Below, piece after piece: positions 1-58,366 of a stretch of DNA of 58,366 nt. Origin of the DNA: an uncultured Oscillospiraceae bacterium (GTDB taxonomy: Bacteria; Bacillota; Clostridia; Oscillospirales; Oscillospiraceae); NCBI GenBank assembly GCA_905236305.1, contig CAJOPB010000233.1:1-58366 (forward strand), written 5' to 3'. Within the stretch, counting starts at the first letter, position 1. Every line of letters begins with the position of its first letter. The translations under genes and the position numbers were made by a program. The notes under the pieces are model-generated. The model had not been told where the DNA came from, made no database searches, and saw nothing but the letters and a program-made list of their open reading frames with translations.

Positions 1-90
1 CAGACCACGCTGGACACCTACGGCCACCTTTATCCAAATGCACAGGCAGAAGTAGCCAGACAGCTTGAGGACTTCATGTCCGAGAGCTGA
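1..90 (+). CDS. C-terminal end of a tyrosine recombinase/integrase, cut by the window edge
   Basis: Frame 1 reads QTTLDTYGHLYPNAQAEVARQLEDFMSES*; (T)TLDTYGHL is the Tyr-nucleophile end typical of phage/ICE tyrosine integrases. Confidence 0.85.
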   Translation, partial: QTTLDTYGHLYPNAQAEVARQLEDFMSES

Positions 91-146
91 TGGCTACAAA
101 AAAGCCCTTCGATGTAGCCAATTTGTAGCCACAGAAAAAATTGAAT

Positions 147-180
147 CCCGGAAAGCCGAGTAAAATAAAGGCTTTCCGGG
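147..180 (-). terminator. Intrinsic terminator downstream of guaA
   Basis: CCCGGAAAGCC / GGCTTTCCGGG 11-bp stem; minus strand continues TTCAATTTTTTC. Confidence 0.75.
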
Positions 181-200
181 ACTCGAATACTAAGAAATTA

Positions 201-1181
201 TCATTCCCACTCAATCGTCCCCGTCGGCTTGGGTGTCACATCCCACAAAACTCTGTTGACACCCCGGACTTCGGAGGTGATTCGGCGAACGATCTTCTGA
301 ACCAGCTGGAAGTCCAGCTCTGCAGCCTCTGCGGTAACGGCGTCCACGGTGTTGACGGCACGGATGACCACAGGCCACTCGTAAGTGCGTTTTCCGTCTG
401 TAATACCAGTGGATTTAAAATTGGGGACGATGGTGAAATACTGCCACACCTTTCCCTCAAGGCCGGCGCCGGCAAATTCCTCCCGCAATATCGCATCGCT
501 TTCCCGAACAGCTTCGAGACGATCCCGGGTGATGGCGCCGACGCAGCGTACACCCAGACCGGGGCCGGGGAAAGGCTGACGGAAGACCATATTGTCGGGC
601 AGGCCAAGCGTTTTGCCCACCACGCGGACCTCGTCCTTATACAGAAACTTTACAGGCTCCACCAGCTCAAAGCTCAGTTCCTCTGGCAGGCCGCCCACGT
701 TGTGGTGGCTCTTTACCGGGCCGGATTCCAGAATATCCGGGTAGATTGTGCCCTGGGCCAGGAAATGAATGCCGTCGAGCTTTTTTGCCTCCTCGGCAAA
801 TACATCAATAAACTCTTTGCCTATGATCTTCCGCTTGGTCTCCGGCTCCTCTACGCCGGCCAGCTTGTCCAGGAAACGATCCACTGCGTCAACATAGATC
901 AGCTCCGCGCCCAGCTCATCCCGGAACACCTGCACCACCTGTTCCGGCTCGCCCTTGCGCAGCAGGCCGTGGTTGACATGAACGCACACCAACTGCTTGC
1001 CCACTGCACGGATCAGCAGCGCGGCAACCACTGAGCTGTCTACGCCGCCGCTGAGGGCCAGCAGCACCTTCTTATCCCCAATCTGCTGCCGCAGCGCCTC
1101 CAGCTGCTCCGTGATAAATTTCTCCGCCAGAGCGGGGGTGGTGATACGCTCCAGACTCTCGGGACGGACGTTGCTTGCCAT
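201..1181 (-). CDS. guaA: GMP synthase, ATP-pyrophosphatase and dimerisation domains only (no glutaminase domain)
   Basis: LLALSGGVDSSVVAALL PP-loop; C-term VNRVLWDVTPKPTGTIEWE; 326 aa; start preceded by GGAGGAGTGAGATATG. Confidence 0.93.
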   Translation of the reverse strand: MASNVRPESLERITTPALAEKFITEQLEALRQQIGDKKVLLALSGGVDSSVVAALLIRAVGKQLVCVHVNHGLLRKGEPEQVVQVFRDELGAELIYVDAVDRFLDKLAGVEEPETKRKIIGKEFIDVFAEEAKKLDGIHFLAQGTIYPDILESGPVKSHHNVGGLPEELSFELVEPVKFLYKDEVRVVGKTLGLPDNMVFRQPFPGPGLGVRCVGAITRDRLEAVRESDAILREEFAGAGLEGKVWQYFTIVPNFKSTGITDGKRTYEWPVVIRAVNTVDAVTAEAAELDFQLVQKIVRRITSEVRGVNRVLWDVTPKPTGTIEWE

Positions 1182-1452
1182 ATCTCACTCCTCCATTTCA
1201 TGTGCTGCCCCACGCCGGCAGGCGGCAGACACCGGGGCCCCGCCGCGGAAAGGGCGAAAAAGATGCCTATATTATACCGTTCCCTCTTGCCCCGCGCAAG
1301 CAAAAATCCACCGGCACTTTTCCCTCTCTTTCTGGTCAAACTTCCCAGTTTTCAACCGGTTTCGGCTCTCTCCCATAAAAGCGAAGCTTCCGCCGGGAAC
1401 ACGCTGTCCAGCGTGCTTCCGGCGGAAGGAGCATATGGTGCGATCCGGCTGC

Positions 1453-2244
1453 TCAGGGAAGATATTCGCCCGGGTCGACACTCAGGCCGTCTTTGGTCAT
1501 GGCGAAGTGCAGATGGCCGACCTCCCCGATTTCGCAGAGAGCCGTATCTCCCACGGCGCCGATAATCTGACCCACACTCACTGCGTCGCCGGGGGTTACC
1601 GTGGGTGTTCCGGCCAGATTTGCGTAGATGCTCTCCAGTCCTCCGCTGTGGCCGATCACAACCGTGGTGCCCAGCCGTTCATCAAAGTAAACGTTTTCCA
1701 CCTTCCCGTTGGCCACGGCACGCACCTGGGTTCCGATCTCCGCGGCCACATCCAAACCGTCGTGTGTCCGCCAGTCCTGCATGGTCCGGTCAAAAACCAA
1801 TGCCGTCATGCTGTAGCCATTCTCTACGGTTCCGCTGACCGGCCAGATAAAATAGTCACTCACCGTCTCCGCTGATACTGCCACAGGCTCCTCTGGAATT
1901 GCGGGTGTACCGGTCTCCCGGTTCTCCGCCTCTGCCTGGGGCTCCTGAGCGGCGGGAGACGGCTCCGGCGCAGGTACAGGAGCGGGTGTGGGGGCAGCTG
2001 TGGCCGCGGGGCGCTCAGGCACCAGAACCGGCGCGGTCTTGCCTGTGGTCACCGCGTCCTCCTCTGCAGGAGCCGATACTGCAAGCGACGGCTCATTTCC
2101 GCCGTCCAGTGCTCCTCCGGACAGCATGGACCAGGCGGACACGCCGATCACCGCAACGCAGAGCAGCAATACAATGTAAAAGCCTTTGCCTGCGAAAAAA
2201 GCTTCTACACGGTTTTGGGGCGCTTTCTTTTCATTTTGATTCAT
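1453..2244 (-). CDS. Membrane-anchored M23-family peptidase, SpoIIQ-like
   Basis: N-terminal TM (GFYIVLLLCVAVIGVSAW), Pro/Ala/Glu linker, M23 motifs HDGLD and HLHF. Confidence 0.8.
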   Translation of the reverse strand: MNQNEKKAPQNRVEAFFAGKGFYIVLLLCVAVIGVSAWSMLSGGALDGGNEPSLAVSAPAEEDAVTTGKTAPVLVPERPAATAAPTPAPVPAPEPSPAAQEPQAEAENRETGTPAIPEEPVAVSAETVSDYFIWPVSGTVENGYSMTALVFDRTMQDWRTHDGLDVAAEIGTQVRAVANGKVENVYFDERLGTTVVIGHSGGLESIYANLAGTPTVTPGDAVSVGQIIGAVGDTALCEIGEVGHLHFAMTKDGLSVDPGEYLP

Positions 2245-2537
2245 TTCGATCTACCTCCAGATCACCAGGACCGGCTGTGCTCCCTCCGCCGGGCGGCTGA
2301 GGAAACGCCGTTTCCAATTCGTTGCACGGTTATTCTTGCCTGTCGGAGCAGGAATTATACACGGTTTTCCCTGCAACGGGAATATTCTCCGTGCCTTTGG
2401 AGGAGAGATCCATGACAGAAAATCCTGATTTTTTCCGGTGACGCTTGAAAACAGAGGGGAAAGCGGCTATAATACCGCCATGACGTCCAGATAAGCGGAA
2501 CAGAGAACCCGCAGGACGCGCTGACGTGGGGTGTAAC

Positions 2538-4226
2538 ATGCTGACGGATTTGCATATTGAGAATATCGCGGTGATTGAACGGACTGAATTGACCTTTGGC
2601 GCCGGCTTCAATGTTCTGACCGGTGAAACCGGCGCCGGCAAGAGCATCCTGATTGACGCCATTGGCGCTGTACTGGGGGGGCGGGTCAGCCGGGAACTGG
2701 TGCGTTCCGGGGCCGAGAAGGCAGTGGTTCGCGCTGTATTTACCGGCGTGGATGTCTCTGACTGGTTTTCGGAAAACGATCTGGAGCCGGCAGAGGAGCT
2801 GATCCTGCAGCGGCGGGTTTCTCCTGACGGAAAGTCTGCCTGCCGTGTCTCCGGCATTCCGGTTACAGTGCAGCAGCTCCACGCCCTGGGGACGCGCCTG
2901 CTGGACATTCACGGCCAGAATGACGGACGTACCTTGCTGGACGAGGCGCGTCATCAGGATTATCTGGATCGCTTTGCAGACATCCCGGAGGAAAAAGCGG
3001 CATATGCCGCCGCCTATGACCGCTGGCGGAAGCTGCGGCAGGAGATGGAGCGGCTGCACATGGACGAGCTGGAGAAGGAACGGCTGACGGAGCAGCTGCG
3101 CACCGAGGCGGAGGAGCTGGAGCGTGCAAAAATTCGTCCGGGCGAGGAGGAGGAGCTGCTCGCCCGTCGGGAGCGAATGCACAATGCCGAAAAGCTCACG
3201 GGGGCTCTGGAGGGCGCCTATCAGGCGCTCTACGAGGCGGACCAAAATGCCATTGGCCTCAGCACTGACGCGGAGGGCTTTGTCAACGCCGCTGCCGTCC
3301 TGGCTCCGGAGCTGCGGCCGGCGGCGGAGGGGGTAGCTCAGGCGCGCTTTTTGCTGGAGGATGCGGCAGAACGGATCAATGATTTGCGCGCCGCTCTGGA
3401 TTTTTCTGAGGCGGAATATGACGCGCTGGAGGCCCGTCTGAGCCTGCTGAGGCGGCTGGAACGGAAATACGGTACGGATGAGGCCGGCCTGCCGGAGCTG
3501 CTGGATGACCGACGGCAGCGGCTGGCGGAGCTGGAGTCCTCTGCTGACCTGCTGGCGCAGCTGGAAAAGGATGCGGAAAAGGCCCGCCGGGCAGTGCTTG
3601 CAGCAGGCAGCCTTCTCACCGCACGGCGCACTGAGGCGGCAGAACGTCTGGCACAGCGGGTGCAGGAGGAGCTGAAATATTTGAACATGCCCTCCGTTAC
3701 CTTTGTGGCGGAGCTGTCTGCCAAGGGGGGAGAGGGCTTCGACCGCACAGGCTGCGATGAGGTGCGCTTTCTCATGAGTGCCAATGCCGGAGAGAAGCCG
3801 GGGCGCATCTCGCGCATCGCCTCCGGGGGCGAGCTGAGCCGGGTGATGCTGGCTCTAAAAAGTGTCTTTGCGGAGCGGGACGCGGTTGGAACGCTGATCT
3901 TCGATGAGATTGACACCGGCGTATCCGGAGTCACCGCACAGCGGGTAGGTGAAAAGATGGGAGAGCTGAGCCGCCGGCGGCAGCTCATCTGCATCACACA
4001 CCTGCCGCAGATTGCTGCCATGGCGGATGAGCAGTTTTTCATACAAAAGGCGGAGTCCGCCGGTAAAACCTATACCACCGTCACCCGGTTGGACCGGGAT
4101 GGCAGGGTCAGAGAGCTGGCCCGCCTCCATGGGGGCGATGCGGTGACGGATACCACACTCAAAAGCGCCGCGGAGCAGCTTGATGCCGCGGAAGCATTTA
4201 AAAGAAAAAAGGAGGGAGAAGCTTGA
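2538..4226 (+). CDS. recN: DNA repair protein RecN
   Basis: MLTDLHIENIAVIE..FNVLTGETGAGKSI Walker A; IASGGELSRVMLALK signature; LIFDEIDTGVSG Walker B. Confidence 0.96.
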   Translation: MLTDLHIENIAVIERTELTFGAGFNVLTGETGAGKSILIDAIGAVLGGRVSRELVRSGAEKAVVRAVFTGVDVSDWFSENDLEPAEELILQRRVSPDGKSACRVSGIPVTVQQLHALGTRLLDIHGQNDGRTLLDEARHQDYLDRFADIPEEKAAYAAAYDRWRKLRQEMERLHMDELEKERLTEQLRTEAEELERAKIRPGEEEELLARRERMHNAEKLTGALEGAYQALYEADQNAIGLSTDAEGFVNAAAVLAPELRPAAEGVAQARFLLEDAAERINDLRAALDFSEAEYDALEARLSLLRRLERKYGTDEAGLPELLDDRRQRLAELESSADLLAQLEKDAEKARRAVLAAGSLLTARRTEAAERLAQRVQEELKYLNMPSVTFVAELSAKGGEGFDRTGCDEVRFLMSANAGEKPGRISRIASGGELSRVMLALKSVFAERDAVGTLIFDEIDTGVSGVTAQRVGEKMGELSRRRQLICITHLPQIAAMADEQFFIQKAESAGKTYTTVTRLDRDGRVRELARLHGGDAVTDTTLKSAAEQLDAAEAFKRKKEGEA

Positions 4227-4954
4227 GCCTGAATCTGGATCGCGGGCAGTTGAAGCTGGACGCAAAAGGCAGTATGCGCGGGCACAGGCCCAGCGTCTAT
4301 CTCGTAACGCTGGTGTATCTGCTGATTCTCTATATACTCGGAGTACTGGCTACACTGCTAATGTATCCGGGTCTGGATTTCAACCGCATGGCCAGCCTTC
4401 AAACGATGACGGAGGATCAGCTCGCTGAGATGTATCAGCTTATGCTGCGTACACGCCCCAGCTTTTTTGCGCAGCTGCTGGATGTGGCTATTGAAATCAT
4501 GGGAACCATGCTGGGGGTGGGCTTTTTGTCCTTCTGCCTCAGCGTCAGCCGGGGACAGGAGGCGGGCTTTTCCCATCTGTTTGACGGGTTCGGTAATTTT
4601 TTGAATTTGCTGCTGCTGGAAATTCTCATCAGCATTTTTGTGTTTCTGTGGTCTCTGCTGCTGATTGTGCCGGGCATCATCGCCGCTTACCGCTATTCCA
4701 TGGCAGTCTTCATTATGCTGGATACCCCGGACAAGAATCCCATACAGTGCATCCGGGAGAGCAAGGAACTGACAGCAGGACACAAGGGCGCGCTGTTTTT
4801 ACTGGATCTGAGCTTTCTCGGCTGGTATCTGCTCAGCGTAATTCCCTTTGTCTCCATCTATGTGCTGCCCTATGTCAACGTGACCAAGGCCAATTATTAT
4901 CGCACCCTTTCCGGCAGGTGGGAGGAGCCGGCGCATGTTGATGTGGACATCTGA
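4223..4954 (+). CDS. DUF975-family integral membrane protein
   Basis: Multi-TM; AYRYSMAVFIMLDTPDKNPIQCIRESKELTAGHKGALF typical of DUF975; overlaps the recN stop. Confidence 0.8.
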   Translation: MSLNLDRGQLKLDAKGSMRGHRPSVYLVTLVYLLILYILGVLATLLMYPGLDFNRMASLQTMTEDQLAEMYQLMLRTRPSFFAQLLDVAIEIMGTMLGVGFLSFCLSVSRGQEAGFSHLFDGFGNFLNLLLLEILISIFVFLWSLLLIVPGIIAAYRYSMAVFIMLDTPDKNPIQCIRESKELTAGHKGALFLLDLSFLGWYLLSVIPFVSIYVLPYVNVTKANYYRTLSGRWEEPAHVDVDI

Positions 4955-4980
4955 TACGAATTCCAATTATCAATTATAAA

Positions 4981-5141
4981 GGGTACCTCTAAAAACTCAC
5001 GTCTGGGGATTCGCCGAGAGATTTTGCCCCAGATTGAAGGGAAAAAAGTGCAGGAATACTTTGCGTATTTCAAACTTTTTTCACAAAAAGCCGGGGTAAA
5101 AGCTCCGGTGAAGCGCCGGGCGGGAGTTTTTAGAGGTGCCC
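4981..5141. mobile_element. MITE-like non-coding element, 18-bp TIRs and 4-bp TSD
   Basis: GGGTACCTCTAAAAACTC ... GAGTTTTTAGAGGTGCCC (17/18 inverted match), flanked by TAAA (4977-4980 and 5142-5145). Confidence 0.75.
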
Positions 5142-5182
5142 TAAAGTTGAAGTCCCGCCCAGAGGGCGGGACTTCAACTTTA
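5142..5182. terminator. 19-bp perfect hairpin, probable bidirectional terminator
   Basis: TAAAGTTGAAGTCCCGCCC-AGA-GGGCGGGACTTCAACTTTA. Confidence 0.75.
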
Positions 5183-5263
5183 TAATCACCTATTCTCTGT
5201 ACGCATTGCAAATCACACAATATACGCAAAGGCATGGAATCGCGCATTCCGGCGGGATGACGT

Positions 5264-7819
5264 TCAACCCATCAGCTCCGCGAAGGTAGCCCCCTGGTCC
5301 ATGGCCTTTGTCATCTCCGTCATCTTTGTGGTGTCTCCGATTAAAATGACACCGGCAAGGATACCGTTGCGGAAGAAATACTTTTCATAGTTGCCCCGCT
5401 GGGGGTCCCGAAGCTCCACTGTGCGCAGGCGTGCAGGGTCATCGCCGGGCGCCTTGCCATTGGTACCTAAAGCAAACACCCCGGTGTTCATGGCGTTGAT
5501 ACTCAGCGCACTCCCGATGGGAGAAAAGGTCAGCGCCTCGCCCGCGGCATTGGCGCCGGCCACCCGTCCTGTTTCCGCAGCCTGGGCCCAGAAGCCGTGA
5601 GGTGTTCCGGAAAACTCCGAGGCATCTCCGCAGACCCACACATCCGGCACACTGGAGGCACAGTGTTCGTCGATTTTCAGGAGAATGCCGCTGTCCAGAC
5701 CCGCAGACTGCCCCAGGGCGATATTACCCCGCATTCCGGTGGACATGATGACAAGCTGGGCCTCATAGCGGGTCCCGTCCTCCAGTACCACCGCATCATC
5801 TGTGATTTCGGCGATTTTTACGCCCGCTTCCACATGGACACCCGCCTTTTCGCACTGCTCCTTCAGCATGGAGGAGGCAGTGTCGTCCAGCTGCCGCGGC
5901 AGCAGTCCGGGCGCCGTCTCCAGCACGGTCACGTCAATACCGCCCTGGCACAGCGACCACCCGCTCTCCAGACCCATGACCCCTCCGCCGATGACCACAG
6001 CCTTGGTGGCTTTGCGCCGGCACAGAATATCCTGGACCCTTTCACAGTCCGCGATAGAGCGGATGGAGGCAACATGAGCCTTGTCCGCGCCGGGGATGGG
6101 CACTACAAAGCACCGCGCACCCAGCGCGTAGATCAGCTTGTCATAGCGGAAGCTTCCCCTGTCCGTGGTGACGGATTTTGCCGCCGGGTCGATGGCTGTG
6201 ACAGTGGTCTCAAAGGCAAACGCAATCTCCCGCTGGGCATACCATTCCCGGCTCTCAATGGCCAACCGGTCGCCGGAGAGATCCTGCATCAGCACCTTGG
6301 TCAGCATAGGCCGGTTGTAGGGGATATGGCTTTCCGCAGTGATAATCTGAATCTTCGCCGTGGCATTCCGCTCTCGGATCGCGGCGGCCGCAAAATGGGC
6401 GGCAGGCCCCCCGCCGAGGATCACAAAGCACTCCTCAGTATCTCTGCGGAAATCTGTGGCGGTATCCTCCACAGGTACAAATTTGTCACTGCCTACGCCG
6501 CAGACGGGGCAGGTGTCCAGAGAGGAATCAAAGATGGCGCCGCAGACCAGACACTTGACCAGGCTGCGCCCGCCCTTTCCGGGCGTGCCCATGACCCGAT
6601 GGGCCTCCTTCCGGTTCAGCAGCTTTACGCCAAAGCTGCAGCCAAACTCATAGGCATCCAGAAGCTGGGTCTCCGAGGGCTTGAAGCGCACCCGGAAGCC
6701 CGCGTCGGGCACCACCATCCGCAGCTGCTTCAGCCGCTCAAGGATGTGGGGCACCCCCTCTCCGGACCAGCCATAGCTGCCGAAGGCGCTGGCCAGCTTG
6801 CCGCCGTGGATGGGGGCAAAGAGCCCGAGCGTCAGATTCCAGATGGGGGCCAGGGCCTCGCCGAGGATGGTGGGAGTGCCCAGCAGAATGCCATCCGCAG
6901 CTGCCAGCTCGCCGGAAACCTGTGCCGGGTCAGCAGTCACCATGTCATAAGAGGCCACCTCAATACGGCCCTTCCCCGCGTCCAGCACGCCGGCCGCAAT
7001 GCGCTCCGCCAGAGCCGCCGTGTAGCCATAGGCGCTGACATAGGGAATCACGACCCTTTTCGCTGCGCCCTTCTCCGGTGGGGCGCACCACTCCTGATAC
7101 AGCGCCTTCAGCTCCGGAATATGGCTGTCCAGCACAGGACCATGGCCGGTGCAGATCAGCTTTATGTCCAGCTCCCGGATGCGTTCCAGGGCGTTGAACA
7201 TATAGGGATAGCGGAAGGGGCCGATGATATTGTCAAAATAATACTTCGCAGCGCTGAGATAGCCCGCCTCATCCGGTACGGTGCTGCGCAGAACCTCCTC
7301 ATGGCTGTAATGACTGCCGAAGGAATCGCAGCAGAACAGCGCGGCGTTTTCCGGAACCCAGGTATACATGGTGTCGGGCCAGTGCAGCTGGGGCAGCACC
7401 AGAAAATGCAGCGTCTTGTCCCCCAGAGTCAGGCAGTCGCCATCTCCCACCGTCATAGAGGCAAAGTCCCGGTTGACGATCTCCCGCAAAAAGCTGACCG
7501 CGGTTGCAGTGGCGACGATGACCAGCCCGGGGTATTTTTCCAGCAGCTTTTCAACGGTGCCGGCGTGGTCCGGCTCGGTGTGGTTCATCACCAGATAATC
7601 GAGGCGTCCGCCCTCCAGCACGGCGTCCAGCTTAGCGGAGTATTCCTCCCAAAATTTCAGCTTGCAGGTCTCAAACAGCGCTGTCTTCTCCGTGCCCTTC
7701 AGGGTATAGGAGTTGTAGGTGGTGCCGTACTCCGTGTGCATGATGATGTCAAAGACCCGCAGCTCCGGGTCCTGAATGCCGTTCCAGTATAGTCCGTCAG
7801 ATAACTTGAGTGTTTTCAT
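5264..7819 (-). CDS. Flavodiiron protein fused to rubredoxin-like domain and NAD(P)H:rubredoxin oxidoreductase
   Basis: HTEPDH diiron motif, flavodoxin domain (VSAYGYTAALAERIAAGV), CLVCGAIFDSSLDTCPVCG, then GGGPAAHFAA and VVIGGGVMGLESG nucleotide-binding motifs. Confidence 0.92.
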   Translation of the reverse strand: MKTLKLSDGLYWNGIQDPELRVFDIIMHTEYGTTYNSYTLKGTEKTALFETCKLKFWEEYSAKLDAVLEGGRLDYLVMNHTEPDHAGTVEKLLEKYPGLVIVATATAVSFLREIVNRDFASMTVGDGDCLTLGDKTLHFLVLPQLHWPDTMYTWVPENAALFCCDSFGSHYSHEEVLRSTVPDEAGYLSAAKYYFDNIIGPFRYPYMFNALERIRELDIKLICTGHGPVLDSHIPELKALYQEWCAPPEKGAAKRVVIPYVSAYGYTAALAERIAAGVLDAGKGRIEVASYDMVTADPAQVSGELAAADGILLGTPTILGEALAPIWNLTLGLFAPIHGGKLASAFGSYGWSGEGVPHILERLKQLRMVVPDAGFRVRFKPSETQLLDAYEFGCSFGVKLLNRKEAHRVMGTPGKGGRSLVKCLVCGAIFDSSLDTCPVCGVGSDKFVPVEDTATDFRRDTEECFVILGGGPAAHFAAAAIRERNATAKIQIITAESHIPYNRPMLTKVLMQDLSGDRLAIESREWYAQREIAFAFETTVTAIDPAAKSVTTDRGSFRYDKLIYALGARCFVVPIPGADKAHVASIRSIADCERVQDILCRRKATKAVVIGGGVMGLESGWSLCQGGIDVTVLETAPGLLPRQLDDTASSMLKEQCEKAGVHVEAGVKIAEITDDAVVLEDGTRYEAQLVIMSTGMRGNIALGQSAGLDSGILLKIDEHCASSVPDVWVCGDASEFSGTPHGFWAQAAETGRVAGANAAGEALTFSPIGSALSINAMNTGVFALGTNGKAPGDDPARLRTVELRDPQRGNYEKYFFRNGILAGVILIGDTTKMTEMTKAMDQGATFAELMG

Positions 7820-7881
7820 ACCGCTCCTGTTCTGTTCCTCTCCCTCCCCCCCTGGGGAAGGGAGAGGAACGTATCGTTTTA

Positions 7882-9099
7882 TTATGCTTCCTTGTTCAGA
7901 TCTGCGGCAAGCGCGTCCGCCAGCGCCTCCAGGTCCGCCAGATTCTGATTTTGCAGCGAGGAGGCCATGGTCACGCCGTCTTCCAGCACATTCATGCGCT
8001 TGAGGCCCTCCAGCTCCTCCCGCATCAGGGTGCCGGAGCGGATGGCCCAGGAGCCGTTCTCCATGATTGCCACAGTGCGGTTTTGCACGTTCAGCGCCTT
8101 CATGTCCATCAGGAAATTGTGCATGGGCGGGAATATGCCCAGATTGTAGGTCACACTGGCCAGCACCAGATGGCTGTACTTGAACAGGTCAGAGATCAGA
8201 TAGCTGACATGCGTGCTGCTGACATCATAGAGGCGCGTATTCTTCACGCCCTTCTCCGCCAGACAGGCCGCCAGCTTTTCCGCGGCCTGCTCGGTGTGGC
8301 CGTACATGGAGGCATAGACAATCATGATGCCCTTTTCCTCCGGCTCATAGGTGCTCCAGTGCTGATACTTGTCCAGAATATACCCGATATCCTCCGGTGT
8401 GCGCCAAACGGGGCCGTGGAGGGGGCAGATATATTTGATGTCCAGTCCCGCCGCTTTTTTCAGAAGATGCTGTACCTGAGGACCGTATTTGCCCACAATG
8501 TTGGTGAGATAGCGCCGGGCATCGTCAATCCACTCGCCCCGGAAATCCAGCTCGTCGGAAAACAGCTTGCCGTCCAGAGAGCGGAAGGAGCCGAAGGCAT
8601 CTGCGGAGAAAAGCACGCCATTGGTGGTGTCGAAGGTTACCATGGCCTCGGGCCAGTGGACCATGGGCGCATTGACAAAGGCCACCGTGTGGCTGCCAAA
8701 GCAGCGGGTATCCCCCTCGTTGACCTGGTCAATCTTATCCGTGTCAATGGGGAAGCCAAACTGCTTCAAAATCGTCACGGCCTTGGGGGTGGTGATGATT
8801 TTTACCTTTGGCCAGCGCAGCAGGATTTCCTCGATGCTGGCTGCGTGATCCGGTTCCACATGGTTGATGACCATCACATCCAGGGGGCGTCCGTCCAGCA
8901 CGGCCTTTACGTTTTCGATAAACTGCCTGCCCACGGCCCAGTCCGCCGTGTCAAAGAGCACGGTTTTTTTGTCCAGCAGGACATACGCGTTATAGCTGAC
9001 GCCGTGGTAGAGGGGATGGATGTTCTCAAACAGAGCCAGCCGCCGGTCGTTGGCGCCGACCCAATACAAATCGTCCGTTACCTTGCGATAGCAATACAT
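7882..9099 (-). CDS. A-type flavodiiron protein (FprA family)
   Basis: HVEPDHAAS diiron motif; flavodoxin domain YASMYGHTEQAAEKLA; 405 aa. Confidence 0.93.
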   Translation of the reverse strand: MYCYRKVTDDLYWVGANDRRLALFENIHPLYHGVSYNAYVLLDKKTVLFDTADWAVGRQFIENVKAVLDGRPLDVMVINHVEPDHAASIEEILLRWPKVKIITTPKAVTILKQFGFPIDTDKIDQVNEGDTRCFGSHTVAFVNAPMVHWPEAMVTFDTTNGVLFSADAFGSFRSLDGKLFSDELDFRGEWIDDARRYLTNIVGKYGPQVQHLLKKAAGLDIKYICPLHGPVWRTPEDIGYILDKYQHWSTYEPEEKGIMIVYASMYGHTEQAAEKLAACLAEKGVKNTRLYDVSSTHVSYLISDLFKYSHLVLASVTYNLGIFPPMHNFLMDMKALNVQNRTVAIMENGSWAIRSGTLMREELEGLKRMNVLEDGVTMASSLQNQNLADLEALADALAADLNKEA

Positions 9100-9224
9100 G
9101 CCGCAATTACCTCCTAATGTATAATAGCGTCACAGAGTTTCGCGTCGCAGCGCGGAATAAAATACGCTTATTTTGCCCCACAGCGCAGTTTCTGCAAGGC
9201 CGCTTTGCGCCAAAAGGTCTGCCG

Positions 9225-11138
9225 TCAAACCTCAATCTCAATGAACGCGGCTGTGCTCTCACCGCAGTGGGGACATACCCAGCCCTCCGGCAGGTCCTTG
9301 AAGGCTGTACCGGGCTTTACCTCGTTTTCCGGGTCGCCCACGGCGGGATCATATTCGTTGCCGCAGCCAAGGCAGACGCCCAGCTTCCTGGGCTGACGCG
9401 GCGGCTTGGGAACATTGCGCTTCATCTTGACCATGGGCGGTGCAGGCTGCTTTTCACCGGTGTCCAGCGCCCTGGTCAGCAGGGGCAGGATCACATTTAC
9501 GTCACCCACAATACCGTAGTCACAGTTTTTGAAGATTCTGGCATTGGCGTTGGTGTTAATGGCGACGATGGTGCTGGCATCCTTGATGCCCTTGAGATGC
9601 TGCAATGCGCCGGAGATACCGCAGGCGATGTAGAGATTGCCCTTGAACTTCTGGCCGGACATGCCCACATAGCGGTCCAGCGGCACATACTGCAGCGTCT
9701 CTGCCACCGGACGGGAGGAACCCACGGCGGCACCGGCGGCGCGCGCCAGATCCTCGATGAGCTTCATGTTCTCTTTTTCACCAATTCCCTTGCCGGCGCT
9801 GACCACCCGCTCGGCCTGGACGATGGGCGTGTCGATGGGAATTCCGACAGTGAAGTCATGGCCGTCCTTCTTCAGTGCGGCCACCACCGTGTTGACCATC
9901 TCCTCCGGATCTCCGCCCTTGAGAATCTGTTTTTTCCGGGGACCGGTCTCTCCGCCGGGGGCCGCCTTGGCCGCCGGGGCGGGCTCAGCCTTTCCTGCCT
10001 TGCCCAGAATGGAGGCCGCGATAACCACCTTCTGAATCTCGTTGGTGCCCTCATAGATCGAAGTAATCCGCGCGTCGCGGTAAAAGCGTTCGACGGGCAT
10101 GCCCTTGAGGAAGCCGGTGCCGCCGTGGATCTGGATCGCCTCATAGGTGACCTCCTGGGCGATGTCCGAGGCATACATCTTGGCCATGGCCGCCTCCATG
10201 CCGTAAGGAGCATGGGCCTGCTTCAGCTCCGCCGCACTATAGACCAGGAAGCGGGCGCAGCGCAGCTTGGTGGCCATGTCTGCCAGCTTGAAGGAGATGA
10301 CCTGCTGGGTGCAGATCGGACGGCCGAACTGGACGCGCTCCTTGGAGTATTCCACCGCTGCCTCATAGGCGCCCTGGGCGATACCCAGCGCTTGTGCCGC
10401 AATCCCGATGCGCCCGCCGTCCAGGGTGCCCATGGCAATCTTAAAGCCCTGGCCCTCCTTGCCCAGCAGGTTTTCCTTTGGCACCTTCACGTCATTGAAA
10501 TTGAGCTGGCAGGTGGCGGAGGAACGGATGCCCATTTTGTCATAATGCGGCTCAAAGGTGAAGCCCTCCCAGCCCTTTTCCACGATCAGGGCGGAGATAC
10601 CCCGGGTGCCGATGCCCGGCGTGGTGACAGCAAAGATCACATAGGTGTCGGCCTCGCCACCGTTGGTGATGAAGATCTTCTCGCCGTTGAGCAGATAATA
10701 GTCGCCCTTATCCTCCGCCACCGTCTCGGTGCCGCCGGCGTCGGAGCCCGCGTTGGGCTCAGTGAGGCCGAAGGCTCCGAGCTTTCTGCCGGAACAGAGG
10801 TCGGGCAGGTATTTTTTCTTTTGTTCTTCTGTGCCGTAAGCGGCAATGGGATAGGTGCCCAGGGAGGTGTGGGCCGAGAGGATAACCCCCACGCCGCCGT
10901 CCACCCGGGACAGCTCCTCCACCGCGATGGCATAGCTAAGCACGTCCAGCCCTGCGCCGCCATACTCTTTTTCATAGGGGAGACCCATCAGTCCCAGCTC
11001 ACCCATCTTATTGATGGCATCCCGGGGAAAGCAGTTCTCCTGATCCAGCATGAAAGCGATCGGCTTGACCTCCGATTCTGCAAAGGCACGCACCTTTGCC
11101 CGCAGTTCCTCATGGGCCTGTGTCGTCTGGAAATTCAT
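9225..11138 (-). CDS. Acyl-CoA dehydrogenase - ETF-alpha FAD domain - rubredoxin fusion
   Basis: Acd signatures ([48 protein letters not shown]); ETF-alpha domain II ([43 protein letters not shown]); C-term [19 protein letters not shown]. Confidence 0.93.
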
Positions 11139-11202
11139 ACGGCTTCCTTCCTTTCGTTGAAGATTATTTGAATTCCGGTGCCATGAAGGTATTGCTGCCG
11201 CT

Positions 11203-11231
11203 AGCATACTAAATATGCAGACATTTGTCAA
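11203..11231 (-). promoter_or_regulatory. Sigma-A type promoter of the Acd-ETF-Rd gene
   Basis: Minus strand TTGACA-17-TATGCT. Confidence 0.7.
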
Positions 11232-11377
11232 TATGCGCAATAAAATCTTTTTCACGCCGCAAGTTCTTGTTTACTATTTACAGCATCAGAAGGAATTGTC
11301 ATACTGAAATCAAATAAAAAGCTTGGCAAGCTTTTTATAGAAGTTTCGTATGAGCTCGTATGATCAGAAAAAAATAC

Positions 11378-11419
11378 AGCACCGCCTGTCTGTCCCGCAA
11401 CGGGCAGACAGGCGGTGCT
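11378..11419 (-). terminator. Intrinsic terminator distal to guaB
   Basis: AGCACCGCCTGTCTG(T)CCCG hairpin; minus strand continues TGTATTTTTTTC. Confidence 0.75.
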
Positions 11420-11470
11420 CAGGATGCGCCTCTCCCATAAAAAGTTTCTACTTTTTATGGGAGAATAGTA

Positions 11471-12976
11471 TTACTCCTTCCCCACGGTGGCACGCAGCGT
11501 CACATCGTGATAGCCGCCTTCGAGAATGCTGGTGGAGGACACCACCGTCAGCCGCGCGTTTTCCTGCAGGTCGGGAATATTGGTGACACCGCAGTTGCAC
11601 ATGGTGGATTTGATCTTGTAGAGTGTTTTGGCAACATTGTCCTGGAGGCTTCCGGCATAGGAGACATAGGAGTCCACCCCCTCCTCAAAGGCCAGCACGC
11701 CCGCGCCGCCCAGGTCATAGCGCTGCCAGTTGCGGGCCCGGGCGGAGCCCTCTCCCCAGTACTCCTTCACATACTGACCGTTGATCATCAGCTTGGGCGT
11801 GGGAGACTCGTCAAAACGGGCAAAATAGCGCCCCAGCATGACAAAATCCGCGCCCATGGCCAGCGCCAGGGTGATATGGTGATCCTGCACTATGCCGCCG
11901 TCGGAGCAGATGGGGATATAAATTCCCGTCTCCCGGAAGTACGCATCCCGGGCAGCCGCAACCTCAATGACCGCAGTGGCCTGGCCCCGTCCGATGCCCT
12001 TGGTCTCCCGGGTGATGCAGATGGAGCCGCCGCCGATACCCACCTTGATAAAGTCTGCGCCGGCCTCTGCCAAAAAGCGGAAGCCCTCCCGGTCCACCAC
12101 GTTTCCGGCGCCGACCTTCACACTGTCCCCATAGTGTTCCCGCACATAGTCAATGGTGTTCTTCTGCCAGACCGAGTAACCCTCGGAGGAGTCAATGCAC
12201 AGCACGTCCGCGCCGGCCTCTACCAGGGCGGGCACCCGCTGGGCATAGTCCCGGGAGTTGATGCCGGCGCCCACCATATAGCGTTTTTTCTCATCCTGCA
12301 AGCTCAGGGGGTGCTCCTTGTGCTCTGAATAGTCCTTGCGAAAGACAAAGTAGAGCAGGTGGTCCTGCTCGTCCACAATGGGCAGGGCGTTGAGCTTGTG
12401 CTCCCATATGATGTCGTTGGCCTCCTTCAGTGTGGTATCCGCCGGAGCGGTAATCAGCTTGTCCCGGGGGGTCATGAAGTCCCGCACCAGCTCATCGCCT
12501 GTCATACGGGTCACCCGGTAATCCCGGCTGGTCACCATACCCAGCAGTTTTCCGCAGGGCGTGGCGTCCTCAGTGACTGCAACCGTGGAATAGCCGTTTT
12601 CCGCCTTCAGGGCCAGCACATCCCGGAGTGTGGCGTCGGGTGTGAGGTTGCAGGCACTGGGTACAAAACCGGCCTTGTGATTCTTCACCCGGCGGACCAT
12701 GGCGGCCTCCGACTCCACGGACTGGGACCCGTAGATAAAGGCGATGCCGCCCTCCTTGGCAAGGGCGACGGCCATGGTGTCGTTGGAGACAGACTGCATA
12801 ATGGCCGAGACCATCGGGATATTCAGCCACAGCGGGCAGTCCTCCTGCCCCCGGCGGTATTTCACCAGCGGCGTGCGCAGGGACACCCGATCGGGAATAC
12901 AGTCGGCGGAGGTATAGCCGGGGATCAGCAGATATTCGTTAAAGGTGCGGGAAGGTTCAGGGTAATAATAGGCCAT
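11471..12976 (-). CDS. guaB: Inosine-5'-monophosphate dehydrogenase
   Basis: CBS domains, catalytic loop [23 protein letters not shown], 501 aa. Confidence 0.95.
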
Positions 12977-12993
12977 AATTCATTGCTCCTCTC

Positions 12994-15900
12994 TCAGCGA
13001 AAATAACGGACCGCACTGCGGAACAGCCCCATGTCATACGCCCCGGGCACGTTGGCATAGAGTCCGTGACCGACACGCTCACTGTGCCCCATTTTTCCCA
13101 AAACCCGGCCGTCGGGAGAGGTGATTCCCTCCACGGCCCACACCGAGCCGTTGGGGTTAAAGGCTGTCTCTGCGGAGGGGCGGCCCTCCGGGTCTACATA
13201 CTGGGTGGCAATCTGTCCCCGCTCCGCCAGCGTGCGCAGCAGCGGTTCCTCCGCCACAAAGCGCCCCTCGCCGTGGGAGATGGGCACAGTGTAGATCTCC
13301 CCCAGCTGCGCCTCGCTGAGCCAGGGGGACAGTCTGGAGCAGACCCGGGTGCGCACCATCATGGACTGGTGGCGGCCGATGGCGTTGACCGCAAGGGTCG
13401 GGCAGTGCGCATCGGTGTCAACAATCCTTCCATAGGGCACCAGCCCCAGCTTGATGAGCGCCTGAAAGCCGTTGCAGATGCCCAGCATCAGGCCGCCCCG
13501 GCCCTCCAGCAGAGCCTCCGTCCGCTCCTTCACCGCGGCGTTGCGGAAGAAAGCGGTGATGAATTTGGCGGAGCCGTCCGGCTCGTCGCCGCCGGAAAAG
13601 CCGCCGGGAATGACCACCATCTCCGCCCGGTCCAGGGCGGCGGCAAAGCGCTCTACACTCCTTGCCACATCCGCGGCGGAGAGGTTGCGCACCACCAGGA
13701 TCTCCGCCTCCGCGCCGGCGTCCAGCAGCGCGCGCTGGGTGTCATACTCGCAGTTGGTGCCGGGAAATACGGGAATCAGCGCTCTGGGTCTCGCCCGGCG
13801 TACCGACGGAAAGCAGACCGGCGTCTCAGCATATCGGAGGGCGGGAATCTCCCCCGCAGGCTGCTTTGCGGCTGTGGGGTAAACGCTCTCCAGCACACAC
13901 TCGTTGATGGACAGCAGCTCTGTCAGCGGCGCGCAGTCGGCGCCGATGCACAGCTGCTCCTCCGCTGTGGTGTATCCCAGCAATACCCCCCCGGGCTCCG
14001 CCTCGGACAGCTCTGCCACAATGGCTCCCGGCAGCGGGGTAAACCAGTCCCGGGCGCAGTCAGCGGCGGTAAAGCCGATGCCGTTGCCGAAGGCCATGTT
14101 CATCACCGCCTCCGCCAGTCCCTGCCGCACGGCCCAGGCAGCGCGCACCTTTCCAGCCCGATGCAGGTCATAAAACCGTTCCCAGGCCCGCTTCTGCTCC
14201 TCCGGTCCCGCGCCGTAAAACAGGCAGACCGGACTGCCCGGCTGCTTGAATTCCGGCGAGAGCACCTCCTGTGCCAGCAGCGGGGCGACGGCGAAGCTGA
14301 TGAGCGTGGGGGGGACATCCCTGTCCAGGAAGGAGCCGGACATGGAGTCCTTGCCGCCAATGGCCGCGGCGCCCAGCTCCATCTGGGCGTCCAGCGCGCC
14401 CAGCAGTGCGGCAAAGGGCTTCCCCCACCGCGCAGGCTCGTCCCGCAGCTTCTCAAAAAACTCTTGCAGGCTCAGATAAGCCCGGCGGTAGTCCGCGCCT
14501 GCCGCCACAAGCGCCGCCACGGAGAGATATACGCTCTCCCTGGCCCCCTGATAGCAGTCGGCGCGCATCCGCAGAGGGTCAAAGCCCCAGGCCATTGCCC
14601 CGGCGTGCTCCGTGTGCTGTCCCGGCAAAACCGGAAACAGCGCTGCCATGGTCTGGGCCGGGGTGCGCTGGTTTTTCCCGCCGAAGGGCATCAATACACT
14701 TCCCGCGCCGACGGTGCTGTCAAAGCGCTCTGCCAGGCCCCGTCTTCCGGCACAGGCCAGGCTGCCCGCCATGCTCCGCAGGTCCGTGCCGGCGGGATGG
14801 AGCGGGGCAGGCACGGCAGGCGGCACCAGAACGTCGCTGTGCTTTGGCGCGCCGTTGGTGTCAATAAACGCCCGCGAGAGATCCGCCACGGTCTCGCCCT
14901 TCCAGCGCATTACCATCCGGGGGGATTCCGTAACCACCGCAACGGGATAGGCCTCCAGATTTTCCGCCTCCGCTGCGGCAATCAGGGCCTCCATATCCTC
15001 CGGGGCCACAACCACGGCCATGCGTTCCTGCGATTCCGAGATCGCCAGCTCCGTGCCGTCAAGGCCGTCGTACTTTTTCCGCACCGCGTCCAGGTCGATC
15101 TCCAGGCCCTCCGCCAGCTCACCGATGGCCACGGAGACACCCCCGGCGCCAAAGTCGTTGCAGCGCTTGATCAATCTGGTTACATTCCCGTCCCGGAACA
15201 GGCGCTGCAGCTTGCGCTCCTCCGGCGCGTTGCCCTTCTGCACCTCGCTGGCCATGGAGGAAAGGCTCTTTCGATCATGACTTTTGCTGGAGCCCGTGGC
15301 GCCGCCGATGCCGTCGCGGCCGGTGCGGCCGCCCAGCAAAATCACCCGGTCGCCGGGCACGGGCCGCTGCCGCACCACATTCTCTGCCGGCGCTGCCGCC
15401 ATAACCGCGCCGCACTCCAGCCGTTTTGCCACATAGCCCTCGTCATACACCTCTGCCACGTGGCCGGTGGCAAGGCCAATCTGGTTGCCGTAGGAGCTGT
15501 AGCCTGCCGCCGCGGTCTGGGCAAGCTTGCGCTGGGGCAGCTTGCCGGAGAGCGTCTCCGCAAGGGGACGACGGGGATCTCCCCCACCGGTGACCCGCAT
15601 GGCCTGGTGTACATAGGCCCTGCCGGAGAGCGGGTCCCGGATGCAGCCGCCGATGCAGGTGGCCGCGCCGCCGAAGGGCTCGATTTCCGTGGGATGGTTG
15701 TGGGTCTCATTTTTGAACATCAGCAGCCAGTCCTGCCGGGCCCCATCCACTTCAATGGGCACGCGGATGGAGCAGGCGTTGATCTCCTCGCTCTCATCCA
15801 GCTCCGGAAGCATCCCCCGCTTTTTCAGCGCCTTGGCACCCAGCGTAGCGATGTCCATCAGGGTCTGCGGCCGGGCGGCGGCCCTTTCCCGGCCATAGAC

Positions 15901-16680
15901 CTCCTCCCGCAGGGCGAGATAGCGGTCATAGGCCGCCCGCACCGCAGCATCCGCGATCTCCACATGGTCCAGGCAGGTGGAGAAGGTGGTATGCCGGCAG
16001 TGGTCGGACCAGTAGGTGTCCACCACCCGGACCTCCGTCAGGGTGGGGTCCCGGCCCTCCGTGTCCCGGAAATACTGCTGCAGAAACTGCAGGTCCGCCG
16101 GGTCCATGGCCAGCCCCAGCTCCTGCCGCAGCGCCTCCAGGGCACGGCCGTCCATCCGGCAAAAGCCCCGGACAGCGGCCACGGGCGGGGGAACGGGGTG
16201 GTCAATCCGCAGGGTATCGGGCTTTTCGAGGCCGGCCTCCCGGCTCTCCACAGGGTTGATTACATGGCGCTTGAGCCGGTCCAGCTCCGCCGCGGTCAGC
16301 GAGCCGCGGACGGCATAGACCTTTGCGGTACGAACGGTGGGCCTCTCTCCCTGACTCAAGAGCTGGATGCACTGGGCAGCGGAGTCCGCCCGCTGGTCAA
16401 ACTGCCCCGGCAACGGCTCCACGGCGAAGACATAGTCCGCCTCCCCGGAATCCAGCTCGTCCCGGAGAATGTCCAGCTGGGGCTCGGAAAACACGACGCG
16501 CCGGGCATAGTCAAAGAGCGCAGGGTCAATATTTTCCACGTCGTAGCGGTTGATGACCCGCATCTCCCGGATGCCCGTCAGCCCCAGAAAGTCCCGGCAC
16601 TCCGCCAGCACGGCAGCCGCCTCCTGGGCTTTCTCCGGCATTTTCTCGACAAATACGCGATATACCATCTGTCCGCTCAC
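12994..16680 (-). CDS. purL: Phosphoribosylformylglycinamidine synthase, large form with C-terminal glutaminase domain
   Basis: FKNETHNHPTEIEPFGGAATCIGGCIRDPLSGRAYV; GATase PGTNCEYDT..GICNGFQALIKLG. Confidence 0.96.
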   Translation of the reverse strand: MSGQMVYRVFVEKMPEKAQEAAAVLAECRDFLGLTGIREMRVINRYDVENIDPALFDYARRVVFSEPQLDILRDELDSGEADYVFAVEPLPGQFDQRADSAAQCIQLLSQGERPTVRTAKVYAVRGSLTAAELDRLKRHVINPVESREAGLEKPDTLRIDHPVPPPVAAVRGFCRMDGRALEALRQELGLAMDPADLQFLQQYFRDTEGRDPTLTEVRVVDTYWSDHCRHTTFSTCLDHVEIADAAVRAAYDRYLALREEVYGRERAAARPQTLMDIATLGAKALKKRGMLPELDESEEINACSIRVPIEVDGARQDWLLMFKNETHNHPTEIEPFGGAATCIGGCIRDPLSGRAYVHQAMRVTGGGDPRRPLAETLSGKLPQRKLAQTAAAGYSSYGNQIGLATGHVAEVYDEGYVAKRLECGAVMAAAPAENVVRQRPVPGDRVILLGGRTGRDGIGGATGSSKSHDRKSLSSMASEVQKGNAPEERKLQRLFRDGNVTRLIKRCNDFGAGGVSVAIGELAEGLEIDLDAVRKKYDGLDGTELAISESQERMAVVVAPEDMEALIAAAEAENLEAYPVAVVTESPRMVMRWKGETVADLSRAFIDTNGAPKHSDVLVPPAVPAPLHPAGTDLRSMAGSLACAGRRGLAERFDSTVGAGSVLMPFGGKNQRTPAQTMAALFPVLPGQHTEHAGAMAWGFDPLRMRADCYQGARESVYLSVAALVAAGADYRRAYLSLQEFFEKLRDEPARWGKPFAALLGALDAQMELGAAAIGGKDSMSGSFLDRDVPPTLISFAVAPLLAQEVLSPEFKQPGSPVCLFYGAGPEEQKRAWERFYDLHRAGKVRAAWAVRQGLAEAVMNMAFGNGIGFTAADCARDWFTPLPGAIVAELSEAEPGGVLLGYTTAEEQLCIGADCAPLTELLSINECVLESVYPTAAKQPAGEIPALRYAETPVCFPSVRRARPRALIPVFPGTNCEYDTQRALLDAGAEAEILVVRNLSAADVARSVERFAAALDRAEMVVIPGGFSGGDEPDGSAKFITAFFRNAAVKERTEALLEGRGGLMLGICNGFQALIKLGLVPYGRIVDTDAHCPTLAVNAIGRHQSMMVRTRVCSRLSPWLSEAQLGEIYTVPISHGEGRFVAEEPLLRTLAERGQIATQYVDPEGRPSAETAFNPNGSVWAVEGITSPDGRVLGKMGHSERVGHGLYANVPGAYDMGLFRSAVRYFR

Positions 16681-17951
16681 CCCTCAATGGCCGCCAGCGC
16701 CCGCTGTCCGATGTCGCTGCGGCAGAACGCACCCTCAAAATGGATTTCCCGCGCGGCGGCATAGGCGCTGTCCAGTGCCTCCCGCAGCGTTTCTCCCACG
16801 GCGCTTACGCCCAGCACCCGTCCGCCGGAGGTGACCAGAGCGCCATTTTCCAGCCGGTCTCCGGCGTGATAGATTGTGACATTTTTCGGAAGGGAGGCTG
16901 GAAGGGTAATCGTCTTTCCCTTCTCATAGGCCAGAGGATACCCCCCCGAGGCCAGAATCACACAGGCCGCGGCGCCGCTGTGCCACTCCACGTGAAGCTG
17001 AGACAGCGTTTCGCTCTCCACAGCCCGCATAATTGTCAGCAGATCGGTTTTGAGCAAGGGCAGCACCACCTGGGTCTCCGGGTCGCCGAAGCGGCAGTTA
17101 TACTCGATGACCTTCGGCCCCTCCGCCGTGAGCATCAGGCCAAAATAGAGGCAGCCGCGGAAGGGGCAGCCCTCCTGCTCCATAGCCCGGATGGTGGGAA
17201 GGAATATTTTTTCCATACACTCCTGCGCGATGTCCCCGGTATAGCAGGGGTTGGGGGCAACGGTACCCATACCGCCGGTGTTGAGCCCCGTGTCGCCGTC
17301 ACCGGCGCGCTTGTGGTCCATGGAGGACACCATGGGATACAGTGTTTTTCCGTCCGTAAAGGCGAGGACGGACACCTCCGGGCCGGTGAGGAAACGCTCA
17401 ATCACCACCTGGTTTCCCGCATCGCCAAAGGCCCGCCGGGTCATGATCTCCTCGATGGCGGCTCTTGCCGCAGCCTCGTCCGGACAGATCAGCACGCCCT
17501 TTCCCAGGGCCAGCCCGTCGGCCTTTACCACCAGGGGATAGCGCGCGCCGGCAAGATAATTCAGCGCCTCCTCCGGCGCGGAGAACGCGGCGTAATCCGC
17601 CGTGGGGATGCCGTATTTTTTCATCAGCTCCTTGGCAAAGACCTTGCTGGACTCGATCCGGGCAGCCTTAGCCTCCGGGCCGAAGCAGGGGATACCCAGG
17701 GCGTGGAGACGGTCCACACAGCCCAGGGCCAGGGGATCGTCCTGGGCTACAACGGCAAAATCAATGGAATGGCTCCCGGCGAAGCCGGCAATGGCTTCGA
17801 TGTCCGTCGAGGCGATGGGGACGCACTCCGCGTCGGCAGCAATGCCCCCGTTGCCGGGCAGGCAGTAGATGGCCGTGATCTCCGGATTCTCTCGCAGCTT
17901 TTTGATAATAGCGTGCTCTCTGCCGCCGCCGCCAACCACCATAATGTTCAT
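16677..17951 (-). CDS. purD: Phosphoribosylamine-glycine ligase
   Basis: MNIMVVGGGGREHAIIKKL; RFGDPETQVVLPLL. Confidence 0.96.
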   Translation of the reverse strand: MNIMVVGGGGREHAIIKKLRENPEITAIYCLPGNGGIAADAECVPIASTDIEAIAGFAGSHSIDFAVVAQDDPLALGCVDRLHALGIPCFGPEAKAARIESSKVFAKELMKKYGIPTADYAAFSAPEEALNYLAGARYPLVVKADGLALGKGVLICPDEAAARAAIEEIMTRRAFGDAGNQVVIERFLTGPEVSVLAFTDGKTLYPMVSSMDHKRAGDGDTGLNTGGMGTVAPNPCYTGDIAQECMEKIFLPTIRAMEQEGCPFRGCLYFGLMLTAEGPKVIEYNCRFGDPETQVVLPLLKTDLLTIMRAVESETLSQLHVEWHSGAAACVILASGGYPLAYEKGKTITLPASLPKNVTIYHAGDRLENGALVTSGGRVLGVSAVGETLREALDSAYAAAREIHFEGAFCRSDIGQRALAAIEG

Positions 17952-17969
17952 AGCTTCACCCTCTTACTC

Positions 17970-19148
17970 TCAATGATGAAACAGCCGCAGCCCTGTGAAG
18001 GCCATGACCATGTGATAGCGGTTTGCCGTCTCAATGACGTTGTCGTCCCGGATGCTTCCGCCGGGCTCGACGATATACTGTGCGCCGCTTTTCCGTGCCC
18101 GCTCCACGTTGTCTCCGAAGGGGAAGAAGGCATCAGAGCCCACCGTGATTCCGGACTGGGAGGCGATCCAGGCTTTCTTCTCCTCCCGGGTCAGAGGCTC
18201 GGGGCGGCGGGCGAACAGGGTCTGCCATACGCCGTCCCGCAGCACATCCTCCCACTCGTCGGAGAGATAGACGTCGATGGCGTTGTCCCGGTCCGGACGG
18301 CGGATGCCCTCCACAAATTCCATTTCCAGCACCCTCGGATGAGAACGGAGATACCAGTTGTCCGCCTTGCTTCCGGCCAGGCGGGTGCAGTGGATGCGGC
18401 TCTGCTGGCCTGCCCCCACGCCGATAGCCTGTCCGTCCTTGACATAGCAGACAGAGTTGGACTGGGTATACTTCAGTGTGATGAGGGAGACGATCATATC
18501 CGTTCTGGCCTGCTGCGGAAGGTCTTTGTTTTCCGTTACGATATTGTCCAAAAGCGCCGTGTCAATGCGCAGATCGTTGCGCCCCTGCTGGAAGGTAATG
18601 CCGAACACGTCCTTGGTCTCCAGCGCTGCGGGGACATAGTCCGGGTCGATCTCCACCACGTTAAAATTGCCCTTCTTTTTTGTCCTGAGGATTTCCAGCG
18701 CCTCCGGTGTATAGCCCGGCGCGATTATTCCGTCACTGACCTCGGCCTTGAGATAGCCGGCCGTGGCCGCGTCGCAGACATCGCTCAGAGCGGCCCAGTC
18801 GCCGTAGGAGCAGAGCCGGTCAGCGCCCCGGGCCCGGATATAGGCGCAGGCGATGGGGCTCAGCTCCGCCTCCGGCTCCACAAAATAGATCCGCCGCTCC
18901 GTCTCACGCAGAGGCAGGCCGGTTGCAGCCCCGGCAGGGGACACATGCTTAAAGCTGGCGGCAGAGGGAAGTCCCGTGGCCTCCCGCAGCTCCCGGGCCA
19001 GCTGCCAGGAGTTCAGCGCGTCCAGAAGATTGATATAGCCCGGGCGTCCGTTGCGGATGCACAGCGGCAGCGCTCCGCCGTCCTTCATAAAAATTTTCGC
19101 GGGCTTTTGGTTGGGATTGCAGCCGTATTTCAGTTCAAATTCCGTCAT
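17970..19148 (-). CDS. AICAR formyltransferase, stand-alone (PurH C-domain-like)
   Basis: LKYGCNPNQKPAKIF, SFKHVSPAGAATGLPL, AGQQSRIHCTRLAGSKAD; no N-terminal IMP cyclohydrolase domain. Confidence 0.9.
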   Translation of the reverse strand: MTEFELKYGCNPNQKPAKIFMKDGGALPLCIRNGRPGYINLLDALNSWQLARELREATGLPSAASFKHVSPAGAATGLPLRETERRIYFVEPEAELSPIACAYIRARGADRLCSYGDWAALSDVCDAATAGYLKAEVSDGIIAPGYTPEALEILRTKKKGNFNVVEIDPDYVPAALETKDVFGITFQQGRNDLRIDTALLDNIVTENKDLPQQARTDMIVSLITLKYTQSNSVCYVKDGQAIGVGAGQQSRIHCTRLAGSKADNWYLRSHPRVLEMEFVEGIRRPDRDNAIDVYLSDEWEDVLRDGVWQTLFARRPEPLTREEKKAWIASQSGITVGSDAFFPFGDNVERARKSGAQYIVEPGGSIRDDNVIETANRYHMVMAFTGLRLFHH

Positions 19149-19151
19149 GAT

Positions 19152-19787
19152 TCAGTCCCCCAGATTTTTGTTGAACAGCGTTACCTGGCCGTTGACATTG
19201 GCATAGAGCGACACCCGGTTTTCGGAGTTGAGCGCTGCCCAGACCTCCTCCGGCTCCGGCATGCCGATTGCCAGCGGCTCACCTGAGAAGGAGGGCAGCG
19301 GATTTCCGTCTCCCTGATAGGTGCTGAGGAACCGCCCCTCACCCTCGCTGCAGCCCTCATAGCTGTAAAAGCAGCGGAGGCAGCGGTCGCCCTCCCGCTT
19401 GAGGATGGAGAGCTCAAAGCTCCCGTCGGGACGCAGCAGGGCGGAGATACGGGGTGTCCAGTTGGGCGCGTCGGGCTCATATTCCCGGGTCATCAGCGCC
19501 CTGCGCCAGCAGCCCATGTCCCTGATGGTATCGGTCTGGTCGCCGTTGGTGACAATCAGGCCCAGAGAGGACCGGCGCACGGGGTGATAGATGATAAGGC
19601 TGGGATCGGTGACCTTTGCCTCGTCAAAGGCCCGGGTGCGGATTCCGTCCTCCGTGGTCTCAAACACCCGATTGCGGCTGTTGGCGCTGCGCCCCATGAT
19701 GAAATAATACACGCGGCGATTTCCCACGGCGATGCCCCGGCCGGGATAGGGATTGTTTCTCAGAAAATCCAGAAAATCAAGCATCAC
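19152..19787 (-). CDS. purO: IMP cyclohydrolase of the PurO type
   Basis: NPYPGRGIAVG..YFIMGRSANSRNRVF and PSLIIYHPVR..IVTNGDQTDTI; sits directly upstream of the stand-alone AICARFT. Confidence 0.85.
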   Translation of the reverse strand: MMLDFLDFLRNNPYPGRGIAVGNRRVYYFIMGRSANSRNRVFETTEDGIRTRAFDEAKVTDPSLIIYHPVRRSSLGLIVTNGDQTDTIRDMGCWRRALMTREYEPDAPNWTPRISALLRPDGSFELSILKREGDRCLRCFYSYEGCSEGEGRFLSTYQGDGNPLPSFSGEPLAIGMPEPEEVWAALNSENRVSLYANVNGQVTLFNKNLGD

Positions 19788-20397
19788 ATTCTCCTTTTCT
19801 CAGGGCTGCGCAGACCATCTCCGCAGCCTGCGGCAGCAGTATCCATTCCGCCTGCTCCATCACCCGCCGCTGCAGTGTCTCCGGCGTATCGCCGGGACAG
19901 ACCTCCACTGCCTTCTGGAGCAGAATCCTTCCGCCATCCGGTATCGCGTTGACAAAGTGGACCGTGGCGCCCGTGACCTTCACGCCGTATTCCAGAGCGG
20001 CCTCGTGCACCCTTAGCCCGTAAAAGCCCTTGCCGCAGAAGGCAGGGATGAGGGCCGGGTGGACATTGAGAATCCGCTCCGGCCATTTTTCGGTAAAGTC
20101 CCCGCTGAGAATGCTGAGGAAGCCCGCCAGAATCACAAGAGAGATGCCGTGCTCCGTCAGCACCTGCTGCAGCCGGGCCTCAAAGCCCTCCTGTCCGCCG
20201 CACTCCCGCCGGGTGAGGGTCAGGGCAGGGACGCCGGCCCCCGTCGCCCGCTGCAGAGCGTAGGCGCCGGAGACATTGGAGACCACCAGTGCGATGGTGC
20301 CGCTGGAAAGCCGGCCCTCCCGCTCCGCGTCCAGCAGAGCCTGCAGGTTGGTTCCCCCACCGGAGACCAGCACCGCGATTTTGATTTTGCCGCTCAT
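19777..20397 (-). CDS. purN: Phosphoribosylglycinamide formyltransferase
   Basis: KIAVLVSGGGTNLQALLDA; ILNVHPALIPAFCGKGFYG; VTGATVHFVN. Confidence 0.95.
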   Translation of the reverse strand: MSGKIKIAVLVSGGGTNLQALLDAEREGRLSSGTIALVVSNVSGAYALQRATGAGVPALTLTRRECGGQEGFEARLQQVLTEHGISLVILAGFLSILSGDFTEKWPERILNVHPALIPAFCGKGFYGLRVHEAALEYGVKVTGATVHFVNAIPDGGRILLQKAVEVCPGDTPETLQRRVMEQAEWILLPQAAEMVCAALRKGECDA

Positions 20398-21440
20398 AGT
20401 GCGATCTTTGCCTCCCCTTTCGTGATCTCACCGATCACATAAGCGTCCCCCAGGGCTTCCATGGCGGCCCCGGCAGTCTCCCGGGACACCACCAGCACCA
20501 TGCCCACCCCCATGTTGAAGGTGTTGAACATATCCCGCTCGGGGATATTCCCGGTCTCCTGAAGCAGGCGGAAGATCGGGGGCGTCTTCACCGCCGCCTT
20601 GTCGATGCGTGCGCAGAGGCCGTCGGGAATGCAGCGGGGGATATTTTCATAAAAGCCGCCGCCTGTGATGTGGCTGATCCCCCTTACCTCCGCCGCGGCG
20701 ATGGCGGCAAGAACGGGTTTGACATAGATTTTTGTGGGCGTCAGCAGCGTCTCCCCCAGCGTGGCGCCCAGCACGTCCAGGTATTTTCCCAGGTCGGCGT
20801 GCTCCACGTCAAACACCCTGCGGACCAGGGAATAGCCGTTGGAGTGGAGACCGCTGCTGGGCAGGGCCAGCACCAGATCGCCGGGACGCATAACGCGCTC
20901 CGGGCCCTCTGTCCCCAGGATTTTGCGCCGGTCCACGATGCCTGCTGCAAAGCCCGCCAGATCGTAGTCCTCCGGCGCCATGACCCCGGGGTGCTCGGCG
21001 GTTTCTCCGCCCAGCAGCGCACAGCCGGCCTGTACGCAGCCCTCCGCAACCCCCTTGACCAGCTCCGCCACCTTTTCGGGCACATTCCTACCGATGGCGA
21101 TATAGTCCAGGAAAAACAGCGGCCTTGCCCCGCTGCACACGATGTCGTTGACGCACATGGCCACGCAGTCAATACCCACGGTGTCGTGCCTGTTCATAAG
21201 CTGGGCAATGCGCTGCTTGGTACCCACGCCGTCTGTGCCGGAGACCAGCACCGGCTCCTCCATGCCGCTCAGGTCCGGCGCGAACAGGCCCCCAAAGCCG
21301 CCCAGTCCGGAGAGCACCCCCGGAATCACGGTGCGGTCCACGTGCTCCCGAATCAGCGCCACGCCCCGGTAGCCCGCCTCAATATCCACTCCCGCCGCGG
21401 CATAAGACGCGGAGACGGAGCGAGCATCTCTGTTTTCCAT
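20394..21440 (-). CDS. purM: Phosphoribosylformylglycinamidine cyclo-ligase
   Basis: SYAAAGVDIEAGYR; LVSGTDGVGTKQRIA; HITGGGFYENIPR. Confidence 0.95.
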   Translation of the reverse strand: MENRDARSVSASYAAAGVDIEAGYRGVALIREHVDRTVIPGVLSGLGGFGGLFAPDLSGMEEPVLVSGTDGVGTKQRIAQLMNRHDTVGIDCVAMCVNDIVCSGARPLFFLDYIAIGRNVPEKVAELVKGVAEGCVQAGCALLGGETAEHPGVMAPEDYDLAGFAAGIVDRRKILGTEGPERVMRPGDLVLALPSSGLHSNGYSLVRRVFDVEHADLGKYLDVLGATLGETLLTPTKIYVKPVLAAIAAAEVRGISHITGGGFYENIPRCIPDGLCARIDKAAVKTPPIFRLLQETGNIPERDMFNTFNMGVGMVLVVSRETAGAAMEALGDAYVIGEITKGEAKIAL

Positions 21441-21449
21441 ATGGTATTC

Positions 21450-22874
21450 TCACTCCTTTCCCGTCCAGCAATAGGTGCACACCCGCTCCGGGTCAATGCC
21501 GATGGCCTCCAGCAGCCCGTCCAGGGACTGATAGCCCAGGGAATCAAAGCCGAGCTTTTCGCAGATGGCCTCCAGCATACATTTGCCCCGACGGGTGGAC
21601 CCGTCGGCATACTCGTCCAGGTGCTTCTGGCCCTCGTTGCCCTCCAGCTCCTGAATGATCCGGCGGGAGAGCAGCTCCATGTCGGAGGTGGAACGGGAGA
21701 AATTCAGAAATTTGCAGCCGTACATGATGGGCGGGCAGGCGGAGCGCATATGCACCTCGCTGGCTCCGCAGCCGTACAGGAAGTCCACCGTGCCCCGCAG
21801 CTGGGTGCCGCGGACGATGGAATCGTCCACAAACAGCAGCCGCTTTCCCGCAATCAGCTCTGTGACAGGAATCTGCTTCATCTTTGCCACCTGATTGCGC
21901 ACGTCCTGGTTGGCGGGCATAAAGGAGCGGGGCCAGGTGGGGGTATATTTCACGAAGGGCCGGGCGAAGGTGGCCCCGCTGCGGTTGGCATAACCGATAG
22001 CGTGGGGCACGCCGGAGTCGGGCACGCCGGCCACGTAGTCCACCTCCGGCATGGTGCCCCCGGCAGCTTCGCTGCAGGCCATGAGCTCGCCGTTTTTATA
22101 GCGCATGACCTCCACATTGACCCCCTCATAGGTGGAGTTGGGATAGCCGTAATAGGTCCAGAGGAAGGCGCAAATCTTCATTCGCTCCAGAGGTGGGGAA
22201 AGGGTTTCGCAGCCCTCCGGCGTCAGGCGGACGATCTCCCCCGGCCCCAGCTCCCGCTCGTGGCGGTAGCCCAGCTTGAGATAGGCAAAGGATTCAAAGG
22301 AGACGCAGCGCCCCTCCCGGTCGCAGCCGATGTGCACCGGCAGCCGTCCGGCCCGGTCCCGGGCGGCGAGAACAGCCCCCTCGCTGGTGAGGAGCAGAAT
22401 GGTCATACTTCCGTCGATCATCTCCTGGGCAAAGCGAATGCCGGAGACCAGGTCCTCCTTCTGGTTAATGAGGGCCGCCACAAATTCCGTGCTGTTGATC
22501 TGGCCGGAGCCCATGGCCATAAACTGATTTCCCCGGTCGGAGAAGCACTTCTCCAGCAAATCATCCATGTTATTGATCACGCCCACGGTGGAGATGGCGT
22601 AGAGGCCGAGGCGGGAGCGCACCAGCAGCGGCTGAGGGGCGCTGTCGCTGATGCAGCCAATTCCGGTGGAGCCGTGAAAGTCCTCCAGATCCTTCTCAAA
22701 CTTCGTCCGAAACGGCGTGTTTTCAATGGAGTGGATCTGGCGCTGAAAGCCCTCCTCCGCGCCCCAGATGGTCATGCCCGCGTAGCGGGTGCCCAGATGG
22801 CTGTGATAGTCCACCCCGAAATATACGTCCAGTACCACATCACGGCGGGATACCGCGCCGAAAAAGCCGCCCAT
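21450..22874 (-). CDS. purF: Amidophosphoribosyltransferase, MGGFFG class lacking Cys1
   Basis: KYTPTWPRSFMP, LLFVDDSIVRGTQLR PRPP loop; N-terminus MGGFFGAVS. Confidence 0.9.
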   Translation of the reverse strand: MGGFFGAVSRRDVVLDVYFGVDYHSHLGTRYAGMTIWGAEEGFQRQIHSIENTPFRTKFEKDLEDFHGSTGIGCISDSAPQPLLVRSRLGLYAISTVGVINNMDDLLEKCFSDRGNQFMAMGSGQINSTEFVAALINQKEDLVSGIRFAQEMIDGSMTILLLTSEGAVLAARDRAGRLPVHIGCDREGRCVSFESFAYLKLGYRHERELGPGEIVRLTPEGCETLSPPLERMKICAFLWTYYGYPNSTYEGVNVEVMRYKNGELMACSEAAGGTMPEVDYVAGVPDSGVPHAIGYANRSGATFARPFVKYTPTWPRSFMPANQDVRNQVAKMKQIPVTELIAGKRLLFVDDSIVRGTQLRGTVDFLYGCGASEVHMRSACPPIMYGCKFLNFSRSTSDMELLSRRIIQELEGNEGQKHLDEYADGSTRRGKCMLEAICEKLGFDSLGYQSLDGLLEAIGIDPERVCTYCWTGKE

Positions 22875-22904
22875 CAGATGTTCGCGCCCAGCGCGCGGGA
22901 GCGG

Positions 22905-23432
22905 TTATACAGCTTGTCCATTGTCAGAATTCTCCTTTATGTCTTGATAGCGCGTCCGTTCCTCCCGGTCGGCGGCCAGCACTGCCTCCCGCTCTCTGTC
23001 CCGCGCCCTTTGCAGGCGCTCCGCCAGAGTCCGGTCGCTTACCGCCATGATCTCCAGCGCCAGCAGGGCCGCGTTTTTTGCTCCGTCGATCCCCACGGCG
23101 GCCACGGGGATACCCGGCGGCATCATCACGGTGCTCAAAAGCGCATCCGTCCCGTCGGAGCCGGAGGCGCGCAGGGGCAAACCGATCACCGGCAGGGTGG
23201 TGTTGGCGGCCAGGGCCCCCGCCAGATGGGCTGCCATGCCCGCCGCGGCAATCAGCACCTGAAAGCCCTCCTCCCGGGCCCGGAGCGCAAAGCTTCTGGT
23301 CTCCTCCGGGCAGCGGTGGGCGGACAGTACCCGCACCTCCACCTCCGCGCCGTATTCCCGCAATACGGCAATGGCCTTTTCCACAGTGGGCAGGTCGCTC
23401 CGGCTGCCCATTACAACGCCAGCTTTTCCCAT
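22905..23432 (-). CDS. purE: 5-(carboxyamino)imidazole ribonucleotide mutase
   Basis: GVVMGSRSDLPTVEKA; SAHRCPEET; AAAGMAAHLAGALAANTTLPVIGLP. Confidence 0.95.
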   Translation of the reverse strand: MGKAGVVMGSRSDLPTVEKAIAVLREYGAEVEVRVLSAHRCPEETRSFALRAREEGFQVLIAAAGMAAHLAGALAANTTLPVIGLPLRASGSDGTDALLSTVMMPPGIPVAAVGIDGAKNAALLALEIMAVSDRTLAERLQRARDREREAVLAADREERTRYQDIKENSDNGQAV

Positions 23433-23468
23433 AATTTTCCTTTCTGTATTCTCCGCAGCGGTCCGTTA

Positions 23469-24194
<726 letters not shown>

Positions 24195-24235
24195 CCTCCC
24201 TGCACACTATATAAATAAAATAAACAATAAAAAAA

Positions 24236-24287
24236 CCGCTCGACGGTCTGCGGCGAAGCACATTCTGCTTCACCGCTCCGTCAGCGG
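24236..24287 (-). terminator. Intrinsic terminator in the purine operon 5' leader (candidate attenuator)
   Basis: Minus strand CCGCTGACGGAGCGGTGAAGCAGAATGTGCTTCGCCGCAGACCGTCGAGCGG followed by TTTTTTT. Confidence 0.75.
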
Positions 24288-24400
24288 ACATAATGCAGCG
24301 CATAAACTCTGCACAGCGGCGTGATTCTCCCCAAAGCTCCGGCCGCCGCAGGCAGCCGGAGGCGTGCGGTACACGCTGCTGCGGTCAATGCAATGGTCAT
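24281..24400 (-). CDS. Candidate 39-aa leader peptide upstream of purC
   Basis: MTIALTAAACTARLRLPAAAGALGRITPLCRVYALHYVR*; preceded by AGGGAGGGGAGG; stop lies in the left arm of the leader terminator. Confidence 0.5.
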   Translation of the reverse strand: MTIALTAAACTARLRLPAAAGALGRITPLCRVYALHYVR

Positions 24401-24477
24401 GGCTGCCTCCCCTCCCTGTAAAAAAGACTCGTTCTTCAGCGGTCAACGGGTAATTTTTTCATCTGGAATACAGGTTT

Positions 24478-24507
24478 ATCTTATCAAAAGGGGGCTTAGT
24501 GTGTCAA
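24478..24507 (-). promoter_or_regulatory. Putative purine operon promoter
   Basis: Minus strand TTGACA-18-TAAGAT, about 275 nt upstream of purC. Confidence 0.6.
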
Positions 24508-24684
24508 TACACGGATTCCACATAAATCCCGGAGGTTCCCGCTGAGCCATTAGTGAAAAACCCTGCGGCTGCAGGACTCCGCTGCGGGAAGCCGGAGCAG
24601 GAAAGCCTGCCGTCCGGCAGCTCCCTCCAATCGCCTGCAAAGTCCAAAGAACTTTGCAGGCGAGAAAGCCGCGAGGCTTCAGGA

Positions 24685-25539
24685 TCAGCCCCCATTCCGC
24701 AGGGCTGCGCCCAGACCGCAGAAAACCAGAAATGCGAGAATGTCCACCGCCACCACTGTGGCGCCGACAGGCGTGTCCGCCAGGATCGAGAGCACAATGC
24801 CGGCTCCCGCACAGCAGACGCTGAGGATGGCGGAGCACACGGTCACCGAGCGAAAGCTTTTGAATAAGCGCATGGCGGAGATCGCCGGAAAGATCACCAG
24901 GGCACTGATGAGCAGCGACCCCACCAGGTTCATGGCCAGCACGATAATCACCGCAATGATCACCGCAATAATCAGATTATAAAGCTCCGCGTTGGTCCCG
25001 GTGGCGGCAGCAAAGCTCTCGTCAAAGGTGACACAAAAGATCTTGTTGTAAAAGAACAGAAACGCCCCCAGCACCAGTACCGACAGCACGGCACACAGCC
25101 ACACCTGTCCGGAGGTGAGGGTCAGGATGGAGGTGGAGCCAAACAGGGTGGAGCATACGTCCCCGGAGACGTTGGCAGAGGAGGGCCGCAGGTTCATCAG
25201 CAGATAGCCCAGGGCCAGGGCCCCCACGGAGATCATGGCGATGGAGGCGTCCCCCCGGATGCGGGCGTTTTTGCCCGAGCGCAGCAGCGCCACCGCGCTG
25301 ACCACCGTCACGGGCAGCACCAGATACATGCTGCTGCGCATGCCCAGAGCTCCGGCAACGGCCATGGCGCCAAAGGCTACGTGGCTCAGCCCGTCTCCGA
25401 TAAAGGAAAAGCGCTTGAGCACCAGAGTCACCCCCAGCAGAGAGGAGCAGAGGGCAATCAGCACGCCCACGATCAGTGCGTAGCGCACAAAGGGGAAGGA
25501 AAAATAAAGGGACAGCTTTTGCACCAATTCCATCGTCAT
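24685..25539 (-). CDS. znuB: Metal (zinc) ABC transporter permease
   Basis: ABC-3 family: LLGVTLVLKRFSFIGDGLSHVAFGAMA; multi-TM; operon with ATPase, SBP and Fur-family gene. Confidence 0.85.
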   Translation of the reverse strand: MTMELVQKLSLYFSFPFVRYALIVGVLIALCSSLLGVTLVLKRFSFIGDGLSHVAFGAMAVAGALGMRSSMYLVLPVTVVSAVALLRSGKNARIRGDASIAMISVGALALGYLLMNLRPSSANVSGDVCSTLFGSTSILTLTSGQVWLCAVLSVLVLGAFLFFYNKIFCVTFDESFAAATGTNAELYNLIIAVIIAVIIVLAMNLVGSLLISALVIFPAISAMRLFKSFRSVTVCSAILSVCCAGAGIVLSILADTPVGATVVAVDILAFLVFCGLGAALRNGG

Positions 25540-26255
25540 TTCTCCCCGTGCTGCAGACTGAGATAGTGCTGCCCGATGTCGCTGCGGCGGTATGCGTCCC
25601 GGGTGCCGAAAAAGGTGGTCGTGCCTCTCACACCGACGTGGAGAATATGGGTGGCATAGCGCAGGGCGACGTGGATGTCGTGGGAAATCATCACCACGGT
25701 GATGCCGCCATTGCGATTAAGCCGCTCCACCAGGCCGTACAGCTCGTTGGTCACCAGAGGGTCCAGGCCCGTCACGGGCTCATCCAGAAGCAGCAGCTTT
25801 CTGGTGGCGCACAGCGCCCGAGCCAGCAGTACCCGCTGCTGCTGGCCGCCGCTGAGCTCCCGATAGCAGCGTCTGGCCAGGGGGGTAAGGCTCAGCTTCT
25901 CCATGCTCTCCCGGGCAATGCGCCGTTCCTCCTTTCGGTAGAAGGGCCGCAGGCCGCAGCGGTTTTGGCAGCCGGAGAGGACGATCTCCTCCACCGAGGC
26001 GGGAAAGTCCTTCTGCACCACGGTCTGCTGGGGCAGATAACCGATCTCCCCGCGGTGCAGCCCCTCCCCCAGCTCTACGCTGCCTCCCATGGGGGCATGG
26101 AGCCCCAGCAGGGTTTTCATAAGGGTGGACTTGCCGGAGCCGTTTTCCCCTACAATGCAAAGATAGCTTCCCGCCTCCAGGGCAAAGCTCAGGTCGTGTA
26201 TAATCTCCTGTCCCTCATAGCCCAGGGACAGATTCTTGCAGCTTAACAGAGCCAT
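25536..26255 (-). CDS. znuC: Metal (zinc) ABC transporter ATP-binding protein
   Basis: Walker A GENGSGKSTLMKTLLG; ELSGGQQQRVLLARAL; LLLDEPVTGLD. Confidence 0.88.
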   Translation of the reverse strand: MALLSCKNLSLGYEGQEIIHDLSFALEAGSYLCIVGENGSGKSTLMKTLLGLHAPMGGSVELGEGLHRGEIGYLPQQTVVQKDFPASVEEIVLSGCQNRCGLRPFYRKEERRIARESMEKLSLTPLARRCYRELSGGQQQRVLLARALCATRKLLLLDEPVTGLDPLVTNELYGLVERLNRNGGITVVMISHDIHVALRYATHILHVGVRGTTTFFGTRDAYRRSDIGQHYLSLQHGEK

Positions 26256-27227
26256 TTATGCCATTGCTTCCTCGATTATCTTCAGATTTTGTTCCATGAT
26301 TCCCAGATAGCCGGCGCCGCCGGCGATCTGGGCCGCGGTGACGGACTGCATGGAGTCCAAAGCCAGAATCCGGGCAGAGTGTGCGGCGGTATTTTCCACC
26401 ACGGTCTCAGCCAGACGCGGGACGGGGCTCTCGGTGGTCAGCACCACGGGCAGCCCCAGTTCGTCCACCTTTCCCGCCAAAAACCGGACGGTTTCAAAGC
26501 TGGCCTCGGTCTCCGCCTCGCAGCCGGAGAAGGCGGCATAATAGCGCAGGCGGTAGTCCTCCAGCAGATAGCGGAAGGGGAACCGGTCGGCAAAGAGCAG
26601 CACGTCGGCCTGACGGTGAGACATGGTACGGGCCTGTTCCGTCGCCGTCCGGTAGGCGGCATCCAGGGCGTCCAGCTCCTGTGCATAGGCTGCGGCGCCG
26701 GCGGCGTATTCGGAGGCGTGCTCCGGAAACACCTGCGCCATGGCCTCCGCAATGGCGGCACAGCAGATTTCGGCATTTTTCAGGGAGAGCCAGATATGCT
26801 CGTCATACTCCCCCTCCTCCTCACCGGCGCCGGTCTGCATTCCCTCCACGGCCTCCTCCATTCTGGCGCTGTCCCCCAGAACATCCATGAGGTTTAGGGC
26901 AACCAGGTCCGGATTGGCCGCGTTTTTCAGTGCGTCCTCTACCCAGGCGTCGGACTCGCCGCCCACATAGATAAACAGCGAACAGGTGGAAATTTTGACA
27001 ACATCCTCCACGCTGGGCTGATAGGAATGCATATCTGTGCCGTTGTCCAGCAGCAGCGTAATCCCCTCCTCCGTTCCGGCGATATTCCGAGTCCAGTCAT
27101 AGAGGGGAAAGAGCGTGACCACCACTTCCTGCGTTCGCTGCGCCGCCGGTTCTGCTCCGCCGCTTCCGCAGCCGCCCAGCGCCGCCAGCAGGCAGAGGGC
27201 AAGCAGCGCGGCAATACTCCGTTTCAT
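26256..27227 (-). CDS. Metal ABC transporter substrate-binding lipoprotein (ZnuA/TroA-like)
   Basis: Lipobox LLAALGGC; VVVTLFPLYDWTRNIAG; MHSYQPSVEDV; EHIWLS. The longer ORF to 27914 is an N-terminal over-extension. Confidence 0.85.
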   Translation of the reverse strand: MKRSIAALLALCLLAALGGCGSGGAEPAAQRTQEVVVTLFPLYDWTRNIAGTEEGITLLLDNGTDMHSYQPSVEDVVKISTCSLFIYVGGESDAWVEDALKNAANPDLVALNLMDVLGDSARMEEAVEGMQTGAGEEEGEYDEHIWLSLKNAEICCAAIAEAMAQVFPEHASEYAAGAAAYAQELDALDAAYRTATEQARTMSHRQADVLLFADRFPFRYLLEDYRLRYYAAFSGCEAETEASFETVRFLAGKVDELGLPVVLTTESPVPRLAETVVENTAAHSARILALDSMQSVTAAQIAGGAGYLGIMEQNLKIIEEAMA

Positions 27228-27634
27228 CCGTCTTCCCTCCCTGCAGCCTGGCATTCCCGGCAAATGCCGTAGAGCACGCTCTCGCTCCGGTCGATCTGAA
27301 ACTGGTCGTTGCGCGCCACATCCCGGACCAGCTGCGCCGCCCCCAGGGCGTGCATGTGAAAGCTTCTGCCGCATCGGGTGCAGCTGAGATGGAGGCAGTT
27401 GCGGCAGTCCGCGGCATCCATATACTGAAAAAAGACCTCCCGGCTTCCGCTGCGGCTGAGCCGCCGCACCTTTCCCTCGGCCTCCAGGTCGGAGAGATTG
27501 CGATAGACCGCACTGGCGCTGATGGGTCCGTCCTGCATATCTGCGGCGATCTGCCCCGCACTCAGAGGCACATCCGGATGGGCCCGCAAATAGTCCAGCA
27601 GCAGCCGGCGCTGCCGGGTCATATATTTTTGCAT
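27224..27634 (-). CDS. zur: Fur-family regulator, probable Zur
   Basis: MTRQRRLLLDYL; ISASAVYRNLSDLEAEGKV; CRNCLHLSCTRCGRSFHMH; overlaps znuA. Confidence 0.85.
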   Translation of the reverse strand: MQKYMTRQRRLLLDYLRAHPDVPLSAGQIAADMQDGPISASAVYRNLSDLEAEGKVRRLSRSGSREVFFQYMDAADCRNCLHLSCTRCGRSFHMHALGAAQLVRDVARNDQFQIDRSESVLYGICRECQAAGREDG

Positions 27635-27665
27635 CGAAGGATACCTCCCGGGGACGCATGGAATC

Positions 27666-27713
27666 TGCGAGAAATTCGCAAATTAAGATAGCACCTTTCC
27701 GGAGATTTGTCAA
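27666..27713 (-). promoter_or_regulatory. Promoter of the zur-znu operon with a start-site dyad
   Basis: Minus TTGACA-17-TATCTT, then TGCGA-ATTTC-TCGCA inverted repeat (27666-27680). Confidence 0.6.
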
Positions 27714-27785
27714 TCCTTCTTTTTTCGCTCCGCTCCGGCTGCGAAACGGCCGCTGTTCCCCGCTGCAAAGAGCCGGGGTGAAAAA

Positions 27786-27860
27786 GCACCCGGCCGGGCT
27801 CTGCCGCCGTCCCCTCGAAAGGTCCCTTGGACGGCGTGCACAGAGCCCGGCCGGGCGTGC
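27786..27860 (-). terminator. Long GC-rich hairpin terminator after the radical SAM gene
   Basis: GCACCCGGCCGGGCTCTG..CCGTCC / GGACGG..CAGAGCCCGGCCGGGCGTGC; minus strand ends GCTTTTTC. Confidence 0.65.
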
Positions 27861-27910
27861 TTGTAACGCGGCGTTTCTGATGAAAGCATTTAACCAGAAA
27901 ATCGTATCAG

Positions 27911-28783
27911 TCAAAAAATTCTGTGGAGATCAAAGGGTTCAAATATTACCCGGCGATAGGCGTCTACATCCATCACGGTGCCATCCCAGTCAGAGTGGAG
28001 CGTGCCGTCCTGCTTGATGAGCACATCGTAGAGAATGTCCCAGGTCTGGCCGTCGGGGTCTGTGTCCACAATCGTGGAATAGGGCAGGGTCTTGTGGTAG
28101 GAGACCAGATGGTCGCCGTCAACAAATTCATAATTGCACCGGATGCGGCAGCCCTCCAGCAGCGTGGGACGCAGTATGCTGCGCAGATCCGCAAGGATAC
28201 TGTCCCCCTCCTCGGTGTAAAGGCTCTCCAGCGTAATCTTGGTATAGTCCGAGCGAAACTGGATGGGAACCCGGTATTTCCCAAAGCGGCGCACAAAGCG
28301 CAGGAGCTTCTCCGGCGGATGGTCCCCAAACAGCACGCAGTTGATGCGGGTGGGCACCCGGATGCCGCTGAAGATATGGTCTGCGCACTCCTCCACATAT
28401 TTATAGAGGTGGCGCGAAACATTGACGCAGGTGAGCTTGTCCCCGTTGCCGTTCAAAAATTCGGCCAGCTCCCGCTCGTCCCGGCCCTGAAAGACCGGAA
28501 GCGTGGTGTTGATAAACACCCGGTGGGTGGCGGGCACGCTGTCCAGCAGCAGCTGCAGCGCGTCCAGATCTGCCAGCGGCTCTCCGCCGGTAAAGACAAA
28601 ATCGCAGAAGGGCGTGATCTCGTCCATCGTGCGTATGCTGTCCATGATTTTTTCCAGGCTGAAGCCGTGGGGATCGGCATACTCGGCCTTGTTGATACAA
28701 AAAGGGCAGTGATTGCCGCAGTCGTAGGGTACAAATACGGTGACGGTGGCGCCGCCGGTTCTGGTCTTGTAAGGATGACTCAT
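27911..28783 (-). CDS. Radical SAM protein of unknown function
   Basis: VPYDCGNHCPFCINKAEYADP (CxxxCxxC) and DFVFTGGEPLADLDALQ. Confidence 0.88.
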   Translation of the reverse strand: MSHPYKTRTGGATVTVFVPYDCGNHCPFCINKAEYADPHGFSLEKIMDSIRTMDEITPFCDFVFTGGEPLADLDALQLLLDSVPATHRVFINTTLPVFQGRDERELAEFLNGNGDKLTCVNVSRHLYKYVEECADHIFSGIRVPTRINCVLFGDHPPEKLLRFVRRFGKYRVPIQFRSDYTKITLESLYTEEGDSILADLRSILRPTLLEGCRIRCNYEFVDGDHLVSYHKTLPYSTIVDTDPDGQTWDILYDVLIKQDGTLHSDWDGTVMDVDAYRRVIFEPFDLHRIF

Positions 28784-28828
28784 GCTGTTTCCTCTCTATG
28801 CTGCAACGGATGCGGGGGGTGGCTGTGC

Positions 28829-30625
28829 TCATTCTCCCTCTGCCGGGGCGGCCTCCCCGGTCTCCGGGGCAGCGGTTTCCGTTTCGGAATCCGAAACGGG
28901 CGGAGCTGTTACCTCACCCTCCAGATATTTGGTGATGGTGGGTCCGCAGAAGCCGTGGTAGCAATAGCCGTTGTCCGCAGTGCGGACAGAATAGTCGTTG
29001 GTAAATCGCAGTGTCAGGCGCTGGCAGCCGGAGATGTCCACGGAGATGGGGATGGTCTCCTCCGTGGGATGCTCCAGGGTCTCAGAGGAATATACCTCCT
29101 GCCCGTCGCAGATGACCGTAAAGGAGCCTCCGGCCTTTACATCGTCGTCCCGCCGCACTGCCAGGGTACCGCGGAGCTGGTCATAGACGCCATTGAGAAT
29201 AAAGGTGAGCTCCGCCTCGTTTTCGCCCCAGACCCAGCCCTTTTCATAGCTGGTGCCGTCCAGCCCTTCAAAGGGGCTGGTGCTGCGGAAGATCGTGCCC
29301 TGCTTGTCCACATATTCCATCTCCGCCAGGGACACGGGCAGCCAGGCGGACAGTTCTTCAAGACAGGCCTGAATGCCGGGGGTCTCCCGGGTCCGCAGGG
29401 CCTTCTTCAGCTCGGCCACGATCTCAGGCAGGTTGTCCCGCCGGCCGGCAAACCGCGTATTGGCCTCGGCAACGATGAAATCGGTATAACGCTTTTCCAG
29501 CGCAGCAATGGCCGCATCCAGCTCCTCCGCCTGTACGTCCGGATCGTTCCGCTTCTCCTCCAGCAGATCGAAGGCCTCGGCGTGCCGGCCCTGGTCAAAC
29601 AGCTCGTTTGCCTGGGCAGCGGCGTCGTCCACCTCCTTGTCCTGCGCCAGCTCCAGATAGCGCGCCTCCGCCTCGGTCATTGCATCGGTGGTGTAGTCAA
29701 AGCGCTCCATGGCTGTGCGCAAAATCTGGGCGGCGCCGGAATAATTCTGCTCGCCGGCCTTTGCGCTTGCCCGCTCCAGTGCATCCTTTTCATAGAGCTC
29801 ATAGGTGGCGCTCAGCTTGTAATCCAGCTGCTCGTGATACACGTCAAAGCTCAGGAGCACCCGCTCTCCGTTTTTCAAAGTCTGCAAAGCGGAGACATAG
29901 TCCCGGGACTGGATGAACACATCCGCCTCGCTGAGCACACTGTCGGCATAGCGGTTGAGGCTCTCCCTGGCCTGCTCCTGGGCCTCCGCATAGGCGGAAT
30001 CCTCCGGCAGCACCAGCAGATACTCCTCCCGCGCCGCCAGAAATTCCCCGTTCCGGCTCAATTCCTCCGCCTTATCCATATGCTCCTGGGAGAGGTTGAG
30101 TGCGCGAAATGCCTCGATCTCATCGTTCAGAAGTGCCTCCGCGGTCTCCCCCAGGGCGCCCAGCTTGCCCAGAGCGCTGGCGGCCTCGTCCGCGGTGAGC
30201 TCATGGCGTCCAAATTGCTCCACTACCGTACCTGCGGCCCGCTTCGCCGCCCGCAGAATGGTGTCATCCTGCTCGCCTGTGGCCAGGCGGGTATTGCCCC
30301 AATAGAGCTCCAGCGCCTGATCATAGTTCCCCGCGCCGATGGCGCGGACAACCCGATGGGCAGGCTGAATATAGAGAATAAAGCACACAGCCAGCGCCAC
30401 CACAACCACGGCGGCGGCAATATAGGCCATCAGCTGCTTCTGGCTCCGGGTGGGCTTGGGCCGCTCCTTTTTCGGCTTTTCCTCAGCGGTTTTCCAGCCC
30501 TCGGTCTCCGCCGTCATTCGGGTGAACAGCGCAGCGCCGTCCTCGGTTGCGGTGCCGCCGCAGTCGGGACACAGCTCCACGCCGTCCGGCAGCGCTTTTC
30601 CGCAGTTTGCACAGTATTTAGCCAT
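28829..30625 (-). CDS. Zinc-ribbon, single-TM protein with helical repeats and NPCBM-like C-terminal domain
   Basis: MAKYCANCGKALPDGVELCPDCGG; TM AYIAAAVVVVALAVCFILYI; C-term GGSFTVICDGQEVYSSETL..ISVDISGCQRLTLRF. Confidence 0.75.
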   Translation of the reverse strand: MAKYCANCGKALPDGVELCPDCGGTATEDGAALFTRMTAETEGWKTAEEKPKKERPKPTRSQKQLMAYIAAAVVVVALAVCFILYIQPAHRVVRAIGAGNYDQALELYWGNTRLATGEQDDTILRAAKRAAGTVVEQFGRHELTADEAASALGKLGALGETAEALLNDEIEAFRALNLSQEHMDKAEELSRNGEFLAAREEYLLVLPEDSAYAEAQEQARESLNRYADSVLSEADVFIQSRDYVSALQTLKNGERVLLSFDVYHEQLDYKLSATYELYEKDALERASAKAGEQNYSGAAQILRTAMERFDYTTDAMTEAEARYLELAQDKEVDDAAAQANELFDQGRHAEAFDLLEEKRNDPDVQAEELDAAIAALEKRYTDFIVAEANTRFAGRRDNLPEIVAELKKALRTRETPGIQACLEELSAWLPVSLAEMEYVDKQGTIFRSTSPFEGLDGTSYEKGWVWGENEAELTFILNGVYDQLRGTLAVRRDDDVKAGGSFTVICDGQEVYSSETLEHPTEETIPISVDISGCQRLTLRFTNDYSVRTADNGYCYHGFCGPTITKYLEGEVTAPPVSDSETETAAPETGEAAPAEGE

Positions 30626-31002
30626 AGCTTCTCCTTTTTTGCGGCGTCTCCCTTCGGAGGGCTCTCCGCCACGCTGCTTCGAGAACATGGCGTCTCTCCC
30701 CGGCAGGGAGCGGCGCGGCATTCCCGCCTTGCGCGCCGGAAAATCCGGGCACAGTCGTATCAGAGTATTGCATTTTGGATACTACACACAAAATGCATCA
30801 TTTTTAATGCGAATTTGCCCGACTTTTTGAAATATTGCCCTGTGGCTTCTCCTGTGGCTTCTGTTTATTTCCAAACGCGGCGCTGTCATGGGGCATTCTC
30901 CCGCGGCAGGGCGCTCCCGGCACGGGGAAAAGCATCAGAGGGAGGGCGGACCCCGGACGGGTTTCCGCCTTCCCTCACAGCTTTATTTCAACAGAGACGC
31001 GC

Positions 31003-31851
31003 TTATCCCTTGACCGCGCCGGCTGCGACACCCTTGATGATGTGCTTCTGGCACAGCAGATACACCACGATGATGGGGATGATGCTGAGCATAATCACCG
31101 CCATGGTGGCGCCCAGATCCACGCTGCCGTAGCTGCCCTTGAGATACTGTACGTGAATGGGAATCGTCATATACTTGGTGCGGTCGAGCACCAGATAGGG
31201 CAGCAGATAGTCATTCCATACCCACATGGTCTCCAGAATCCCCACAGAGATCAGGGAGGGCTTGAGCATGGGCAGCACGATCAGAAAGAAGGTGCGCACC
31301 GGACCGCAGCCGTCGATGGCGGCGGCCTCCTCAATCTCCAGCGGCAGACTCTTGACAAAGCCGGAGAACATGAAGATGGCAAGTCCCGCGCCAAAGCCCA
31401 GATAGATAATGGGGATGGTCCAGGGGGTGTTGAGCTTCAGCGCATCCGCCGTGGAGGAGAGGGTGAACATCACCATCTGAAAGGGGACGATCATGCTGAA
31501 CAGGCAGAGATAATAGAAGAAACGAGCAAATCTGCTGTTAACCCGGGAGATGTACCAGGCGCTCATGGAGGTGAACAACAAAATCAAAATCACGCTGACC
31601 ACCGTGATAAACACGCTGAAGCCCACGCTCTTGAGGAAGGGGTAGTTGCCGAAGGTCATGCCCTTGGCATAGTTGTCAAAGCCCACAAAGCTCTCGCTGT
31701 CGGGCAGGGCAAAGGCGTCGAGGTTGATGGCATTGTTGGATTTGAAGGAGTTGATCAGCACCTCGAAGATGGGCATAATCCACACCAGGCAGAGGAGAAT
31801 AAATACGATCGTAAAAACGGTGGCTCCGGTCTTGGCCTGTTTTTTCATCAC
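31003..31851 (-). CDS. Carbohydrate ABC transporter permease (MalG-type)
   Basis: EEAAAIDGCGPVRTFFLIVLPMLKPSL EAA motif; multi-TM. Confidence 0.9.
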   Translation of the reverse strand: MMKKQAKTGATVFTIVFILLCLVWIMPIFEVLINSFKSNNAINLDAFALPDSESFVGFDNYAKGMTFGNYPFLKSVGFSVFITVVSVILILLFTSMSAWYISRVNSRFARFFYYLCLFSMIVPFQMVMFTLSSTADALKLNTPWTIPIIYLGFGAGLAIFMFSGFVKSLPLEIEEAAAIDGCGPVRTFFLIVLPMLKPSLISVGILETMWVWNDYLLPYLVLDRTKYMTIPIHVQYLKGSYGSVDLGATMAVIMLSIIPIIVVYLLCQKHIIKGVAAGAVKG

Positions 31852-32930
31852 TGCTGCACCTCCCTGCTTCTTGTTGCGGTCTGCTGGGCGATGGCCAGCA
31901 CGGCCACCAGAATAAAGAATACCACGGCCTTGGCCTGGGCCGCGCCGTGCCAGTTCTTGCTGATATTATAGGTGGAATAGATGTTCAGGGCCAGCAGCTC
32001 CGTCATATTCACCTTTGCCCCGTCCATCATAACGCTGGGGGCGCCCCCGGTGAGGGCCAGATTCTGGTCAAAGAGCTTGAAGCTGTTGGTCAGGGTCAGA
32101 AAGGTGCAGATGGTGATGGAGGGCATAACGTTGGGAATGGTCACCTTCCACAATGTCTGCCACTTGTCCGCCCCGTCGATCTTGGCGGCCTCCATCATAT
32201 CCTCCGGCACTGCCTGGAGTCCGGCGATGTAAATGATCATCATGTAGCCGATCTGCTGCCAGGCCACAAGAATCACCAGACCCCAGAAGCCATAGGTGGC
32301 ATTGGCGGTAAGATATGTGCTGTAGCCCTTCAGCACCGCATCGAAGATCATGGACCAGATATAACCGAGCACCACGCCGCCGATGAGGTTCGGCATGAAA
32401 AACACGGTGCGAAACACATTGCTGCCCCGCAGTCCCTGGGTCAGGAAGTAGGCGATGGCAAAGGCCAGCACATTGATCAGAACGATGGACACCACCGCAA
32501 AGGCCGCAGTATTCCAGAAGGCATGCTGAAAGCCCGCGTCTCCAAACGCCTTGACATAGTTGGAAAAGCCCACCCAGGTGGCGTCTCTGGGCGTGTTGAA
32601 GTTGCAGAAGGAGAGATAAATTCCCTGCAAAAAGGGCCAGATGAAGCCAATGGCAAAGCAGAGAAAGGTGGGAAGGATAAACAGGGGGAACCAGCGCTGA
32701 ATGGGACGGCGGATCAGCATACTGTTGACGCTGCTGCCGTCATACTTCTTTTTCTTTTTGAGCAAGAAAATCAACCCCTCTTTTCCGCTCCCGCGCACAT
32801 GGAAATGCCCCGGCAGGCCGGGAAAGAAGGAACACGCTGCCGCCCGCTCCCGGAGCGGGAACCGCAGCCATTCTTCCATCCGCCCCCACATTTCGATCTG
32901 CGCGGGAGACATATTTCGGCAAAAAAGCAA
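31848..32930 (-). CDS. Sugar ABC transporter permease (MalF-type); true start probably downstream of 32930
   Basis: MMEAAKIDGADKWQTLWKVTIPNVMPSI EAA motif; first ~60 residues lack permease character. Confidence 0.88.
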   Translation of the reverse strand: MLFCRNMSPAQIEMWGRMEEWLRFPLRERAAACSFFPGLPGHFHVRGSGKEGLIFLLKKKKKYDGSSVNSMLIRRPIQRWFPLFILPTFLCFAIGFIWPFLQGIYLSFCNFNTPRDATWVGFSNYVKAFGDAGFQHAFWNTAAFAVVSIVLINVLAFAIAYFLTQGLRGSNVFRTVFFMPNLIGGVVLGYIWSMIFDAVLKGYSTYLTANATYGFWGLVILVAWQQIGYMMIIYIAGLQAVPEDMMEAAKIDGADKWQTLWKVTIPNVMPSITICTFLTLTNSFKLFDQNLALTGGAPSVMMDGAKVNMTELLALNIYSTYNISKNWHGAAQAKAVVFFILVAVLAIAQQTATRSREVQQ

Positions 32931-32946
32931 AAATAATACCGGTCTT

Positions 32947-33040
32947 CATTGGGGGCAGGCCGCGACCAGCCCCCAATGAGACTGCAGACAAAGCCTCGCA
33001 GCGTTCGCATTTGGGGGACGGGCGCAGCCCGCCCCCCAAA
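32947..33040. other. Two strong intergenic hairpins between SBP and permease genes
   Basis: CATTGGGGGC..GCCCCCAATG and TTTGGGGGACGGGC..GCCCGCCCCCCAAA. Confidence 0.65.
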
Positions 33041-33088
33041 ACGCAGCGATCGAAGGAATTTGCAGGAAAATTTGCTTTTTCAGCCGGG

Positions 33089-34492
33089 TCAGCCATTCAC
33101 CACATTGTACTCATAGGCCCAGCCGTCCACAAAGGCGGAGACGACCTGCTCCCAGTTGGCGTCAGACTGGTCGGCGGAATACGCGGTCAGCGCAGTGACC
33201 ACAGTGGCGCGCCAGCTGTCCACATTGGGTGTGTAGTTAAAGGCCCAGGTCACGGCGTAGTTGCCCTTGCTCAGGAGGTCCGCGCCGGCGGCGGAGAAGC
33301 CGTTTTCAGAGGCGGGAGCCTTCTTGAAGGGGATATCGCCGATGCTGCTGAGGGTGGCAAGTCCGGCGTCAGAGGTGACGCACCAGTACAGGAAGTCCAG
33401 GGTGGCCTGCTGATCGGCCTCGGGGGCGTGGGAATTGACCGCAAGGCAGTTCTCCGTGCCGGAGCACAGGCCGGCCTTCTCCTCACCGGCAACGCCGCAG
33501 TAGATGGGGATCATGGTGATGTCGTCGGGATTGAGGCCAAAGGTATTGGTCATGGCATCCCACTCCCAGGTGCCGTTCTGATAGAACACGGCCTTGCCCT
33601 CACCGAACTCGGCCTCGGCCTGGTCGCCGGTTGCGGTGGACAGGCTGGACTTGACAGCGGAGGCGTTGTCAATATAGAGGTCCCAGATGTTGCGGTAATT
33701 GTCCAGATATTTGCCGGTGATGGTGGCCGGGGTATCGGTAATGCCGTCGTCCCGGAACTCATAAAACAGAGGCATGTTGCTCAGGTGGCCGGAGAAGCGC
33801 CAGGAGGAGCTTCCATCCAGGCCGGCGGAGGTAAAGGCGTCAAAGCCCAGCTCACCGGCGCGGGCGTGGATGTCCTCACATACGGCCTTGAGGGAGGCGA
33901 AGTCGGTGATCTCATCCAGGCTGTGGCCGGCCTCGGCCAGAAGGGCCTTGTTCACGATGATTCCGAAGGATTCATAAATCCAGCCCAGGGACTTGGTCTC
34001 GCCGGCTTCATTTTTGAGGTTGAAATCTGTGGTAGTCAGCTCGTCCATCACGGCGGTGCCGTCCAGAGTCAGGCAATAATCCTCCCAGTCCCGCAGGGAA
34101 GCGCCGTTGCCCACATTGATCAGAGTGGGCGCCTCGCTCTTGGCCATTTCGGCGTTGAGCGTGGTGTCATAGCTGCCGGAGGCGGCGGTGACAATCTTCA
34201 CGGGAACGCCGGTCTCCTCGGTGTAGGTCTTGGCGAGAGCCTGCAGCGCCTCATCGGCCTCAGGCTTCATGTTCAGCCAGTAGACCTTGCCGGTGGAGGA
34301 ATCGCCGGAGGCGGGAGCGGCGGAGGAGCCGCTGTCGCTGGATGCGGGGGCAGAGGAGGTATTGCTGCTGCTGCTGTTGCTGCTGCCGGCGGGGGCACTG
34401 CTGCCGCTGCCGGAGGCGCTCTGGCTGCCGCCGCAGGCGGCCAGCGCAAGGATCATGACCAGCGCCAGGGTCATCGCAAGGATCTTTTTCAT
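33089..34492 (-). CDS. ABC transporter extracellular solute-binding lipoprotein
   Basis: Lipobox LALAACGG; Ser/Gly linker; VYWLNMKPEADEALQALAKTYTEETGVPVKIVTAASGSYDTTL. Confidence 0.9.
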   Translation of the reverse strand: MKKILAMTLALVMILALAACGGSQSASGSGSSAPAGSSNSSSSNTSSAPASSDSGSSAAPASGDSSTGKVYWLNMKPEADEALQALAKTYTEETGVPVKIVTAASGSYDTTLNAEMAKSEAPTLINVGNGASLRDWEDYCLTLDGTAVMDELTTTDFNLKNEAGETKSLGWIYESFGIIVNKALLAEAGHSLDEITDFASLKAVCEDIHARAGELGFDAFTSAGLDGSSSWRFSGHLSNMPLFYEFRDDGITDTPATITGKYLDNYRNIWDLYIDNASAVKSSLSTATGDQAEAEFGEGKAVFYQNGTWEWDAMTNTFGLNPDDITMIPIYCGVAGEEKAGLCSGTENCLAVNSHAPEADQQATLDFLYWCVTSDAGLATLSSIGDIPFKKAPASENGFSAAGADLLSKGNYAVTWAFNYTPNVDSWRATVVTALTAYSADQSDANWEQVVSAFVDGWAYEYNVVNG

Positions 34493-34550
34493 TGTCTTGA
34501 TGCTCTCCTTTTTAAATAATGTATTTTTTACATCCCGTCGGATGCAAAAA

Positions 34551-35567
34551 TCAAGGGCAGTCGGCCACGGTTCCGCCGGGCCGCAGGGCGGTTTCCACCC
34601 GCAGGTGGCGGCACTCCCCGTGGTTTTCCAATATGTTGACCAGGATCTCCACTGCCTGGGCGCCCAGTGCCTCCTGAGGCTGGATCAGGGTGGTGAGGGT
34701 GGGCACAGTGTATTGGGACATCTCGATCCCGTCGATGGCGATGACGGAGCAGTCCTCCGGCACCTGCCGTCCCGCGTCGTGGAGGGCCTTCATGGCGGCA
34801 ATGGCCATGGAGTCTGCAATAGCAAACACGGCGGTAAACTCGGTTCCGCTTTCCAGAAGCGCTCTGGTGCGCCGGTAGGCGGCGGCCATGTCAAAATCCA
34901 CCGTTTCCGCCACCAGGGACATATCCAAAGGGAGTCCCGCCTCCTCCAGAGCCTGCCGGTAGCCGCGATAGCGCAGCTGGCTTATGGAGTGGTCCTCCAC
35001 CGAGTCCAGCAGCACGGCAATGCGACGGTGCCCGCGCCGCGTGAGGCAGCGCACGGCCCGATAAGCCTCCGCCTGGTCGTCGATGGATACAGAGGAATAC
35101 TCCCCCCGGTTCAGGCTGCCGAAGCGGTTGGTATAGGTGCAGCACACAAAAGGCACTTCAAGGGGGGCGACCTCCTCGGGGCTGTAATCGTAGCAGCCTC
35201 CCAGCAAAATCAACCCTGCCAGCCGCTTGCTGCGCACCAGAGCGGCACCCGCCAGCAGCTCATCCTCACCGGCCTTGATCTGGTGGAGCACCATGGAATA
35301 GCCCGCGCACTCGGCGGAATGCTCCACAGCCCGGATCACCGGGGTAAAAAAAGGATTTTCCGCCCCGCGCACCACCACACCGATGGCGTCATTCTGGGGC
35401 CTTTTGACCAGGTCCCGGGCGCTGTTGTTGGGAACATAGTGCAGCGTATGTACCGCGTCCATAACCCGGGAGCGCACTGCCCCGCTGACATCCGGCCGGT
35501 TGTTCAGCACGCGGGAAACCGTGCTCACCGAAACCCCGCTGTATTCCGCCACATCCTTGATGGTCAT
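34551..35567 (-). CDS. LacI-family transcriptional regulator
   Basis: MTIKDVAEYSGVSVSTVSRVLNNRPDVSGAVRSRV HTH; periplasmic-binding-like effector domain. Confidence 0.92.
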   Translation of the reverse strand: MTIKDVAEYSGVSVSTVSRVLNNRPDVSGAVRSRVMDAVHTLHYVPNNSARDLVKRPQNDAIGVVVRGAENPFFTPVIRAVEHSAECAGYSMVLHQIKAGEDELLAGAALVRSKRLAGLILLGGCYDYSPEEVAPLEVPFVCCTYTNRFGSLNRGEYSSVSIDDQAEAYRAVRCLTRRGHRRIAVLLDSVEDHSISQLRYRGYRQALEEAGLPLDMSLVAETVDFDMAAAYRRTRALLESGTEFTAVFAIADSMAIAAMKALHDAGRQVPEDCSVIAIDGIEMSQYTVPTLTTLIQPQEALGAQAVEILVNILENHGECRHLRVETALRPGGTVADCP

Positions 35568-35593
35568 CCGCTTTCATCTTCCCTTCAAGCCCC

Positions 35594-35631
35594 CGGTAAC
35601 GTTATCGGGAACGATACCGGTAACGTTACCG
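35594..35631. promoter_or_regulatory. Tandem LacI-type operators
   Basis: CGGTAACGTTATCG and CGGTAACGTTACCG, centres 24 bp apart, just upstream of the LacI-family gene. Confidence 0.7.
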
Positions 35632-35806
35632 AAGCTAATACACTTATACCAAGGATTTGAACGGATGTCAAGAAGCTTTTAAATTTTTGGTAGAGCATGC
35701 AAATCCGCGCGGGATTTTTTGTGGACTATCACAGGGAATTTCCGCTCACCCTTCACGCTCCCGCCGTCGGGGCAAAAAAGGCAGCTTCGGCAAAGCGCAA
35801 GGAACG

Positions 35807-36724
35807 TCAGGACAGCAGCATGTCCACATCCTCCAGCCGCAGTCCGTCGTGGAGGGCCAGATTGATGGAATAGCCCAGCAGCCGGGCGATGTCCCGGACG
35901 TTTCTGTCGATGTCCCGGGGGGTGACGATCATGCTTCCCACCTTGCCAAAGGCCCGGGGATCCAGCTCGGCGCCGGCTCTGGAGGCCAGGTCCAGGGTCA
36001 GGGTCGCGGCGTCCACGACCGTGGGAACCCCTACAGCGATGACAGGTATCCCCAGGGTCTCCCGGTTCAGCGCGGCGCGGGCATTGCCAACGCCGGAGCC
36101 GGGGACAATGCCGGTGTCAGCCAACTGCACCGTGCGGCACAGCCGGTCCGGCTCCCGGGAGGCCAGCGCGTCCACGGCGATGACCGCCGCAGGTGAAACC
36201 CGCTGGGAAACTGCCCGGACAAAATCACTGCTCTCGATGCCCGTGGTGCCCAATACACCGCTGCACACTGCGGCCACGGGACGAAACCGGGCAAACTCCT
36301 CCGGAAGCTTTTCCTTGAGATGGCGGGTTACCAGCACATTGTCCACGGTCTCGGGGCCGATGGCGTCGGGGGTGATGCCCCGGTTGCCCAGGCCCACCAC
36401 AAGGCAGGCTCCGCCGTCTCCCAGACCCGGACGCAAGATTTCCCGCAGCTGCTCCGCCACCAGTGCCGCAGCGTCGCAGAAGGCATTTTCCTCCCGGCGG
36501 AGAAAGCCGTCCAGCTCCACCGTGACATATCGTCCCACGGGCTTGCCCAGCGCCTCCTCTCCCCGATTGTCCAGCACCTCCACCGTCACAATGTGAAAGG
36601 AGCCGGCATCCCGCTCCTCCGCCCTTACCCCGGGGAGGGCGGAGGTGTCCTGCGCCCGCTCCTTCCAGAGCTGCCGCGCCTCCACCGCAAGATCCGTGCG
36701 AATGCCAGGGGGCTGTCTATTCAT
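35807..36724 (-). CDS. gpr: GPR endopeptidase (spore germination protease)
   Basis: RTDLAVEARQLW; VVGLGNRGITPDAIGPETVDNVLVTRHL; VDALASREPDRLCRTVQLADTGIVPGSGVGN. Confidence 0.94.
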   Translation of the reverse strand: MNRQPPGIRTDLAVEARQLWKERAQDTSALPGVRAEERDAGSFHIVTVEVLDNRGEEALGKPVGRYVTVELDGFLRREENAFCDAAALVAEQLREILRPGLGDGGACLVVGLGNRGITPDAIGPETVDNVLVTRHLKEKLPEEFARFRPVAAVCSGVLGTTGIESSDFVRAVSQRVSPAAVIAVDALASREPDRLCRTVQLADTGIVPGSGVGNARAALNRETLGIPVIAVGVPTVVDAATLTLDLASRAGAELDPRAFGKVGSMIVTPRDIDRNVRDIARLLGYSINLALHDGLRLEDVDMLLS

Positions 36725-36920
36725 GGTGCAATCCTCCCAAATAATACCAAGATATTGCTGTCAGTATGCCCTCTGTGAAAAAAACTATGCGGGGAATCGA
36801 AAAAAGGCTTGCAATTTTGGGTACGATTTGGTATTATGAGCTTCCATGATGTTTAATATACTGTGCCGTATCACTGTATATTTGACAATACAGTATTGTA
36901 AAGGGGAGGTGGCAGCAAAC

Positions 36921-37184
36921 ATGCCCAATATCAAGTCTTCCGCAAAACGGGATCAGCTGGCAAAGGCGCGCAACGCCAAGAACAAGGCGGAGAAGTCCGC
37001 TCTGAAGACCGCGTTGAAGAAGTTCAGCGTGGCGGTAGCTGACGGCGACAAGGCGCAGGCGACAGTGACCTATAAGGCCGCAGTCAAGGCTGTGGATAAG
37101 GCGGCCGGCAAGAATCTGATCCACAAGAACAATGCCGCGAACAAGAAGTCCAAGATGGCCCACAAGCTCAACGCATTAGGATAA
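36921..37184 (+). CDS. rpsT: 30S ribosomal protein S20
   Basis: MPNIKSSAKRDQLAKARNAKNKAEKSALKTALKKF; RBS GGGGAGGTGG. Confidence 0.95.
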   Translation: MPNIKSSAKRDQLAKARNAKNKAEKSALKTALKKFSVAVADGDKAQATVTYKAAVKAVDKAAGKNLIHKNNAANKKSKMAHKLNALG

Positions 37185-37197
37185 TAAAACGAATCAT

Positions 37198-37223
37198 CCG
37201 CTTCGTCACTCACCGCGAAGCGG
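37198..37223 (+). terminator. Intrinsic terminator after rpsT
   Basis: CCGCTTCG..CGAAGCGG then TGTTTCGTTTTTATG. Confidence 0.6.
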
Positions 37224-37396
37224 TGTTTCGTTTTTATGAGCCTCCGCGAAGGATAACCGCCATAGAGGAAAAGAGAAAAGAATCCCTTGATTTTGCCGGC
37301 ACTTTCCGTTACAATAGGGCCTGCGCTGCCCTCGGGCGGCGCTGCCCCCCTCACGCAGCGGGGGCAAAGCCATGGAAAGCGAGGATTTTTCAAACA

Positions 37397-37615
37397 ATGC
37401 ACAAGGTCAATTACACTGTCATGCGCACCGGCAGCCGGCTGTTTGATGACGTAATCATCAACGCCGCCAAGCGCATTTGCACTGAGCTGCGGGGCATCCG
37501 CTGCGAGATCTCTCCCACCGAGGTCCGAATTATTGGAGAGCTGAATGACGCGGACTACGCCCAATACGAGACGTTTATGTTCGGCGAGGCCTCTGAGGAG
37601 GACGCCCCTGAATAA
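37397..37615 (+). CDS. Conserved-looking 72-aa hypothetical protein
   Basis: MHKVNYTVMRTGSRLFDDVIINAAKRICTELRGIRCEISPTEVRIIGELNDADYAQYETFMFGEASEEDAPE; ends just before a terminator. Confidence 0.5.
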   Translation: MHKVNYTVMRTGSRLFDDVIINAAKRICTELRGIRCEISPTEVRIIGELNDADYAQYETFMFGEASEEDAPE

Positions 37616-37620
37616 AGAAA

Positions 37621-37662
37621 ACGAATACCCCGCGCACCGATCAGGGTGCGCGGGGTATTCGT
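37621..37662. terminator. Bidirectional terminator, 18-bp stem
   Basis: ACGAATACCCCGCGCACC-GATCAG-GGTGCGCGGGGTATTCGT. Confidence 0.75.
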
Positions 37663-37667
37663 TTCCG

Positions 37668-39161
37668 CTATGCCATATCCTCCCAGCCCTTCGCCCGCTC
37701 CACGGCCTTGCTCCAGCCCCGCAGCAGGGTCCTCCGGGCCTCCGGCGTGATCCCGGGGTCAAAGCGCCGGTCCAACGTCCAGCGCCGGCGCAGCTCCTCC
37801 CGGCTGCTCCACAGGCCGGTGGACAGCCCTGCCAGATAGGCCGCTCCAAGGGCTGTGGTCTCCCGGACCACGGGCCGAAGGATGCTGCGGCCCACGATGT
37901 CCGCCTGAAACTGCATCAGAAAGTCGTTGGCGCTGGCGCCGCCGTCAACCCGGAGAGTGCGCAGCTCGATGCCGGTGTCCTCCTCCATGGCCCGCAGCAC
38001 ATCTCCGGTCTGATAGGCAATGGATTCCAGCGCGGCACGGATGATGTGGTTGCGGCCCGCGCCCCGGGTCAGCCCCAGGATCGCGCCCCGGGCGTACATG
38101 TCCCAGTGGGGTGCGCCCAGCCCGGTGAAGGCCGGCACCACATATACTCCGCCGTTATCTCCGGCCTTCTCCGCAAAATAGGCTGTATCCGCCGCGTCGT
38201 GGATGAAGTGCAGCTCGTCCCGCAGCCACTGGATCACCGCACCCCCGACAAACACGCTGCCCTCCAGGGCATACTGAACGCACCCGTCCGTCCCGGCGGC
38301 CAGGGTGGTGACCAATCCGTTTCGGCTGCTGCAGCGCCGCGTACCGGTGTTCATCAGCAAAAAACAGCCTGTGCCATAGGTGTTTTTCGCATCTCCTTCC
38401 TCAAAGCAGGCCTGTCCGAACAGCGCCGCCTGCTGGTCTCCGGCCATGCCGGCTATGGGCAGCTCCGCCCCCTGCAGATTGGTATAGCCATAGATCTGGC
38501 TGCAGGGCCGCACCTCGGGCAGAAGCTCCATGGGGATTCCCAGCCGTGCGCAGATGGTCTCGTCCCAGCAGAGCCGGTCGATGTCAAAGAGCATGGTTCT
38601 GCTGGCGTTGGTATAGTCCGTGACATGCACCTTGCCCCCGGTGAGCCGCCACACCAGCCAGGTGTCCACCGTGCCAAAGAGCAGTCTGCCCGCCGCGGCC
38701 TTCTCGCGGGCCTCGGGCACATTGTCCAGAATCCACTTGATCTTGGTGGCGGAGAAATAGGCGTCGATGCGCAGCCCCGTGTGCTCCCGGACATAGTCGC
38801 CAAAGGCCGTGTCGCGCTTCAATTCCTCGCAGAGCTCCGCCGTGCGGCGGCACTGCCATACAATGGCGTTATAGACCGGGCGTCCTGTCTCCTTGTCCCA
38901 GAGAATAGCGGTTTCCCTCTGGTTGGTAATGCCGATGCCGGCCACCTCCTCCGCCCGGATGCCGCTGCGTGCCATAACCTCTCCCAGCACACTGTACTGG
39001 CTTGACCAGATCTCCAGGGGATCGTGCTCCACCCAGCCGGGACGGGGATAGTGCTGCGTAAATTCCTTCTGGGCCATGGAGACGATGTTCTGCTCCCGGT
39101 CAAAGAGAATGCATCGGGAGCTGGTAGTGCCCTGGTCCAGCGCGATAATATAGTTTTTCAT
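37668..39161 (-). CDS. glpK: Glycerol kinase
   Basis: [63 protein letters not shown]. Confidence 0.96.
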
Positions 39162-39243
39162 CGTATTTCAACTCTCTCAGTCAGCCGCGCAAGCAGCCGG
39201 AAATGTGTGCAAAAAGACCTCCCCGCGCCGTTTGAAAGCAGCT

Positions 39244-40416
39244 TCAGATGCGGGCAACGCCGGATTCTCTGGCGGCACGGGCCACAGCCTTTGCCACTGC
39301 CGGCGCCACTCTGGGATCAAAAGGCTTGGGAATGATGTTGTCCGCGCTCAGGTCCGAGTCGTCAATCAGCTCCGCCAGGGCGCGGGCAGCAGCCATTTTC
39401 ATCTCCTCGTTGATGTCGCTGGCCCCGACATCCAGAGCGCCGCGGAATACGCCGGGAAACACCAGCACATTGTTGATCTGGTTGGGGTAGTCGCTGCGGC
39501 CTGTGGAGATCACCTTTGCCCCGCCCGCTCTGGCATCCTCGGGAAAGATCTCCGGGGTGGGGTTGGCACAGGCAAAGATGATGGCGTCCCGATTCATGGT
39601 CCGCACCATGTCCGTCGTCACCAGACCGGGGGCGGAAAAGCCCAAAAATACATCTGCGCCCACCAGCAGCTCTGCCAGACTGCCCCGGCGCTTTTCCGGA
39701 TTGGTCTGCTCCGCGATCTCCTGCTGCGCCCAGTTCATGGCGGGATTGCCGTCGTAGAGGGCGCCGAAGCGGTCGCTGAGGATGATGTTCCGGAAGCCGG
39801 CGGACAGCAGCAGCCGGGTGATGGAAATGCCCGCGCTGCCGGCGCCGGAGAGGACAATGCGCACATCCTCCTTCTTCTTTCCCACCACCTTCAGGGCGTT
39901 GGTCAGGCCCGCCAGGGTGATGATGGCAGTGCCGTGCTGGTCGTCGTGAAACACGGGAATGTCGCACTTCTCCTTGAGCTTGCGCTCGATCTCAAAGCAG
40001 CGGGGAGCGGAGATGTCCTCCAGGTTGATGCCGCCGAAGGAGCCGGAGATCAGATATACAGTGTTGACAAACTCCTCCACATCCTTTGTGCGCACGCACA
40101 GAGGAAAGGCGTCCACGCCGCCGAAGTTTTTAAAAAGGACACACTTGCCCTCCATCACCGGCATACCTGCCTCAGGGCCGATGTCCCCCAGGCCCAAAAC
40201 TGCGGTGCCGTCGGTGATGACGGCGCAGAGATTGTGCCGTCTGGTCAGGCGGAAGGATTTTACATAGTCCTTCTGGATCTCCAGGCAGGGAGCCGCCACT
40301 CCCGGCGTATAGGCCAGGGACAGGTCGTCCTTCGTATCGGTCTTAACGGTGGAGACCACCTCAATCTTCCCCTGCCACTGCTCATGCAGCCGGAGGGATT
40401 CCTTCGCGTAATCCAT
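39244..40416 (-). CDS. NAD(P)-dependent malic enzyme
   Basis: DLSLAYTPGVAAPC; VLGLGDIGPEAGMPVMEGKCVLFK; HDDQHGTAIITLAGL; VLSGAGSAGISI. Confidence 0.94.
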   Translation of the reverse strand: MDYAKESLRLHEQWQGKIEVVSTVKTDTKDDLSLAYTPGVAAPCLEIQKDYVKSFRLTRRHNLCAVITDGTAVLGLGDIGPEAGMPVMEGKCVLFKNFGGVDAFPLCVRTKDVEEFVNTVYLISGSFGGINLEDISAPRCFEIERKLKEKCDIPVFHDDQHGTAIITLAGLTNALKVVGKKKEDVRIVLSGAGSAGISITRLLLSAGFRNIILSDRFGALYDGNPAMNWAQQEIAEQTNPEKRRGSLAELLVGADVFLGFSAPGLVTTDMVRTMNRDAIIFACANPTPEIFPEDARAGGAKVISTGRSDYPNQINNVLVFPGVFRGALDVGASDINEEMKMAAARALAELIDDSDLSADNIIPKPFDPRVAPAVAKAVARAARESGVARI

Positions 40417-40515
40417 CTTTTTCTCCTTTTTTATGTGTTACTGTCAGTTCGTCGATTGTGAAGCTGCGTTTTATAACCGGACACGCCGAGCTCATAAACA
40501 GTTTTTTTCTCTTTC

Positions 40516-41628
40516 TCAGCTCTCAAAGGGGAAGCGGTAGTCCAGCTGATACGCATCCCGCAGGGCCACCAGCTCCTTCTGGATGGACTCGCCCACCGGC
40601 ACTCCCCGGTCCTTTCGCTCCTGCCAGGCCAGCCACTCCTTTTCTCCGGCGGTGTAGATGCGCTCTGCCCCCGGCGCTCTTTCGCTCTGGCGCAGTCCCC
40701 GCAGAATACCGCCTGCAGTGGATTTGAAGGTGTCCAGGCCCATGAAAAATTCCGGATTGATGACAAAGAAGAAGTGGCCCAGGCGATACATCCGGTTGCT
40801 GCCGTCGGGGTTTTTGCCGCTGAGCTCCTTCATATAGGGGCCGCCGGCCAGGGCGGCGGAGAGAATCTCCACAATCGTGGTAAAGCCGTAGCCCTTGTAG
40901 CCGCCGGTGGCCTCCCCAAGACCGCCGATGGAGAGCAGCGCACAGTTTCCGGCCCGCATTTCCTTCAATATCTCCCCGGAGTCGGTCATCGTACCGCCGT
41001 CCTTCGTTACCACCAGGCCGGCAGGGGTGGGCTTGCCGCCCCGCTCATAAAACTCGATCTTGCCGTTTTGCACGATGGAGGTGGCGCAGTCAAAGTTGAA
41101 GGGGAAGTCCTCATCCGTGGGCATGGTGAAGGTGAGCGGATTGGTACCCATCATGGGCTCCACGCCCCAGGTCGGGGCTACCGAGGGCCGGGCATTGGTC
41201 CCGGAAATGCCGATCATTCCCGCCTTCTCCGCCATGGTGGTCCAGTAGCCGGCTATGCCGTAGTGGGTGGAATTGCAAATGGTGCCGCCGGCCATGCCGT
41301 ACCGCCGGGCTTTTTCGATGAGCATTTCCATCATGCGGTAGCTGGCCACCATGCCCATGCCGTTGTTGGCGTCCATGACGACCGTGGTGGGGGTCTCCTT
41401 CAAAATGTCAATTTTGGTAACGGGCAGCAGGGTGCCGTTCTGGATGCGGTCGAGATAAATCGGCTTGAAGCGGTTGCAGCCGTGGCTCTCGATGCCGCGC
41501 CGGTCGCTCTCCAAAAGCACGTCGGCACAAATTCTCGCGTCCTCCTCCGGCACGCCGTAGCATTTGAAGACGTCGATCATGAATGCGTTCATCATGTCCC
41601 AGGGGACGAAGGGTCTGGTTTCTGTCAT
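40516..41628 (-). CDS. Malate/L-lactate dehydrogenase family (Ldh2-type) oxidoreductase
   Basis: ESDRRGIESHGCNRF; NGMGMVASYRMMEMLIEKA; GTNPLTFTMPTDED. Confidence 0.88.
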   Translation of the reverse strand: MTETRPFVPWDMMNAFMIDVFKCYGVPEEDARICADVLLESDRRGIESHGCNRFKPIYLDRIQNGTLLPVTKIDILKETPTTVVMDANNGMGMVASYRMMEMLIEKARRYGMAGGTICNSTHYGIAGYWTTMAEKAGMIGISGTNARPSVAPTWGVEPMMGTNPLTFTMPTDEDFPFNFDCATSIVQNGKIEFYERGGKPTPAGLVVTKDGGTMTDSGEILKEMRAGNCALLSIGGLGEATGGYKGYGFTTIVEILSAALAGGPYMKELSGKNPDGSNRMYRLGHFFFVINPEFFMGLDTFKSTAGGILRGLRQSERAPGAERIYTAGEKEWLAWQERKDRGVPVGESIQKELVALRDAYQLDYRFPFES

Positions 41629-41709
41629 TTTTCCTGCTCCTTTACATTGTAATTATCTGACCGGACCTTCCTGTGTCCGGGAAAAGCATGCAATATAATA
41701 AGGTATATA

Positions 41710-42468
41710 TCAATAGAGTCCCGCCGTGACAAACAGCCTGCCCTTGCGGCTCTCCCGTCCGCCGGCCTCCAAAACCTCTCCCTTGCCCCTGCCCCGCAGA
41801 GACAGAATGTCTCCGGCGCGGACGGGTGCATCAGGCTTGAGGACTTCTTCATAGTTGAGGGACACCAGCCCCTGGGCAATGGCCTCCGCAGCCGCGGTGC
41901 GGGAGAGGCGGAACATGCCGGCACAGACCGCGTCGAGACGGAGGGAACGGACACTGAAGGTCTCCTCCCGCATTTCCCGCCGTTTCCGCGGAACCTGTTC
42001 CAGCGGAACCTCCCGGACCTTCACGCCCCAGCGGCCCACCTTGTCCAGGCTCAGCAGCAGATGCGATTTGACCGAGGGCAGGCAGAAAATCCATGCCTGT
42101 TCGCCCTCCACCAGAATGTCTCCGATCCACTCCCGTCCGATGCCCAGGCCCAGGACCGCTCCCAGATAGTCCCGGTGGCCGGGAGCGCCGAAGCGGGCCG
42201 TTATCTCCAGGGCACAGAGATATTTCCCGGGCTCCAGCGACTCCGGCTCCATCCACCCCGGCAAAAAGAAGGCTGCCTTCCGTTCGCAGTCCTGCCCGCC
42301 GCCTTGGAGCACGACCGTGCAGTCCGTGCCCCGCAGGGCCCATTGGGCCACGGCATGGCACTCAGCCGGCGTCAGAAAGCCGCTGTGGGTCACCTCCGCA
42401 GTCTTTTCACAGCGGCGGGACAGGTCCTCCATGCGGCGCAGCAGCGTCTCAGCTTCCTCCCTCATCAC
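41710..42468 (-). CDS. ylmH: S4-domain RNA-binding protein YlmH
   Basis: GAPGHRDYLGAVLGLGIGREWIGDILVEG; LRLDAVCAGMFRLSRTAAAEAIAQGLVSLNYEE S4 domain. Confidence 0.87.
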   Translation of the reverse strand: MMREEAETLLRRMEDLSRRCEKTAEVTHSGFLTPAECHAVAQWALRGTDCTVVLQGGGQDCERKAAFFLPGWMEPESLEPGKYLCALEITARFGAPGHRDYLGAVLGLGIGREWIGDILVEGEQAWIFCLPSVKSHLLLSLDKVGRWGVKVREVPLEQVPRKRREMREETFSVRSLRLDAVCAGMFRLSRTAAAEAIAQGLVSLNYEEVLKPDAPVRAGDILSLRGRGKGEVLEAGGRESRKGRLFVTAGLY

Positions 42469-42513
42469 GGCATCCCCCTTTTTATTGTCTTCGGTCCCCT
42501 GCTGTATGCCGGC

Positions 42514-45132
42514 TCAGCCATCCTTTACTACAATGGCGCTGTCCGCTACCCTGGTGCGGTGGCTGTTCTGGGCACTGCGGCGCAGCACATCCCCGATCTG
42601 GCCCATCACCCAGTCTACCTCATTGCCAAACTCTTTGGCATTGGTGCGCAGTATCCCGCTGCCCAGTGCGCTGAGGCGGATCAGGTTGTCACTGGTCACA
42701 ACCCGGACGGACTGGTTTTTTCCGATCTCGTGGAGCAGGCCCTGGATATACAGATCCGCGCTCTCGTTTTGTTTGGTATACACCACCCGCACCCCGTGAT
42801 AGTCCGTTTTCTCTCCGGGGTTGCCCTTCACCGCATAACCGTCATATACCAGCACCACCTCGCTGCCGGTGAAACCCCGATAGCTCACCAGAACCTCGGC
42901 AAGGCGCCGGCGCGCGGTGTCCAGGCTGTCCTCCGCCAGGGCCTTCAGCTCCTCCCAGGCAAAGATGACATTATAGCCGTCGATAACCAGCAGCTCCTTT
43001 TTCTCCCGCAGCACCACGGGCGCGGCGGCGGAGCGGTCGGCGACCGGTCTGGTATACATGGGGCGGCGAATGGGGCCGAATTCCCGCTCCATGATGGCCT
43101 CCAGCTCCCGCTCGTCGATGTTCAGGTTTCCCAGGCGCAGCCGCGGAGCCAGGGTGCTCCGATCCCGGCCCAGGCCCGTATCCAGATGCATATATTCATC
43201 CGCCCGGTCCCACTTTACCACAAACCCCGCGCCGTGGGCACAGAACACGCTGTCGGGACTGTTGTCCACATCCGCCTCCGGGTCATAGCCGAGCTCGGCC
43301 ACCACGGCGGCGGCATTGTGGCAGGGCTGATAGCCGGCAGTCACGCACGAAAGCCTTCCGCGGCCGCCGGTATAGGCAGCCACCTCGGTGACATAGTCCC
43401 GCATGGCCGCCACCGGGGCAGTCCCTGTGAGGACCGCGGTCTCCCCGTCGCCGGAGGTCTCGGTCTGAAATTCCCCGTGCATGGACCGCAGGTCCCCGAT
43501 GGCGCGGCCTGTCTGGGCAGCGGGCACCTCCAGACGAAAGGAATAACAGGGCTCCAGCAGCACGCTCTGCGCCTTCATCAGTCCCTGGCGCAGGGCTCTG
43601 TAGGTGGCCTGGCGAAAATCCCCACCCTCGGTGTGCTTCAGGTGGGCTCTTGCCGCGGTGAGGGTGATGCGCAAATCCGTAATGGGAGAGCCCGTCAGTA
43701 CCCCGAGATGGGTCTTCTCCGCAAGATGGGTGAGGATCAGGCGCTGCCAGTTGATGTCCAGGCTGTCCGGGGGACAGCTTGCCCGCAGCTGGATGCCCGC
43801 GCCCCGCTCCAGCGGCTCTAAGAGCAGATGCACCTCCGCGTAATGCCGCAGGGGCTCATAGTGACCGGCGCCCTCAACCGGGGCGGCAATGGTCTCCCGA
43901 TAAGTCACTCTGCCGGCGTCCACCCGGGTTTCCCAGTCAAAGCGCTCCCGGATCAGGCCCGTCAGGATCTCAATCTGGACTCTGCCCATGAGCTGCAGCT
44001 CGATCTGCCGCACCCGGGGATTCCACTCAAAGCGCAGCAGCGGTTCCTCCTCCTCCAGCTGCCGGAGCCGCGGCAAAGCCACCCGCGGGTCCAGCCCCGG
44101 AGGCAGGGTCAGCCGGTAAGTCAGCGCGGGGGAGAGCACCGGAGCAGGCGCATCGGCCTCCGTCCCCAGCCCCTGCCCGGCGTAGCTGCGGCTCAGTCCC
44201 AGCAGGATGCCCGTCTCCCCTGCGCACAGTGTCTCCGCCGCGGTCCATTTTGTGCCGTCGCAAACCCGCAGGCCCGTCAGCTTTTCCTCCATCCCGGTCC
44301 CGTCAGCGGCGGTATAGCGAAGGGTCTCCCGGGTTTTCAGGCTGCCGCCAGTGAGCCGCAGATGGGTCTGCCGGCCGCCCTGGGCGTCCCTGCTGATCTT
44401 AAATACCCGCGCCCCCAGCTCCGCCGGCCAGGTCCGGGGCAGAGTATAGCGGGCAAGGCCGTCGAGAAAGGCCCCGACACCCTCCCCCCGCAGCCCGGAG
44501 CCGAACCAGCATGGAAAGAGCTGGCGCCGGAGAATGAGCTCTGCCACCTCCGCATCCGTCACGCTGCCGGTCTGCAGATAGCGGTCCAAAAGCTTCTCGT
44601 CGCAGAGGGCAAGAGCCTCAGCCTCCGGAGCGCCGTCGGAAAAATCCATCACCCGCTCCTCCAGCTTTGCCTGCAGCTCCGAGAGAATATGCTGCTTCCG
44701 GGCAGCGTCCAGGTCCATTTTGGTGACAAACAGCAGCACCGGCTTGTGATAGCGCCGCAGAAGCTGCCAGAGGGTTTCTGTGTGGGCCTGAACCCCATCC
44801 GTGCCGCTGATGACCAGCACTGCCAGATCAATCACCGCCAGGGTACGCTCCATCTCCCCGGAAAAGTCCACATGGCCGGGGGTATCCAGCAGTGTCAGCT
44901 CCATATCCCGCCAGGAGAGACAGCCCTGGGCGGAGAATATGGTGATACCCCTGGCGCGTTCCAGCGCATGGGTATCCAGTGCCGTGTCCCCATGATCCAC
45001 TCTCCCGGGCTTTCTCAGCGTGCCGCTCTGATACAGCATCGCCTCCGCCAGCGTGGTCTTGCCCGCATCCACGTGGGCCAGCAGTCCCGCGCAGACACGT
45101 TTTTTTGTTTTTTTCTCCGGGCTGCCGTCCAT
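42514..45132 (-). CDS. TetM/EF-G-like translational GTPase with C-terminal NYN (YacP/Rae1-like) nuclease domain
   Basis: GTPase: LAHVDAGKTTLAEAML, RARGITIFSAQ, LLDTPGHVDF, VTKMDLD; C-term: LLVIDGYNVIFAWEELKALAEDSLDTARRRL..VVLVYDGYAVKGN..VVYTKQNESADLYIQ..VRVVTSDNLIRLSALGSGILRTNAKEF. Confidence 0.88.
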   Translation of the reverse strand: MDGSPEKKTKKRVCAGLLAHVDAGKTTLAEAMLYQSGTLRKPGRVDHGDTALDTHALERARGITIFSAQGCLSWRDMELTLLDTPGHVDFSGEMERTLAVIDLAVLVISGTDGVQAHTETLWQLLRRYHKPVLLFVTKMDLDAARKQHILSELQAKLEERVMDFSDGAPEAEALALCDEKLLDRYLQTGSVTDAEVAELILRRQLFPCWFGSGLRGEGVGAFLDGLARYTLPRTWPAELGARVFKISRDAQGGRQTHLRLTGGSLKTRETLRYTAADGTGMEEKLTGLRVCDGTKWTAAETLCAGETGILLGLSRSYAGQGLGTEADAPAPVLSPALTYRLTLPPGLDPRVALPRLRQLEEEEPLLRFEWNPRVRQIELQLMGRVQIEILTGLIRERFDWETRVDAGRVTYRETIAAPVEGAGHYEPLRHYAEVHLLLEPLERGAGIQLRASCPPDSLDINWQRLILTHLAEKTHLGVLTGSPITDLRITLTAARAHLKHTEGGDFRQATYRALRQGLMKAQSVLLEPCYSFRLEVPAAQTGRAIGDLRSMHGEFQTETSGDGETAVLTGTAPVAAMRDYVTEVAAYTGGRGRLSCVTAGYQPCHNAAAVVAELGYDPEADVDNSPDSVFCAHGAGFVVKWDRADEYMHLDTGLGRDRSTLAPRLRLGNLNIDERELEAIMEREFGPIRRPMYTRPVADRSAAAPVVLREKKELLVIDGYNVIFAWEELKALAEDSLDTARRRLAEVLVSYRGFTGSEVVLVYDGYAVKGNPGEKTDYHGVRVVYTKQNESADLYIQGLLHEIGKNQSVRVVTSDNLIRLSALGSGILRTNAKEFGNEVDWVMGQIGDVLRRSAQNSHRTRVADSAIVVKDG

Positions 45133-45406
45133 TTTTGTTCCTTCTTTTCCGTTATTTCCGCGATGCTGCTCCGCAATCGCCGCCTCGGGCAGGGACATAG
45201 CGATTTACTTTGTAAAAGTATATCATATTTTCCCCCATCCGTCGATTGGTTTTTCCTACGATTTTTCATGCAGAATTGCCATGTTTTCATTCGGCCTGGG
45301 GTGAAAATGTCAGAAAGCACGGTCCTAAATGGGTGCCGGCGCAAAAAAATTGAAAAAATCTCTTTCCCTTCGCCCCGGTTTATGCTACAATAAACTCTGT
45401 AATACT

Positions 45407-45553
45407 AGTCTTCATTAAAACGCCTGAAAAGCGTTTTATAGCGCCGCAGGCGCGTTGAAGACTGTATGAGACGTGTTTTGTGCCTTTCGGCACAAAACGG
45501 GCAACGCGCTTTGCGCGGTGCCTTTTCAATAAAAAGAAGCATTTTATTGAAAA
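45407..45553 (+). promoter_or_regulatory. Structured metK 5' leader (three-way junction plus three hairpins)
   Basis: Closing stem AGTCTTCA/TGAAGACT enclosing TAAAACGC/GCGTTTTA and GCGCC/GGCGC; then GTTTTGTGCC/GGCACAAAAC, GGCAACGCGC/GCGCGGTGCC, TTTTCAATAAAA/TTTTATTGAAAA. Confidence 0.65.
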
Positions 45554-45602
45554 ACAGTATAACACCACTGAGATATGCCGCGCAGAAGGAAGGTTTTTTG
45601 TT

Positions 45603-46790
<1,188 letters not shown>

Positions 46791-46820
46791 GCCCTGACCC
46801 TTTGGAAGGAGCCGTGTGTT

Positions 46821-47621
46821 ATGGCTTATGAAAAGGACCGGGAGGACCTGATTGAGGGGCGTAACGCCGTCATCGAGGCCCTCCGTTCCGGCCGGGGCAT
46901 CGACAAAATCTATCTGGCCAGGGGGGAGGCGGAGGCCGCAGACAAGACGCTGGGCCATATCGCCTCCCGCGCCCGGGATGCCGGAGTGGTGGTGGTGCGG
47001 ACAGACCGGCGCAAGCTGGACGCCATGAGCGCCACCCATGCCCATCAGGGCGTCATCGCCGTGGCAGCCGTGAAGGAGTACTGCACTCTGGACACGCTTT
47101 TTGATCTGGCAGAGGGGAAGGGGGAAGCCCCCTTCCTGATTCTCTGTGATGAGATCAGCGATCCCCGCAATTTTGGCGCCATTCTCCGCACGGCGGAGTG
47201 TGTCGGAGCCCATGGGGTGATTATCCCCAAACGCCGCAGCGCCGGCATCACCGGTGTGGTGGAAAAGACCAGCGCCGGCGCGGCGGAGCATGTGGCGGTG
47301 GCACGGGTTGCCAACCTCAGCGCCGCCATCCGCGAGCTGAAGGAGCGGGGTGTGTGGATCTATGGCACCGCGGCCTCCGGTGCGCACAGCCTGTGGCAGA
47401 CAGACCTCAGCGGACCGCTGTGTCTGGTCATCGGCTCCGAGGGAGAGGGTATGGGCCGTCTTGTCAGGGAAAACTGCGATTTTCTGGTCTCCATCCCCAT
47501 GCGGGGAAGGCTGGATTCCCTCAATGCCGCCACGGCCGCCGGCGTTTTGATGTATGAGGTCCTGCGGCAGCGCATGGCCTCCGGCGGCGGTGCTGAGAAA
47601 ATCAGCGCGGAGGGCCGATAA
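46821..47621 (+). CDS. rlmB: 23S rRNA (guanosine-2'-O)-methyltransferase, RlmB-like SpoU family
   Basis: LIEGRNAVIEALRSGR; LILCDEISDPRNFGAILRTAECVGAHGVII; LVIGSEGEGMGRLVRENCDFLVSIPMRGRLDSLNAATA. Confidence 0.93.
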   Translation: MAYEKDREDLIEGRNAVIEALRSGRGIDKIYLARGEAEAADKTLGHIASRARDAGVVVVRTDRRKLDAMSATHAHQGVIAVAAVKEYCTLDTLFDLAEGKGEAPFLILCDEISDPRNFGAILRTAECVGAHGVIIPKRRSAGITGVVEKTSAGAAEHVAVARVANLSAAIRELKERGVWIYGTAASGAHSLWQTDLSGPLCLVIGSEGEGMGRLVRENCDFLVSIPMRGRLDSLNAATAAGVLMYEVLRQRMASGGGAEKISAEGR

Positions 47622-47714
47622 TCAGGCAATCAGATGCCGGAAGCAGAGCTTTCAGCATCAATAAAACCGAAATAATCGCCGTCCCCCTGCCCTGCGGCGG
47701 GGGACGTTTGGAGC

Positions 47715-49982
47715 GTGGTGATGCTTATGGACGAGGAAAACAAAAGAGAGGGCTATGATCTGGAGGCGATCATGGCGGAATTCCGTTCTCCGTCGCCCGT
47801 GAGTTCCGACGCGCCGCCGGAGGAGCGTGAAACCGCGGAGAAGCCGAATACGGGACAGAGCCGCCGGCTGGTGATGAAATCCATTGACGACGCCTTTACT
47901 CCGGAGGAGGCCGCGATTCTCAGCACGCAGGTGGAGGAGCGCGCGCCGGAGCCGGAGACGCCCACGCCCGAAGCCGGACCGGAACAGGGACAGGAGCAGG
48001 AGCCGGAACAGGTGCGTGTTTACCAGCCCAAGCATTTGCGCAAGACGCCCAGCCCGCCGCCCCCTGTCCCCGAGCCGGAGGACGGAGATGAGAACAGCGA
48101 GGTAGAGCTGCGGGAGGTGGCGGACAGCGCCCAGACCGACCAGTATGCCGCCGCCGATGCCGGCGAGGAGGCTCCGTCCCAGGAGGAGGACGCCGAAAAA
48201 GAGAAATCGGCAATGGAGCGTTTTCTCTCCCCCTTCTATGCGCTGATGGCGCTGATCGCCATGAAGCGGGAGCAGCGCGCCGGAGCGGAAAAGCAGCGTC
48301 CCACCGTGGAGCAGGAGGCGGAGGAGCCCCTCCGGCCAGATCCCGACCCGGAAAAGGCCGCGCGCTTTTATGGCTCCCAAATGCGCTCCCTCGCCATCCG
48401 CGGGCGCATCTCCGCGGTGCTCTGCCTGATGATGATCTATCTGTCCTTCGCCTATTCCTCCACGGCGCTTCCGCTGCCGGGGGCATTGGGACGGGGCCTG
48501 CGGGTGCTCTCGCTGCTGCTGCTCATTCTGGAAATCACCGTGGTCATGACCGGACTGGACATCTTCACCGGCGGACTGCTTGCAGTGGCCCGGCGGCGTA
48601 TGGGAGCGGAGAGCCTGGTGGCGGTTTCCTGTCTTCTGTCCATGCTGGATGCCGTTGTTCTGGCGATTGTCAACAAGCCGGACTACGGTATTCCCTTCTG
48701 TGCGGTCAGCGCGCTGTCCATGTGCTTTGCACTCTGGGGAGCCTATTACACCTGCAAGGGGCGCCGCACCAGCTTCCGCGTGCTCAATGCCTCAAGAAAT
48801 ATTTTCACGGTTACTGCCGAGCGGGGCCTGGCCTCTGACGATGTGGCTCTGCTAAAATCCACCCGGCCGGCGGAGGGCTTTATTCGCCGCAGCGAGGAGG
48901 CGGATCTGGGAGAGTATGCCTATGCCATTCTCTCTCCGGTGCTGCTGGCCGCCTCTCTGGTGCTGGGCCTGCTGTCGGCTCTGGTACGGGGTCAGGCAGG
49001 GGCGGCGCTGCACTGTGTCTCCATTTTGTCCGCCGCCTGCGCCACCTTCTCCTGTACGATCTGCTATTCGGTCCCCTTTTTTGTGGCAGCCCGACGGCTC
49101 AACCAGTCCGGCGCGGCGATTGCCGGCTGGTCCGGGCTCCGGGATGTAGGGGCGGGACACTATGTGGTCATTACCGACGCGGATGTATTCCCGCGGGGCA
49201 CCGTGGAGATTGACAAGATTCGCATTCTGGAGGGCACCTTCACCGACAAGGTGATCTCCTACACCGGCTCGGTCATTGCCGCCTCCGGCAGCGAGCTGGC
49301 CGGCCCCTTTGCCGAGCTGATCCGCCGCAACGGCTACAGTGTGCACCGGGTGGAAAATTTTGCCCCTCACGACGGCGGCGGCATGGTAGCCATGGTCAAC
49401 GGGGAAAGTGTGTTTGTGGGCGGCGGCGGTTTTATGAATCTGATGGGCATTCGCCTGCCACAGAAGCTCAACACCATCAATTCCCTGTTTGTGGCGATCA
49501 ACGGCAATCTGGTCGGCATCTTTACCATCGTCTACCATCCTACCTCCTCGGTTCAGGATGCGCTGGTGATGCTGCTCCACTCCAAGCTGGAGCCCATTTT
49601 CGCCATCCGGGACTTCAACATCACCCCCAGCATGATCAAAAGCCGCTTCAAAATGCCCACGGACAAGTTCAAATTCCCGGCCTATACGGAGCGTTTTCGG
49701 ATCTCCGCCGCAGAGCCGGACAACGACAGCCGCGTGGCGGCGGTGATCGTCCGGGACGGCATGGGCCCGCTGGTGGACGTAGCCGAGCGCGGCCGCCGGG
49801 TACATCTGGGCATCCGGGCTGCCACCGCAGTCTCCGCTCTGGGCAGCATCCTCGGACTCATCATTATGTTCCTCCTCTGCTGGACCAGAGCCTTTGACAG
49901 CGCCAGCGCCAGCAATGTCATCACCTTTATGGTGCTGTGGCTGCTTCCCCTGGTGCTGATTCTGATCGGCATGGAGCGCTGA
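47715..49982 (+). CDS. P-type-ATPase-like membrane protein lacking catalytic motifs
   Basis: Acidic disordered N-term; paired TM segments; HYVVITDADVFPRGTVEIDKI where DKTGTLT is expected; VNGESVFVGGGGFMNLMGI; two C-terminal TMs. Confidence 0.65.
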   Translation: MVMLMDEENKREGYDLEAIMAEFRSPSPVSSDAPPEERETAEKPNTGQSRRLVMKSIDDAFTPEEAAILSTQVEERAPEPETPTPEAGPEQGQEQEPEQVRVYQPKHLRKTPSPPPPVPEPEDGDENSEVELREVADSAQTDQYAAADAGEEAPSQEEDAEKEKSAMERFLSPFYALMALIAMKREQRAGAEKQRPTVEQEAEEPLRPDPDPEKAARFYGSQMRSLAIRGRISAVLCLMMIYLSFAYSSTALPLPGALGRGLRVLSLLLLILEITVVMTGLDIFTGGLLAVARRRMGAESLVAVSCLLSMLDAVVLAIVNKPDYGIPFCAVSALSMCFALWGAYYTCKGRRTSFRVLNASRNIFTVTAERGLASDDVALLKSTRPAEGFIRRSEEADLGEYAYAILSPVLLAASLVLGLLSALVRGQAGAALHCVSILSAACATFSCTICYSVPFFVAARRLNQSGAAIAGWSGLRDVGAGHYVVITDADVFPRGTVEIDKIRILEGTFTDKVISYTGSVIAASGSELAGPFAELIRRNGYSVHRVENFAPHDGGGMVAMVNGESVFVGGGGFMNLMGIRLPQKLNTINSLFVAINGNLVGIFTIVYHPTSSVQDALVMLLHSKLEPIFAIRDFNITPSMIKSRFKMPTDKFKFPAYTERFRISAAEPDNDSRVAAVIVRDGMGPLVDVAERGRRVHLGIRAATAVSALGSILGLIIMFLLCWTRAFDSASASNVITFMVLWLLPLVLILIGMER

Positions 49983-50017
49983 GCCAAACGCCGGAATCAT
50001 ATTTTCATATCATTTTG

Positions 50018-50053
50018 ATTTGAGGACCCATCCCTCCGGGATGGGTCCTCAAA
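50018..50053. terminator. Terminator after the P-type-ATPase-like gene
   Basis: ATTTGAGGACCCATCC..GGATGGGTCCTCAAAT perfect stem. Confidence 0.75.
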
Positions 50054-50138
50054 TTTCCTTTCCCTCTCCACCGGCGCAGCGGGCCGCAATCGCTTTCGAT
50101 TGGCGTACAGGTTCCCGCGTTCCGCGCACTGGGGGTGT

Positions 50139-50456
50139 TTACTCCCGCGCCTTGTGCGGGGGAGCCTCCGCGGCAGGCGTTTCCGCCGTCGCTTTTTTCG
50201 CGGAGGCGGCCGCAAATTCCGATGGTATCAAAAGCCTTGCGTGGTGCATATCCGCGTTTTCCTTTTCGAGCTGAACGCCATGCGCCAAAAGCCGCTTTTC
50301 CAAATCGCCGTAGGATGTGATCGCTGCATCAAGCTCCGCCATGGTCAGATCGACGTCGAAGAAAACACGGCGAAGCTCGCCCAGCGTGAGCATCCCGCTG
50401 CGCTCTAATCCCAGACAGAGAACGCACAGCGCGGTGTGGATTGCGATTTTTCGCAC
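50139..50456 (-). CDS. Small hypothetical protein, possibly a remnant
   Basis: 105-aa ORF; MRKIAIHTALCVLCLGLERSGMLTLGELRRVFFDVDLTMAELDAAITSYGDLEKRLLAHG; Ala-rich tail. Confidence 0.4.
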   Translation of the reverse strand: MRKIAIHTALCVLCLGLERSGMLTLGELRRVFFDVDLTMAELDAAITSYGDLEKRLLAHGVQLEKENADMHHARLLIPSEFAAASAKKATAETPAAEAPPHKARE

Positions 50457-51660
50457 CTTTTGCCCTGTCTCAGATTTTCTTCCATCCGCGCCTCAAACTC
50501 CCGCAGCAATTTTTCCTGCTCTCTGTAGTCATCTCCCTCCAGAATCACAGAGAACTCATCCCCTCCGATACGATACACCGGGCTTCTTTTGAAACACTCA
50601 CAGATATACTGGCAGGCTTCCTTGATAAACTTGTCGCCGGCATCATGGCCCTGCGTGTCGTTGACCTTTTTCAGATCGTTCACATCGAAAATCCCTACGG
50701 AGAACTCTGTCATCGTCCCGTCGGCGATTTTTTGCTCCATCTGCTGCTCCGCCTCCGCGTAGGCGTGCTTGCTCTTCATGCCGGTGAGGGAGTCGGAGTA
50801 TGCTTTCTGTTTGGCCAAGGCGAGCTGCGCCTGCCGTTCCAGGTCTCGGATGCGCGCTTCCTCCTGCAACCGCTGGTGCTCGAACCGTTCCGCTTCCATC
50901 TGCCGCTGGTGCTCATATGCTTTCCGCTCCGCATTCATCCGTTGGAGCAAAAGAATGAGGATAACAGCAAAGACAACCAGCATAAACACCAAAACGCCGG
51001 CCCAGTGCGCGCGGAGGAACTGGGACATCGTCATTTCCTGCACATCGGCATGGGATGAAAGATAGGCATTCACTTCTCCGTCTGAAGTCAGGTCGGCAAT
51101 CTTGTTCAGCACAGTATAGAGCTCATGGTCGGACCTTCTCACCGCAAATGACATTCCCATAGTCTCGCCGGTCGGAACCAGAGAGAAATTATAGCGTTCC
51201 CGCAGATTCTCCACCGCATTGATTCGATGGCTGTTGACCACCACGCAGTCTGCCGCTCCCGAAGTGACGGCCTGGAAGCATTCGTCAACGCCGGCATAGA
51301 TGACCGTTTTCCATTTCGGGAAGCTGTCCTTTAAGAACGTCTCTGTATCGGTGTCCCCGGCCAGGAGCGCGACCGTCATGTCCCGGTCCGCTGTGATCGC
51401 GTTTTCATGGTTGGCTGAACCGACGATGGCGCACATCTCCGTCTGCATGATGTCGTTGATAATCAGCAAATCCATGACCTCGCCGTCGTAGTAGCTGAGA
51501 TTGACCGGGAACACACAGTCGATCTCCCCGCGGCTCAGGGCGTCTATGGCGGCAGAGGTCGCGGGATAGGGAACCGGCTTCTGAACATTTTTCATCCTCT
51601 GGGACAGCGGGCCAAGAACCAGCTGTCCCATAACATTAAATACTACAGTCAGATAATGCT
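50405..51660 (-). pseudogene. Truncated sensor diguanylate cyclase (substrate-binding domain - TM - GGDEF)
   Basis: PBP-like domain, TM GVLVFMLVVFAVILILLL, DSLTGMKSKHAY..YRIGGDEFSVILEG; N-terminus lost, and GGDEF C-terminus ends in non-homologous sequence (CEKSQSTPRCAFSVWD). Confidence 0.7.
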
Positions 51661-51666
51661 TGCTGT

Positions 51667-54600
51667 TTACGCGATACTTGTGCAATACCGCATGATAATC
51701 GTGGCGATCTCCGCACGGGTGGCGGTGTCCTTCGGGTTCAGCGTGGTATCCGTCCTGCCCAGAACCGCCTCGGCGCCGACAGACCACTTCACCGCGTCCA
51801 TGGCCCAGGCGCTCACCTGGTCCACATCGGTATAGCCCGCGAGGTCGGAGCTTTGCGAAACGCTTACGCCCTTATATCTGGCGTAACGGTAGACGATGGT
51901 GATGACCTGCTCCCGCGTCACCGGGTCCTCCGGTCCAAAGATGCCGTGACCGTAGCCCTCCATGACGCCCTCCTGCGTGGCCCAGCGCACCGCGCCGGCG
52001 TACCATGCGCCGCTGTTCACGTCGCTGTAGCTGTTTTCGGTCTGCGCGGCAGGACGGCCCTCCATGTTGTAGAAGATTTGGGCCATCATGGCGCGGGTAG
52101 TGGTGTCTCCGGGGCCGAAGCTGCCGTTGCCATAGCCGTGCATGATGCTCTCGTCCAGGCAGTAGTGGACGCCGTCGTGATACCATTCTGTCGGAATCGC
52201 GTCGGTGAAATCGCTGATCGGGCAGGTGTCGTCCTTCGGGCAGCCGGAATAGCCCTCCGCCGCGCTGCTTGCCGCCCGCTCCGCGTCGTATACCACCACA
52301 TAGTTGGAGAAGTGTTCGACGGTGAAGGTGACCTCCGTGCCGGTGCTGGCAGTGGGTACCTCGCTCCTGGCCCCGTCGTCCGCTACATACCACACCACCA
52401 CGCCGCCGGGCTGCTGCCCGTCCTTGAGGGGGTAGACCACCGTCACCACGGCTTTTCCGCCCTTGAAATCGGTGATTCGGACGTTATTCGAGGTCATGTA
52501 GGCGTCGTACACCGCTTCAACGCGCATCCCCTGGAGGGAGGTACGCTGCGCGGTTTTCAGGCTGCTCTCGCTAATCCCATCCAGGTGGAACCGGATGTCG
52601 CTGCCCTTGGCCTGTTCCGCAATGGCGTTCAGCGCCGCGGCGTCGAAGGTCAGGGAGCCGTCCGTCAGCGTCAGCGTGAGGGCGTTGGCGTCGTTGTCGG
52701 GGTCGCTGACTGCCTGTTCGATGGCCTTGAGGGTGGCGGTGGTGCCGCTGACACTGGCGCTGACCGCAACGCTGCCGCTGTCGCCGGAGACGGGGACGGT
52801 GATGGCTGCGGCACTGCCGCCGCTGCTGCCGCTGCCGCCGCTCCCGGAAAGTCCTCCTGTATCCGTCTCATAACCAATGGCATAGGTGGAAAACCGCTGG
52901 GTGTATATGTAAATCAGACCGCCAGCCGTGTCGAAAGTATAGGTGCCTTCTGCTTTTGTTGTGTTGTTGGTCAGCGCAGCGGCGCTTGTACCGTGATAGC
53001 GGTAGACTGTCACATTCCGCTTGCCGGTAAAGCTGTAGGGCACAACAATGGTCAGCACGTTTGCCGCTTCGGTGATGCGGGTCGTGGTGGTGTCCACCGT
53101 CTTTTCAATCTTGATATCGAGGTAATCCAGCGTTTTGCCGGGAGCCTGATTCTTGATTGCGGTCACCTCTGCCGGAGCTGCCGCGTTCTCTGCCTTTTTC
53201 TCCACTGTCATCGTAACGGTGACGTGGGATGCGGCAGCAGTTTCATCCCTCACGGACGCCGCCTCGTTATCCAGGCCGCCGACCACTACCTTCGGCGTTT
53301 CGCTCCCCGCTACGGTGAGCTGCGAGTTGGTAATGCCCGAGGGCAGCAGTACATTACGGACGGTGCTTTCCGTAAGCTCTACCAGCTCCGTCGTGGTAAC
53401 GGTGCCATTCGTCGCTACGATGTTATAGACGCCCGCAGGGACGGTGAAGTGATATCGCCCGTTATCGTCGGTGGTCGTAGTGGCGATTACGGTATCTCCC
53501 TGCATCAGTCTGACCGTAACATTCTCAAGATGCGTATTTGATTCGTTATGGACCACGCCGCTGACGGTTTTATTCTCCCCCTCAGTGACCGGCTCGTCCG
53601 CAACAGCTTCACCGATGATCATATCGTCATTCTTGACAATTACCTTGATAATCTTTCCGTCATCGGAGAGCACCGGCGTGTAGCTGCTGCCCGTCGCGCT
53701 GTCAATTTTAACGTTGTCCGCATACCACTCATAGACTGCGCCAGCCGGAGCGGCGGGGGTGACCGTTGCCGTCAGCGGTGTACCGACCTTTGGCTGGATG
53801 GGGGAAAGGGTCACATGATACCCCAGGGTCTTGACCGAGGTTTCCACCGCTGCGCCGGGGAGCGTGTTCGCGGTCTCCCTGGTGCGGACATAAATATTGT
53901 ACTCTGTGTCGTGGGTCAAATTGTCAAAGGTGAGGGAACCTTCGTTGCCGGACTTGCTGCTGCTCCAATGGGTATCGGTGAGTTCTGTACCTTTCGGCAC
54001 GACGATGTACTCGTATGCCCCGTTCGTCGAGCCGATGATGAGACTCGTATCTTCCTCGGTGACGTCGTTCACGCTCACCGCCGTCGCAGCAGCTCCGGTC
54101 CCCTTACTGATTGTTACAGGGACGCAAACAGGTGTGCTGTCGCCGTGGTCTGCGTCACCCGCAGCCTTGTACCATACATAGTGGGGACCCGCGTTGACGG
54201 CGGTGGGAATAGTCGTGCTCCAACCCTCTGTGGGCGGGGTGTTTGCGTCCGTACCGAGGGCGTACTGCATCGTACCCTGCGATGTTTCTCCCGCCATGAC
54301 AAGAGTTTTCGCCGTGCCGTCGTAGGTCAAATCACCTATCGCCGTGGGCGCGGCGGAAACTGTCGCCGCTCATCGAAGCAGAAGCACCTGCATCCAGCGC
54401 AATACCGCCGCCGTTGGCGCCCGAGGTGTTGTTGCTGATCGTGCCTCTTTCCATCTTGAATGTCGCACCATTATCAATATGCATGCCGCCGCCATGCCAG
54501 TATGCTTTATTGCCCGTTATTGTGCCGCCGGTCATGGTGAAATCGTCAGTGACGCCTGTATTGTCTATAATCAGTACGCCTCCGCCAAGGCCATTGTCGG

Positions 54601-55690
54601 AGCCTCCCGTCATGCTGGCATAGTTATATTCGATAGTTCCGTTGGACATAGTAAACGTACCGGCACTATACACGCCACCGCCGCCTTTGGCCTTAGCGGT
54701 GTTGCCGATGATCGTCCCGCCGGTCATGGTAAAGCTGCCGCCGCTGGCGACGTTCACGCCGCCGCCGTTTGTGGCTGCGCCGCCGGTGATGTAGCCGCCG
54801 GTGAAAGTGCCCTTCGTTTCGTTAGAGCTGTCATAGGTGGACTTATCTACTATCGTTGCTATCCCCGCACCGTTCGTCGCAGGATCAGCCACCGTGAAAT
54901 AGTGCGCTGTTGCTTCTGGCCTGCTGTCCTTTAGCGTCAGGTTCGCGCCGGACGGAACGGTGATGACGCTGAATTTATTGCTATCAGAAGCGTTGGCTTT
55001 GATGCCATAGCCATTGAGGTCCAGGGTCCGCGCCCCGTCTTTGGGGACCGTGATGGTGCTGCTTGTTTCCACGTCTTTCAGCAGTTTCAGGGTGCTGGCT
55101 CCGTCAGTGGTACCGACGAATTCCCACGCACGGACGGCATGTTCGATTGTGGCATAGGGCACGGTCAGGCTGTCAGTCACTGTCACGCTTGCGACTTCAG
55201 TTTGAGGCACGATGCTGATACCGCCCGTTACAGTCTGAACCTGATACCCGTCGATATGTACCTTTGCTTCACCCGTGCGATTCTCTTTATACGTTCCGCC
55301 CCGAAGATAGTATTCGCCGTTCTTGGAATAGTGGCTGACGCTGAGCTGATTGAAATTTCCGCTGTAAATCGTCACTGTTCCTGGGGCACTTGTACCGTTG
55401 TTAATGGTATAAATGTTGCCCTGTACGGTCGTATTGAAAATCTCATAGGGATGCCCGTCGGTGTAGATGTCGTTGCTTACCGTCATATTCTGAACGATGA
55501 CCGCGCCGGAATATTGGGTTGCGCTGTTGGCATCTCCATCCAATGTGTTGACGGTTCCGTTTTTTAGGATGATGTTTTCTCCTGCGTTTTTATTCTGAAC
55601 ATATACAGTTGACAGCGTCTTGCCGTTCAGGTCGATGACGCCGCTGCGTAATTGAATTGTCACGTCCCCTTTGTTATCGAAGGGGTCGGA
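51667..55690 (-). pseudogene. Surface beta-helix/SLH adhesin, frameshifted and 5'-truncated
   Basis: GGSFTMTGGTIIGNTAKAKGGGGVY repeats in 54332-55663; MBG/Cna-B-like and three SLH repeats in 51667-54330; frames join at ~54350-54370 (SMSG|ATVSAAPTAIGDLTYDGTAKTL); no signal peptide. Confidence 0.75.
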
Positions 55691-55705
55691 ATTTGACGCC
55701 CCGTG

Positions 55706-56956
55706 TCATTCTCTTTGCGGGACGGCATGTAGATAGGCAATCAGCAAGGGGTCTTCCGGGACAAGACACGACCAGACAAATTGTTCGCCGTTTTCCTTTG
55801 CCCAAACGGCCCCTTCCTCCTTGAGCGTCAGGTGGTATCCGGCATCCTGATACTGTTGCTCATACAGCTTTCGGCTGAACGGGTCTTCATTGCCCTCCGG
55901 GTATTTTTTGTGAATCCGTCTCTGACTTTCCGTATATCCGTCAAACGACAAAAGGATTCCGATGACATCTGCCTCGTCTTTCAAAAAGGGTTTGACATCT
56001 TCAATGTAGGAGCCTGAGCTGTACAGGCAATACTCATTGTCACTCATACAGTTGATGAGAAGATCAACGCTGTTCTTTCGCAGCGGAAGCTTCATGCTGT
56101 TATCGGCAATATAGAGGAAGTCACGCTGGACACCCATGAATTCCAGCAAACGCTTGTATTCAGACAGCAGCTCCGGAAACTTGTCCACCACAATGCAGAG
56201 AGAGTCCTCCGGAATGGCGTCAAGATGGTTGTATGCGAAGAAAAAGCTGTTGATATGTGTCTCCATGATGACGCCGGTTTTATGCCTGTTTTGATGCAGG
56301 TACTTGTAGATTTCGTCCAATCCTTTTTGTACATACGAAACGAACAACCCTCCCGCGTTGGAATAGAGTTCTCTCCTGATATCCGGTCTGTCATATTTGC
56401 CCGTGTAACGGTTCCCTGTTTCCACAATACCGTTCTCTATTTGAAGCTTCTTCCCGCAGCTGCAGCACAGAGAGCCGCGATAGATATAGTGCGCGTCAAG
56501 GTCTGCGCGCTCCAGCCTTAGCGTCCCGCCGCATACCAGACATTGCAAAAGGCTCAGAGCCCGGAGCGGAACGCCGGTCATGACGGAGGTGCCGCCGCTT
56601 TCTTCCGTAAGCCGCGCCTTATCCTGCTCAATGCTGTCAATCGCGCGATTCAACTCCCCAATCTGCTTTTGAAGCTCCCGTTTCTTCCCTTCATATAACT
56701 GCGTATAAATGCCAACCGTCTGCGGCTCCACCATGTTACTGGTCCGTCGCAGCGTCAGCATGGTCAGAATTTCCTTAAGGCTGAATTGCTGGTCTTTCAT
56801 CCGCAGGATCAGCTCCAAATCCTCCAGGTCGCGGTCTTGGAACTCCAGTCTGGAGTATTTGTTCATGCCCCCGGGAATCAGCAGGCCGGATTTCAAATAA
56901 TACCGCAAAGTATCCTTGGAAATATTGTATTTTTCCGCGACTTCCCCGATTTTCAT
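55706..56956 (-). CDS. MerR-family regulator fused to Zn-ribbon / methyltransferase-like domain
   Basis: MKIGEVAEKYNISKDTLRYYLKSGLL HTH; LLQCLVCGGTLRL..GSLCCSCGKKLQIENGIVE; YIADNSMKLPLRKNSVDLLINCMS. Confidence 0.8.
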   Translation of the reverse strand: MKIGEVAEKYNISKDTLRYYLKSGLLIPGGMNKYSRLEFQDRDLEDLELILRMKDQQFSLKEILTMLTLRRTSNMVEPQTVGIYTQLYEGKKRELQKQIGELNRAIDSIEQDKARLTEESGGTSVMTGVPLRALSLLQCLVCGGTLRLERADLDAHYIYRGSLCCSCGKKLQIENGIVETGNRYTGKYDRPDIRRELYSNAGGLFVSYVQKGLDEIYKYLHQNRHKTGVIMETHINSFFFAYNHLDAIPEDSLCIVVDKFPELLSEYKRLLEFMGVQRDFLYIADNSMKLPLRKNSVDLLINCMSDNEYCLYSSGSYIEDVKPFLKDEADVIGILLSFDGYTESQRRIHKKYPEGNEDPFSRKLYEQQYQDAGYHLTLKEEGAVWAKENGEQFVWSCLVPEDPLLIAYLHAVPQRE

Positions 56957-57087
56957 AACATATCTGTCCTTTGGAGCAGTCAGCTGCCGACGCACGGTCA
57001 GCCGGCAAATCATCCCTCGTGGTTGGAAGCGGCTCACCGTAAACGGTTCATACTCCCACCCTTATCATGCTCCTATTTTATCGGTTG

Positions 57088-57118
57088 ATCATATCATGTT
57101 GAGAAAAGTCCATGTCAA
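57088..57118 (-). promoter_or_regulatory. MerR-type promoter with 19-bp spacer
   Basis: Minus strand TTGACA-TGGACTTTTCTCAACATGA-TATGAT. Confidence 0.65.
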
Positions 57119-57250
57119 TGTGCATTTTCGAACTGCTCCAGGTAAAATATGGAGTGAACTCCACATTTTCACTTCATTGCCTGCCTCGATTTTCTTCAAC
57201 CTGATGACGCATATACAAGCGTGTGCCGAATGGCTCTCGGCAATCACGGC

Positions 57251-57363
57251 TTCGTATGCTTTGCGGTTGATACTTCGTATTATGTTTTAATTTTTCGTAT
57301 TGTGCACTTTATTCTTCGCTTTATCAAGTGATTCTTCGTAATAAGGCATGTGTTATTCGCGTA
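57251..57363. repeat. Six helically phased TTCG-core repeats
   Basis: TTCG at 57251, 57274, 57294, 57315, 57335 and 57356; spacings 23/20/21/20/21. Confidence 0.65.
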
Positions 57364-57381
57364 AAATAATCAGGGAGGGGA

Positions 57382-57723
57382 TTGCGCTTGACACATGATG
57401 AACTGTTGCTATTTGGCGAGCGGCTGCGGAGGAGAAGAACCGCGCTCGGCATGACACAGGAGGCTGTTGCCGAACAGGTTGGCATTTCCCTGCGCTGGTA
57501 TCAGATGATCGAACGCGGAGAAAACACCGTTTCAATAGACACCCTCCTCGGCCTCAGCCGCACGCTGACCGTCAGTGTGGACTACCTCCTGTTCGGTGAG
57601 TTTGCAAATTCTCTTGCCAATCCTTATGCGGAAATCGTTGCCCGGCTCACAAGCAAGCTGACGCCCGCCCAGCGGGAGAATGCCATTAGAATTGTCGAGC
57701 TTTTTTCAGATTCCTGCAAATAA
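57382..57723 (+). CDS. XRE-family HTH regulator
   Basis: LFGERLRRRRTALGMTQEAVAEQVGISLRWYQMIERGENTVSIDTLLGLSRTLTVSVDYLLFGE. Confidence 0.88.
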   Translation: MRLTHDELLLFGERLRRRRTALGMTQEAVAEQVGISLRWYQMIERGENTVSIDTLLGLSRTLTVSVDYLLFGEFANSLANPYAEIVARLTSKLTPAQRENAIRIVELFSDSCK

Positions 57724-57828
57724 AAAAAGCCCACCTCTTTTTGAAGTGGACAGGGTTGAGCCAATGAGACCAGTGCAGCGTTTTTATGCCTATGAACAAA
57801 GCTTGAGACGTCTGTGAGTTGCCGGGAT

Positions 57829-57873
<45 letters not shown>

Positions 57874-57913
57874 GCCATATTTTCTATGCCCCCATGGAGC
57901 GCGCTTCCCAGGC

Positions 57914-58123
57914 TTAGAGGAATAAGGGATGCTCCTTCGCGTGAGCAATGGCAGCCTGATGAAATTCCTCAGGAGCAACGTGGTCAAAATACTGCCGTCT
58001 CCATTTTGTGTAATCTGATTTTTCCCTTACCAACGTCGAGATGAACTGTTCGGCATTTACAACGCCCAACTGCTCAATCAGGCAGTTGATACCCAGGTCC
58101 AGAATCTCAGCGGTATTGTTCAT
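57914..58123 (-). CDS. 69-aa hypothetical, partner of the PIN-domain gene
   Basis: MNNTAEILDLGINCLIEQLGVVNAEQFISTLVREKSDYTKWRRQYFDHV; start overlaps the upstream PIN stop (ATGA). Confidence 0.6.
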   Translation of the reverse strand: MNNTAEILDLGINCLIEQLGVVNAEQFISTLVREKSDYTKWRRQYFDHVAPEEFHQAAIAHAKEHPLFL

Positions 58124-58285
58124 TTTTCTTCCTCCATCAGTCTGATAAACTCGGGTGGGTTGACAATCTTGATCTCACCTGTCTGATAACGCAGCAGCCG
58201 GTCATCTGTGGTGACAAAGATATCGCTGCCGGACAAAATCGCGCAGGCAACATGAAAGGCATCCGCGGTTTTCACGCCTTTCCAA
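58120..58285 (-). pseudogene. Truncated PIN-domain (VapC-like) protein, C-terminal part
   Basis: Minus strand reads KGVKTADAFHVACAILSGSDIFVTTDDRLLRYQTGEIKIVNPPEFIRLMEEEK*; frame lost ~58285. Confidence 0.6.
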
Positions 58286-58366
58286 TATCATTCGCATTAT
58301 TGTTTGATTCAGATAGGAAAAAATGCCTTTTATTTTAATTGCGTTTAAGACACGGCGAACAATGGC

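Follow-up and report, generated by a model that had tools for sequence, protein, structure and literature searches.

The window, a 58,366-nt stretch of DNA, is contig C233 of a 2.44-Mb host genome in 244 contigs that is judged 78% complete. It carries metK, which encodes S-adenosylmethionine synthetase, and a divergently transcribed neighbor (42514-45198, minus strand) that encodes an EF-G/TetM-like translational GTPase with a C-terminal fusion to a YacP-like NYN nuclease domain. The metK leader contains an extended −10 motif, a large palindrome, three further hairpins, and a ribosome-binding site (Table 1). The extended −10 is present in the sequence where the first-pass annotation placed it; a consensus −35 was searched for at a spacing of 16 to 18 nt from it and was not found. 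The coordinates that the annotation gave for an 8-bp closing stem around two hairpins, forming a three-way junction, were also right (45407-45414/45456-45463), and the stem is lengthened by ATAC/GTAT at 45402-45405/45464-45467. All three subsequent hairpins lie at the positions described, ahead of the ribosome-binding site.

Table 1. Features of the metK leader and a second copy of the leader element, in window coordinates
Feature	Position	Strand	Basis or remarks
Second, diverged copy of the element	11299-11473	+	Between two genes; different interior; flanks TCA/TTA
Extended −10 TGCTACAAT of presumed metK promoter	45383-45391	+	Sequence; leader alignment with G004; outside element
Target-site duplication, left copy, TAA	45400-45402	n/a	3 bp
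Left palindrome, three-way junction	45402-45467	+	Closing stem 45402-45414/45456-45467 enclosing hairpins 45416-45438 and 45441-45453
Element body (very probable MITE), 157 bp	45403-45559	+	Non-coding; dispersed in host genome
Left terminal inverted repeat TACTAGTCTTCATTAAAA	45403-45420	+	
Hairpin 3, 10 bp	45475-45498	+	RNA and DNA folds
Hairpin 4, 9 bp	45500-45522	+	RNA and DNA folds
Hairpin 5, 12 bp	45523-45553	+	Right terminal repeat paired with its inverted copy
Right terminal inverted repeat, TACTGTTTTTCAATAAAA on minus strand	45542-45559	−	
Target-site duplication, right copy, TAA	45560-45562	n/a	3 bp
Ribosome-binding site AGAAGGAAGG, short	45584-45593	+	Sequence; outside element
metK, S-adenosylmethionine synthetase, start ATG 45603	45603-46790	+	Pfam N, M, and C domains

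The leader is as densely structured as had been claimed: its RNA fold reaches −77 kcal/mol, compared with −55.1 ± 4.0 for shuffled sequences (z = −5.5; 0 of 200 shuffles equal), and the element folded as DNA gives z = −8.7. The two-hairpin form of the junction is given by the DNA fold and by a consensus of 19 copies, while the single-sequence RNA minimum pairs the junction interior differently. In the RNA fold, the metK ribosome-binding site lies in no strong stem. A terminator scan returned two weak stem-loops within hairpin 4, with stems of at most 5 bp and a short run of T; these were rejected as a terminator, and no convincing terminator was found in the leader. Rfam covariance models, SAM families included, gave no match to the leader, in agreement with the annotation, and no family reached its gathering score anywhere in the window. 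A relaxed-threshold Rfam scan produced chance-level matches only.

Searching the host genome with the leader returned 44 matches, nearly all of them within query bases 5 to 163 (window 45402-45560). Profile searches of regions taken from the host genome identified at least 84 places on 60 contigs, a lower bound in which copies and fragments are counted together. Copies occur in both orientations, and some are nested, with young copies inserted in or against old ones (L067, L079, and L081). Numerous contigs break off within a copy, as is usual where assembly runs into a repeat. The first-pass annotation had offered two readings of the leader, a new SAM- or methionine-responsive element or a domesticated palindromic repeat, and had named many intergenic copies away from metK as one observation that would refute a new regulatory RNA. 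Such copies are what the searches recovered, and the second reading was right as to origin, the leader being occupied by a dispersed transposable repeat.

The ends of the metK copy are imperfect 18-bp terminal inverted repeats, both of which fit the pattern TNATACTNNTCTTCNNTAAAA. Allowing up to three mismatches, this pattern occurs 163 times in the host genome, versus 13 times for a reversed-pattern control, and convincingly paired ends in the host fall into two size classes, hairpins of 48 to 57 bp and elements of about 140 to 170 bp. Nearly all well-defined element ends adjoin TNA, and the same N tends to occur on both sides. TNA flanks both ends of 50 elements; the two are identical in 41 of these, against 14.2 expected by permutation (0 of 20,000 permutations as high). 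Terminal inverted repeats, target duplications, and nested copies are standard signs of DDE-type transposition. The 157-bp element falls within the 50- to 1000-bp size range of MITEs, lacks a transposase gene, and has terminal inverted repeats, a target-site duplication, and multiple dispersed copies, which together place it among miniature elements of the MITE type. We conclude that the metK leader very probably owes its structure to a non-autonomous DNA transposon (MITE), one copy of which inserted where the metK message begins. On insertion, a TAA lying 8 nt past the metK −10 would have been duplicated, which is how a DDE transposase that acts in trans and targets TNA should leave its site; the class of transposase is one that we infer. 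Some observations sit less easily with a MITE. A simple MITE would not need so elaborate a conserved multi-hairpin layout, and duplications match less often among full copies in the host (7 of 13) than among those in relatives (27 of 28). The host also contains mini elements of 48 to 57 bp that consist of little beyond two back-to-back terminal repeats (L159, L158, L171, L140, L141, L146, L068, L144, and L178); seven of these nine have identical TNA duplications, and they may be the smallest form in which the family moves.

We compared the metK leader with those of relatives. In G004, a member of the same genus whose metK protein is 89% identical over the part present, the leader aligns over the promoter, ribosome-binding site, and start codon but has a single TAA and no element; this alignment is moderate, the empty site comes from one relative, and the exact junction is one that we infer from it. 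Of the 20 relatives' loci scanned, 8 have a SAM-I riboswitch immediately before metK, and G006, also of the same genus, has a sub-threshold SAM-I match in front of the gene. Neither the host genome nor G004 contains a SAM-I covariance-model match. Judging from these two genomes, SAM-I loss appears separate from the insertion of the element and was possibly earlier, and the lineage is a case of metK having lost SAM-I control. SAM-I (S-box, RF00162), which occupies the metK leader position in several relatives, resembles the leader studied here in being a folded 5′ leader with a multi-branch junction; its ligand core is absent here, however, and the structure consists of transposon palindromes. 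A new riboswitch that controls metK in response to SAM or methionine would agree with the position in the metK leader, the dense fold, the covariation between copies described below, and the lack of a detected SAM-I in the host genome. It is contradicted by the dispersal of the element, mostly in non-leader positions, by the target-site duplications, by the element-free G004 leader, by the lack of an Rfam match, and by covariation that is unlike that of RNA in its intolerance of wobble pairs. We therefore regard this part of the first-pass annotation as almost certainly wrong, and a SAM-sensing role of the leader is unsupported. As a separate observation, metK was not found in four of the seven genomes of the genus (G001, G002, G003, and G005) by protein search and the Pfam profile PF02773, including G001, listed as 100% complete, and G003, which is 94% complete. 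These genomes may come from SAM auxotrophs that take up the compound or may encode a divergent enzyme, or the gene may fall in assembly gaps.

Placement relative to genes was assessed with orientations from a codon-usage gene model, checked with Pfam on five window genes. An estimate of orientation from the longest open reading frame was discarded as unreliable, long antisense frames being common here. In 78 of 112 gene-facing flanks, the copy lies 3′ of the gene (P = 4e-5), while copies between divergent genes, as at metK, make up only 3 of the 36 with both neighbors called. Since placement is mostly on the 3′ side and rarely divergent, the element is not a class of leader. Such a 3′ bias would result if most insertions in promoters were lost.

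We asked what kind of pairing is maintained among the copies. Across genera, the layout of a closing stem around two hairpins with further hairpins is kept while the sequence changes, and an unpaired linker, ATGAGACG, is conserved between copies. In 19 diverse copies, 94.5% of cells pair, two-sided changes occur in 19 of 27 pairs, and the covariation score is 0.483, versus 0.184 in shuffles; by the usual covariation criterion, the element would pass as a functional RNA. The first-pass annotation had taken absence of covariation as a sign against a regulatory RNA. Covariation is in fact strong, but its type is that of a DNA palindrome. Two-sided pair changes outnumber one-sided (wobble) changes by 92 to 6 in the element, compared with 16 to 15 in SAM-I sequences from relatives (Fisher P = 5e-7, which is a guide only, since cells are not independent and the SAM-I control set is small). 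In folds that disallow G-U pairs, isolated mismatches on the plus strand comprise 18 G-T and 18 A-C; minus-strand folds, which view those mismatches from the opposite side, give 14 and 28 and so reveal a mild scatter that depends on folding. The equality of G-T and A-C mismatches indicates that the plus strand is not favored as RNA. Given this equality and the near absence of G-U intermediates, pairing is probably kept as DNA inverted repeats and not as RNA.

A mobile element whose transcribed RNA is functional, with structure selected as RNA in all copies, would be in keeping with the architecture shared across genera, the many compensatory changes, and the conserved linker. We consider it very improbable in view of the scarcity of G-U pairs, mismatches without strand asymmetry, and the lack of consistent placement relative to genes. 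If pairing is instead maintained at the DNA level, stem arms may be kept matched by a transposase reading the inverted repeats, by template switching during replication, or by both. In template switching, a single event rewrites one arm to match its partner, with an outcome that can resemble compensatory change (PMC8794818). That the entire multi-hairpin layout, three-way junction included, is conserved family-wide as folded DNA required for transposition despite sequence turnover, and that such an element took over leader function at metK in a lineage without its former SAM-I, we consider improbable. Searches for new RNAs should take these results into account: strong covariation is usually accepted as proof of a functional RNA, yet here it probably reflects pairing kept in DNA. 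The wobble test is cheap and could join riboswitch screens.

We searched for a transposase or parent element. Pairing of terminal repeats over regions taken from the host revealed no 1- to 3-kb element with good repeats at both ends, and no gene of the transposase families PF01609, PF13340, PF13586, or PF01797 was found in the host assembly, which is incomplete and breaks at repeats. One candidate partner, a transposase gene beside a copy in G017 (L129, 633-825), was rejected: the element there has its own TAA/TAA duplication and lies within a separate insertion sequence, 5′ of that gene. This copy, which has an internal duplication of the middle hairpins, separates the transposase gene of that other insertion sequence from a TATAAT-like −10, a placement much like that at metK. 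The TNA target suggests an IS5/IS1031-type transposase acting in trans. A TNA target duplication is reported for the IS1031 subgroup of the IS5 family and, at 3 bp, is common to IS1031 and this element, but the terminal repeat reported for ISLrh, GAACCTGTCTAGTATCT, is unlike that of this element (PMC12016507). No IS5-type transposase turned up in the host assembly, nor did the terminal repeats match a known IS1031 member; the assignment is therefore a suggestion, and we do not claim membership in IS5/IS1031.

Y1 transposition is not known to make target duplications. A palindromic element of the REP/IS200 type, which a Y1 (HUH) transposase mobilizes in single-stranded form, would share the subterminal hairpins and strong single-strand DNA fold seen here, and REP and IS200-IS605 sequences are likewise dispersed intergenic palindromes. 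This element differs in having true terminal inverted repeats with 3-bp target duplications, and the host assembly contains no Y1_Tnp gene; such an origin is accordingly most unlikely.

If the promoter is placed as it appears, metK transcripts would begin with a hairpin-rich 5′ untranslated region. Because the structure leaves out the ribosome-binding site and the scan yielded no convincing terminator, the effect on metK is likely passive, through leader length or altered stability or processing of the 5′ end, and not through ligand sensing. A MITE insertion since co-opted as a useful metK leader, acting on stability, RNase III processing, or start-site control, could be reconciled with a copy that is structurally intact, has a perfect duplication, and sits exactly between the −10 and the ribosome-binding site. 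By analogy, the RNAs of the MITEs ERIC and NEMIS have been reported or proposed to affect mRNA stability or processing (PMC2229807). However, a recent insertion would equally be intact, and there is no comparative sign of retention, the metK copy being known in one genome and other members of the genus lacking the element. We therefore think co-option unlikely and favor a MITE insertion with passive effects.

Recognizable relatives of the element were found in 20 of 251 genomes in a family-level sample; the other six genomes of the host genus contained none. A 25-base core pattern matched Oscillospiraceae, Butyricicoccus, and unclassified Clostridia MAGs, most often the goat-gut MAG RGIG2293; viral contigs gave no match to this pattern and plasmids none to the element. 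Bacterial MITEs with strong transcript folds include Correia/NEMIS, ERIC/IRU, and RUP (reviewed in PMC2229807 and PMC10969869). Like the element described here, these are non-autonomous, 100 to 200 bp long, intergenic, and high in copy number, with terminal inverted repeats, target-site duplications, and hairpin-rich transcripts. The present element differs in its sequence, its TNA (3-bp) instead of TA target, its five hairpins with a three-way junction, and its Oscillospiraceae hosts. A literature search found no relevant MITE or palindromic repeat described for Faecalibacterium or Oscillospiraceae, and the family is apparently undescribed. One riboswitch candidate is thus struck off, and a MITE family of gut Oscillospiraceae is described in its place; the element is of an ordinary kind, and its wobble-free covariation is the part worth remembering.

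The second copy in the window may be a chimera, since its interior is unrelated to that of other copies and contains a long GC-rich hairpin. Its end coincides exactly with the stop codon of a gene for IMP dehydrogenase (11471-12976, minus strand). Another gene of the window (9225-11138, minus strand) encodes a single 636-aa protein with acyl-CoA dehydrogenase, ETF-alpha FAD-binding, and rubredoxin domains.
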